This document shows positions 1 to 64,000 of a stretch of 64,000 nucleotides of DNA, one piece after another. Within the stretch, counting starts at the first letter, position 1, and every line of letters starts with the position of its first letter. The position numbers and the translations under genes are program-made. The notes beneath the pieces are model-generated. The model was not told the DNA's origin and did not search any database. It saw only the letters and a list, made by a program, of their open reading frames with translations. This DNA comes from Batrachochytrium dendrobatidis JAM81. Taxonomy: Eukaryota; Chytridiomycota; Chytridiomycetes; Rhizophydiales. Location of the stretch: assembly GCF_000203795.2 (NCBI RefSeq), contig NW_006281116.1:79195-143194 (forward strand), read 5' to 3'.

Positions 1-630
1 TGTTGGAAATCTACTCCTGACGCACTACAAAAAAGCAACGTGTCTCTGATGGATCCCTTTCAGTATCTCTGCATGCCAATTCCGTTCAACCGAGTATACA
101 AACACAATAGCAAAAACTCTGCAAATAGCTTTCCGACAGATCTGCTTGCATCCCAGTCCATCTTCAATCAACCCATCAACCAAATTGATCAAGAGTATAA
201 ACAAAAAACACCAATCTGGACACAAAACCACGCTGTTTTGAAAAAGAGTGTATCACTAGATCCAATCAGCCGCATTAGAAATAACTATACGTTGTCGGTT
301 CTTCAAGAACAAAAATCAATTGATCCCAAAAGCAGTATTATAGTTGATACTACGTATCCAATCGTCGTGGAAACCAGTGATGGTAGTTTGGATCGAGACT
401 GGCTGATGTCGGTACTCCCACAATCATTCAAGATGCGGCTAGAAACAATACACTTGCTTGTTCATCAGGTTAAACAGACTCTTGAAATTTTAGATAATCA
501 TTGCAAACATAGTAAGGATTTAAAAGATGAAATTGCCAGCAAATTCAACGTGTGGTTAAAGCAAACAGGAAAATTTAAAGCTATATTGAGACTAATGGCT
601 GTTGACAATGAATGTCAAGTTGAAAAATAA
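1..630 (+). CDS. 3' part of an unidentified protein gene (truncated by window edge)
   Basis: The frame is open from the first base of the window to a TAA at 628-630, about 209 residues, so this is the last exon or part of it, and its true start lies outside. The first in-frame ATG is at 49. I do not recognise the protein. The N-terminal half is low-complexity and polar. The C-terminal half is predicted helical, with hydrophobic and charged residues alternating around residues 135-205, and ends in a charged tail. No catalytic motif is visible. It converges on PCNA, with about 104 bp between the two stop codons. Coding status is inferred from the long open frame and clean termination. Confidence 0.5.
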   Translation, partial: CWKSTPDALQKSNVSLMDPFQYLCMPIPFNRVYKHNSKNSANSFPTDLLASQSIFNQPINQIDQEYKQKTPIWTQNHAVLKKSVSLDPISRIRNNYTLSVLQEQKSIDPKSSIIVDTTYPIVVETSDGSLDRDWLMSVLPQSFKMRLETIHLLVHQVKQTLEILDNHCKHSKDLKDEIASKFNVWLKQTGKFKAILRLMAVDNECQVEK

Positions 631-734
631 TGTTGAAATGATAAAACTAGTGCAAATAAAATGAATCAGTGGAGTTTGATGCTGTATATACTTGGAAATG
701 GCAACTGTATGATGAGTTTAAATTTGCGAGAAAT

Positions 735-1996
735 TTATTCGGCTTCGTTCATTTTAGGTGCAAGATAGTAACGAATGAATCCAATCTCATTCACTTTGTA
801 TTCTACTAACAATGGATACTCGTTGGACATGCTCAATGTAACCGTCTTGGACAGGGGGGTGGCCTTGGTGAAGTTGGACAAATACTTGAGAGAAAATGTA
901 AGACTGCAAGCTTGTTGGAGTTCAATAGTTGTCGATGTGTCTTCACTATCGTCAATGGACATGCCTGGCTTGAGAGTAATATAGCCGCTGCCAATATCAC
1001 CTTCAGTCATAAACCGAACGCTGTCTTTTGCACACTCGATTGTAACTGTTTAGCAAAAAATGTATTGAAACAATTCAAGCATGTTAGTTGTGGCTCTACT
1101 TAAATATACAGCATATTGATTCAAGCCGATCATAAAAAACTCAACTGGATTCGGACAAAGTACTCATATCACGGCAGATACGTTGAAATTCGACAGAGGA
1201 CATCTTGACAACCACATCGTAGTTGGAGTCGGGAATACCCAAATGCTCACTGTCAATATCCATCAATTTCATCTCAAACTCGCTACATCTTTCAGAGTCT
1301 GGATCAATAGTAGTGACGTTTAGAGGATTCAACAATGATTAGTAAATATGAAGGCGAGGTTATTCGTGTCCGAAAATTAATCACATCGTGCAGAAAAATA
1401 AACAGAGAATTAAGAGCATTAATGCACTACAAAAACTGGAAACTTCAAAACAGTACTAAATAGACTGTAACAAGAGTACTGTTTTACAGGACCAAATAAA
1501 AACAGATCCAAACTGCACTATTTGCAAAAGTACAAGTAGCAGTGCACCATCAACAGCACAATAGCAATACAATGACTGCCCAGCAGAATAAAACAATCAA
1601 CACTGAAACAATACAAAGATAGATCTGGAACAAGTTCCTAGAATAAGTTGAAGCAATAGTACTATGGTTATGCTTACCGGGAGCCTCAAAGACCAGTGTC
1701 AGGACATCTGCGTTCTCACCAGCACGCAGAGTCAAGACATCTTCGTTAGAAGCGCATTTGAGGATCTTTCCTAGACTAGCAAGAGAAATGCCAAGACTGG
1801 AATTTCTGTCGCAACGGTAATGTTCGAATCCGCTTGAACGCAACAACAGAGTCACAAGAGAGATGTGGGAAGTATCCATTGCCTGTAAAGCAATACCAGT
1901 CTCATTGCATTCAAAGTTGGCATCAGTGACTAGTTCTTTAACAGCATCAAGAAGCTTTTTAAGAGTCGAGGCATGTTGCAGACGAGCTTCGAGCAT
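735..1996 (-). CDS. PCNA: Proliferating cell nuclear antigen (DNA sliding clamp)
   Basis: This is the homotrimeric clamp that tethers replicative polymerases, FEN1 and ligase to DNA in the nucleus. Three exons (1996-1678, 1298-1146, 1045-735) join in frame to give 260 aa, the family's normal length (~258-261). The N-terminus MLEARLQHA, the DNA-facing segment ending [16 protein letters not shown], the interdomain region ([19 protein letters not shown]), [18 protein letters not shown] and the C-terminal YYLAPK are all PCNA hallmarks. I chose the start at MLEARLQ because the upstream in-frame extension has no family similarity. The gene is head-to-head with the Nudix gene, start codons ~118 bp apart, so a shared promoter is likely. 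Donors are GTAAGC and GTTGAG; the second is weak, but the joined frame supports it. Confidence 0.96.
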
Positions 1997-2114
1997 TGTA
2001 TAAGAGTCGATGTAGTCAAGCCAGTGATGATCGCAACAATTTATTACGATCTCAACACCCTCAGGACTACAGTGCATTGGATTTGAACAGTTCAAAACTT
2101 GATCTCATATTCCC

Positions 2115-3243
2115 ATGTGTGAGTGACTTTCATTTGATGTGTAGTACAAGTAATATTGCAGTTGTATCTAATCGACACCACTGAATATACTAAACCAACT
2201 CGGCTTTGATTCCTACAAAAGCGTCGATTAGAACTGCTGCTAGTCTAATTGTGTGTCGTTTATCTGCTGGTTCTACTCCAGATTTCTCTGTTCTCTTACT
2301 AAAAAGGTAGTGTCACTCATTCCTAGTCATTCGATATACGGTACTTGTCTGATATCAATCCACGATCATTCATTAGATCCCCACATGGTGCATTTGGTGG
2401 CTTGACAGTGTTTCCTGGTGGTGCTATTAGCCCATCAGATTTCGATCCATTATGGACGAGATCTACTTCCCACAGCACTATTCCATCACCCATTTCCAAG
2501 GTTGGCTCCCATCTTGCCATAGCAGCTCTTAGAGAGACGTTTGAAGAATCCGGCGTATATATCACTCATAATCCACCTGATTCGTCTATACTCCAAGACT
2601 GGCGTGGTCGAGTCTATAATGATGCCAGTCAGTTTCGTGTCATGGCAAACCAGCTCAATGCATACCCTGCTCTCTCTCGGCTAGTATACTGGGCAAATTG
2701 GATCACTCCCACAACCATGCCAAAGCGATTTGATACTCATTTTTTTATGACCGTAGTGGATCAGGAGTGTGGTTGGGGTGGACGTGTTGCAGCTGATGGT
2801 GATGAAACCATCACTGCCGAGTGGATGACACCTACTCATGCGCTGTCTTTATTTGAACAAAAGAGTGAGTGGTTTTATATTCAACCAAGTATAACTGGTC
2901 ATTTTATTCACCCTTCATCTTGACTCTGCCTACCTATGCAGAAATAACAACTCTACCACCGCAATTCATCATGCTGAAAGAGCTGTCAACCATGTCCTTC
3001 TCACAGCTGAAAGGCATGGTTGACTCGGCACATACATACTTGCGACCTATCGAACCAATATTGCCAGAGTACATTGGCAAATCTGGTCAGGGTGATGTAG
3101 TCATGGCACTGCCTGGGGATGAGCGGCATTCGACATCTTCACCTGGATGGACAGGGAAAAGGCGTATTACATTGGTGAAAGAAAATGGTCTAGTGACAGG
3201 ATTGAAACTGGAAGAATCGACCACCACTGGCTTAAAGCTTTGA
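2115..3243 (+). CDS. NUDT19: NUDT19-like Nudix hydrolase (CoA/acyl-CoA diphosphatase type)
   Basis: Nudix enzyme of the NUDT19/RP2p subfamily; animal members hydrolyse CoA and acyl-CoA, often in peroxisomes. Exons 2222-2306, 2377-2864 and 2942-3243 join cleanly. A 4-nt first exon (ATGT, 2115-2118) followed by a GTGAGT donor supplies a start in phase, giving 292 aa. Visible features are FPGG, the Nudix core RETFEESGV, the subfamily-specific KRFDTHFF block, LPPQF and a C-terminal LPGDE. The tail after LPGDE is short and dissimilar to animal proteins, and I see no clear SKL-type peroxisomal signal (it ends GLKL). The micro-exon start is an inference; the body of the gene is secure. Confidence 0.85.
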
Positions 3244-3797
3244 CCATTGCTGTATTCAATACCATGCGTGAAGAGTCTATTTTTCTCAACATAAAAATGT
3301 CAATTGTCATTCTGGACAGATATGTATTTAAAGCTGATAACAGAAATGGGACAAGTATTTATTCCAATTCAATTTGATTGTCGAGTTGGAATACATAGCA
3401 GGATACTGTTGTAGCATTTTGGACACAAGAATTCCAAAACAAGACGAGTTTAGGTTAATGTGTAGACTAAAACCAAAGATCGTGTCAGATTAAAACCAAA
3501 TGGCATTGAATCAAGAGGATTCGCAAACTGGTCGTGTCGGATTGTTATCGTAATACACAAAAGTATAGTAAAGTGAGTTGTGTGCAAGTATCTTTGTAAA
3601 TGCATGATATACTGATGGTTATCGACAATCTCTCCATTTTCATCATTATTGCTAGCTGTAAACTAAAATATGTACGGATTAATCTCTCAGAGTATCCTTT
3701 TCTATTATAAACCCCTTTATATAACGTTTGTAAAGCACATAAAGTTTATAAAAAAGTGGTGGGATAGGCACTGTGGAAAATAACAAAGCAGTACAAG
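3244..3797. other. Intergenic region, no gene seen
   Basis: About 550 bp between the convergent ends of the Nudix gene and the SDS3-like gene. AT-rich; the only open frame (3147-3377, +) overlaps the Nudix 3' end in another frame and has no recognisable features. I see no repeat or RNA gene. It probably contains the two 3' UTRs. Confidence 0.6.
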
Positions 3798-6700
3798 TCA
3801 GGGTTTGGGCTTAAGCTTTACCCGTCCATCAACCAGAAATGCAAGAGGAAGTTTGGTTTTAGATCCATCCGTTCGCTGCACAATCAGGTCTACATCACCG
3901 ATTGTAACAATTTTGATGGTGAATTTGGACCCATTGTCATACAAATCTGCTCGATCATCTACCTTGTACCAGTGGCCCTGTAAACGTAGCTGACCATCAG
4001 CAGTCATGGCTTCAACAGGGAGTGATTGAGAAGTGTAATGTACGTTTGAATTTAGCATGTCTGATGTAATGACAGGCATGCCAGATGTGCTATGCGTAGT
4101 GTGATTTGATTGCAGTTGTGAGGGTGCGAGATGTAAAGCCTGAGGTTGAGGCTTCAGCTTGGAGACGGATTGTGAACATCCTGTTGATGCATTGCTTGAA
4201 TCCGCTCGAACGATTGACCCATGAGTATTTTTCAAAGGATTATCTTGATGACAATCTAGTCGATGCATGTGTGGCTGGGATGTCAATGCTTGCTGACGAG
4301 ACTGGGCTTGTGATATATGCTGAGACATATTCGTTGAAAGGCTCACTTCTCCATGAGTGGTATGTGCAGATGACGTGAGACATGGTAAATTATTGTCACA
4401 TGCTAGACTGACAGGAGGTAAAGCTGAAGAGTCTGTATGAGATTTGGCTGTAGATGTCTGTGGCAATCTGTTTGATGTTGAGATAGCAAAAAGCGAAAGG
4501 GTTGCTGCAGGTTTTGGTAGTGACGGTGCCATCTGTTAATCATTCAACTATTAGATATCGCAACAACGTCTTGAAAGACCATGACCAATCAAACTATATT
4601 TAGCATGAGAAGACTAATGTCAATCACACTTTACCCCAAGTTCTTTAAAGTCCAGTTCTCTGTCCTTGTCCGATAACCCAGAAAGTGTGCATGCAGGAAA
4701 CCCAGGAAACTCTTCCATGACAGAATTCCATTCATCAACATTGGCCTGATCAATTCGACGACGCTTAATTCTGGTCTCTTCATCTAATATCCATGCATCT
4801 AAGTGAAATATTAATCATGATGAGTTAATTTCTAGTAATCCAATCATGGATGCAAACATATATACCTCTAATAGAATCGTTTATGTGAGCACGCTCGTAA
4901 TGAAGCTGCCATCTCTTTCGACGCAATTGATCCTGCATTTTTTTCCGAAGCCCAAGCTTCTTTGCCAAAAAGTTTGTGTGTGCCTTGTAAACAGCAGCTT
5001 GATAAGTGACTTCATTGCGCTGAGCCACAATCCTCTCCAACCCAGTAGTAACACGTATATGATCTGTATGTTTCTGTTCAATGTCTTCAAGTAAACTGCA
5101 AAGACTCGGATGAGTGCCTGAAGTTGAGCCAAAAAAGGTAGTGCATTATTCATACCAAAAAAGGTAGTGTATGTAGATATGTGCTATATTGTTAGAATCA
5201 AGCCCTACACTTCAACATCAATCTACAAGGTGGTACTGACCATTCCGTATGGTTTCTGCTTCGCGATCTGCAAAGGCTGCTTGTCCACTATACCAACTAC
5301 AAAGCCACAAAAGAAATTTAGTAAAACGAGTATTTGAAACAGTAAAAGGACGTCGACTATCATAGCTGTAAGCACAGCATACATGTACTTACAGTTGCTG
5401 TATTCTTGCAAAATAGGTTTCGATATGAGAAAGAAAGACTAACGCCTCTTTTCGTCTGGCCTCATTCTGAATGTCTAATATGTAATGAGCGTAAAAAGGT
5501 TAACATATACATATGTTTTATACTCGGATATCATCAATGGTACTTGCCTTGTTCTTGAAGAATGGGCTCTTCCTCCGCGTCTTTTTCCATTGACTTGTCA
5601 ATATCTTCGATTTTTACTTTGTCCTCTGGTTCATCTATCGACACCTCTACAGATTGAGCTGCACAATCTCTGATTCGTGACTCTATAGACAAAGCTCCAT
5701 CTTCTAGCAGATCAGGCGGTCTACTGTTTGTACTTTTCTTTTCGACTTCATGAGCCGAAGCTTCCATTATCATCTCATTAGAATCCGTATTACAATACAC
5801 ACCCGAGGTGAAAGAGGGGTTTTTTGAATAGACTTTAGAATCATGTATTAGATCTAGGGAAGCTGTACAAGACTTGCTGTTTGTTGAAACATGTGGTATA
5901 TTGTCATTTGGCCTAATTCTGTGTACTGGTGTCGGCACCACTGGTGAATTCTTTCGAGTCAAAGATGACTCTGTTGTGAGATCCAATCGGTCTTGTGAGT
6001 AGGAGGCTGGCTTATCGAGTGTTGTGCATGATACAGATGATATCACGACTTGCTGCCTGTCCAAAGATTCGTCCATTAGCTGTTCTTGACATGGCTTTTT
6101 GAGAATGTGATGGCTGCCATTTAATTGAGAAGACAAAAGATAGCTGGTCGAGCCATGCCTCTGATCACTGGTACCTGACTGGATTTGGGTTTCTAATCCT
6201 AATTGAGTAGTGGATGAATCGTCGCATGCGTTGGACGGAGATGTTGGTCGGGTGGACGGACTAAGGGCAGGGGATTGCATTAAAGCCGCTGCGGAAGATG
6301 AACAAGTAGAATGTGATGGGATAAAAGGTTGGGCTTGAAGTGAACTAAATGATTCGGTAGCATCATCAGTAGTGGGTGAAGCTCTAGTGCCTGTGGCAGG
6401 CGGAGAGTCTTGTCGAAAAGGAATGCATGTGTCAGCTCTAGTAGCGGATTGAGAAATGTCCACTGCAGTAGATATTGGTAAGTTGGAAGAGCTTACAGTA
6501 GCACCATTGACAGCTGATCGAGTAGCTGCTGTCTCTGTATGGATTGATATAGATGCCAAATGTGCATCGCTTGCATTGGCACTTTTGTTGCTTAAACTTG
6601 TACTTTCATGCACCAATAACTTGGCACCTTTATCCTTTTCATGAATTAGCAAAGATGCATTGGTTGCTCTCCCTTGCTTTCCCAAGGAAGCTAAAACATC

Positions 6701-6943
6701 AGTAGAGCCTGTGACGATATTGACTGTTGAATAAGGGGTTGTTGATCCTTCCATAATCGCATTGATATGAGTATGTGAAGAGCTGGGTTGGTGCATACTT
6801 GGAGTCAAAGTGTTGACAGAAGCAATCAAGGTTTGTGGCTGAGATAAAGTTGCGGCAGTATTAGAATTATCTGCAGAGTGGGATGCAGTAGGGCCCATTG
6901 TCATGGTCATTGTACGGCCAGAGTCTGTAAGAGTAGGAACCAT
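3798..6943 (-). CDS. SDS3: SDS3/SUDS3-like subunit of the Sin3-HDAC corepressor
   Basis: Nuclear scaffold subunit of the Sin3/Rpd3 histone deacetylase complex. Six exons (6943-5548, 5474-5393, 5287-5241, 5117-4866, 4798-4635, 4532-3798) stay in frame and give ~891 aa, longer than yeast or human SDS3 because of a ~465-residue Ser/Thr/Pro-rich N-terminus. The middle carries the Sds3/BRMS1 coiled coil (ARRKEALVF, LLEDIEQKHTDHIRV, YQAAVYKAH, LRRKRWQLHYERA, ETRIKRRRID). The last ~65 residues match the SUDS3 C-terminal module (GHWYKVDDRADLY ... VQRTDGSKTKLPL). The intron after 5548 appears to be GC-AG. The start is uncertain: a good acceptor (TCTTACAG) lies just inside the first exon, so an upstream exon could supply the true start. 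Confidence 0.83.
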
Positions 6944-7224
6944 GTAAGATCAGCGATGCTGGCCTAAGCTGTTTTAACCTTCAAAACTTGAATCAGTAAA
7001 GAACTAGCTTGAATCAACACAGGATATAAACAGGCTTGAAATTGATTGAGTGTATATCGATGCTCTAGGACCAGAGCCTCAAAGTCCTAATGCAAGCGCT
7101 CAAATGTGAATTGATGTTTGGGCTCAACCTTGGCTTTTGCCTTTCCTTGAATTATCGAAATTCTTGCTAATCTTTTGATCAAGTTTTGTTTTCATAGCAA
7201 TTTCACGTGACTCATTTGATCAAC

Positions 7225-8052
7225 TACAGCCGCATTCACGTAAAGTGAAACGCTAGACAAGGATGTTAAAGTATAATAAACAGTTTCATGAAATGTAATT
7301 CACATCAAATTTACTAAACAGTATTGTGTCCTGTAAACTCTGACAAAGTTTACTGACTTTTATGCTCATCCTTGCATAGAACAATTACATGAACATGAAC
7401 ATTACAGTTTCAGTAAACACCACATCTGACACTTGTTCAATCTCTTTTTGTACAAATCAGACATTGTGCAATTGGCAAACGACTGCCGCATTACTCAAAT
7501 ATGCAATCTTGTTTTTTGAACTCGAACGTGAATGTATGAGATTCAGAATACAACAAACTTCTTTAGCTTCATACTTGCTCCAGGTATTCCTTGGTTGTGT
7601 GTAGAGTATTCAGCTCATGCTTTTTAGAATTCCAAGCCAATGTATGCCAATGAACCTGTTGTTCAGAACGCGCATTTGCTATTGGGTTATCAAAGGTTGA
7701 TAGTTGTAATTCAAAGTTGTTGGAAACTATCCATGTCAGAAAGACAGCGCCTAGTTGATTGAAGTTGGTGTTTCTACTGGTATTGTTCAAAATCTCGGAC
7801 ATTTGATAGATTCGCTGTATGTAAACAAACCCATATCTTTTAGTTCTGAAACAACTCTTTGAATAGACAAACCAATGGTGCTCGTAACGAATGTTACATT
7901 GTAGAGATCAGAGTTGTCGTTGATGTTCGAGGTTGACATGCTGATGTGTAAAGAAACTGAAAAATATAAAAACCAAGTCAACACGACGAGAATTTGTAAT
8001 TTAAAAACATTCACAGTTGAACCACATTTCTGATTTTGTGAATACGACTGTA
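7225..8052. mobile_element. TIR element copy 1 (composite, carries an ORF)
   Basis: It begins TA|CAGCCGCATTCACGTAAA and ends GTGAATACGACTG|TA, the same terminal inverted repeat and TA flanks as the other family members. The left ~330 bp (to about 7555) is clearly homologous to the interiors of the copies at 18.7, 19.6 and 22.0 kb. After that the sequence is unrelated until the right terminal repeat, and this foreign stretch contains the minus-strand ORFs described separately. TA flanks and CAG-starting ends fit Tc1/mariner-type elements; no transposase is present, so it is non-autonomous. Confidence 0.6.
7569..8014 (-). pseudogene. Broken secreted-protein-like reading frame inside TIR element copy 1
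   Basis: Frame one (8014-7787) starts with a credible signal peptide (hydrophobic ILVVLTWFLYFSVSL) followed by a polar mature region. It stops, and the sequence continues in another frame (from ~7820 down to 7569) as an open ~80-residue stretch. I found no intron that joins the two frames, so I read this as a frameshifted gene or one with an unresolved intron. No family is recognised. The stretch has no counterpart in the other element copies. Confidence 0.3.
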
Positions 8053-8098
8053 AATAGAATTTTATTTCAGCAATTAAAAACCTGGAAAATGAATTTTT

Positions 8099-11000
8099 TC
8101 AGGGGCGGTAATTAGCAATGGTTTGGGCAGGTGGTGCATAGCTCCCATATATAGCTGTATTTTTCGATTCGTAATTGAGGAAGGGATCTGCAAGACGAAT
8201 TACGACAATTGTGTCATCTGGACGAGTGCGACCACGGTATTTACGACCTGGGATAGGAGAAACAGTAGCGGAACTGGTTGGTTTGATAGCTGTTGTGATA
8301 TCATCCTCTTCACAATCCTCAGAAGTTGTAGTGGCAGTGATGGATCCAGTCTATCAATGTCATACACAATCAGTAATTAGTCGATATACCACGATCGTTT
8401 AAATCTATACCAATCATAATAGTTCAGCAACTTACAGTTGGTGCAGTGACGACAAGACGGAAGTACATGTTTTTAGGAGCATTAGTACTGCCAAGGTTGC
8501 TAGTGCAGTCGGGGTACCACCTGCAACATTACAGACTAGTTAGTACTGATCTATAGCTTAGTCTGCATATCTAATCAACAGTCAACTTACATGGCACGAG
8601 CAAGTTGAGGTCTGGTCATGGCATCGAGTGTTGGGATAAATGTCCACCAAGGATCGCTTAAAGAGTTGCACACATCACTGGTCTGTGTGTACCATGCTCT
8701 GTCATCAAAGCTAACATTGGTATCCCATCCCTGAGCAGGAGTATTACCAATCATGACAAATTTGTTGCCAGTTGATCCGGTGAACGTGAATGGTTTGCCG
8801 TCAATGTAAACAGCGGCAAACAGACCAGAAGCACCACCGGTATCGTGTCCTGTAATGGAAATCAACCAAGGTCCGTCACCATACACAACTTGATTATAGG
8901 TTTGAAGAGTTTTCCAGTTGGTCGAATTCTGAGGAACGGTGTACTGCACAGAGTTGATTTTCATTTCGTAGTAGTCATCAACTATTGCAAATAATCAAAT
9001 GTTAGTATGTGTATTGGCACGATATAAACGTGGCAGTGATACTTACCAACCATGGTAATGGTAATAACGTGGGTAGCAATTGGAGCAACTGCCGAGGTGG
9101 TAGTGGCAACCGCTGCTGGTGAAGTGGTAGTGGCAACCGCCGCTGCTGAAGTGGTCGAGACTTGAGCAACTGGTATCGATGTCGGTGCAGTCTAATGTCG
9201 TGTACAATCAGTAATTAGTCGATATACCACGATCATTTAAATCTATACCACTCATAATGGTTCAGCAACTTACAGTTGGTGCAGTGACGACAAGACGGAA
9301 GTACATGTTTTTAGGGTTTGCAACTGTGCCCGTGTTTCTGCAGTCAGGATACCACCTACACGGTTTAATGGATTACATTTGCGTCAAAATGTAAGTAAAA
9401 TTTATGAGAATTTACAACATGACGCGAATTCGTAGTATATATTTACAACTTACATAGAACGGGCTACTTGTCCTTTGGTTTGTTGATCAAGAGAAGGGAG
9501 CATAGAGTTCCACATGTTGGTTATTGGGCAGTTATCAGTGGTTTGAGTAAACCACTGCGAGTCGTCATAGTTGATATTGGTGTTCCAGTTGGTAGAGGGC
9601 GTATTGGGACTCATGACGAATTTGTTATTAGCTGTGGCGGTTGTGGAATAAGGAGATCCATCCAAGAAAACGCTTGCAAATAAACCAGCAATGGTTCCGT
9701 AATCATTGGCGTGAACTGCAATCAGCCATGGGCCGTTACCAGTAACATTTTTAGTGTAGGTTTTGATCGTATACCAGCTCGAATCAGAGTAAGACACACT
9801 GTAGTCAGTTCCATCAAAAGTAAGAGAGTAGCTGTCGTCAACTGTAAAATGTAATTAAAATAAAATGTTTGATTAAATGTGTTGCAGTGCATGTAATCAA
9901 TGATCCAAATGGACTGCAATACTATTTACCATCCATGGTAATGGTAATAACGTGGGTAGCAATTGGAGCAACTGCCGAGGTGGTAGTGGCAACCGCTGCT
10001 GGTGAAGTGGTAGTGGCAGCAGACACGTAAGCGGCAATGGTCGAGACTTGAGCAACTGGCATTGAGGTCGGTGCGGTCTAATGTCGTGTACAATCAGTAA
10101 TTAGTCGATATACCACGATCGTTTAAATCTATACCAATCATAATAGTTCAGCAACTTACAGTTGGTGCAGTGACGACAAGACGGAAGTACATGTTTTTAG
10201 GAGCATTAGTACTGCCAAGGTTGCTAGTGCAGTCGGGGTACCACCTGCAACATTATAGACTGGTTAGTACCGACCTATAGCTTAGTCTGCATATCTAATC
10301 AACAGTCAACTTACATGGCACGAGCAAGCTGAGGTCTGGTCATGGCATCGAGTGTTGGGATAAATGTCCACCAAGGATCGCTTAAAGAGTTGCACACATC
10401 ACTGGTCTGTGTGTACCATGCTCTGTCATCAAAGCTAACATTGGTATCCCATCCCTGAGCAGGAGTATTACCAAGCATGACAAATTTGTTGCCAGCTGAT
10501 CCGGTGAACGTGAATGGTTTGCCGTCAATGTAAACAGCGGCAAACAGACCAGAAGCACCGCCGGTATCGTGTCCTGTAATGGAAATCAACCAAGGTCCGT
10601 CGCCATACACAACTTGATTATAGGTTTGAAGAGTTTTCCAGTTGGTCGAATTCTGAGGAACGGTGTACTGCACAGAGTTGATTTTCATTTCGTAGTAGTC
10701 ATCAACTATTGCAAATAATCAAATGTTAGTATGTGTATTGACACGATATAAACGTGGCAGTAATACTTACCAACCATGGTAATGGTAATAACGTGGGTAG
10801 CAATTGGAGCAACTGCCGAGGTGGTAGTGGCAACCGCTGCTGGTGAAGTGGTAGTGGCAACCGCCGCTGCTGAAGTGGTCGAGACTTGAGCAACTGGTAT
10901 CGATGTCGGTGCAGTCTAATGTCGTGTACAATCAGTAATTAGTCGATATACCACGATCATTTAAATCTATACCAATCATAATAGTTCAGCAACTTACAGT

Positions 11001-14000
11001 TGGTGCAGTGACGACAAGACGGAAGTACATGTTTTTAGGAGCATTAGTACTGCCAAGGTTGCTAGTGCAGTCGGGGTACCACCTGCAACATTACAGACTG
11101 GTTAGTACTGATCTATAGCTTAGTCTGCATATCTAATCAACAGTCAACTTACATGGCACGAGCAAGTTGAGGTCTGGTCATGGCATCGAGTGTTGGGATA
11201 AATGTCCACCAAGGATCGCTTAAAGAGTTGCACACATCACTGGTCTGTGTGTACCATGCTCTGTCATCAAAGCTAACATTGGTATCCCATCCCTGAGCAG
11301 GAGTATTACCAAGCATGACAAATTTGTTGCCAGTTGATCCGGTGAACGTGAATGGTTTGCCGTCAATGTAAACAGCGGCAAACAGACCAGAAGCACCACC
11401 GGTATCGTGTCCTGTAATGGAAATCAACCAAGGTCCGTCGCCATACACAACTTGATTATAGGTTTGAAGAGTTTTCCAGTTGGTCGAATTCTGAGGAACG
11501 GTGTACTGCACAGAGTTGATTTTCATTTCGTAGTAGTCATCAACTATTGCAAATAATCGACTGTTAGTATGTGTATTGGCACGATATAAACGTGGCAGTA
11601 ATACTTACCAACCATGGTAATGGTAATAACGTGGGTAGCAATTGGAGCAACTGCCGAGGTGGTAGTGGCAACCGCTGCTGGTGAAGTGGTCGAGACTTGA
11701 GCAGCTGGTATCGATGTCGGTGCAGTCTAATGTCGTGTACAATCAGTAATTAGTCAATATACCACGATCATTTAAATCTATACCACTCATAATGGTTCAG
11801 CAACTTACAGTTGGTGCAGTGACGACAAGACGGAAGTACATGTTTCTAGGGGTATAAGAATCACCAGGAGTGCTAGTGCAGTCGGGGTACCACCTGCAAC
11901 ATTATAGACTGGTTAGTACCGACCTATAGCTTAGTCTGCATATCTAATCAAAATAGTCAACTTACATGGCACGAGCAAGCTGAGGTCTGGTCATGGCATC
12001 GAGTGTTGAAATAAATGGCCATCCAATAACTACAGAGTTGCACGAATCACTGGTCTGTGTGTACCATGCTCTGTCATCAAAGTTAACATTGGTATCCCAT
12101 CCCTGAGCAGGAGTATTACCAATCATGACAAATTTGTTGCCAGCTGATCCGGTGAACGTGAATGGTTTGCCGTCAATGTAAACAGCGGCAAACAGACCAG
12201 AAGCACCGCCGGTATCGTGTCCTGTAATGGAAATCAACCAAGGTCCGTCACCATACACAACTTGATTATAGGTTTGAAGAGTTTTCCAGTTGGTCGAATT
12301 CTGAGGAACGGTGTACTGCACAGAGTTGATTTTCATTTCGTAGTAGTCATCAACTATTGCAAACAATCAAATGTTAGTATGTGTATTGGCACGATATAAA
12401 CGTGGCAGTAATACTTACCAACCATGGTAATGGTAATAACGTGGGTAGCAATTGGAGCAACTGCCGAGGTGGTAGTGGCAACCGCTGCTGGTGAAGTGGT
12501 AGTGGCAGCAGACACGTAAGCGGCAATGGTCGAGACTTGAGCAACTGGCATTGAGGTCGGTGCGGTCTAATGTCGTGTACAATCAGTAATTAGTCGATAT
12601 ACCACAATCATTTAAATCTATACCAATCATAATAGTTCAGCAACTTACAGTTGGTGCAGTGACGACAAGACGGAAGTACATGTTTTTAGGAGCATTAGTA
12701 CTGCCAAGGTTGCTAGTGCAGTCGGGGTACCACCTGCAACATTACAGACTGGTTAGTACTGATCTATAGCTTAGTCTGCATATCTAATCAACAGTCAACT
12801 TACATGGCACGAGCAAGTTGAGGTCTGGTCATGGCATCGAGTGTTGGGATAAATGTCCACCAAGGATCGCTTAAAGAGTTGCACACATCACTGGTCTGTG
12901 TGTACCATGCTCTGTCATCAAAGCTAACATTGGTATCCCATCCCTGAGCAGGAGTATTACCAAGCATGACAAATTTGTTGCCAGTTGATCCGGTGAACGT
13001 GAATGGTTTGCCGTCAATGTAAACAGCGGCAAACAGACCAGAAGCACCACCGGTATCGTGTCCTGTAATGGAAATCAACCAAGGTCCGTCGCCATACACA
13101 ACTTGATTATAGGTTTGAAGAGTTTTCCAGTTGGTCGAATTCTGAGGAACGGTGTACTGCACAGAGTTGATTTTCATTTCGTAGTAGTCATCAACTATTG
13201 CAAATAATCGACTGTTAGTATGTGTATTGGCACGATATAAACGTGGCAGTAATACTTACCAACCATGGTAATGGTAATAACGTGGGTAGCAATTGGAGCA
13301 ACTGCCGAGGTGGTAGTGGCAACCGCTGCTGGTGAAGTGGTAGTGGCAACCGCCGCTGCTGAAGTGGTCGAGACTTGAGCAACTGGTATCGATGTCGGTG
13401 CAGTCTAATGTCGTGTACAATCAGTAATTAGTCGATATACCACGATCATTTAAATCTATACCAATCATAATGGTTCAGCAACTTACAGTTGGTGCAGTGA
13501 CGACAAGACGGAAGTACATGTTTCTAGGGGTATAAGAATCACCAGGAGTGCTAGTGCAGTCGGGGTACCACCTGCAACATTACAGACTGGTTAGTACTGA
13601 TCTATAGCTTAGTCTGCATATCTAATCAAAATAGTCAACTTACATGGCACGAGCAAGTTGAGGTCTGGTCATGGCATCGAGTGTTGAAATAAATGGCCAT
13701 CCAATAACTACAGAGTTGCACGAATCACTGGTCTGTGTGTACCATGCTCTGTCATCAAAGTTAACATTGGTATCCCATCCCTGAGCAGGAGTATTACCAA
13801 TCATGACAAATTTGTTGCCAGTTGATCCGGTGAACGTGAATGGTTTGCCGTCAATGTAAACAGCGGCAAACAGACCAGAAGCACCACCGGTATCGTGTCC
13901 TGTAATGGAAATCAACCAAGGTCCGTCGCCATACACAACTTGATTATAGGTTCGGAGAGTTTTCCAGTTGGTTTCGTTTTGAGGAACGGTGTACTGCACA

Positions 14001-15094
14001 GAGTTGATTTTCATCTCGTAGTAGTCATCAACTATTGCAAATAATCGACTGTTAGTATGTGCATTGGCACGATATAAACGTGGCAGTGATACTTACCAAC
14101 CGCGGTAATGGTAATAACGTGGGTAGCAATTGGAGCAACTGCCGAGGTGGTAGTGACAACCGCTGCTGGTGAAGTGGTAGTGGCAGCAGACGCGTAAGCG
14201 GCAATGGTCGAAACCTGATTGGTATATCCGTAAGTTGGGGCAGTCTAAAGAGTAAATATACATTGTTAGCAGTCTTCATGACTTATTTTATCATGGCATC
14301 AAAACAATTTAATGTAGACGGACTTACAGGTGGGGGAGTCACAAGCAAACGGAAGTACATGTTTTTAGGGTTTGCAACTGTGCCCGTGTTTCTGCAGTCA
14401 GGATACCACCTACACGGTTTAATGGATTACATTTGCGTCAAAATGTAAGTAAAATTTATAAGAGAATTTACAACATGACGCGAATTCGTAGTATATATTT
14501 ACAACTTACATAGAACGGGCTACTTGTCCTTTGGTTTGTTGATCAAGAGAAGGGAGCATAGAGCTCCACATGTTGGTTATTGGGCAGTTATCAGTGGTTT
14601 GAGTAAACCACTGCGAGTCGTCATAGTTGATATTGGTGTTCCAGTTGGTAGAGGGCGTATTGGGACTCATGACGAATTTGTTATTAGCTGTGGCGGTTGT
14701 GGAATAAGGAGATCCATCCAAGAAAACGCTTGCAAATAAACCAGCAATGGTTCCGTAATCATTGGCGTGAACTGCAATCAGCCATGGGCCGTCGCCAGTA
14801 ACATTTTTAGTGTAGGTTTTGATCGTATACCAGCTCGAATCAGAGTAAGACACACTGTAGTCAGTTCCATCAAAAGTAAGAGAGTAGCTGTCGTCAACTG
14901 TAAAATGTAATTAAAATAAAATGTTTGATTAAATGTGTTGCAGTGCATGTAATCAATGATCCAAATGGACTGCAATACTATTTACCATCCATGGTAATGC
15001 TGATAGTATGAGGGGTGTTTGGTGCAGCAATAGCGCTGAGACCAAAGCTTGCAAAAAGGATGGCTTTCCATCCGATACTTTTCGCAAACAACAT
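8099..15094 (-). CDS. Giant secreted tandem-repeat protein with eight lectin-like modules
   Basis: One gene of 25 exons, all joined in frame, predicting 1715 aa. Exon S (15094-14986) encodes a signal peptide (MLFAKSIGWKAILFASFGLS...AIAAP). Then come repeated cassettes D-W-L. D exons: 14897-14510, 14031-13644, 13194-12804, 12353-11966, 11543-11153, 10705-10315, 9841-9454, 8981-8591. W exons: 14409-14328, 13571-13487, 12733-12649, 11893-11809, 11082-10998, 10244-10160, 9355-9274, 8520-8436. L exons: 14244-14097, 13404-13260, 12566-12419, 11726-11609, 10915-10771, 10077-9930, 9191-9047. Last exon 8350-8099. D+W form a ~155-residue domain (GDGPWLISITGHD, GLFAAVYIDG, NKFVM, DDRAWYTQT, MWYPDC, MYFRLVVT) resembling a beta-sandwich, galactose-binding-like fold; L is an Ala/Thr-rich stalk. 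No membrane span or GPI signal is evident. The carbohydrate-binding or adhesive role is inferred; I know no named family. Confidence 0.85.
8436..14897 (-). repeat. Tandem array of eight ~840 bp three-exon units
   Basis: D-exon starts are spaced 810-866 bp apart (8981, 9841, 10705, 11543, 12353, 13194, 14031, 14897). Units 2-6 and 8 are type A (MKINSVQYTVPQN...); units 1 and 7 are type B (SYSDSSWYTIKTY...). Introns inside units are almost as similar as exons. Linker exon L4 (11726-11609) is about 30 bp shorter than the others, by loss of one Ala/Thr-coding minisatellite step. Confidence 0.9.
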
Positions 15095-15871
15095 TTCGAT
15101 AGCAATAACGTAAAGGATCCGAGGGGATATAAACACGATATTTAAGCTATACGAATACTAAATAAGAGAGTGGGTCCAATTATGAGGCGATGAATATGGA
15201 GAAAATTAGCAAATCGTGAGTGGATGCAAAATAAACCGTGAATATGAAACGAATTAAAAGAGATATGGATGGGTCCAATTATGAGGCGTGTGGATATAAA
15301 GCACATTTTGGGTGGATTCAATTATGAGGCGTGTGGATATGGGCGCTTGTAGTTTTTTTGAATCATTCACGACTATCAACAGTGGGAAAGAATGAAGATA
15401 CGAATAAAAAATTGCCAGCAACCATCGCCATCAATGTGCATCATGTGCACGAGAAAGTATCGCACGAATTTCATCCAACCACTTTTGTGTGTGGTCGGAT
15501 TTGTTTTTGTTGCTTCTGTAATTCACTACCAAATACAGTGTTTTTCTGAAGCCTAGATTGTATAAAGCTTTTATTTTTGATGGCGATGCAAGCTTGCAAT
15601 CCACAATGTAAGCCTGTAATTCCCAAAATCCCTTGCTCAAGCTTCAAAAGGATACTGAGTTTGGTAGTGAATTGCAGAAGCAACAACGAAACTTGACCAC
15701 ACACGAAAGCGATTGAATCGGATTTGAATGATTAAAACACGATTCACAGCCATGGCGATGGTTTCAAACAGTTTTTCATTTCCTCTGTTCTCATCCTTTT
15801 GTCATAGCCATGAGTGGTTTAAAATTGTTCATTCATGAAGCTGACTATTTTTATACTTTGACTCTTGTATT
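15095..15871. other. Divergent intergenic region between the secreted repeat gene and Ku70
   Basis: About 780 bp separating two divergently transcribed genes. Apart from the three direct repeats at 15171-15340 I see only short, unconvincing open frames (15331-15549 +, 15431-15704 -). It presumably holds both promoters. Confidence 0.55.
15171..15340. repeat. Three direct repeats upstream of the secreted repeat gene
   Basis: The motif GGGTCCAATTATGAGGCG occurs at ~15172 and ~15271, and with two changes (GGATTCAATTATGAGGCG) at ~15312. The second and third copies extend into TGTGGATAT. They lie 80-245 bp upstream of the start codon at 15094, so they could be regulatory or the remains of a local duplication. 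Confidence 0.6.
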
Positions 15872-18800
15872 ATGGCGACTGGCAGTCCTTCAGATAGAGT
15901 AATGCATGCTAGATTGTAGTGTATTGCAGAATGCCAATCCTTTTTTTGAGTTGGTTGTATAACACTTTCATTCTAATCGAACTTGCTTTATAGTCACTGA
16001 CAGCAACCACGTCTATACCAAACTGGCGGGTATTGCCATATGAATCGGACGATGATGACACTAACGAGTATTTTTCAGGATTAGGAGAAACCAAAGTAAA
16101 TATTAATACTGCATCAGATGTCATGATTCAAGAACCATCTGTTAGATTTTACTGGATGCTGATTCACCACTCCTCTCAATACTACTCTTGAATGCTATAA
16201 GGAGAGATTACAAGACAAATATTGCGACTTATTTCTAGTCGATGCAGCATTCCAAATGCATCAAGTGCCCGACGGCCAATCGATCTCTCCATTCAATACT
16301 GCATTATCTAGCATTGCTGCCTATCTTCAAACCAAGGTTTTTGAAAGCAATTCAGATACCATTGGCTTGGTCTTTTACGGAACTGTGAGTATAAGCTTGT
16401 TGTCAGAGCAATAGAGTACCGTTAAAATAACACATCAAACTACTGATTGGTTTTTCAAAATACAATCCTTGTATTTATATTCAAGAATACAACGCAGAAT
16501 GCCATGCACGCAAAATCAATATATGTCAAGTATGATTTAGATCTCCCTGATATCAATCGAATTCTCGAGTTAAAACATATGGCCAAAGGTACCAGTTTGT
16601 CAAGTAAATGTGCATAACGCATTTTATTATTGCAGTCATCTAAAAACAGTGTAGATTCTTCTGTGTTTGAAAGTCAGATCGGATCTGCTACTGACCCATA
16701 TAATTACAGTGATGTATATTGGGTTGCCTTGTCTATATTTTCAAAAAGGTGTTGTGTTGATATAATCAACTGTAGCCATTCATAGATTAGTGCACTAACT
16801 CAAATATACATTTTTCGACTATAGTGCACCTCGACTGGCACGAAAACGCATCTTTGTCATTACAAACCAAGATCTGCCAACCAGCACTGATGCACTATCA
16901 CTGGCAGCCACTCGTTCGCGTATTTCGGTAATTTAAAGTTTTGTTTTTACATTTAACTAATATTTGTTAGAATTGGCTTAGGAAGCTGGTGATACAAATG
17001 GATAGTTAACTTTCGGTCATTTCCCAAAACAGGAGCTGGAGAGCATGTATATATCGGTGGAGCTGTTTGCAATTGACAAATCAGATACAGATTTTTTTGC
17101 GCTGAATCTGTTTTACAACCAAATTCCCGAGTTTTGGCTGGGAGATGATGTTGATCTGACTACTATTCCTTCAAGTGACAACTTTTCGGAACTTTGTAAT
17201 CGCATTCTGCTTAAAAAATTTAAACAAAGTATTGTGTTTCGAGTTCCATTTACGCTTCCAGGAGGATTTAGAATCGGTGTAAAGGGGTGAGAATATCTAT
17301 TTCATGTTGAATTGTATGCCAAGTTTGATTTTATTGATATGTATATTTTGGATTTGTGAAATTACAGAACATATCTTGTAAAGGCTAAGAACGGTCAATC
17401 AGTTAAACATCTCGAGCACTCTACAATGAAACAAGTAGATTTTCAGTCTATATTAACGTGCATGGTAAGCATGAGACATTATGATATACAACGTATTGAT
17501 CATTTCTGAAATATGTTTGATAAATATATATCAGACTACGGGGCAGTTGATGATTCCTGATGATCTCAAGCTATGCTATTCATTTGAAACCGAAAAAGTG
17601 AGTCATTCAACTTGCATGTGATTGCTTGTTGGAATATATGTATATATACTTGTTTTATGTATTGACAATATGTAATTTAGGTTGTGTTTACAAATGAAGA
17701 AAAGTGCAATATTAAATCATTTGGAGAGCCGCAACTAGTTTTGGTTGGATTTATGGATGTTTCGGATTTAAAGGCCAAGCACAATCTTCAAGCCTCGGTG
17801 TTTATTACTCCAGATGAAAAGGTAGTTTTTGTATTGTTATGCAACTCAAACCATTTTTTATACTCGACACAATCTATTCAATTTTAATATTATTTCAACT
17901 GGTTCAATTCATAGCAATACTCTGGAAGTTCTTCATTGTTTTCTCATCTACTAAAACAAATGTCGAATCGAAACAAATTGGCAATATGCAAGCTTATTGC
18001 TCGCGTGAATTCTGTACCACGCATGATTGCACTTTTACCACAAATACAGGGTGTTGGTTTTTTTGGTAAAGAGCTACTATCGGGATTTCATGGTATTTAT
18101 CTTCCGTTTGGTGATGATTTGAGAGTGCGCAAGTATGCTCCCAGGTTTGTCCCACCCGAACTTGTGGATGCTGCAAGTGAATTGTTGAATCATGCTTCCA
18201 ATGCTACTATAGACTTTTCTCTCTTTAACAATCCTGGTAAGATATCTATTGAGTTTGGTTTATTTGAGTTGGTATTTTAAAAATAAACTTGTTTATGATT
18301 ATCAGTTCTAACTTTGACTACAGTGATTGATCGCCATAATGCTTATGTCGAAGCTTTGGCACTTGGGCAAGATTGTCCTCGTGAAACTCTTGACGCTACC
18401 ATGCCAGATGAGCAAGAGATTCATGATACATATGGTGACTTTATTCAAAATTTTAAATCTGTAAGTTTAGCTGCAGTAATAGTTTTTGCATGAGAATTAA
18501 ATATATATCGCCATATTGACAAACCATATAATTACACTTTAGGTTTGCCAGGTATATAACTCGCAATGCAATGACAATGAGCCGACAACGGGGATTGACA
18601 TTGCGAAACGAACAGTAAGTTGAATGGACTTTATCATTTGGATTTGTATACTAAATGCCATTTTGATACTGTCGTATTCACGTAAAATGGGATTTGTATT
18701 TATTTTACTTTTATCTTGCTTGAGAATAGTCAATATTTAAATATTCATTGTTTTATATTATAAATTGACTTTAACTGTCATTCTTGATCCTTGTTCCAAA

Positions 18801-19598
18801 CACTATCCATCACACAATCTATAGTTTGAACTGGAATTACTCCTTTGTTCATATTTGGCATAGCCATGCATTCTACAATCAACACGTTTTGAACCATATC
18901 CATTGTAATCTGGTGATTGACTTTACTGTTTTGATGCATCACTACAACTCTACACTCATTATTGTTGTATTGTGAATCTGATACATTCGCGTTCGAGTTC
19001 AAAAAACAAGATTGCATGTTTGAGTAATGCGACAGTTGTTTGCATGCCAATCGCACAATGTTTGATTTGTACAAAAAGAGATTGAGCAAGTGTCAGAAAT
19101 GTGGTGTTTACTGAAACTGTAATGTTCATGTTTATGTAGTTGTTCTATGCAAGGATGAGCAGAACACAGTGTTATCTAGTCAACACATCAATTGTTTATG
19201 AAACTGTTTATTATACTTTAATATCCTTGACTAGTGTCCCATTTACGTGAATACGGCTGTAGATTGGTGATCATACTTTTGTGTTCTAACGTGTACTATA
19301 TTGTCATGACTAAGGTGACAAGTACAGGTAGTAAGCAAGCAAAACGTTCCAAACTAGCTTCAAAGCCTATGGACGTTCAAAACGTTGAAATATTGGCATC
19401 ACAGGGAAAGGTATACTTGACGGTTGTATGATTGCGTGTCTATCTTGATAGTTTTTACTAAAAAATATTATTCTCTAGTTGTCTACACTTAGTGTACTAC
19501 AGCTTAATCAATTCTTGACAACTGTAAAATGGGATATAACTAGCAATCGGAAGGCGGATTTGATAAGTCAAGTCATGACATATCTGCAGTCCATATAA
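15872..19598 (+). CDS. KU70: Ku70, DNA-end binding subunit of NHEJ
   Basis: Ku70 (XRCC6 family) pairs with Ku80 to bind DNA double-strand ends. Predicted exons include 15872-15898, 15994-16095 (acidic N-terminus ESDDDDTNEY), 16202-16384 (vWA start DLFLVDAAFQM, GLVFYGT), 16486-~16588, ~16637-16747, 16835-16927, ~17035-17286, 17368-17464, 17535-17597, 17681-17821, 17915-18236, 18324-18460, 18543-18614, 19315-19410 and 19479-19598. The beta-barrel block (GFHGIYLPFGDD, RKYAPRFVPPELVDAA) and C-terminal SAP domain (LSVLQLNQFLTTV...ISQVMTYLQ) are clear. Exon limits near 16590-16640 and 16928-17040 are unresolved. Intron 18615-19314 is unusually long because it holds a TIR element. A second, inverted copy begins ~40 bp past the stop codon. 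Confidence 0.88.
18667..19261 (-). mobile_element. TIR element copy 2, inside the Ku70 intron
   Basis: About 595 bp, flanked by TA, with terminal inverted repeats of the form (C)TGTCGTATTCACGTAAAATGGGA and its complement at the right end (TCCCATTTACGTGAATACGGCTG). It lies in inverse orientation to copies 3 and 4. Its interior encodes on the minus strand the same 103-codon open frame (TTG start) as copy 3, with no amino-acid difference, which points to very recent transposition or gene conversion. No transposase motif. Confidence 0.75.
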
Positions 19599-19637
19599 TG
19601 TGCATCACTTTATCTAAAGGGTTTTTAGTTGTCACTG

Positions 19638-20208
19638 CAACACTAGTCAATGATATTAAAGTATAATAAACAGTTTCATAAACAATTGATGTGTTGACTA
19701 GATAACACTGTGTTCTGCTCATCCTTGCATAGAACAACTACATAAACATGAACATTACAGTTTCAGTAAACACCACATTTCTGACACTTGCTCAATCTCT
19801 TTTTGTACAAATCAAACATTGTGCGATTGGCATGCAAACAACTGTCGCATTACTCAAACATGCAATCTTGTTTTTTGAACTCGAACGCGAATGTATCAGA
19901 TTCACAATACAACAATAATGAGTGTAGAGTTGTAGTGATGCATCAAAACAGTAAAGTCAATCACCAGATTACAATGGATATGGTTCAAAACGTGTTGATT
20001 GTAGAATGCATGGCTATGCCAAATATGAACAAAGGAGTAATTCCAGTTCAAACTATAGATTGTGTGATGGATAGTGTTTGGAACAAGGATCAAGAATGAC
20101 AGTTAAAGTCAATTTGTAATATAAAACAATGAATATTTAAATATTGACTATTCTCAAGCAAGATAAAAGTAAAATAAATACAAATCCCATTTTACGTGAA
20201 TGAGTGTA
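19638..20208 (+). mobile_element. TIR element copy 3, downstream of Ku70
   Basis: About 570 bp, a near-identical inverted partner of copy 2. The left terminal repeat is missing or replaced (the homology starts at CACTAGTCAATGATATT) and the right end is damaged (TTTACGTGAATGAGTGTA instead of ...GAATACGGCTGTA). It fills most of the Ku70-dioxygenase gap (19599-20323). Confidence 0.7.
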
Positions 20209-20323
20209 TCAAATAAAGACGAACACTTCAAGACAATAAGCCACAAAACGAACATCATGAGTTTATCTGTCAAGTTGTTTATTTTGAAATTTCTTGTTTA
20301 GAATTCTGGATCGGCTTTTACGC

Positions 20324-21974
20324 ATGAATATTATTGTGTGCAGACAGCAGTCTTGTTTATGGAATGGTGTTGCTGTGAAGAATAGTCTGGTCAAGAGACT
20401 ATTGTCTACTAGCAATGCTATTTCAAAAGGAATCAACATTGCAACAGCATATCCATTCAAGCCAGCTGCCCTTGATCATTATCAACCTCGTCCTTATGCG
20501 CGACTGGACAGGATATCATCAGTACAACGATTTCAAGTTCGAGGAATAGAAACAGATGTGGCCGGCTGGTCTTCTATGCATCTACCACAAGTCAACATGG
20601 TTATATCGGAAACAGGAGAAGATGGTGTTGCTTTGTATTGGGGACGACCAGGATACGAACCTAGGTCTCCAGCCAATATCAAACCAGACGATGGTGGTAG
20701 ATTCCATTATGCTTGGCTACGTGACAACTGTCAGTGTCCATCTTGCATCTTGGAGAGCAATGGCCAAAAACTGCACTCGTCTGCCAGTGTATCTTCCACT
20801 GTCAAGCCTGTTTCCATATCTGTGGTCAATACTAATTTGGTCATTGAATGGCCAGCTGACAGCTTGTGTCAATCAAACGGTGTTCCAGTAAAGTCAGAAC
20901 CTCATAAAAGCGAGTTTAGCATTGAATGGTTGCAGAGCAACAACTATAATCAACAGCCACGATCTCCATCAACAATTCGCTCAATTCGATGGGATGGTGC
21001 ATATCTGAAAGCATGCACTCATCGAGTATCGTATGATGAGTTTTTTAATCACTATAGTGGCCTCAGAAGTGTCATACAGCAGCTACACGACTTTGGGATC
21101 TGCTTCCTTACAGATGTACCCACGGACGATAAGCGAGTGGAGCATCTAGCCAAGCGTATGGGATGTATTCAAGAAACCTTTTATGGAACAAGCTGGGATG
21201 TACGCAATGAGCCTGATGCCAGTAATATTGCGTATACATCGCTGTACCTCGGACTTCACATGGATCTGATGTAAGTATATTTCCTGCTAGCTTATAATCA
21301 TTTCAAGTTTTTCTCGTTAGATTTCATTCGAGTCGAACCAACATTCAGATTGCCAAATTCGACACGATTCAAATTACAATACAAGCTTGGGGATTTATAG
21401 CATTCATCAAATGACTACTTTGATCTAAATATACAAATTCTGACAACCTTTTGTTTATAGGTACTATGAGTCTCCGCCAGGACTACAGCTTCTTCATTGT
21501 CTTCAAAACAATGCCACTGGGGGTGAATCTACTTTTGTTGACTCTCATATAGCTGTAGAATTGCTCAAGCGAGAGTATCCAGATCACTACAAGACTCTCA
21601 CAAAAGTGCCCATCATGTTCAAGTATCAGAAAGATCTGCACCACATGCAGTATCGTCACCCAACAATACTGGAAAACGATCAAGATCTTGGCCTGCAAGT
21701 ATACTATGCACCTCAATTTCAAGGACCATTGGATGCCACACCAGACTTAGTCTTGCCCTTTTACGAGGCATTCAGTGTGTTTGAAAGTATTTTGAATCGA
21801 AAAGAGTTGCTGTATACTACTTTGTTGCGGCCTGGGGACTGTGCCATTTTTTCAAACCGTCGTATTTTGCATGGAAGACAGTCGTTTGACCCACAGTCTG
21901 GTGTTCGACACCTTAAAGGAACATACATTAGTTGGGATGATTTCAAAGATTTGGTTCGAATTCATCTCATTTAA
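20324..21974 (+). CDS. Gamma-butyrobetaine / trimethyllysine dioxygenase (carnitine biosynthesis)
   Basis: Fe(II)/2-oxoglutarate dioxygenase of the BBOX1/TMLHE family. Two exons (20324-21270, 21461-21974) give 486 aa. The N-terminal DUF971-type zinc module has HYAWLRDNCQCPSC. The catalytic part shows FYGTSWDVRNEPDASNIAYT, the HxD metal pair (LHMDLM), LLHCLQNNATGG, and the C-terminal iron/2OG region RRILHGRQSF followed by RHLKGTYISWDD. The first ~60 residues are Arg/Ser-rich with few acids, suggesting mitochondrial import. Reading to gamma-butyrobetaine rather than trimethyllysine as substrate is a guess. It is bracketed by two same-orientation TIR elements. Confidence 0.88.
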
Positions 21975-22011
21975 TAAACTCGTTTTTTTAGAATAACTTA
22001 TTTTACCAATC

Positions 22012-22606
22012 TACAGCCGTATTCACGTAAATGGGACACTAGTCAAGGATATTAAAGTATAATAAACAGTTTCATGAATAATTGATGTGTTGACTAGATA
22101 ACACTGTGTTCTGCTCATCCTTGCATAGAACAACTACATAAACATGAACATTACAGTTTCAGTAAACACCACATTTCTGACACTTGCTCAATCTCTTTTT
22201 GTACAAATCAAACATTGTGCGATTGGCATGCAAACAACTGTCGCATTACTCAAACATGCAATCTTGTTTTTTGAACTCGAACGCGAATGTATCAGATTCA
22301 CAATACAACAATAATGAGTGTAGAGTTGTAGTGATACATCAAAACAGTAAAGTCAATCACCAGATTACAATGGATATGGTTCAAAACGTGTTGATTGTAG
22401 AATACATGGCTATACCAAATATGGACAAAGGAGTAATTCCAGTTCAAACTATAGATTGTGTGATGGATAGTGTTTGGAACAAGGATCAAGAATGACAGTT
22501 AAAGTCAATTTGTAATATAAAACAATGAATATTTAAATATTGACTATTCTCAAGCAAGATAAAAGTAAAATAAATACAAATCCCATTTTACGTGAATACA
22601 ACTGTA
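22012..22606 (+). mobile_element. TIR element copy 4, downstream of the dioxygenase gene
   Basis: About 595 bp, TA-flanked, the best-preserved copy: left end CAGCCGTATTCACGTAAA, right end TTTTACGTGAATACAACTG. Internal sequence differs from copies 2 and 3 at only a handful of sites (four amino-acid changes in the 103-codon frame). It starts ~38 bp after the dioxygenase stop codon, so it probably lies in or next to its 3' UTR. Confidence 0.75.
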
Positions 22607-22772
22607 AAACTATTTTTTATCGAAATATATCTGACCAAAGTTATAATTGTAAGCCAAAAAGGCATTTATTGAAGTATATAAAAAAAGAAATGTTTGGATA
22701 ATATAATGGGTAGATGGAGGTTGACATGATTACCAACACATATCTAGACAATGATCCAATGTTTAATGACAA

Positions 22773-23936
22773 TTAAATCATGAGAACAGACGAATCAAAG
22801 TTGAAATCGTTGGTATCAACGAGACAATCATACTCTGGATGTGAAGCTTTGGTTGTCTTTAGTAGAGATGGAACTGGATCCGAGAGATCAAGTTGTTGAA
22901 CTTGAGCAAGAATATCCATAGTGCTTTTGGTCACATATTCAAAAGTAGGAGCGTTACATAATACAGAAGTGTCCAACTCCAAATCGTCCATAAAACGATA
23001 AGCTATAGTATTGAAGCAATGTTTCAGTTATGCAATATACGCAGCAAGTAAATTTTTCATGAAAAAGGTTAAATAACAATACTACAGAACTGCAGTATGA
23101 CTGATTTACATACCTGTCGTAAGCGTTGATGGTGCCATGTATTCAACTGTGAGGTCATCATTGCTGCACATTTCAGCTGAAGGCTCTGTATAAGCAGTGT
23201 TGTCAATGATCGATTTTTGGACAGCGATGTCTGATGGTGTATGTGCAGATGGTTTCTTACTACTGGATTTACCAGAATTAGTTCCTATTGAACTTGTGTC
23301 GTCTGCCCAAATCTGCAGTCCTTTTCCTAATCCGCTTTTTCCGGTAGTTTTAGGAAGCTTGAGTGCCTTTGATTTTTTTAATGCAGATCGTTCAATAGTG
23401 CCTGGAGTCTGGTTAGTGACATCTCGCAGTGCACGAATAGACACAGACCCAGTCATAATAGAGCTTCCTTTCGTATTGGTGGTATTGGATAGAGAAGGCT
23501 TTGTAGTCGATCCAAAATGTCTTTTTCCTGGTACAGGCTGGACAACTCCTTTAACAGTCTCTGAGCGTTGGACTGTATTCGACTTTTCTACCAGTGCAGT
23601 GTGTCGCATTTTCTGTCCAGTTTCTAATCATCACGTTGAATGGTTGATATGTTTAGCTGTATGAGAGCATAGTAGATACCAACAAATAACCCACAAACAG
23701 TTGTTGTTTTGGATGACCATTTGTATGCAAATGATAATCGTACTTGGATGTTTCATGGACACGAGCAGACCGGCAGCAGTTGGAGTAGATATAGAAACAA
23801 TGCGTTTCATAGAAACAGTGCCATTGTCAGCAGTCTTTCTTGAAGTATTAGGTGCGAATGAAGTACTGCTGTTCTGTTTTATATGAAACGCATTGTTTTC
23901 CTTGTCGGCATACGCAGGTCTACCAGAATAGAGCAT
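22773..23936 (-). CDS. Securin-like protein (candidate Pds1/Cut2/PTTG1)
   Basis: Three exons (23936-23744, 23623-23114, 23002-22773) join in phase to 310 aa. The N-terminus carries a KEN box in YADKENNAF, as in vertebrate securin (VDKENG). The middle is basic and Ser/Thr/Lys-rich with an ALRDVTN element resembling those of APC/C substrates, then VEYMAP and an acidic C-terminus (FMDDLELD...). Securins are anaphase inhibitors that bind separase and are destroyed by APC/C; they are very divergent, so identification rests on domain order only. Other short KEN-containing mitotic proteins are possible. Head-to-head with the NUFIP1-like gene (ATG to ATG ~80 bp). Confidence 0.5.
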
Positions 23937-24017
23937 GCTGGAGTTTGGACTGTAGTCACGATGGGCAACTTTATAATTTCATGAAATTTCTATTTTATAC
24001 TCAAACCAGCTGCGAAC

Positions 24018-25542
24018 ATGGGATTCAAACAATCCAATCGAACTATTCTTCCACCGTCTTATCGACCTCCTCCTCCACCATCTTCAACTATTCATTCCAT
24101 TCAATCATCAGAGCTTTCTCATCAGCATTCATTTGTTCCAGACTCCCACCAGCAATATCAGGCACATTACCCACTACATCAGCAATATTATCCTTATCCT
24201 GTATATGCATCGCAATATAATTCTAACTGGGGATCATACCAGTCTACTATGGCTGCATTTAATACAAACCCGTACAATCAGCAACAGTTCTTACAGTTTC
24301 AAGGTGAACCAAACCAGCTGCAAAGTAATACAACTGACAATAGACTGCAGCAGCAAAAAAAGTCGAATAAAATAAAAAACAGACATACTGTCAAAAACAA
24401 GGAAAAAAGTCAAAATGGTTATGCAGGTTTGGCTCAATCTCAAGACTCGACAAACCAACTTCATAGTATACCAGATAGTACATCTAGTTTTGATCAGTCG
24501 AATGCTGGAAATCAAGAATTATGTATGGATGTTGGGATTTCCTCACAGTCCATCAACCCATCATTCGAGAATATAAACTCATCCACTGACACTGATGATT
24601 CAAGTATAGATGAAGAGGAGAGTTTAAAAATACAACCTCCAAGGTATTTAATATTCGGCTTATATTTGTCCATTATTTTCTGAATGCATGGCTATTGTGC
24701 TAACTGATTGAAATAGTGCACAATCATTTAATTTGGATACACCAAAGGATATTGAACAATGGATCCAAGAACGCAAGCGTAAATTTCCAACCGAATCCAA
24801 CATCAAGCAAAAGGTAGTATTATAAATTGAGTGCTATTTGATTCATGTTATTCACTCAAGTTGGTGATTTCAATTCAATCCACATTGGATATTTTATAGA
24901 TGGAGGATGAAAAGCAACGACAAAAACAAGGAAATATTATTGATGTAAATGGCAAAAAACTCAAGGGGCGTAATGCAGACAAGCGACAATTAATCAGGAA
25001 GAATGACACTGTCCAAGAAAAGCATGGCACATCTGAACAAAAGGATAGCACTATATATTTGGATGATGCATCCAATGCTAAACTCGAGGCTAGTCATGAT
25101 ACATTGGCGTTGGACATGACTGGAAAGCTGAATCAGCACAAAGGTGCATCAAGTAATCAAATCGTCTGTAAATTCTTTAAACAAGGTTGTTGTAGACACG
25201 GAAGCAATTGTAGGCACAGTCACGATCTTTCTAAACTTGCGGAATCTCGGTCTGCTCCAAAGACACATACACCATTAAATCCAACAGCAGCGCCAATCAA
25301 GGGAACTAATCGTCGTCCTCTTTTGAATATGGTACGCATACTCTGCCATCCTATGCACTATCAATTGTAATTTGAAACCATTAACACTTTATTACGACAT
25401 GGATTATGTATATTATTCGTGGCTTTAGTTGCTTGAAACAGATTTCAAAAAAGACAAGAACGCATTGTTGCAATGTATTAGATTTATCATTGAGAATAAG
25501 TTTTTTGTCGAAACTGAGGTGATCAGCTCTGCAACAGATTAG
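24018..25542 (+). CDS. NUFIP1: NUFIP1-like box C/D snoRNP assembly factor with CCCH zinc finger
   Basis: Four exons (24018-24643, 24717-24813, 24900-25331, 25429-25542) give 422 aa. The N-terminal half is Gln/Ser/Tyr/Pro-rich. The signature NUFIP block spans the exon 1-2 junction: LDTPKDIEQWIQERKRKFPT, then NIKQK. Farther on is a CCCH finger (CKFFKQGCCRHGSNCRHSH, spacing C-x7-C-x5-C-x3-H) and the short C-terminal motif LLQCIRFIIENKFF found in fungal relatives. NUFIP/Rsa1 proteins bridge snoRNP proteins to HSP90-R2TP during box C/D snoRNP assembly in the nucleus. The gene ends 45 bp from the B9D1 stop on the opposite strand. Confidence 0.8.
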
Positions 25543-25587
25543 TCATGCTGGGTCTTTAGTGTCATTGTGTAACGCATTCTTGCCAAG

Positions 25588-26800
25588 CTACCGTGCTCGT
25601 GGACAATCAACTATATATCCTAAAGATTCAAGATCCTTTGTCAATACATTCAACTGAACTTTGACTGTTCCTTGACTCCGAACCCTTGTAACTAGAATCA
25701 TTAGATTGGTTTAATGAATAAACATGCTGATTCAAACTTTCAACTGTTGCATACAGTATGTGTAACTAGTAAACTATACTTTAAAGCACTGGTTTATCCT
25801 TACTTTCTCTACCATTACTTTTTGCTGCGAATTTAGGATCCAGAAATTCTGGTGGACGACCTTGAATCCACGAATAAAATTGATTAAAAGGTGATGTTGC
25901 AATGGGAACAAACATAGATATATAGAGTGTATGCCTATTTAAAATCAGAAATAAACATACATTGAATAGATGATATCAGTTTTAAAATAGTAGTATTGAT
26001 ATTTTAAAACACGCATTACTTTCAGCCATCATTCAACCCATTGCTTACTGCCCACTGGTTGTCGGAATTCGTACTGCTCCATATCCTCGAATCACATCTC
26101 GACCAAATGTGTCCAGTCCATACACAGTTACAAGGAGTTGTGGCCATCCTAAGACATGATTCGTGTCAATTGATAAAGCATAATTGGTTTACTTTCAATC
26201 TTAATGTTTCATGACAAACTGAGATTAGGGATATGGATTAATTAAAACTAAAAAACTCGATACCATATGGATTAGTAGCCTTGAATGTGATATCGACTGG
26301 AAAATTCCAAACACATGGCTTGATGGGATGTCCTAGGTCGGTGACAGTGGTAGCTTGGCGGCCTTTTGCAAACTGTGAAATGCCTTCTTCCAATCCCTAA
26401 TTACAAATGTATAGAAGCATGTATAGTATGAAAGCGCAAGATATACTCAACTACATTAGCACTTGATTCCCAGATATCAAATTTTATACATGCATAGCGG
26501 ACTCACCGATAATATCGACCAATCTTGACCAAATAGAAAAGAAAACTTGCAATATAAGTTATCGTATTCTGGAAACTGTTAATTCAGATTTAAAAGTAAA
26601 ACAATAACATGTTGGTTGGTTTTAGCTCCATTACCAAGTGTACAAATATACTTTAAATGCACAATAGGACGTGACATGTTTCAGGGTTAAGATAGTATCT
26701 AGACGACCGTTGCGTTCATATTAATGGCTAAACTTACATGAGCAGACTCTATCTGGCCCGAGCAAACCAAAACAAAAAATGTTGGAGCAGTTATTGTCAT
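25588..26800 (-). CDS. B9D1: B9 domain-containing protein 1 (ciliary transition zone)
   Basis: Six small exons (26800-26738, 26575-26507, 26396-26264, 26148-26049, 25934-25804, 25691-25588) join in frame to 199 aa, close to human B9D1 (204). Landmarks along the protein: [94 protein letters not shown] and VRSQG near the end. B9D1 forms the tectonic/B9 complex gating the base of cilia. Its presence implies a flagellated life stage (zoospores). Convergent with NUFIP1, with 45 bp between stops. Confidence 0.93.
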
Positions 26801-27246
26801 TCTGTTTTTATACGCTTTGATTTAATTGTAGTAGTTTTGAATTGATAAGCTTGTCTTGGTGAATGCCATTCAGCACTATTGTTTTCATTGGAGTTGAACC
26901 ATTATCCACGTGACTTGTTCTCTATGCTAACATAAGAGATGATCGTATATATTTCCAACCTTGTATACAGCCAGTGCATGTAGAACATACTTGCGAGTGT
27001 AAAAGTAGAATCCAATTGTCATTTTAACTTGAATTCAATGAGCTTACAATAACAATCTTGATGTCAGTCAAAATAAATAAAACTATTTTTATTTGCTGCA
27101 GATCAAGTCTTGAATGTCATGATTCTGCTCAATAGATACGCAATGTGCTGTAGATTTTACTATTGGCAAAATAAAACAGGATTTCGTGATGCAACAAAAA
27201 TAAATTCGTTTTTTGTATTGAACATCAACTTGCTCAAACTTGAATC
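26801..27246. other. Divergent intergenic region B9D1 / mS29, no other gene seen
   Basis: About 445 bp between two start codons. AT-rich, with only short frames (27110-27304 +) that overlap the mS29 start in another frame. Presumed promoter region. Confidence 0.5.
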
Positions 27247-29202
27247 ATGTTTGCAGCAACCCGACTCTCATTGGGCATCACTACATCAAGAGCTACTGTT
27301 TTAAACAGATCAGTTTCTACAACACTCAAATTATCCACTTATATTTCTTCAAAGGTATACACTGCACGCTATATTTCATGATCCAATCATTCAGTTTTGA
27401 TCTCATGCATGACTGGATTAATTCAACTGCTGTGTGTCACCTTTACGATACTAAAGAGTACTAGCCAAGTTAACCATACTGGCTCAACGGCAAATCCTAC
27501 TTCTGCGTCAGCCCATGATATGACTGTTACGCATTGGTCTCCAGTAAGTTTGAACATGTTCATACGTTGAGGTTTATAATGGGTGATCTTGCTCAACTTT
27601 TCGGTTATCACAGTTATTTCCGACTAACTCTTTGGTTTGATATAAAGAATTTTGCAGTGGAAAAGAACTTGAATCGATTTGCTACTCTTCCTGAAAAGTT
27701 CATGGCCAAATTTACCAAACTATCTCCAAATTTAAAAAAACAAGCAAGTCTACAATCCATTGGCACTAGTTTTGAAAGTATTTTATAAACTGATGAATAC
27801 TAACATTCATTGCGCATTATTGCTTAATACATGCTAGTTTGAATTGACTGAAACACCAGCGCTCATGTTTAGAAGATCAACAGCCGAACTCATTGATTTG
27901 GTGAGTAATGAAGGTATCAAGGAAGTGTGCAGTACTGCAGTGATAGTTGATGGCAATCGCGGCACGGGTAAATCATCTGCATTGATTCAAACAGCCAGTT
28001 ATTTTCATAGCAAGGATTGGATCATTATTCCTGTTCTTAGATGTAAGAGTAGTCCATGTATTTACTTTTTGAAGTGTAATGTTTGAATTTTTAATCATAG
28101 TTTGAATGACTTGTGTAAATATCGCCTTTAGTGTCTGAATGGACGAGTGGTATTGAACCATATGAAATCTCGGCATCAAATGATACCTACTATCAACCTG
28201 CTTTAACCACAAAGTTCCTGCAATTGCTTTTGGATTGGAACGAAAAGGCACTTTCCAAGATTTTGGTTGCAGACGAGAGCAATAAATCCGTTGCCGATCT
28301 TGCACGATCAGCAATAAGCATGGATGCTGTATCCTCTTTTGCTGCTCTAGAAATGGTAATCAAGTCCATCTTTACTGAAAAAAACAGGTACGTGTTTGGC
28401 CTTGCTGTTTTTAACAAAACTAAATAGATAAGCTAATGCATAGTTTACACTATAGGAAGCCAGTTTTGATTGCCATGGACCAAATCAATGCTCTATACAG
28501 AAAAACTGCATACTTTGACAAGACATCTCAACCATTGAATGCCGACAAGTTTGCTATGGCTGCATTGATTCAAAAGATTTTTTCTGAACTTGGACAGGTA
28601 CAAATGTACAATATCTAGATGCAATATTGACTTGTAAAATAGTGATTGACATTTTGTACATGTATGCGTTTTGGCTATCCTAATGCCAACTCTAGAAAAA
28701 TACAGTAGTTCTTGCTGCTGTAGACTATACAGAATCACTTGTTGGCTCGCATTACCTCAAGCACCTTCTTAAAAAAATAGAGCCAGTTAATAAGACCGCT
28801 GAAGTACCTCTTGTTCAACCTATAGATGTTGATCTAGAAGCACGAGATGAGTTTGGAGTCATTTTACCATTGTCACTTAATCCCACCCACTCGGATGAAT
28901 TTTCAAAACATTTTAAATTGCACCCCAAGCATTTGACAAAGTTTGAAATGCCTGTCTACTCTCTTTCAGAAATCTCAGATGTCTTGGATTTTTATCACTC
29001 ACACAATGTTTATCATGGCAGTAAGTGATGTATATATTTTTAATCAGCTTCTACTTTATCGGACTTGTTATCTGATCCTTTTTGTACCGTGTATACTTGG
29101 TTTTGATACTACATAGTTCTTACGGAAACTGAAGCAGCCAGGAGATGGATGCTCACACAAGGAAATCCAACTGAACTGCTAAAATCATGCACTACCTTGT
29201 AA
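27247..29202 (+). CDS. DAP3: Mitochondrial small ribosomal subunit protein mS29 (DAP3/Rsm23)
   Basis: GTP-binding protein of the mitochondrial small ribosomal subunit. Exons: 27247-27354 (targeting peptide MFAATRLSLGITTSRATVL), 27457-27543, 27648-~27777, ~27840-28042, 28132-28387, 28456-28597, 28696-29020, 29117-29202. The P-loop is GNRGTGKSS. Downstream come WTSGIEPYEIS, a Walker B-like VLIAMDQINALY, and VVLAAVDYTESL, all in the DAP3 order. The junction between the third and fourth exons (27777-27840) does not resolve cleanly by eye: the available donor and acceptor differ in phase unless the acceptor before ALMFRR is moved ~20 bp downstream. All other junctions hold frame. Confidence 0.85.
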
Positions 29203-29260
29203 ACCCATAACGAGGAATGCCATTATTTCCATGAAACAAGAATAAACAATCTGTATTCGG

Positions 29261-30736
29261 TCAGCTTTTTGTAAAATTCCAGTAAAACGGCACTTTGGCC
29301 AATGTGACATGTTCGTTTTGTGGATTTGGATAAAATTCTTGTTGGCCACACTGTTCCAAGAGAGAAGGATCCATAAACATTAGGGGTGCGTGTGGAAATA
29401 ACGATGTGTGTAATCCTGTCAAGGAAGGCATGGCGGACATGACATCGACTTGAATATCGTGTGTCGAGTCTGAAGACACGATTGGCTGCTGATCTTGAAG
29501 AACATCCAATGTGCTTTGATTGGATGTTCTGTATGACGGCAAGGGTTGCATTGCAGCTTGGACTGGATCACACCACGCAATGGAATGGCCGAATGTGTTG
29601 GTGGATGGGATTCCAAGTGATACTAGCGTGTTCATGTTCACAGTAGGGGGAGTGATGTAGTTGTTGATTGCATTGGAAATTGCTGTGGAAGTGGACCCCA
29701 TGTCAAAGTTACAATAGCTCATGGCAAGTTTGGCTTCGACTCTATACATCTGACCACTTGCCTTGGAAACTCGTTTCATTTCAAACCTGTCAAATATTTA
29801 AAGCGTGTCAGTTTTTAAAATTGATGACAGTTTAGTTTGCTATTATAAAAATAAATGCATTCGTGCTCACCATCTGCTCACATCTCCTATTCGCAATCCA
29901 GTTAAATATGCAAGCCGTTTTTTTTCAAGTTTGGAATGGGTCTGACTTACAGCAAAGCTTGATTCCAACAGGACCACTTGGCTATAGTTTAAAAGTAAGT
30001 CGCTACCAGGAGGCATAAATGCTTGAACACGTAACCGGTTCATTTCCTCGTTAGTTTTGATTGATTCGGAAGAAACATCGTATCCTATTGGTATGGGACT
30101 TGCCACGAGCCGCATAATGTGACGAAGAGATTCGTATTGGAGAATCAGGATTTGACGAGATATAAACTTTTTCATGTTTTCATCAAACTGGATAATGGTT
30201 TCATCTGGAACAGGAAGCAGAGACGCATGCTGAAGCATGCTGTTTCGCATAGATAGCCAGGTTTTTGTTAAATTAGATGTGATGGTTTCTCGATATTCAG
30301 TATATATTTGACGAATGATAAAGACTTGGTTGCGAGTAGCTGGATCCCATGCTTTATGTGTCACTTGTGAATGCTGGGTTACGTTTTTTTTGGGTGGGTC
30401 TGGATTAGTTTTAGGAATCTCTGATGTGGATCCAGATGTAGTTGAGTTGTCAGAGTTTATTTTAGGCATATTGGCTGCTGATTCATCGGAACCTTGTTCC
30501 AAAGTTGATCCGTGACTAGATGTGTTTTTAATGTGTGGTTTGGCAGCATCTGTGAAAAGAGATGAGTGATTTAAAGGAATAGCAGCTCCAAATGAATCAG
30601 TAGCAATGTGCTGAAGTAATTGCGATTGGTAACTATTTGAATCCGAGCGTAATATTTCTTCAGCAATCTCTCGACTTATTGGAAGTACTCCAAGTTGGAG
30701 TTTGACATTATGAATAGCCTGCTCAATGATATCCAT
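29261..30736 (-). CDS. Atypical (non-TALE) homeodomain protein lacking Asn51
   Basis: Two exons (30736-29871, 29786-29261) join in frame to 463 aa. Residues ~245-305 form a homeodomain without the three-residue TALE loop: LLESSF (helix 1), KLEKKRLAYLTGL (helix 2), DVSRWFEMKR (helix 3). Trp48, Phe49 and Arg53 are kept, but the near-invariant Asn51 is replaced by Met; the intron interrupts the Trp48 codon. The N-terminal 240 residues include a Ser/Thr-rich stretch and two helical segments (~135-215) that could serve dimerisation. The C-terminus is Thr/Ser/Pro-rich, activation-like. It is transcribed away from the TALE gene 797 bp upstream. A transcription factor role is inferred. Confidence 0.75.
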
Positions 30737-31533
30737 TGTTTGGTTTTGGCAGGTGCTACTTTAAGCTCTTGGGTCGGGATGAAGAAAGGATCTTGCGATT
30801 TATTTCAAGGATGCTGGCGGGATTCTACCCTCTTTTATGACTGTCAATATCCGACCTGTCAAATTTGATGGGTCAATTGAACTCTGTTGAAAGTGACTTT
30901 TATACAAGTCAATCCAACGCATCTATACAGTGAGGTGGTGCTGTAGATTGAAAGGATTATTTTTTGGTGCCGAATTCTGAATTCCCACGCTGTCAATTCA
31001 GACCGGATGCAAACCAAGCGCAGTATGTGCAAGTGAATAAAAAATGCAATCTTGTGACATTCACTCTAGTGTAAACAAACTTGACATCCAATATATGATA
31101 TTGCGTACTTTTAGACTTGACCAGTTCTTGTATCAATTGAATTGTGAGTCGATATTTGAGTGTTGGACTTTGAACGGCTGTAAGGAGTCGCGTTTAGTCA
31201 ATAATAGCCGACTTTAGCTTGACGGAACAAAGAAACCAACTAGTTCCCCGTTTAAAGTGCACTGATAAATTATAAATACAACTTTTTATAAGCTTCAGCT
31301 CTTGTTTAAATACCGTTTCAAGTTGCACCGCTATTCAAGTGGCAGTTGAACAAATTCAACGATTTTCTCCAACCGAACGACAATTTCCGCTTGACTGCAG
31401 TTTATCTAACATCTACGCCTCGAACTGTCATTTGACAGCTCATTCAAACGGTTAAATACGTATTTATTTGCCAATCCATTGCTTCATTTTCCGATACGAT
31501 TTCAAAGTCTTTATATTAGTCATATAAAAAGAA
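30737..31533. promoter_or_regulatory. Shared intergenic region of the two divergent homeodomain genes
   Basis: About 797 bp between two start codons, with no credible ORF. It would hold both promoters. I could not identify defined operator motifs by eye. Confidence 0.5.
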
Positions 31534-32728
31534 ATGACCATTGGATCAACCCATTTGGCTGCCCATCCCTTGTATCCTTTAATACTAGAGTTATGGCAGC
31601 TTCGAGATGAGTCAGAGACTACCGTCAGTCTTGACAGCTTGCAAACTACTTTGGAGCTTATTCAAGAGCTTTTTGCCGAGTATAGTACTATCATGTGCAC
31701 AATGGCAGTGTTCAGTGCACAACTTACTGAAAACAGCCCAGATCGCTGGGTTGTTTCTATGGTTGTAGTTTTAGTCCATCAAATCATTGACAACTGCAGC
31801 TCAAGGTCTAAACTATACGCAATCGGAAAGCGCGATATTGCTTCTTTTTCCAATCTCTGCAACTCTCCACAACGAGCTGTAGTGCAGTGCAATGGTGAAC
31901 CTCAAGCTCTCACGACCAACCATATACATGTTCAATACAGTATTGTCAAGATCAGTTGCAATACTGACTCTGTGCATCAGAATGCAACTAATTTTTCAGG
32001 AAAGCTAAATATGGTGCCTCTAGATATCCATTACGGGTTTGCCCACACTTCAGCAGTGCCAACTATCAAGTATGCTTCGGAGATTACTCAAGTTGCACCC
32101 ACATCGATTCAGCATTTATCTCAATCTGTTTTGTCCATTTCAAGCAATGCCGATTCACCAGAGTCTTTGTCAAGCGTATCTACACTTGGATATCCTAGTC
32201 AACCCCACGGCGGTAATGCCAAGATAAAGGAAATAGGAGTTGCCAAACCTGCAAAAAAATTCAAGCATTGCAAAGATTCACCCGTTTCTGATATATTACG
32301 TACTAAACAAAACCCTGCTTCTGTCACAAAAACGATTTTGATTGTAAAAGGATCAGCTCTCAAAAATACAGGTTTAAAGGTAGAGTAATCATTCTATATT
32401 GAGAATTGAAACATTTAAAATCACGACTGATTTTTAATTTATATATTGATCATTGCATTGATAGTCTCGCCTGCCGCGACCAAACCACTCTGTAGAAGTG
32501 CAATCTTATTTAAAGGACTGGATCACCAAGCATAAGGCTCATCCATATCCGAGCGAAGAGGCCAAGCAAGCCATGTGCCTTCATACCGGTTTAGAACTTA
32601 TTCAACTTAACAACTGGTTTATTAATGGTAAGCCGAATACTGTATCGTGCCATTCGTAGATGTATGGTTTAAAAACTGATTATTCTAGTGTTTGTAACTA
32701 TGCAGCTCGAAGGAGGTATCTCAAGTAA
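31534..32728 (+). CDS. TALE-class homeodomain transcription factor
   Basis: Three exons (31534-32379, 32465-32627, 32706-32728) join to 343 aa. The homeodomain occupies the last ~60 residues: HSVEVQSYLKDWI (helix 1), the TALE three-residue loop with AHPYPSEEAK, TGLELIQLNNWFINARRRYLK (helix 3). Trp48, Phe49, Asn51 and Arg53 are all present, and the protein ends just after the recognition helix. The N-terminal region is rich in Leu/Glu helices (residues 10-60) and then Ser/Thr/Pro-rich. The gene is divergent from the atypical homeodomain gene. TALE plus non-TALE in this arrangement is the classic basidiomycete HD1/HD2 layout; functional pairing here is inference. Confidence 0.88.
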
Positions 32729-32927
32729 TCTATACGTGTTTTGACAGTATATCAATAAAGTGAATCTACTGTAATTGACTATGATAAGGATAGATTGCTG
32801 ATAGGGTTGAACACACTGATACCGAGACCTATTACAAAGTAATTTTATTGAGAACTAGGGCTGATTGGCAAGACATATTTGGCGAGTTTTGGCAATAAAA
32901 TGCAACTTTCGTTTATAGCTGGCCAAT

Positions 32928-34471
32928 ATGAACAACCCACCAGATGAGCTCAAGTTTGTGCTGACATATCTGCAGCGTGCACAGGAACTGCAGGCGAGAG
33001 AGCCCATTGTGGCATACTACTGTGAGTCTGGCCTATTTGGACTGCTTTTGCTGATTTGATTATCAGTATACAAGGATGCAGTTTAGGATTTTATCAATAG
33101 AATCCCTGGCGCAGCTGCCAATTCAATCATGACTATCTAGTGTCCATTGCATCCTAAATCCTTTTAGAATTCAACACATGGCTGACAATGCATACCTGTC
33201 CTAGGCAACTATTACTCTGCAAAACTTGCTATTGAAGCAGGAGCGACTAGTAAAGAGAGCCAGGCGTTTTTATTGCAACTGCTGGACTTGTTGGAAAAGG
33301 TAGTTTGGTTTATAATCCAAGTTGTACTATCTATAGCTACTTTGTAAACTAACGGATAGTTTTTGATTGCATTTGGGACTTCAACATGATACTATATGAA
33401 AATAACTTGTTTTCAATATAAAGGACAAGGCGAATCTGGCAGGAAACGAAGCGATTGGGAATGATGTAGTTGGATACGCACATGTAGAAAACTTTGCATT
33501 AAAGATTTTTGTCAATGCTGATAATGAAGACAGAGCAGGCAAGGCAAGCAAGTGAGTTGACAATATCTAAATGCAGTCGCAAAAGGCTTTACTATAATGG
33601 TTTACTCACTGTCTCGATCTGACCGTATTTCCAGAAAAACTGCCAAAACATTCCTGGCAGCATCCATCTTTTTGGAATTACTCAAGACATTTGGTGAGCT
33701 GGATCCCGAGGTTAGTCTTGATATCTGGTAATGGGTTTTTATAGCTTATTCGCGTAAAATGGTATTATACTACAACTCAACCTATATCCGGTCAAATAGG
33801 TCCAGCAAAAAATTCGATATGCCAAGTTTAAAGCAGCCGATATTATCAAAGCTATCAAAGAAGGCAGAACGCCAACACCAGGTCCACCAGGTGGAGAACC
33901 AGATGATACGATCAGTGCAGATCTGTCACATATGAATCTCATGCAAAGCCAGTCGAATATGACTCCTGATAGCTCCGTTCCGATTGATCCTCGCTTTATG
34001 AGCACTGAAGCCTCAACAGTACCATTTGAAAATGCTTATAATGGACATTCTTCATCGCTATTGACAGCATCAACTGTGGCTGTATCTCCAACGGGATATC
34101 AATCATCTGCACATACCGATCAGCCGCCTATTTCTTCTTCGTTCCATCAATCCTATCCATCCCATCCCACTCCGTATATTCCGTTTGAAGGATCACTGCC
34201 CACTCCAGTTAGCCATCAACCTCCAGCAACACCATTAGTGTCTGGATACGATGCGATTCCACCACACAAAGCCCAAACACCAATAGCCGAAGTGAGCGGA
34301 TATTCAAACGCACTATTTGATGAGCAATTGCACCAAACGACTTCTCAAGCTCAAAGATATGCCAAGTTTGCGATTAGCGCTTTGCAGTTTGAAGATATTC
34401 CTACAGCGATTGATAATCTGCAAAAGGCACTTGCCACACTGCAGCCATTATCTCATCAACCAATGAAATAA
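32928..34471 (+). CDS. VTA1: VTA1/LIP5, Vps4 cofactor in the ESCRT pathway
   Basis: Multi-exon gene. The first exon (32928-33021) encodes MNNPPDELKFVLTYLQ with the VTA1 signature DPVVAYY-like REPIVAYY. Later exons give NYYSAKLAIEAG, GYAHVENFALKIFVNAD, NEDRAGKASKKTAKTF and the RYAKFKAADIIKAIKEG MIT-like N-terminal domain end. A long Pro/Ser-rich linker follows, then the C-terminal VSL dimerisation helix pair AQRYAKFAISALQFEDI...IDNLQKAL. VTA1 stimulates Vps4 ATPase on endosomal ESCRT-III filaments. The TALE gene ends ~200 bp upstream on the same strand. Confidence 0.92.
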
Positions 34472-34611
34472 GTGATTCTAGCAACTGATTGTATTTTGGA
34501 TTGATTCGATGTGAATTCAGTGTTGGGTAAACTATTGCCATGCAGATAAGATGGTGTCGAGTGCAAATTTAATTGGAATTTAACCAGATTCTCTGCTATA
34601 GTAAGCCATTG

Positions 34612-37320
34612 ATGGATACTTCCATTGGCAAGACATCATTGAATGCTGGCGAATCTACTCCTGATAATATAGAAACTCATTCTCTACTCAAGCGACCCAT
34701 TTCCTTGCTTGTTGCTGATTTGTTTAGTAAACTGCTGACTCCCCTCAAACTTTTGTCTGCTAAAAGACCCAAACCATTCAACATTGAAGAATTGGATAGC
34801 GTCGAGTCGGCTAGTCAGGATCCATCTGCTCATAAAAGTACTACTCCAACTGCTTCTGACACTCTTTATCCTCCAGAATCAGCATTCAACACTCTTACAA
34901 TGCCTCCGTCAAAATACTCCGTTTCGTATAAACCCACTACAAACTTTACTGTCACTAACATCGAAGCTTCATCATCGCTTGAATCCTATCGATGGGACAG
35001 ACAGAGAAGTCTTAGCAATACAACAGATTCTCAAACTGTATCGCTTACAAATACATCATTTTCAAAAAAGTCGCCCACCAGAACAAACAAAATTACCGAG
35101 CCTTCAATCAAAAGACTGTGGTCACCAACTGCTTGGGCTGTCACTCCAAACAGAGCCAATTCTATTCCTTCATCAACCAAAAGTAGTCAGAATGGTTCAG
35201 TATCCTATCATCTTGGCAATCGTGTTTCCAAGAAACGTGCAACCAATGGATTGTCATACATCAGGAATCATGTAATTCCAAGCCTTGATGTGCATGCATT
35301 TTGGTTGTATTTGCACGAATCAATATACTGAATCTGATTATCTTGTGTTTTTGAAAATTTACTTTTATTGTAGATAGCTCAGCGAGGCAACCAGGCACAA
35401 ACTTCGCTCCTCCAGCAATATATTTCGGGATATACGGAAGCAACTCGATCAGGTAGAAACGCATATTTGATGTATTTCAATTCTACAAACATTCGTATAC
35501 GCACGTTTACTTTGCACAAAATTAAATCAACGCATTACTTTTAAAACATCAATAATACCTAGGATTCCAAAGTTCTGCTAGTGATTTTGTAGCTGTAGAG
35601 TCGTATTTGAAGCAAGTAAGAGTCGGTGAACTTGCACAGGAAACCGAAGCATCTAAACAGCTTGCTGTAAAATCTTTGGAAAGAAAAGCACGACTAGAGA
35701 ATGCCGTTTCTCAATCACGCTCTACACCGAAACCCAAATACACACCATCGTAAGTCAGGTGCTAACAATAGGGCACTATCGAGCTTCTGCTTGAATTATA
35801 CATGTATATGATTGATTTTTAACATTCCATGCTTGATTTATTGTAACAGTAAACACACTGCTCTCTCGACTACATTTAGTGATACAGAATGGATTCAAAG
35901 TCTACGAAGAAAGGTTGAGCAGAGTTCCAAGAGGTAGATTTTGTATTAAATGATGGAAATATTTTATTGGTTTGAGATGTATAGACTAAATCATTTAAAC
36001 TTTATTTACGAGCATAGTTTGAGTGATATTAGAACTTCAGAAATACAAACTCCCATCTTTGACTCACTTTTAGCCAAAGATAGTCTTCAAGATGAAATGG
36101 TTGGTTTTCTACTGAAACAAGAGTGTTTTGTGTGGGATGTAGATTTGGCACTGATCCTTTTTATTTCACCGTAGATCAAAAAGCTTAAGCTGCAGAAAAA
36201 TCAACAGGTAACACAGTTACTTTGAATCTAAAGGCTGTTGCGTGAATTCAGTTTGTATTGCATCTAACACGTTTAGTCAAATTTTAAAAGGCCATAGTGC
36301 CATTGTCAAAAGAGGCACAAATGAAGGTAGAAGATGCTATGTCTCCTGGCGTCGAATTACTTGTACAAGGATTCAGTGTCAGTATTTGCAAAAAAGACAT
36401 ACATACCCTCAAAGGTTCCTCGTGGCTTAATGACGAAGTATGGCAATTTGTGTCTAGTTCATCTTGATTTTTAAAACTATTACTATTGGCATTTTAGTAA
36501 TCGATTTTATACTTATCCAATGGCTAGATTATCAACTTTTATGGTCAATTATGTATGAAGCGGTCCAAAGATTTTCCTGAAAAGTATCCTAAAATCCATA
36601 TATTCAATACGTTTTTTTATGAAAAGCTTAGAACTCAAGGGTATAGCAGTGTTCGGAGATGGACTAAAAAGGTAACTATTAGCTGAGCATTAGCCAACTG
36701 TGATGAAATGTCAGACCATTGTTAAAGTAGAATATATTTTAGGTGGATCTGTTTTCAATAGATTTAATTATTATCCCAATTCATATTGGGATGCATTGGA
36801 CTTGCGCCGCTATTAATTTTAAAGCATCGCAATTTGAATATTATGACTCGTTGTTGGGAGATAACTACTTGTGTCTTGAGGTACTATAGCTTTATCCATC
36901 AACTTTGTTTCTAAACCATTTAAAACACCTGCGCTAACAATTGGTACTGCGATTGTCTATTTTAATTTACAATTGAAGCTATTGCGCGATTATTTGATTC
37001 AAGAAAGCAATGACAAAAAAAAGAAACAGCTTGATTTGGATAATTGGGAAAACTGGATTCCAAAGGTTTGTAACGGTTTTTTTGAATATCTATTCCATTG
37101 TAGATTATATCTGAGTTTGTTTTCATGATACCAATTGTATATTTGTGCTTTATAGAATATTCCTACACAACAGAATGGTTATGACTGCGGCGTGTTTACC
37201 TGCACATTTATGGAGTTTTTGTCACGGCAAGCTCCGTTCACATTCTCCCAAGAAGATATGGGATTGATACGTCGACGGATAGCGTATGAGATTTTAACAA
37301 TGAATTTATTAACATCTTGA
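34612..37320 (+). CDS. ULP1: Ulp1/SENP-family SUMO protease
   Basis: Cysteine protease (C48) that matures and removes SUMO. The first exon (from ATG 34612) encodes a Ser/Thr-rich N-terminus of ~230 residues. Several small exons encode coiled, charged linker segments (35380-36240). The catalytic domain begins near 36320: DIHTLKGSSWLNDE, FNTFFYEKL, VRRWTKKVDLF. The catalytic His is in HIGMHWTCAAINF, Asp in YYDSLLGD, and Gln/Cys in QQNGYDCGVFTC, all present, so it should be active. It ends ILTMNLLTS, as in other Ulp1/SENP1 C-termini. Exon limits in the linker are approximate. Confidence 0.87.
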
Positions 37321-37562
37321 TATTTTTTAAACTTTGTAGAGTTCAATTTTTTCAATTGGTTTAGCTTTTAGACAATTATCAAATTTTATTTTTAAACCCG
37401 AGTGGATGTTTTTGCACATTCATTGAATTAGTGGTGTTTTCTACTATTGCCGAAACATTTGGTTGCATACTCATTTCACTAAACTCCTTTGGCAAATAGC
37501 CATATCTAACATATACAACTAAAACTCGATAGGTTGAAATTGACCAATGATGTCACTACACA

Positions 37563-39685
37563 TTACTGAGAGGCAACTAAACCAGCAGGGTTTGTTGCGG
37601 TTTTTGTTGCCATCATTAATGGTTTAAACCCAAGCTCTTCGATTGGAATCGAAAACTCGGTGAGTTTTGCTTCGTATACTCGGATCATATCATTATGAGC
37701 CTAAAGTAGATGAAAGATGTAAATAGCCAGTTAGCGTATCATAAATAATACCAATGCAAAAAGTAGCCAAAACAAAATACCTTGGTGACCTTGGACAGAT
37801 CATACTGTAGCTCCTTTATTTGATGGTTTTTGGCACTGAGTACATCTTCAAGACGTTTGGTAAGACTAGAAAGTGCAGCTGGATCTAGATTTGTAGCTTT
37901 AAGAACCTCATTGACCTGCAGTTCCTTCTTTTCCAGGTTTTCCTTGAGGGAATCGACCTTTTTTTCAAGAATCTACCAATCAGCAACAGCTATAGTTAGT
38001 ACAGATTGCTCATCTTTGTGCAGTTATTAACACATAGCATGCTTTTCATAGCATAACACAACGATTAACGTACAAGATTCTTGAATCCAGTTTTTTGTTG
38101 GACACTAATAATACGATCAACAAAGTTTTCATAGAGTTCGTCGCGTTCTTTTTGAACTTGCGAGAACCTTTGCTCAAGGACTTCGTGTTCCCATGTCAAC
38201 TGTTTAAACTTTTCTTCAAGCACCTTGAGTCGAGCTTTGGCATTTTGCAACGACATTTTGTCTTTTTCGTAATGGGCCAACTCACGTTTAAGAGAATCTC
38301 CCTCTGCCAAAGCAATTTGAAGCGGTTCGGATAAACGCTTGTTTTCTGCAGTGATATCGGCCATTTGTTTTTCGTTTCGTTCTTCCTTTTTTTTCATGTC
38401 TTCAACTTGCTCCTATAGTGTGGTACGTAGTGTTAGATATAAATCAAGTATCAAATAAAAGTCAGAGTGCTTGGACAGCAGGGATTCTAAATATCAAAAG
38501 TAACCTTACTTTAAGAGAGTTGATCAATGCCAAGTTGTTTAATGTAATATCATTGTAATAGTTTTTGATTTCGGTAAATGCCTTGTCATGATTTTTCATT
38601 AGTGCGTTGATCTGACCATTTTTCCGTTCCTCAATTTCATGAATTTCGTTTTTACGCTTGAGTTCCAAATCGTCACGAATCACCTTCATCTTTTTTTCAT
38701 ACTTGGCGTGTAGCTCTTTTGCTTGGCGTTCAAAATCATTACGCATGCTGGTGATTTCTTGATCATGGCGTTGCTTGAGATTCTTGATAATATCTTCATG
38801 AGATAGTTCAAACTCTTTGAGTTCTAGTTTCAATGAGCGCTTATCTTTTTTAAGCTGTTGCTCGCGTGTCAAGTGTTCCTCTTGATCGAGCTGTAAAGCT
38901 CGTTCCGAGTCGGACTGAAGGTGTGCAACATTATTTTGATACTCGTAAAGCAAATGCTTAACTTTTTGTTTGTACACCTGACAAATTTAAAAAGGTCAGT
39001 TTGATCATTGCCAGACCCAACCAAACGTGTTCAGTGTCGTAGCCATTACCTTGATTTCTACTTGATGCTTTTCCTCTTGCTCTTCAAGCTCTCTATCTCT
39101 GTTTAGTAGCTCTGATTTGGATGTGTTGAGTTCATTTTTTGTGATTTCCCAAAAATGATTGATCTTGTCCTATTTGAATATTATTCCAATCACCCATATC
39201 AAACTCGTTTGAGTCTTGCAACATCTACATCTTTGTACACCCATATTATGGTATGTCCATTCTAGATTGAAAGGATTCAAAAGTTTGAAAATAAATATAC
39301 AGTAAAGGCATATCAAAAATAGTGTACCCTTTCTAATTGAAAGTAATTTCGCTCTTGACGCTCAATGGCCAATTCCTCTTGATATTTTTTAAGTTCCTCG
39401 GCCATATCACCCGCCAACATTGGTGCTACATCACCGCCAATGGATGTAGAACTTTTTGGCTTTTTAAGGTCTTTTTTCGAGGACCCAAGCGTGGTCTTTG
39501 ATGCTTTGGTGGGTGTCTTTTTAGAGGCGGCAGACTAAAAAGTATTGCAAGTTTAAACAAGATGACATAGGTTGGGTCAAGATTGTAGCAAAAATAGTTT
39601 GAAATTAGTCAATTTGAATCTTGACCGTAGTTGGTAGCCATGTGGCTGCTATTTACAACATATATTGAATGATTCAAGTTACCAT
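37563..39685 (-). CDS. GAS8: GAS8/DRC4, nexin-dynein regulatory complex subunit
   Basis: Long coiled-coil axonemal protein that links the N-DRC to outer doublets. Stretches in order: a Lys/Ser/Thr-rich N-terminus, [100 protein letters not shown] and a C-terminal GFKPL...NPAGL, all GAS8 landmarks. The start is inferred: an ATG at 39685 is followed directly by GTAACT, so the first coding exon would be the start codon alone, spliced to TCTGCCGCC. Divergent from the Nup155 gene (~150 bp between starts). Confidence 0.93.
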
Positions 39686-39837
39686 ATATTTGTATATTCC
39701 AAGGTTTTTTTACACTGCCAGAGTCTGAAGTGGTCGTTTGTCGAATCGAGATGACAAAGTTTGAATCCGAGTCGCGTTGCAGGTCGTGCAGCTGGAATTT
39801 AAAAGTGAATTTAATGCACGTGATTGATTCCTATTGA

Positions 39838-42800
39838 ATGCGATTCGGCACAACAACACTTTGCCAGATCCCCACTATCAGCCAGTCGATATCTGAGCCT
39901 GCTATTATGATGGCCAGCACAATGAACACCGATTCAAATTCTGCAACAGCTGTTCAGGGAGTTAAACTGAATGCTCTTCATCAGGCTGCGTCTTTGCTGG
40001 ATATGCGAGCTGCTAAGGATTGGTGCGTTGCATTTTATTTTGTGGTTCAATTAGTGCGTTGAATGTTATACAGCTGCTTAGAATTAGAATCTGGTATAAT
40101 ATACAATGAAACAATAGATTCATTTGTAATAATCAGATTTCATTTTAAACCGCTTTATTGGAGATATATCGACATTGATTAACCTGATGTTCACTACCAA
40201 ATTGTTATTCTACAATGAATTTGTCGGATTCAATTGGGTTTAATATATAAATCGTATGGCATTTCCTATCTATACGAATCTAGCTTTCATGACTTGAATG
40301 AATTGTGCAAAAGTATGTAATCTGAACAATTCATCCAATCTATTCAGTCCTGTATCAAATATTCTAACCTTTCAACCAAAATTTTGACAAAGATCGTTTG
40401 GAAGCAATACAAAGAGGTCTTGTTTCACCAGATCACGAAGCCAGTGCATCGCTTAATTTCATGCGAAAGGATGGTTTCCTGTCACTTCCAGACTATATTT
40501 TCCAGCAATATGACAGTGAGTTCATTTTATCAACCCTTTGCATTATATTCACGCTTGGCTGCGTGGTCTTTTCAATATAGTGATGTTTGCCGACTTTTCT
40601 TATGACCGTTACTTGCAACTAACTATTCATTTTTTAACAAACTTTTGATTCAGCTATTCAAAGTCGGAGTTTTATGGGAATATTTCCCGAGATTAATCGA
40701 GTTTGGATCAGTATTGACAATAGACTGTATTTGTGGAACTACGATGATAGTGGCGATAGGCAAGTGCATGGTGCTGCCATCAACCATTAGTCTGCATGAA
40801 ATTTCATCTGGCTAATGCAAAGTATATATGTATTATTTAGTGCCATCAACACATTTGATGATCAAGAGCAGATCATCATTAGCGCAGCTCTTGTTAAACC
40901 AATTCTAGGTATTCTTTTGCTCAAAATAGATATTTTTAGCCACCAGCCTATTTCTAATTGTAATGATTTCAAACTAGGTGTGTTCTTGGAGCAAATTGAA
41001 TATGTTTTGGTGGTGGCCACCCCATTGGAAATCATTCTTCTTGGAGTTGCATTTTCCAAGAAAGGACAGGATGGAGTCTCGCGTGGATCTATGTCTATTT
41101 ATCGTACAGACATGTCTATTGCCTCGGATGGAGTCAACATGACCAGCATATTTGGTACTGATACTGGACGTATATTTATGCGAGGAAACAATGGGCAGCT
41201 ATATGAGTTAGAATATGAGGTACAGTTGCCACAACACTCTTGCTTTATTATAGCTTTCCATTTGTCATGCACTTGACTAATTTTATAATTGCTTTTAAAT
41301 AGTCTCAAGATGGATGGTTAACCAGAAAGATAAGGAAAATCAATCGTACCTCGAGTGGGATCATATCGTATATTCCAACCTTTTTACTGTGGGGAGGTGA
41401 AAGTAAGACTATTCTTGACAATTTTTGGACTGTGATACTTGGCATAGCCACAACTGATATTTACTAAACTTGCAGATGCCGTTAAACTTGCAACTGTTGA
41501 CAACAATCTCAAGGCACTATATACTATTTCTCCAACAAACGATGTTTCGGTATGTTTTTTATTCTTTTAAAAGTACATCAATGATTTGGATTATTAAAAA
41601 TACCGAGTTTTTTGATTTAAATCACTAGGTATACTCTCTTGGTCCAGATGGAAAGGGTATGACTCGTGTTGCCACAATATCCGATCTATTTTCTCGAACT
41701 ATAGGCTTTTCTGCGTTTATTCCTCAAAGTGCATTGGATGAGCCCAAATTCGAAATTGTGTCCATCTATCCAGTGTCGCTCAACGAGTCTCGTCAAATCC
41801 ACATGGTTGCTGTGACGTCGACAGGAATTCGTCTCTACTTTTCGTGTACTCAGCATATTTCTCACAATAGCTACATGCATGACTCAAATACCATAGCTGG
41901 CCCTACTGGTCTTCGACTTGTATTTGCACTGGGGCCTCCTGTTGTTTCACAAGGATTATCCAGTTATAATGTAGTTGGGAGTGCTAAGATACACGAAGCA
42001 TTTTATGCCAACGGATTGCTGATTGCATCACAGTCATTTTCAGATGAGGTTGATCGTGTCATTGGAGTGTCCATGAACTGCGGTATGATGGCACAGGTAT
42101 GGCATTTAATTTGTTATATGCTTTGCCTTTCTAGTTTGTTGCTTACTAACATAAGTGTGATGTCTTTCATTCAAACTCCTGTTGAATACTTTTAGACTTC
42201 ACCAATGTTTTTATCTGAACTGGGAAGTTTTGTTGATGTTGATGGCAAAACATGGGCAATTGCTGAAGCTTCTACTAAACCATCAAGCAAGGACAAACAT
42301 TCAGTAGCAAACACCCCGGGAATGGCTCTTAACGAACTTGCGATGCAGTTTGAATATCCGGCAAGGCGGTTTCATTTGTTGACAAATATGGGTAAATTTG
42401 CATAGTTTGTTTTCTGTTGATAGACTATGTCTAACTTGGCATGTAATTGAACACATTTTTATGTATGCACTTGGTTTATTTGGTTTAGGTTTATCCACTA
42501 TTTCCAAACTTCGTCCTATAGATTTGTTGGTTCAATTGCTTAAGCATTCTAACGGACAGGATCTTCGAGGGTTTGAAGACTTTTTTATTACGTATGGAAA
42601 AGATCAGAGCTGTGCAATGTCACTTGGCATTGCGTGTGACCATTCGTAAGTAAATTGTAATTGAGCAGGATTTATTACATTTGATGCCATTTATGAACCA
42701 ACACGTTTTATTTTAGATCCATCAAATCTGGACCTACAGGTATTCAATTAGCGGTTGGATGTTTCAATTCATATTACTCTTGTACTTATTTTATTGCTAT

Positions 42801-45800
42801 TAGATATTCTGTTACCAGCTGTGGTTGCACTTGCCACCAGACTCTTTTTTGAATTTGGTGGGAAAGCCACTTTGATTCAAAGTCAGCCCCATTTATCAGG
42901 AGGTATGTACGACTTTATATATGTCTTTGATTTGATCTACCTTTTAACGCGTATCCATAATCACAACTAGGTGGTCCACTTGGAGTTCCTGTATCTACAT
43001 TTGAAGTGCATTATAGTGCCAAACATGACGGATTGGCACTTTACCTTTTGCGTGCACTTCGTCCTATTTGGACTGTTGAGCTTATTCAAAAAAAGTATCG
43101 ATTTGGTTTGATTTTGGCTTGTTTCATGTTGCATTTTAACTCACTAGTCTTTAACAGGAAAGCTGCAGATGGATCAGAGAAATGGGAAGCTACGCAAAGT
43201 ATTCAAGATCTGATTTTAGTGCAGATGAATCTAGCATCTCTTGATAAATTTCTAAACAAGTATGTAGTTCGCACTCGTAGCTAAAGACCAACCCATTTGG
43301 TTGCTAACTTTTGTAAAGATATCCGCGTTTTACTGCTTTACCAACCCCTGATACTCGTCCCTCTGGCGTCGATCCTGAGGCCTGGAAGGTGTGTTTCAAT
43401 AGTTGATATTTTAATTGGTATTTACCGACTCCTTACTTGATTAGTGTGATCAATTTTAACCCTTACTGATCGATTGGATTTTTAGAAAGAACAAGAGTCT
43501 CTGGCAAACATGCACGAATTGATCCGCCAATCTCTTGAGACAATCTCATTTGTATCACTTTTGATAGACTACAAACTTCCTAGTATGATTGCAGGGTGAG
43601 TACATGCTGCATACATGTAATTTCTACTGCATCTGATTTTATAACTGATTTTGTGTGGCTCAATATAATGTCTTTTGATATTTAGCATGACTGAATCTGA
43701 GAAGCGCGAACTTAAAGGATTTACTTTCCAGTCTCTTGTGTCTTCATCAAAAGGCCGAGATATTGGTAAAATGTTGATGACATCGCTTGTTAATAAGCAG
43801 ATTGAAAAGGATATTGGAGTGGATATTATTACTGCTACTTTGCAGCAACGTTGCCCATCCATTTGCCAAACAAACGAAGTAATGTTTTTCAAGGTAACCT
43901 GCATTTATTGTGGCATTGCTTTTTAGCTCAATTTGCTGATTTGTGATGATATTGCCTACGGCTAATACTGTTTTGCTATAGGGAATTGAGTGTATCCAAA
44001 AAGCCAAACAAGCGGTTAGTCGCAATGAGCAGCTCACTATTATTGGTGAAGCCCTCAAGTGAGTATAAAGCCTAGCAATCCTGTTTTGCTTTGAATATGC
44101 ACAAAAACTAAACTATCAATTTTTTGTTGATTTTTAATACTGTTTGCAGACTTTTCATGTCAGTGGTCAAACATATCCATTTTGAAAAACTGAGAACTGT
44201 TGTTGAGAGCTTCAAAAGTCTCCAGTACTATACTGGCGTTGTGGATCTTGCTCTGGTATATGCTGCTGAGCAAGACACTACCGAGTCTTTGAACCTTGTA
44301 AGTCGTGTGTATTACGCCTTTGTTAACCCGACATCATTTTTACGAGTCTATCATATTAAAACGACTTGGATATATATAGGACAATATCTCTTCTCGATCT
44401 TATTATAGACGCATTGAAAGCTACCGATTAATTTTTGGAATGCTGGCCAGTATTGATGATATGATTGCTCAGCCACAAAACTCCAAGTATTTCCAGACTG
44501 CTGAAGATATGGAAGCCATTAAAGCTCAAGTTTTTGCTCGAGCTGTAGCTTCATCTGATCAAGCTTTTCATACATCGCTTTATGACTGGCTTATTGAACA
44601 AGGCCGCCATACTGATTTGCTCCAGGTATTATCAATCTAGATTTTGCAGTGTGCATGTGGCAGTATTGCAACGTGAATGCATATTCTATATTTTATGCGT
44701 CCTAATACTTGACTATGTCTATGTCTATATAGATTCAATCACCATATCTTGAAGACTACTTGATTGCCAACAAGAGTGATTTGAACAAGGCTGAATATTT
44801 GTGTCAATACTATGCACGCAACAGCCGGTTTTCCGAAGCTGCCAAAATTTGTTCGTTTATGGCCCAATCTCCTGGGTAAATTTTGGCAGTATCGATGTGA
44901 TGTTTATTCGTGTTTATATTTGAATTATACTAAACACGATTTTGTGATGCTTTAGACTTTTACTTTCCAGACGTATCGAGTATCTTACCAAAGCTGTAAC
45001 AAACGCCAAGAGTTCTGCTGGGCACGAGTTTGGTGGCAATCAAGAGCTTCTTAATCAAATTACCGATGATTTGGATGTAAGTACCTTGGTCAATGTATAG
45101 GTTTTTAAAACTTGAATGGGTTTTGGATAATAAAGATTCTAATGCTTGATATTGTATAGGTTGCTCGACTTCAATTTGAAATTTACAACCGTGTTTCTGT
45201 CATGCCCAATACGGAGCATGCTCTGAACGATCTAAACTACAATCTTCATGATGTCACTTTGGTATGACTTGCCAGTGCCTAGTAATGTTGATTTTATAGA
45301 TGCTTACTTGATCTGACTATTTTTAAAGTTGTTCCACAACTATGCTCGGCCCTATCAAATGCATGATCTTGTTTTGGCAATTCTTCATATTGCGGATCAT
45401 GGTGTACAAGTTCGTGGTGTAGTAGAATCGGCTTGGATTGCTATTTTCTATCAAAGTAAGCTGATGGCTGGTATTTATTTAGATAGTTGAAGGGGTTTAG
45501 ACTATTTTTAGGTACTGACATGTGCTCTATTATGTGACTTTCAACGATTAGCGAAAGAAGAAGCGCTTGCTACCGGCCGCTCTCCCATTGAAGCTCTTGG
45601 CGACAAAATTGAAGAACTTGGTCGGAGATTTTATCCAAACGATAATGTGTTCCCACTAGGTATTTTTGAGCGCACTGTGGTTATGCTTGAATATGTATTG
45701 TACATATTTACATTGACTAACGAGTTTAAAATTAATCAATGGCTTTTGTCACTTGGTTGGCGTTTACAATTTAGGATTTTTAATCAATAAGCTTGAACAA

Positions 45801-46306
45801 GAAACTTACGAATTTGAAGATGACTCTTCATTACACAAGGGATGGGTGGTAGATGCACTACGTGGCATCAATGTACCATTTTCCACCATATTCAACACTT
45901 TTAATGGGCTGTTTGAAACCAAGGTGATTTGACCACATATATGCCTGAAATATGCTTATTTTAAATACTAATATTGTCAATATTCTATTTTCTAATGATA
46001 GCTTCCACCATGGTCATCAAACAAGGCATTGGCATTTTTGATTCAAGAAATTTTGGTGTTGCTTGAAAAATGGCTAAAACATGTTCGGACTCTCCCTACA
46101 ACTTCCTATGAAAAGTAATGCATTCATTGATTTTTTTATTTGGGATTATCCTTTTATGCTAACTTTTGTCCAATTTAAGGGAGGATTTTCCTATACCGAT
46201 AGTTGATGAAGCAATTAGCAAGTATCTTGTCACTATCCATGCAGACGAAACCCAGATTGTAGATGCTCTACACAAAATCCAATCCCAACTTCGACGTGCG
46301 TTTTGA
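39838..46306 (+). CDS. NUP155: Nuclear pore complex inner-ring nucleoporin, Nup155/Nup170 family
   Basis: A ~6.5 kb gene of about 25 exons. N-terminal landmarks are MGIFPEINRVWISIDNRL, LWNYDDSGD, VLVVATPLEIILLG and RIFMRGNNGQLYELEYE, the conserved beta-propeller start of Nup155. Helical-repeat segments follow, including FYANG-like EAFYANGLLIASQ, AVTRSTD-type blocks and FLNKYVVRTRS. The C-terminus is CDS ending QLRRAF at 46304-46306. It scaffolds the inner ring and touches the pore membrane. The start at 39838 could also be 39907 (second ATG, MMASTM). Individual exon limits were not all resolved. Confidence 0.88.
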
Positions 46307-46432
46307 TGATTGAACCAGGTTAATGATTTTATACCAAGATGAAAATAAAAATGCCTATTAATAAACGATTTTTGGGTGCCCTTTTCCAGACCAAATTTCA
46401 TTGTTTGCTGCTTCATTTAAACACGGGCATTA

Positions 46433-47240
46433 TTAAAATGTTGCAACATAGTCTTCATAATAAACTTTGTTCTCTACTGGATCTGTGCAAGCCTAGTAGA
46501 AATGTGACAACATACATCAGTCACTATATGATTAACAGGTTAAATCTTCCAATTAAATTGATGACATACTGTTAACATTTCTTCAACTTCTTCGTGCGAA
46601 AACACCTCTCCTTGTTGAGTTAGCAAACTTCGAAGCTCGTCTGGCATAAGAAACCCGCGTTTCTCTGTATCCAATACTTGAAATGCTCGATACAGCTTTT
46701 CGTCATCATCTCGAACACAGATGCTGGAATTGAGTATCTTCATAACCACCCTGGAAAACGTGCTGAACGAAATCGAATCACTGCTTTCAGTTTCTTGCAT
46801 CTAAATTATCAGACATTAGTATATCTGTTGAATGGCATTGTACAAAGCTCTAATAAACGTGATGCAAGTTTGTAATGAACTAAGCTGTTTGCTAAATACC
46901 TCTTTAATCCATCCTTGAAGCTGCGACTCTGATGGGTATACATTGAGCGAGCGAATAATTGTGCCTATTTCTCGGACTTTTAAACCCAACAGTTTGAGTA
47001 AACCGAGTTGTTACTTATTGACAAAAAGCGCTTATTATTGTAATAAAAATAGCATATCTTACCATCGCACGATTGGTTGTTTTGTAAATCAAATGCCTCA
47101 AATGCTGCAGTAAATTAGGCTGTTAATTAGATGTTGGCATAGTCGTAGTACTTTTGAAATTCTACTCCACCTCTTTTGATTTTCTTGAAAAGAACTTGGT
47201 TATGCTCAATGGCTGTTGTAGCCGAGGCTATAGTTGCCAT
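46433..47240 (-). CDS. EFCAB2: DRC8/EFCAB2-like EF-hand protein of the nexin-dynein regulatory complex
   Basis: Five exons (47240-47171, 47104-47063, 46976-46900, 46800-46570, 46492-46433) join in frame to 159 aa (human EFCAB2 ~162). Landmarks: KKIK, AFEAFD (degenerate first EF hand), VREIGTIIRSLN, AFQVLDTEKRGFL (EF-hand-like), LRSLLTQQGE, EEVEEMLTV and DPVENKVYYEDYV. EF-hand loops are degenerate, so calcium binding is doubtful. DRC8 sits in the N-DRC with DRC4/GAS8, which is also in this window. The start codon (47240) is followed upstream, after 1 bp, by the right border of a TIR element. Confidence 0.85.
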
Positions 47241-47241
47241 T

Positions 47242-47642
47242 TATCAGCTGTATTCACGTAAAATGTAGCACTAAATAAAGTGTCAAATTATATCATAAAC
47301 AGCCTCATAAAATGACGAATGCCAGATTACTGAATATCGTGTCTTTTAAACTTTTTAGCTTACTGGTATTTCCGCATGTTTATGTTGTATAAAAAACTGA
47401 ATGTTGACATCAGTTTCAGTCAATCCCACACTTGTTCAATTTCCAACTCTCCCTTGACTCAACATAAACATTATAGTATTGGGTGATTGTATTATATGAT
47501 GGATGATGTGTTTGAAAGAATTAAGAGTACCAATTAAAGTCGATTTGTAGTAGAAAGCATAATGAATATTCAACCATTGTTTATTCTAAAGCAAAGTTGC
47601 CAAGATAAATACAAGTGTTCCATTTACGTGAATATGGCGGTA
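47242..47642 (+). mobile_element. TIR element copy 5 (short, diverged)
   Basis: About 400 bp. Left end TATCAGCTGTATTCACGTAAAA, right end CCATTTACGTGAATATGGCGG|TA. Some internal blocks still match the longer copies (TGAATATTCAACCATTGTTTATTCTAAAGCAAAG region near the right end) but ~200 bp are lost and substitutions are frequent, so this is an older member. It lies directly upstream of the DRC8 start codon and fills most of the DRC8-Nop12 gap. Confidence 0.6.
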
Positions 47643-47821
47643 AATGCTACAGTTTCCAGATCAAGAATACTACAATAAAACAATTGCTTTAGCTCGGCTT
47701 GACACAAACGTGCTCTAATTATCAAATCAACAAATGCCAAAGTTTATTGTTTAGTGCAAACTGATCAGACATGACTTTTTAATCTTGATTCAGAAGCAAC
47801 AGTTGTCTTGGGTTTGAAAGC

Positions 47822-49333
47822 TCATTTTGCAGCAGATGCCTTTGGTTTTGACTTGCTCTTGTTGACAGGAGCTTTACTACGCACTGACTTGGTCTTAATT
47901 TTTTTTGAAACACGACCCATAACACGCTTGATATTGTCAGATTTAGATGCACGAAGTCCCTCGGCGGTACTTTTGGTAGTTGAATTACCACTTTCAGCCA
48001 ATGTTGGATTACTTCTGGAAATGCGCACTTGACGACCTTGTAAATCTGTATCATTCAGTTTCAATGCCAGTGAAACCGAGGATCGCTCGGCAAACTGAAC
48101 ATATCCGAATCCTTTTCCAACGTTTGTGTTTCGATCACGAATTACGCGTACATTTGCTATATAGTAAACACAATGTCAGCATTCAAATAATATTGATTAA
48201 TCACTTGAATCTAAAATAAAACCAGGATTAATAAAATCAAATCATCCCGTACTTATATCACCACAGTCACTAAAAAAACTCCACAGAGCTTCTTCAGAAA
48301 TGTCAAATAACAAATTTCCAATAAAGATGGATTTTTTGTGATCGTATTTTTTTTGCTGGGTTGTTTCAGATCTATCCACACGAAGATGTTTCTCTAAAAA
48401 CAATGTGCCATGAAGTTCTAAAGCTTTTGAAACAGATTCGGGAAGTTCATAAACAATATAGGCGTTAAGTGAGTCTCGCTTATCATGAAATTGCTTGGCA
48501 GAATAGGCTAATTTGCGCGGCAGTTTTGAATTGAATGCCTATTTTCAAAGATTAATATCATCCATATTGATTGAAAACAATTTCTAGTTTAAAAACAGCA
48601 AAATACAACATCATGCCAACCTACAATAGATCTGAATCGAATACATTCAATTGTTCCAAATTGTGAAAATAGAGTTTTCAACTGTTGCAAGGCTGCCTTG
48701 TGATCCAACCATTCAAATTGTCAGTAAAATTGAATCATAAAGCATATATGATACACCACATAAATACCCGACCTTTTCAGTAACACAAATAGGTAGATTG
48801 CCAACAAAAATAGTACGGGATTGACGAGCAATGAGTTCCTTCAGTTTTTCTCGACGACTGAGCGACTGTTCTTTGGCCTTGGTTGCATCTTCAGCATCGG
48901 ATCCATCAGCAACGTCAATCTCAGTACTTTTTGAAGAATTTTCAGTATTTATTTCAGATTTGGTTTCGATGGATGTGGCTGCAGTCACGACTGGTTCTAT
49001 CGACTTGATGACAGGTTGAATACAGCTGTTTTGTGGAGCAAACATCATGCTTACAGGGTTTACAGGTGCAGATGTGGAAAACAATGAAGCGATTTTGGGA
49101 TCTAGTTTTCCAACAGCTCCAAGGATCGACGTGGCAGCAGATGCAATATTTTCTTTGGTCTTGCTATTTTTTTTCGATTTTTTAGATTTAGTCTGTTTAA
49201 TAGCAAGCTGAGGAATGTTTTGGGTAGAAGTTACGGCTAGTGGATCGCCTGTGACAAGAGGTTTCTCAACCAAATCATTTCCAGCAGCTTCAGCCTTGGA
49301 ATCCTTTTTTGTTAGTTTGGATTGCTTACCCAT
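47822..49333 (-). CDS. NOP12: Nop12/RBM34-like nucleolar RNA-binding protein
   Basis: Ribosome biogenesis factor (60S, 5.8S maturation in yeast Nop12). The start at 49333 (MGKQSKLTKKDSK) follows a non-family N-terminal extension. After a Ser/Lys-rich region, the first RRM begins RTIFVGNLP and, after an intron, continues QLKTLFSQFGTIECIRF. The second RRM carries SIFIGNLLFDISEEALW and the RNP1-type KGFGYVQF. The C-terminus is strongly basic, suited to nucleolar retention. Four or more exons; limits approximate. Divergent from TAF1 (~175 bp between starts). Confidence 0.85.
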
Positions 49334-49508
49334 TACTAAATATGTCAAGTTTTGTATTTTGAAAATCAAAAAAGTCGCAATTCAAGCCAAACTTTAATGA
49401 CATGAATATGGGGTGCAGACCCCAATATCTATTGGGACGCAATCGCTATTTTTGGTTTGGATTCAACTTTCTCCACAACCAGCAAACAGCATCGTTGGGA
49501 GTGGTGGT

Positions 49509-52500
49509 ATGTCCAGTTCTGTGCAATACCTTTTTGGTAATGTTGACGAAAAGGGAAACTTGGATAAGGATGTTTTAGATGAGGTAATCGACTGCTATTG
49601 GTGTGGGCTTCTCTTTCATGCAAACTACTTCAAATCTCGTCTGCAGCAACTAGATCATATACTGATAGTACTGCATCTATGTTAGTGTGTTTTTGCTATT
49701 AGATTTCGTTCATATCAAATTATACTTTAATTTTGGCTTCAGTTTTTAAATATATGTATATGGAAATCTCGAATCTATGCAGCGTTTTGATTATTTTGAT
49801 CTATCCATACATGGACAGTGTTTGTCAATGTCATTTCCAGTCATGGCACTAACCGCTGTTTTTAAAAAATAGGATCTTCGAGAAACTCTTAATTCAAGAG
49901 AAGCAACAGAGTATTTGGATCGAATCTTTACCAGTGTTTTAGAAATTGATGATAGCTCGACAGGAAATGCTGCAGATAATGCATTTCGAGTTCAACCAGC
50001 TGCAGATGCTGTGGATTATTCAAATTTTCAAGAGCTAGCTGATGATCAATCTTCTACTGCTTTATTACCTCAATCACAAGAATCTGTTCAAGCACATTCA
50101 TCCTATCCAGTACCTTTTCAACCTTCGGGATTCCCTGCTCCATTTTCACTCCAGCAGACAGTCAATATTCAGCGAGCAACAGATCTTCAAGATGATTATG
50201 ATGATGATGGGGATACTGCTCAGGAAGATCAACATACATCCCAATCTCAACCAGCGCAATCACAGTTCATGCCAATGATTCCAATCTCAACTATCCAGCC
50301 ATTTCAAAACATTGCTTCGTCTGTACCATCTTTACCAAACATACCACAAATTATGCCATTTATGCCTGTATTCCCAACAGTAAACTTAAACCTTTCTCAA
50401 ATACCTATACAAGCACCGGCAAAAGTGTTTACAAAGGAGCAATTAGCCAAACTGTTTCCTGGATATGATCAAGGAAGACTTCGGTTTTCACAGCTTTTTG
50501 CTGGAAAGATATCCAAACGTCCAACTCACTTGCGTACAGATATTTCAAAAAAACGTATGCTATACTTGAAGTTTTTTGATTTCCGAGTAAATTTTTGTAT
50601 ACTATGTTGATTAATCAATTGGATTGTTTTGCTATTTATATAGTTCGAAAAGATCAATTTTATGATGTAATGCGTGACGACAGAGATTTATTTGTAAAAT
50701 GTATTCCAACACGGCTTCCAATAGAGTCGTACAAGCAACCTTTGCCAGATCATAGTACTGATAATGTAGTTGCAGTATCCGAAGTAGTTGAATCTGAAAA
50801 GTTGGAATCCAAAATAAGCGTAGTCGATGACCATCTTTTGGCACCTGTCATGCTAGAGTCGTGGGAGGAAAATATTGTTTGGGATATCAATGACAAAGAT
50901 GAGGATGTGCCTATGGACTTTGAGATGCCTATCAGAAGGTATGTCTACGAATATACATCTAGTTCACTTTTAACAAATGCTGTTTATTTTGCTAAAATAT
51001 CATTTTTTGTATTGGCAATTTAGAAAGGATCGAGCTCGATTTAGAAACACCCATTTAGACAAGGACGATTGGCTTGAGGCTGTTGTGTTTGATGAAGACA
51101 CTCCATCAGTCAAAGTTCCCTTTCATCTTGACGATCCACGACTCGTTATATCAAACGAAACCCTTGTTGGTATTCAAAAGCGTGCAAAAAATCCACCTGC
51201 TTCACAGTCACTCTTTTACAAACAGCGCGTACGTATTAGCTTGATGCATTTTTTGTTTTAGCGGAAAATGCACTGATTACTGATTTACTGTCATATTCTT
51301 GTATTTGTATACTATAGCCTGATGGAAAACTTATTGATCGATTTAATATATCAGAGGACTGGCTTTATGAAGTCACAAAACCAAGAACTGCGCGTGTTCG
51401 TCAAACACATGGTCCTGTTAGCATTCAGCACTCGCTTCCTGCCATCAAAATGCATCCTCAATATGTAAATTTTATTTTGTTTAGTTGACGATTTGTCATT
51501 TTATGCAACTGTAGTAACCTTGATTTATATATACAGCTGAAACCTTTGCTGCAACTTCGCGAACTCCGGTCATTCCATCGCCCTGCATTTAAATTCATAA
51601 TTGGCGAGGTCGTTCAATTTTCTCGACCAAAAGCAGTCAAAAAACGGCCCAAAGAGATTGATCCTTCTGATCTTATGCGAACTCCAAAAGATATCAGTCT
51701 AAGAGATACTTCTAAATTTGTTCTTGTGGAGTATTCTGTATGTATTTATAAAGAGCTGGTGATTTTTTGTGCTTTTACTCCAACCATTGAGCTAATTATT
51801 TTTTATCGATGTTCAATATTGGAAATTAGGAAGAGTATCCTCTGCTGATGCAAACAGTCGGTATGGCCAGTTTGATCTACAACTACTATCGTAAAAAGGA
51901 CGAAAAGGATAATTTTGTTCCAAAGGTAAACTACCAAAACGCATTTTTAGTTGCTGCCTTGAAATTGATTGATTCACAGCTGCTGTGATTGAAACTGAAC
52001 TAGATGAACAATGGCGGCGCATACATTCTCGAGTCTGTTGATGCATCACCTTTCTTTGGATTTGGTGATGTCAGACCTGGTGAAACAAGACAAGTCTTGT
52101 ATAATAATTTATTGCGAGCGCCTATTTTCCCACAAAATGCTGCACCTACTGATTTTTTGATGATAAGGTGAGCTGTGTATTATATCTATACTGGGTTACG
52201 CTGTGCTAACCATACTGCTCATTGCATTTAATTATGCAGACACTCGTATCACGGAAAAGTAAAATACTTTATTCGGGATATTCCAAATATGTACAGTGTT
52301 GGTCAAATCTTTCCTGTGCAAGAAGTTCCTCGTCCTCAAGCTCGGAAAATCACACAGTCTCTCAAACAGCGATTGCAGGTTGGCCGATTGTGTTTGGCGT
52401 TTTTAGCTATATTGCCAACTAAAACCGCTTTGAATTGTACATAGGTGGTATCATTTCGACTTATGTGGAAGGACCCATTTAGACGACTGAGGTTTGACAG

Positions 52501-55476
52501 AATGAAAAAGTTTTTCCCCATGTTTTCCGATCTCCAGATTCGTCAAAAGCTCAAGGTATTGTGCCTCAAACCATGCCTATATTTTATTATATTGGTATCT
52601 GCAATAATTTACACCATAAGCTACTCTTGTTGAATTTAACTTTTCGTATCAACTTGCTTGGTTTTGGTTATTAGGAGTTTGCGCAGTACTTGAAAAAAGG
52701 TGAAAATACCGGATGGTGGAAATTGAAAAGCAGTGTCAAATTGCCAGATGAAGATGGAATCCGAAAAATTATTACGCCAGAACAGGTAGGCTTGTGATAA
52801 TTTGATTTATTTGGGCTGTTTTATTCTCAATTGAATATACTAACCATTTAAGCAACGGATATGTAGGTATGTCTTTACCAAAGCACATTAGTTGGTCAGC
52901 AACGACTTCGCGATGCTGGTTATGGCAATGATGATCTTTTGGATCTTCAAAACGAGGAAGATGAATCTACATTGGACATAGAAGTCCAACTAGCTCCATG
53001 GGTCACTACAAAGAATTTTGTGATTGCAGCATCGGTAATGTGTATATTTTATTGGCGCTTCAAAACATATCCGTTATGTAGTATGAAATTGCTAACCATG
53101 CCAATACATTACAGGGAAAGGGAATGGTGAGGCTTTTTGGACGCGGAGATCCTACTGGGTGCGGAGAAGGGTTTAGCTATATTCGTGCTTCTATGAAGGA
53201 GATGTTTTTCAAATCCGGTCTTTCAAACGAAACTAAAAATGGTGAGTAATCCATGGCAAGATATTGGATTAGAGTGTTGGTTGAGCATTGATTTTATTGC
53301 ATAGTATTTACCTTGTATAATTTTGCATTTTTCACTTTTAGCCTTTATTAATGCAAAAGCCCAGGCAACTTTCCACAAGTACTCTATTGCTGAGCAACAA
53401 AAGGAATACAAAGAAGAGGTTAGTGTACACCTTGGCTTTACCAAAACCGATTTTGATTTTGGATATTGATTATGGCTTCTAATACATTGTTGTTATAGAT
53501 TGATCGCATCTGGACAAAGCAGCTCAAGTCTCTTAGTTGTACCACAATTCCTGAAGATACTGATCCTGCCGATGCAGAACTTGAAAATATGAGAAGTAGC
53601 AAGCGGGTATGAAGTTTGATTTGAAAAAGAGTACTGGCATTTTTTGTAATTAGTCAGCCATCTGAATATATGTGATTTATTATTTTGGTATGTAGAAATT
53701 AGAGATTGAAGAGGAAAAGGAGCGTCGTAGACAATATGGCTACAATGATGCATCCTCGCCTGCACCATTTTCTCCACCATCCATGCGCAACGATAATAGT
53801 AAGGCATATATCTGTACTATAGTTTATAGTGCAAACTGTGATGATTGCATTAACGGTTTGTTTTAATGATAGATCAATACTCGGATGTTGAAGATGAGGA
53901 TGCGGGTTCGATGATGGGAAGCACACTTGCCGGAAAAAATAAAGTGCTGGTTATTTCAAGAATGGTAAAATAATATGTGCTTGCGAATGTCAACCAGCTT
54001 GCTACCATGTGCATTTGTACTGAGCTAATTGCTGAATATTGTTTAAAATTACAACTCCATTGACTTGTATCTGCAGATCCGTAACGACCAAGGCGAGCTA
54101 GACTGGAAATCAGAAGTCATTACTGATGGACGTGTAATTAACGCATATCTTCGACATCGAAGCATTATTGAAAAAATAGATGAAGGAGATGAAAAGTGAG
54201 TAAAATTAGCCACTCTGGCTCTTTATATATATACTTGTATTGATGATTGCTTTATGTCTGTGTTGATTGCTGATACTATTTTATTATTGGTCAGCTTTGA
54301 CATTTCCCTTTTGTCCGAGGAAGAACGCCGCGAGCTTAGGCAACGAAAAACGCGCGAGCATGTTGCACAACTTCAAACTAAACTTGGCAATAAACCAATC
54401 TCTGGCAACCCTAACGAAGCTGCACATTCTTCCTCTGTAGCCCCTGACTTAGATGCCAACGTTTTAGCAGAACAGCAGCCATCACGGTCATTGGCTGGTG
54501 CTAACCCCGAGTCCACATCTCAAACGCAATTACATTTACAAACTCAGCCGTTAAAAACGATTCCACCTGTGATTTTAAAGTTAAATTTAGGTAGGTGTTT
54601 GGTTTTGCACATTTTACCTGTATGTATATCATGTTCCGTGTATACTCAGATCATAATAAACATTAGGCAATTCCTCTTCAGTACCAACTTCTGCACAATC
54701 AAATGCCTCTTTACTCCCTGAACCGACAGTAATTGCTATAGACCAAACCACTATTTCTTCTCGTAAACGACGCACAATTGATTTTCATGGCACAAATTCT
54801 CAGCCAACCAAGGCTGCTCGTAGAGGAAGTCCAAAAATCGAGCTTTCAAACATCCTAGAAACCATTATTATGAAACTTGTTGGTACTTCTGGAGCAGAGC
54901 CTCTCTGTCAGCCTAATAAGGCAGACGACTATGCAAAAATGATAGCAAACCCGAAAACACTTGACCAAATTCGCAATGACGTTCGCAATTTCAAGTACAA
55001 AAGCCATATTGATTTTTGTGCAGACATTGAATTGGTTTTAAAAAACTGTATAATGTATTATGGATCCGACCATCCACTTACTGCTGTTTCTCGCCAACTG
55101 GTTGCTCAAGTTAAAGATTACATTACAGAGGTATATTTTGTTGTTTATTTGGCATGTTTTTGAAATACCTTGGTGTGTATTAGGAAAACAGCCATCTAAC
55201 CGATTAACGTTTGTTTTTGCTTAGCATGAAAAGGATCTTGTTTTTATTACTTCTGCTATGGCTATGAAACTAGCATCAGCAAATATTCCCGCGTCATCTA
55301 TAGCCACTGGTGACGTTCTCCATTCTGAAGACACGACTGATTTTGATTCAGTCATTGGTAAGCCTGCAACGCACCAACGTTCAAGCATGTCCACGGCGCA
55401 TGTACTTTCAGCTCAGCCCGAAACCACTTATTCCACTTTTGATGTCAAGAACGAACCTGATGTAGACATTGAATAA
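49509..55476 (+). CDS. TAF1: TAF1, largest TFIID subunit
   Basis: About 6 kb, many short-intron exons. The start MSSSVQYLFGNVDEKG matches the TAF1 N-terminal (TAND-like) region. Further landmarks: RLRFSQLF, the DUF3591 core beginning LRSFHRP through ISLRDTSKFVLVEYSEE, GMASLIYNYYRKKDE, FFGFGDVRPGET, IFPVQEVPRPQ and AFINAKAQATFHKY. Near the C-terminus is ILETIIMKLV and one bromodomain-like module (SHIDFCADIELVLKNC, YYGSDHP). I see only one bromodomain and no CCHC zinc knuckle, unlike human TAF1. It scaffolds TFIID at core promoters. Confidence 0.9.
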
Positions 55477-55535
55477 AATTATGTGTGATTTATTCTATCC
55501 TTTATTGCAGCTTTTTGCAGTTTTTTTAAAATGAT

Positions 55536-56667
55536 TTAATGTAAATCCGCCACTATTTTTGAAGTAAGGTGCAGTTGTTCCTCAAACCTTCCATGAAATG
55601 CATTGGCCATGTAATAGAATGGAGCTTCAACCTCTGTGTTTGTTGCCTAAGAGAATACAACGAATATGATCAATATTATGGTTTTAGATGAATAAAATAA
55701 ACACTCGATCGTTTACTTTGATTTAGGTTCAAAAAGTGAGAATAAACTATTGACATTCTAATGCTTGTACTTACCGCAGCACATTCAAAGTAAACCAAAT
55801 TATGCTGTTTTGCGTACTCTTCTCCTTCCTGCTGAGTTACTTGTCTACGTAAGGACTGATCTGTCTTGGTTGCAACAAGAATTCCTAGTATATTAAACCA
55901 CCGTGTATGTGGCAGTCGGGTAAAACAAATTCAAAATCATGTCAAGCTTACATAAATTGGAAATAGTTTTTGTATTGATTTGATATCAAAAAATAAATAA
56001 GAATTTTAGGTATACCATTGCTTCCACGAAGATCCTTGATTGACTTGATAAACTGGCTCCATTTTGGCAAAGCCTTGAATGATTCCGAGTTGGTGGTGTC
56101 ATACACGAGCATATACGAACTAGCCTGTCTGCACTATCAAGACATTTGAACATTGGACGAAATTAGTGTTGATCAAATGATTTAAACTCCATTCATTATA
56201 TGATATGTAGCATACATATTTTGAAAGGTATTCTTGAAACACGTCATGTCCTGCCAGATCGTAAATAAAAAGCTCGACAGTAACGTTGGTATCGGGAATA
56301 TTCACGGGTTTGATGCATACATCCACATGGATAGTCTTGTCGCATGATACGTATATTTGATATATGCAAGTTGAGGATAATTATATTTTACAAAATTGAG
56401 TAGCATAAATTGAAACTCGAGCAACTGCAATTTTGAAAACCATTTACCATGCTATAGGTTTTTGGAAACTGACTTCCATCGCTATGAAACGTCTGCACTA
56501 AAGCTGTTTTTCCTACAGATGCATTGCCTGTAAAGTGAATTGCAAGATTATTTTTTTCAGTTACAAGATATTTGGACAAGATGGTTGTTTGAAAACTCGG
56601 GCTAGAAATGTAAAATTCATATACCTAACACGAGGCACTTGTTTCGAAGAATAAGTTTAGAAGCCAT
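55536..56667 (-). CDS. IFT27: IFT27, Rab-like small GTPase of the intraflagellar transport B complex
   Basis: Exons starting at 56667 (MASKLILRNKCLVLG) join the P-loop exon GNASVGKTALVQTFHSDG, then DVCIKPVNIPDT and ELFIYDLAGHDVFQEYLSKY (switch II, G3), a small exon region ASSYMLVYD, ATKTDQS (G4) and the C-terminal EVEAPFYYMANAFHG, ending at 55536. The SVGKT, DxAGH, TKTD and VYDTT signatures match IFT27 rather than Rab. IFT27 pairs with IFT25 and governs cargo export from flagella. Head-to-head with the TPR gene. Confidence 0.88.
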
Positions 56668-56851
56668 GATGTAGATAGTATCAATACAGTAAGTTGTTGC
56701 GTTGGGTACAAGTAGGTTGGAATGCAAGATGGTGTAAACTTTATTCTACTCGAAAAACTCCGACGCTCAACTTTAGATTTAAACTCGCCATTTACAGCAT
56801 TCGACTACATTGAATTCAACCTTGATTTGACGTATATTTTGCAACACATTC

Positions 56852-57443
56852 ATGGCAGCAGCAATACATCAGGTTATAGACCACCACATGGCTTCTGTAA
56901 ATAATGGACAGACCACAAGCTGTGAGGAGTGGTTAATGCTGCGAGTCGGGGCGGTTCCCCGCAACTCACTTGGATGGTTCAGATGTGGAGTGGGATTTTA
57001 TAACAAAAAGGAGTTCACCAAGGCCATCGAGTGTTTTGAAAAAAGCGTACAGCTTGATCCTATGAATGTAGGTTTGGGTCAGAATTGATTAAACTAGCAT
57101 AAATGAGAACCATTCATTTACAAGGCTGATGATTTTTGGTTTACATTATTCTTTAAACGACAACGTTTCCATGCACTCTCGTCGGTAAATAGTACAATGC
57201 TTACCAGATTATGGCTCGAGCCTGTATTGCCGTCAACAGTAAGCGTAGTTTTTTGGCCCAATCTGACCATCAATGGATGGAATATGTCTGGTGTTGATAT
57301 GTTTAGCATGTTCCAATACTTGAATGTCTTTGAATTGTATAGGAAAAGACGATGCCATCAATGCATTAAAGCAATCTGTATCGTTGGATAATCCTTCCGA
57401 TTGGCAAGTGTATTGCCAGATCTTGACAAGTTTGCCCGATTGA
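56852..57443 (+). CDS. Small tetratricopeptide-repeat (TPR) protein
   Basis: Three exons (56852-57067, 57193-57238, 57343-57443) join in frame to 120 aa. Two TPR-like repeats are visible: LGWFRCGVGFYNKKEF...AIECFEKSVQLDPMN and YNAYQIMARACIAVN...DDAINALKQSVSLDN. Repeat sequence resembles part of TTC27/Emw1, but the rest of that protein is missing, so this may be a separate small TPR protein or a partial gene. The start is uncertain: another frame is open from ATG 56719. Confidence 0.55.
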
Positions 57444-57647
57444 AATTTTATCTCGACAAGATTTGAATATGTAATGCTAACTCTAACACTTGACAATCAA
57501 ACGGTATCTTTACATTCGACTTCACCTCTATAAATGGATGACCTTGATCATAATATAATTGTATTTGGCGGCATATCAAACGCTGGACAACACAAACCAG
57601 GCAACTGCTGGTTGAATTGACTTCAAATAAGGAATAAATATATGGAG

Positions 57648-58857
57648 CTAATAAGGACGATATCTTGAATTAAAATCTGAATCTTTGTGGTTTGGACGTC
57701 GAATATGAGATGGGTTGAACTGTGCATTGTAATAGCGTTCATCTGAATCGTGTTTTACAGGTTCTGTTCGTGATGCCTTGAGAGGATCCAAAAGCTCTCG
57801 AGTTCGTTGTTTCTCCTTTGCTTCTCTTTGTAATCGCTCCTTTCGTAGTTCTTCAATAGTCAAAGTGTTTGAACAACTCGAAATTTCTCCAGATTCATGC
57901 GACTTTGGTTTGGAAACTTTAAAAGTCGAGTGATCGTGTACATCAGTTTTCTTTTTTTTGGACAAGTATCTTGCCATGTCTTGAACAGGATCCATTTGTT
58001 TCTTTTTCTGTTCATCCTTTCTACTGCGACTCTCACTAGATTCAAAAAGTCAAAACTGAATCAAGATATTCCAACAATAAAGTAAATCCAGTAGTCAACG
58101 CATTCCAAAACAGAATAATAAGCTTACAGATCTGCAGGCCTGACAGACTTTTCTCGTCGAGATCTGCCATAATCCATGTCTGCATACCATGGAGTCTCCT
58201 TCTTTCCATCCCGAGTTTCTCCCAGATAAACTGTCAGTTTTCTTTCCCACTTTTTCTTTTCAGCCAGCTTCTCTGCATCCAGTTCTTGGTTGGTGGTATG
58301 ATGGAGTGGCTAGTTTCCGATATATATTGAGCTAAACCAGACACCGATGGATTCCTTCTCAACACATCAAGAGTCCAGATAACGTACCTTGCTTTTGCGA
58401 TGATCTGAATCAGTACGGTGGTGAGATGACGAACCAAAAGGTTCTTTATGATCATTGGATAGCTCGGTAACTGTGTTGGTTATACCGGAACGACTTATTG
58501 CTCTAGCTCGTAGTGTTTCCAGTCGAATCTCTTGTTCCTAACACATTCCAGATTCACCATCAACACATATTCGCTACTCATAAAGCCAGCAAGTGTCACT
58601 GCATCAAGTCATGAGATGGCCAAGAGGTTACATACCGCTTTGGTTGCTCGTTGATGCTTGCTCTCTCCTTTCAACTCTGCCTGACGCTCATCTTGTCGAA
58701 CTTTTTCAATGTTTTTTTGGCTGTATACATTCCAACTAGCGATACACAATAACAAGCGTTCAATCACTCTGTATGCAAGTACAATGTTCATGCAGCTGTT
58801 TGGATCCTGTAAACTGTTGCTTTACCTTTTATGTGGAAGCAGATTCAGTTTTCCCAT
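57648..58857 (-). CDS. LENG1: LENG1-like protein (spliceosome-associated candidate)
   Basis: The first exon (58857 to about 58830, MGKLNLLPHK) joins the second, SWNVYSQKNIEKVRQDE, giving the conserved CIR_N N-terminus. The C-terminal exon carries LTIEELRKERLQREAKEK and RYYNAQFNPSHIRRP, which match the LENG1 tail. Middle exons are Ser/Lys/Asp-rich with scattered charged repeats; their limits are approximate. LENG1 proteins are nuclear and found in spliceosome preparations; role uncertain. Confidence 0.8.
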
Positions 58858-59256
58858 ATCCTGATAGTCGCTGGGTTGAGTTCAAGTTTTTGTTGATGGA
58901 AAGCAAGAAACCATCTTGACCATCCAAAATAGTGTATCGTTGGCACTCATCAAATGTAGTTTGTATTAAAGCTTATAATTATCACTCAACTGTAAACTCA
59001 AAGCTCTTGGAAGATCTTCACTAGGATTAGAAATCCAATACTTGAACACATGAGCTGCATTGCAGAGATTTAAAGCCAATCCATTTATCTCAATTATCAA
59101 AAAGTTTAAATCCGAAACTGTTTTTATTCAACCGACAAGACACAATCGTAAAACATTCAATTCATAAGAATAGATTGGCTCATTGTGCAAGTTGAATATT
59201 GAAATAAAATAACAAATCAAGCAAACTCGAGGTAGTGCAAGAAAAGTTGAAGGTAA
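58858..59256. other. Intergenic region LENG1 / isocitrate lyase, nothing seen
   Basis: About 400 bp, AT-rich, between the LENG1 start and the ICL 3' end (both minus strand). No credible ORF or repeat. Presumed LENG1 promoter plus ICL 3' UTR. Confidence 0.5.
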
Positions 59257-61554
59257 TCAATGGAACTGAGATTCGGTCACACCCTTTCCCATGGCAGCAG
59301 TGGATGCTACGCCTCCTTGAACAGTTTTGACTAGAGTAAGCGGTGAGATTGGCGTTGACGCAAGTGGAGATTCCAATCCGTTCAATCGATTAGCTTGTGA
59401 TTAAACACCCAATTGAGAATATACTTTTCAATGGTTATTACAAAAACTTACTTAGATTGTCATAGTATTCAGCACCAGACCACTTTTGGTGTGCGAGCGT
59501 CTCGACGTTGTTGACACGTTCCTCACGTTGGATCGTTTGAACATATGCAAGCATTCCTCGCTTGGCATAGTCGCGAGCAAATACATCGGTAATAAGAGCA
59601 TTTGAATGAAACTGGAAAACAATCAAGATGTAGAAATGTAAGTGTGTGTCCAAAGCAAACGTGGCTGTTTGAATAGAATCTAAACGTAACAAGAGCAGTA
59701 GTAATCTATTCAAATAGAACCATTCACAATAAAACTTACTCCACCAAGCGTGATAAACTGCCAAGTAAACCCAAGTTTAGCGAGATCACCAATAAAACTG
59801 GATATTTTTTCATCAGACATGCCAGCAGCATCCCAGTTGAAGGAAGGAGACAGATTGTAGGAAAGCATGGCTTCAGGAAGCACTTTGTGCACACCTTCAG
59901 CAAACTGTTTAGCTTGTTCGTAAATGGGTTTTTTAGTTTCCATCCAAATGAGATCAGCATACTTGGCATAGGCACTACCACGAGCAACGCATGCAGGCGT
60001 ACCACCTTGGTAGCGATAGTAACCCTCACGAACACGGGGTGCGTCCCAATCAAAATGGGGATCTACACCCAAGCTTTTTGCAAGCGCACGAGCATCACTA
60101 TTGGAGAGGGAAGCAGCCTTTGCAGTAAAGTCTGCACACATGGAACTTTTTCCAGAAGCATTGAGTGCCAAGACAACAGCTTCATGGTAAAGCATTATAT
60201 TGGCATTTTTGAGCCATTCAGTCTCGACAGCTTGTAATTCATTACCAGTTTTTCCAGAACCTTGAGCAGCTATCATGACAGTAGCCAATGGTTTTAGATC
60301 AGGATTGGTAGATCCAAGGATAAAGTAATGATCGCGAGTGTCAATAGTGGAAGTAAGCAGAGTTGCAGCTTCGGCATCCGTTCGAGCAACAATCAGATTG
60401 TCAACACCCATGATGTCAAATTGCAGACGAACAGCAATCAAACGGTTAATGTGCTCCATGATGGGAACCAGAACCTTGCCAGCCATATGGCCGCATTTTT
60501 TAGTGCCTGGAGCTTGATCTTCCAAATGAATTCCAGCAGCACCACGCTCTACAAACATTTTTGCAAGTTTCATGATAGCAGTGATGCCACCGTGGCCAGT
60601 ATCGGCATCGGCAATAATGGGACGAAGAAAGTCGGTATAAGGAAGCTTGGCACGAACTTCGGGAGTCGAGGTCAGACGACATTCACGTTGTTTGCGATCA
60701 TGAAACAGCTGAGCCAAAAATAAGTGCTCCACCTTGTTGGGAACAGTGTCCTGTATGCAGCGCAATATGGAACAACAATATCAAATATACGAGTATTTTT
60801 GAAATGAGAATAAAGCTTTATATCGAGTCGTTTGTAATATAATGCAGATATCGATTGATATCAAGCAATACTTACCATAGGATAGTCAGCAAGATCAGGA
60901 CCAGGCTCGTTGGAAGACGATGCAGTGGAAGACGACTGCCATCCTGACACGTAAATGGTGTCGAGGTATTTACCCATTTGGATGACCTGAACAGGATCCA
61001 GAGCACCGTAGGTAAAAGAAGCGGTTTTATTAGCCTTGTGGTTCTGCAACAGATTCCATAGTTTTTTTGCTTGATGATTCGAAGGGTAAGCAACAGGAAG
61101 AGTTCCTCTTTTGCTGACAACTTTATTAGACAGGACGGCCAACAGCAAAGAACAAATTTGGCCATGAAAGCCGGTACGAATGCAGAGTCAGTAAATTATT
61201 ATTGAAATGAAGCATGCAGTCAGTAAAGTATTATTGGAATGAAGTAGGAATTTGGAGTCAAGAGAGTAGCTTAATCATGAAAATGCAAGCGAATCCATGT
61301 TGCCATTTACACATGTGAAAGTGAAAAACATGGCAAGCCAAAATACACAAGACTGGACATGCAAGTGTCGACTTGATTCAATGCTCATGTTGTCCTACTG
61401 CAACCCTGGAACCAGACTCACCATCAGCAGCAGAGTAAGGACGAGTAACAAGTCGGAAACGGTCACTAGCCCACCACTGTTCTACTTGTAGAACTTCTTG
61501 GTCAAACGCATGTTGTTCTTCAGTCAGCTGGGCAGGAGTTAGTGCAACAGACAT
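59257..61554 (-). CDS. ICL1: Isocitrate lyase (glyoxylate cycle)
   Basis: Cleaves isocitrate to glyoxylate and succinate, allowing growth on acetate or fatty acids. Exons 61554-61422, 61120-60876, 60750-59740, 59611-59452 and 59393-59257 join in frame to 561 aa. Visible: [15 protein letters not shown], the catalytic signature [26 protein letters not shown] and [12 protein letters not shown]. The C-terminus ends TESQFH, with no SKL-type peroxisomal signal, so targeting may rely on another route or be cytosolic. Regulation by carbon source is known for fungal ICL but cannot be read from this sequence. Confidence 0.95.
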
Positions 61555-61691
61555 GATATCAATGGTGGATCTTGGCTTAGAATTGAAAGTTATTTTTATC
61601 AATTTATAGTTGTGTAAAGTCACCTGGCAATCACCAAGATTTGCTCAAGAATTGTTGAATCGTTTATTATTGGAAATCGCATTTGACAATT

Positions 61692-63713
61692 CTATGAAGC
61701 CAAATTCATAATAGTCTTCTTGACAACACTGCTTGAGTTGATCAGATTCATTCCTGTGCTACGCAATGCACTAGGAATCATTCCTCCAAATGCTCGTGCT
61801 ACTCCATCAACTGCTGCTAGCATTCCAACTCCTTTTGCAAACCGATCGCGTCCATAGGCTTCACAAACGCTACTCGATCCTACATCACTACCGTGCTGGC
61901 TTCCTTGTTCAATAGCTTTGCAAAGTGACTGTGCATCAGCTAATCCCAAATTAAGTCCCTGTCCTGCCAGTGGATGGATTGTGTGCGCTGCATCTCTGTT
62001 ATTTCATTTGTAGTGTGTCATCAAATCAGCTGTCACATTTCGATCATCCTTATCAAGTCAAGGTCAATAGTGGATGCAGTATATTTACCCAACAAGTGCC
62101 GTTCGAGTACTAGTATATGATGTGGAGTTGCGAAGTCGCAATGGAAAAGGTGCACGACTGTATGGCTGAACTCCAATAACACGCAATGCTTTTCTACTTT
62201 CCCCAGATTCAGATCCAGATCCAGATGAACGTTCGAGTCCCCATGCAATCTCATCTTTGAGATTCACTGAATCATCTATAGATCCATCTGGATGTAACTG
62301 ATCACATGCAAACTGTAGATCTTGGAGTGGGTTATGAAAGGCACAATTGACAAACTCGACAAAATGAGCATCCGACATTTTCTTGAATAGCGATGCAAGG
62401 TGTGGAGTGGTAGACCATACTAATGAAGCGTATCCTTTTGCCAGCTAATCAACCGCAACAGTTCATGCAATACATGTTGGTTACAGTATAGAAAACAACT
62501 CATTAAAATAGTATTACATACAGGAAGCATCGCAATGGGTCCAGTTGGCAAAAATCGTTGCCACGCAGTGTCATTGTCAGACGCACTATCATCAACCTGT
62601 AGTGTTGCTACTAGACCATGCATGTTGTAGTCCCACCCAATCGATTCAATTCCTGCAAACTCTCTGACTTTTGAATTCATTCCGTCTGCTCCAACCTAGT
62701 ATACAGATTACGCGCATGTTAAATCATCTAGGCATCTAATAGAAATGAAACTACTTTACCAATACATTCCAAAGTTATACATACCAACAACTGACATGAA
62801 AACTGATGTCCATTGTTTAACACCACTGTAGGAACTCCAGAGAGTGCGTCTGCTGAAATATCTGTAACAGTAGAAGAATTAAAGATGGTGATTGAAGGTG
62901 TCTGCGAGACTATTTGTGCCAAACTTGCTTGAATGAGATGATTTTGAACTATCCATCCAATTGCAGGCTCTCCATGTGGTTTTAAATCTACTTGAGATGA
63001 GTCTGCATCAAATGCCATGACTCCATCAGATGATGCGTCCCATACATGCATTTTAGTGTAGGGGTGTTTTACCAAAATACGATCCCATACACCAATCTCT
63101 ACAAAAAAAGGTTAATCTCCTGGTCAGATTGTAAAAAATAAAAGTGGATTCATAATGGCATGCATTCAGATCGATGCGACTCACGATCAAGAAACAGGGC
63201 CGATCCACGAGTTATGGAGCTGACACGATTTGCAAACTGTCCAGGCATCAGCACAGGTGATTTAAAAAGATCGCCAGCTTCAATCAAGGCAATTCGTTTT
63301 CCAGAAGAATAGGGTGATTGTGCTAGTATAGAATACAATTCAAAATGGATCAAAATGGATCAAAATGGAAATCTTTAAGCAGACAATTGTCCATAAATGA
63401 CCTTGTGAACACTGAACTCATTCAATAAGGATTCAAGTAAATGCATACCCATTGCACAGGCAGCAGCAGTCCCAATGATTCCTGCTCCAACAATACATAT
63501 ATCAAAATGGTCGGTAGGCACGCCAGTGGTTGCTGATGAACTTAAGCATGCGGCAGTGGGATGCTTGAATTGAGAGAGTTGGCAAGATCCAACATTCAAC
63601 CCAAAGATAGAATCAGCACCATACAGTGTGAGTCCAAACTGATTGAACAGAGTTGGCTTGCAGATTGCCATTCTTGATACGATGCGACTTTGTTTGGCCC
63701 ATTTTCCCAGCAT
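61692..63713 (-). CDS. COQ6: COQ6, FAD monooxygenase of ubiquinone biosynthesis
   Basis: Mitochondrial flavoprotein hydroxylating the coenzyme Q ring (C5). The N-terminus (from 63713, MLGKWAKQSRIVSR) is basic and Ser-rich, consistent with import. The FAD-binding GxGxxG is in ICIVGAGIIGTAAACAMG; a middle region carries ALIEAGD and VGADGMNSKVREFAG. The second FAD motif, LVGDAAHTIHPLAGQGLN, is complete. Some N-terminal exon junctions (63110-63420) are approximate. Upstream alternative start MAICKPTLF at ~63671 is possible. It is tandem with ICL, 137 bp apart. Confidence 0.88.
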
Positions 63714-64000
63714 AGCGTTTGGCTATTTTTGATGAAAACTCGATAATAAAAAGTTTCAATTCTTTACAGTTTGACAGGTTGAGCGCGAGTTGGGTTTCTG
63801 CCAATCTTCAAGCCAACAGCAGAACATCGTATTAATACATTGGAATACATTTACGTTGAACAAGACAAATGAATTCACTAAAGAAATCTGGACTGATCAA
63901 TCCATCATCTGTAACTGCACACATCCAACATCAACCCACAACTACAAAGGCATCGGCTCATACTGCACTTGATCATGCACTTAAATCCCACAAACTACAG
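63714..64000. other. Upstream region of COQ6 to window end, no gene seen
   Basis: About 290 bp. Only a 60-codon open frame (63790-63972, +), without recognisable features. Probably the COQ6 promoter. Confidence 0.4.

What the first reader, a model, noticed from the sequence alone, without database searches (positions are those of the whole stretch)
8099..15094. Secreted eight-module repeat protein built from a symmetric phase 1-1 three-exon cassette
Seen: a signal peptide, then eight D-W-L cassettes. Intron phases repeat as 1 (before D), 2 (D/W), 0 (W/L), 1 (next D), so whole cassettes can be added or lost without breaking the frame; all 25 exons sum to an exact multiple of three. The module is not a family I can name. 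Inference: an expandable surface or extracellular adhesin/lectin, relevant to host or substrate attachment in a chytrid.
Basis: partly seen in the sequence, partly recalled or inferred. Interest (0 to 1): 0.85.

Follow-up and report, generated by a model that had tools for sequence, protein, structure and literature searches.

The report
Expandable eight-module chytrid lectin-like protein gene
A gene of the frog-skin chytrid fungus appears to encode a secreted protein made of eight copies of a sugar-binding-type module, each carried on a three-exon cassette that can be added or lost without breaking the protein, and four-copy versions of the protein are on record from the same species.

Summary
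Confirmed. A minus-strand gene (ATG 15094, stop 8099) has 25 exons and 24 GT-AG introns with phases 1, 2, 0 repeated eight times, giving 1715 aa; all 24 introns would add an in-frame stop if retained. Two database proteins of Batrachochytrium dendrobatidis have the same signal peptide and tail but four modules, and their exon-sized pieces recombine the window's: whole cassettes come and go in frame, unless those records are mis-assembled, which I could not check. Orthologue-like proteins have one module (Polyrhizophydium stewartii) or two (B. salamandrivorans).

The module matches no Pfam family. Its D part is related to the Ca2+-type sugar-binding jelly roll of Pleurotus ostreatus lectin and CBM67 (profile score 50.7; 100 shuffles at most 17.2); the Asp-Asp/Asn pair is kept in 38 of 41 module stretches covering it. 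A low-confidence model agrees. Best reading: a secreted multivalent lectin of variable valency. Sugar binding and attachment are untested. The strand order looks circularly permuted, but the profile test was not robust. A paralogue has eight modules, seven of them without introns.

The parts
14986..15094 (-). exon 1: start codon and signal peptide
   Evidence: signal peptide judged by eye
14510..14897 (-). D exon, module 1 (type A)
14328..14409 (-). W exon, module 1
14097..14244 (-). linker exon 1
13644..14031 (-). D exon, module 2 (type B)
13487..13571 (-). W exon, module 2
13260..13404 (-). linker exon 2
12804..13194 (-). D exon, module 3 (type B)
12649..12733 (-). W exon, module 3
12419..12566 (-). 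linker exon 3
11966..12353 (-). D exon, module 4 (type B)
11809..11893 (-). W exon, module 4
11609..11726 (-). linker exon 4 (short form)
11153..11543 (-). D exon, module 5 (type B)
10998..11082 (-). W exon, module 5
10771..10915 (-). linker exon 5
10315..10705 (-). D exon, module 6 (type B)
10160..10244 (-). W exon, module 6
9930..10077 (-). linker exon 6
9454..9841 (-). D exon, module 7 (type A)
9274..9355 (-). W exon, module 7 (A/B mosaic)
9047..9191 (-). linker exon 7 (type B)
8591..8981 (-). D exon, module 8 (type B)
8436..8520 (-). W exon, module 8
8099..8350 (-). last exon: C-terminal tail with conserved DDTIVVIRLADPF segment, and stop

Best explanation
One gene of Batrachochytrium dendrobatidis encodes a secreted, multivalent lectin-like protein: a signal peptide, eight jelly-roll modules (D+W) joined by Ser/Thr/Ala/Pro-rich linkers, and a conserved tail. 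Shown: the gene structure; the symmetric phase 1-1 cassette; proteins on record with four modules whose exon-sized blocks are recombined; profile homology of the D part to the Ca2+-dependent sugar-binding jelly roll of Pleurotus ostreatus lectin and CBM67. Inferred: each module binds a sugar through Ca2+ held by the Asp-Asp/Asn pair; valency, and so avidity and reach, changes when unequal crossing-over between near-identical cassettes (introns included) adds or removes modules; because a cassette begins and ends at phase 1, every such change stays in frame. Least certain: that the ligand is host skin glycan rather than chytrid wall glycan or environmental polysaccharide.
Confidence: 0.62

Rival explanations
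1. The modules have the galactose-binding-like fold but the protein is a structural or wall-matrix protein (self-glycan or protein binding) and not a lectin for host or substrate.
For: A shared fold shows no function (note). Relatives occur in saprobic chytrids: Homolaphlyctis and Polyrhizophydium (called saprophytic in PMC12204190, passages) and Boothiomyces (lifestyle recalled), so attachment to animals is unlikely to be the ancestral role.
Against: Retention of the Ca2+-type Asp pair in 38 of 41 module stretches and the multivalent arrays fit sugar binding better.
Confidence: 0.25
2. The 8 versus 4 difference is an assembly or annotation artefact: collapse in the four-module records or false expansion in this assembly.
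For: Cassettes are up to 98.2% identical; short-read assemblies of this species collapse repeated genes (PMC12204190, passages). Strain and read type behind P0002 and P0003 were not verified; their mosaic modules are also what a collapse could give.
Against: No two of the seven full cassettes are identical (at least 18 differing columns). P0002 and P0003 differ from each other. Orthologue-like proteins in other species have 1 or 2 modules. Module-number variation is published for CBM18 genes of the same species from long-read genomes.
Confidence: 0.13
3. The cassettes belong to several separate genes, or the locus is a pseudogene.
For: None found; no transcript data were on hand.
Against: 24 of 24 introns have consistent sites and phases and the joined frame has no stop in 1715 codons; database proteins join four modules in one chain.
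Confidence: 0.02
4. The module is closer to PA14-type or bacterial Ca2+ adhesin repeats than to CBM67/P. ostreatus lectin.
For: PDB rows of PA14 from an RTX adhesin (6m8m, E 1.1 and 0.11) align on the Asp-Asp motif; Foldseek PA14 rows at probability 0.95-0.99; NCBIfam Ca_tandemer in 9 of 17 modules, best E 0.0032.
Against: Weaker than the profile match; the 4p99 and RTX-adhesin repeat rows rest on about 35-55 residues. The profile of PA14 itself was not compared.
Confidence: 0.12

Closest known systems
Pleurotus ostreatus lectin (PDB 6t1d, 6t0q, 6kc2, 6li7, 6kbq) and Shictin
   Same: Jelly-roll sugar-binding domain, tandem copies, Asp-Asp pair that binds Ca2+ (PMC11512411 passages); profile similarity from the Asp pair to the FDD.W motif.
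   Different: Two domains, no eight-fold array; a W.IW..FR segment lies before the Asp pair in the lectin, a similar-looking segment after it in the chytrid module.
[quoted passage not shown]
   Same: Same fold family by the weak model, and an ADN motif where the chytrid modules have VDD or ADN.
   Different: Part of an enzyme; no catalytic domain here; the rhamnosidase N-terminal family PF08531 was not found in this genome (0 of 1).
CBM18 proteins of Batrachochytrium dendrobatidis
   Same: Multi-module lectin-like proteins with module number that varies between strains (PMC12204190, passages).
   Different: Different, named module; no intron-cassette arrangement is described in the passages seen.
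B. dendrobatidis 'adhesins' of Rosenblum 2012 (PMC3502224, passages)
   Same: Secreted repeat proteins, some with length alleles.
   Different: Defined there by signal peptide, GPI anchor, repeats and predicted glycosylation; whether this gene was among them was not established.

Membership tests
CBM67 / Pleurotus lectin type domain | Detectable profile similarity to the domain | tested here: met
   score 50.7 against a maximum of 17.2 in 100 column shuffles
CBM67 / Pleurotus lectin type domain | Same three-dimensional fold | tested here: inconclusive
CBM67 / Pleurotus lectin type domain | Asp-Asp/Asn pair for Ca2+ | tested here: met
   D-[D/N] in 38 of 41 module stretches that cover it; role from PMC11512411
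CBM67 / Pleurotus lectin type domain | Chain order: W.IW...FR segment before the Asp pair (order seen) | tested here: not met
   In one-module proteins (P0023, P0024, C1) nothing like it precedes the D part and the W segment follows it; so described as 'works like', not filed as a member
CBM67 / Pleurotus lectin type domain | Ca2+-dependent sugar binding | not testable with these tools
   needs a binding assay
Any Pfam family | Score above curated cut-off | tested here: not met
   rows for the module all below cut-off (DUF642 only, in the other part of P0024); best E among members 0.035 and 0.0081
NCBIfam Ca_tandemer (NF033510) | Score above curated cut-off | tested here: inconclusive
   9 of 17 modules, best E 0.0032; the member table gave no bits or cut-off
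PA14 domain | PA14 fold and motif | tested here: inconclusive
Repeat adhesin as defined by Rosenblum 2012 | At least two repeats of 9 or more residues | tested here: met
   (by direct comparison, not with the program used there)
Repeat adhesin as defined by Rosenblum 2012 | Signal peptide, GPI anchor, heavy glycosylation by predictors | not tested
   no such predictor was run; signal peptide judged by eye only

The most novel reading that the evidence does not exclude
The chytrid module is a circularly permuted CBM67/Pleurotus-type lectin domain: the strand segment MWyPdC...YFR, first in the chain of the known domain, has become the C-terminal piece (its own exon, W). In arrays the W strand may complete either its own module or the next one across the linker, so neighbouring modules could be strand-linked into one chain whose valency is set by cassette number. 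The D/W exon border would mark the old chain ends, and the phase-1 intron before D the new ones.
Probability: 0.4. Interest if true: 0.75.

Novelty: new variant of a known kind. Interest (0 to 1): 0.6.

Why it matters
Skin galactose steers attachment of the sister species B. salamandrivorans, and the passages read name two ricin-B, two legume-like and one ConA-like lectin in its genome (PMC8490390). This is a further lectin-like family in the genus, without a Pfam model, whose valency seems to change by in-frame cassette gain and loss. It also gives a natural pair of eight-module paralogues in one genome, one with introns in every module and one with introns only in the first module plus one before the tail, which makes the mode of module copying testable.

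Tried and rejected
Single-gene reading: kept; separate genes rejected. Pfam: no row above cut-off for the module; on whole P0002 the nearest were a topoisomerase zinc ribbon (E 6.5e-5, 23 of 25 bits) and Lipase_3 (E 4e-4, 20.7 of 22 bits), both short and below cut-off. NCBIfam. PDB by sequence with alignments A1, A5, A6 and with P0024, P0025: nothing I would trust. Prokaryote genome contigs, plasmids and phages with P0023: no relative. PF08531 in this genome: none. Rfam over window 6000-17000: none. The structure job on P0018: mean pLDDT 49.4, no match at E<=0.001.

Circular permutation test: with 41 module rows (four of them accidental second starts of the same modules) W-D order scored 65.7 locally, 0 of 100 W-shuffles reaching it, and 60.5 globally, 2 of 100 reaching it. 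After dropping those four rows, trimming columns and putting the consensus first (37 rows), W-D order was no better than D-W (63.2 against 63.6 locally), 285 of 300 W-shuffles reached it locally and 68 of 300 globally, and rotations over a wide range scored alike. An earlier run on 15 rows lacking the first strand gave 56.1 for W-D against a maximum of 56.2 in 100 W-shuffles. So the sequence test does not establish it. What remains is the motif order and the VIA alignment of model residues 152-343 (W1, linker, D2) to the lectin.

Module counts: the first count of the Asp pair (35 of 37) used rows picked by a pattern that itself asked loosely for such residues and for the W-exon Cys; I repeated it with a profile masked at those columns (38 of 41; Cys 53 of 55 in D and 54 of 54 in W). 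Of 62 distinct stretches there, 21 did not cover both residues of the pair and are not in the 41.

Limit of the homologue search: queries of 586, 156 and 589 aa admit only proteins of 0.55-1.75 times that length, so forms with more than about four modules could not be returned. Strain behind P0002 (QVD99) and P0003 (O5D80): these tags do not occur in the two genome papers searched; MT418 is CLFT044.

Full report
Gene. Read on the minus strand, the interval 15094 to 8099 splices into one open frame of 1715 codons from 25 exons. Intron phases are 1 before D, 2 between D and W, 0 between W and L, and 1 before the next D, eight times over. All introns are GT-AG, 65-100 nt; 2 of 24 are a multiple of three and 24 of 24 bring an in-frame stop if retained. 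A cassette from one D to the next is 810-866 nt.

Two module types. M1 and M7 are type A (D+W proteins 98% identical), M2-M6 and M8 type B (88-100%); A and B are 47-48% identical. Introns follow the same split: within type B they are about as alike as the exons (89-100%), between A and B they are unrelated (47-57%), and the first two introns of M1 and M7 match except for a 2-nt difference in length. So the copies arose by recent duplication of genomic DNA, not of processed RNA. M7 is a chimera: A-type D exon and first introns, mixed W exon, then a B-type intron and a linker identical to L2 and L5.

Copy number varies. A search with the first 586 aa of a paralogue gave 17 proteins, 16 named Batrachochytrium and one labelled Hompol1, which I take as Homolaphlyctis polyrhiza. 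Two, P0002 and P0003, both named B. dendrobatidis, are the product of this gene with four modules in order A-B-A-B. Cut near the exon borders, 12 of 12 pieces of P0002 and 10 of 12 of P0003 are identical to a piece of the window protein; the other two differ by 1 and 3 residues; neighbouring pieces can come from different window modules, for example D1 followed by W7-L7 in P0002. This is what unequal crossing-over or gene conversion between cassettes leaves. I could not inspect how those records were assembled. The search could not return longer forms because of its length limits, so I cannot say how common four or eight modules are.

Relatives with fewer modules. P0008 (B. salamandrivorans) has two modules and a long Ser/Thr-rich stalk, and P0023 (Polyrhizophydium stewartii) one module and a stalk; both have the tail segment DDTIV(V/I)IRL(A/S)DPF(P/L).YE also seen in the window protein. 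They look like orthologues, so the array probably grew from a one-module protein of the form signal-D-W-stalk-tail. P0024 (Boothiomyces) joins one module to a DUF642 domain.

Paralogues in the same genome. Contig C26 holds an eight-module protein of 1530 aa in which only module 1 has the three introns, with the same phases, while modules 2-8 lie in one exon of 3768 nt; a last intron of phase 0 stands before the tail. Contig C33 has two modules without introns and a Pro/Gly-rich linker; contig C1 has one module, a long Ser/Thr/Ala repeat, a membrane-spanning-like segment and a short tail, with the phase-1 intron only. Two arrays of the same size were therefore built in two ways, one copying introns and one from an intronless unit. 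These models are mine, without transcripts.

Order of strands. In the known domain a W.IW...FR segment precedes the Asp pair; in the chytrid module a similar segment follows it, as the W exon, also in one-module proteins. That reads as a circular permutation. The profile test of it gave opposite results in two versions, so it is a hypothesis. In the model the lectin-like unit spans W1, linker and D2, which would be strand sharing between neighbours; the model is too weak to rely on.

Function. A secreted chain of up to eight Ca2+-type lectin modules on flexible linkers would gain avidity and reach with module number. Galactose-dependent adhesion of B. salamandrivorans zoospores is published, with ricin-B, legume-like and ConA-like lectins named and this family not among them in the passages seen (PMC8490390). 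Relatives in saprobic chytrids suggest that the first role was not attachment to animals. I did not look for expression data on this gene. Of the rows listed by the paper searches (4 of 4, 25 of 3,296, 6 of 666, 8 of 9), no title or abstract start describes this family. Farrer 2017 mentions large secreted families without recognizable domains (PMC5364385, passages); I could not tell whether this family is one of them.

Verdict. The gene is a cassette gene that appears to expand and contract, the module belongs with Ca2+-type jelly-roll sugar-binding domains, and variation in module number is a known theme in this species (CBM18), so I rate it a new variant of a known kind.

Noticed in passing
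L037 2023-7152 (contig C26): Paralogue with eight modules where only module 1 has the three introns and modules 2-8 are one intronless exon of 3768 nt.
   Followed up: partly
L039 2577-5913 (contig C1): Single-module paralogue with a long STTTDA-type repeat, a membrane-spanning-like segment and a tail with two NPLYE motifs: looks like a membrane-anchored surface protein.
   Followed up: partly
window 15266-15340, and near 15170: Two near-identical copies of a 32-nt repeat (family D14), and a third seen by eye, just upstream of the start codon of the gene; possible promoter elements.
   Followed up: no
window 8099-8350; P0008; P0023: C-terminal segment DDTIVVIRLADPF..YE conserved in three species beyond the variable stalk; role unknown.
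   Followed up: no
P0020 (ENA, longest contig 985 bases): A single type-B D exon that mixes the start of M2 with a sequence like M6: a further recombinant form not in the window, or an assembly collapse.
   Followed up: no
P0024: Boothiomyces protein with one such module joined to a DUF642 domain, itself a wall-associated galactose-binding-like family (the last point is recalled).
   Followed up: no
window 1550-2095 and 20294-21974: Neighbouring frames look like PCNA and a gamma-butyrobetaine dioxygenase-like enzyme (names from recall, no search), so the array gene sits among ordinary genes.
   Followed up: no
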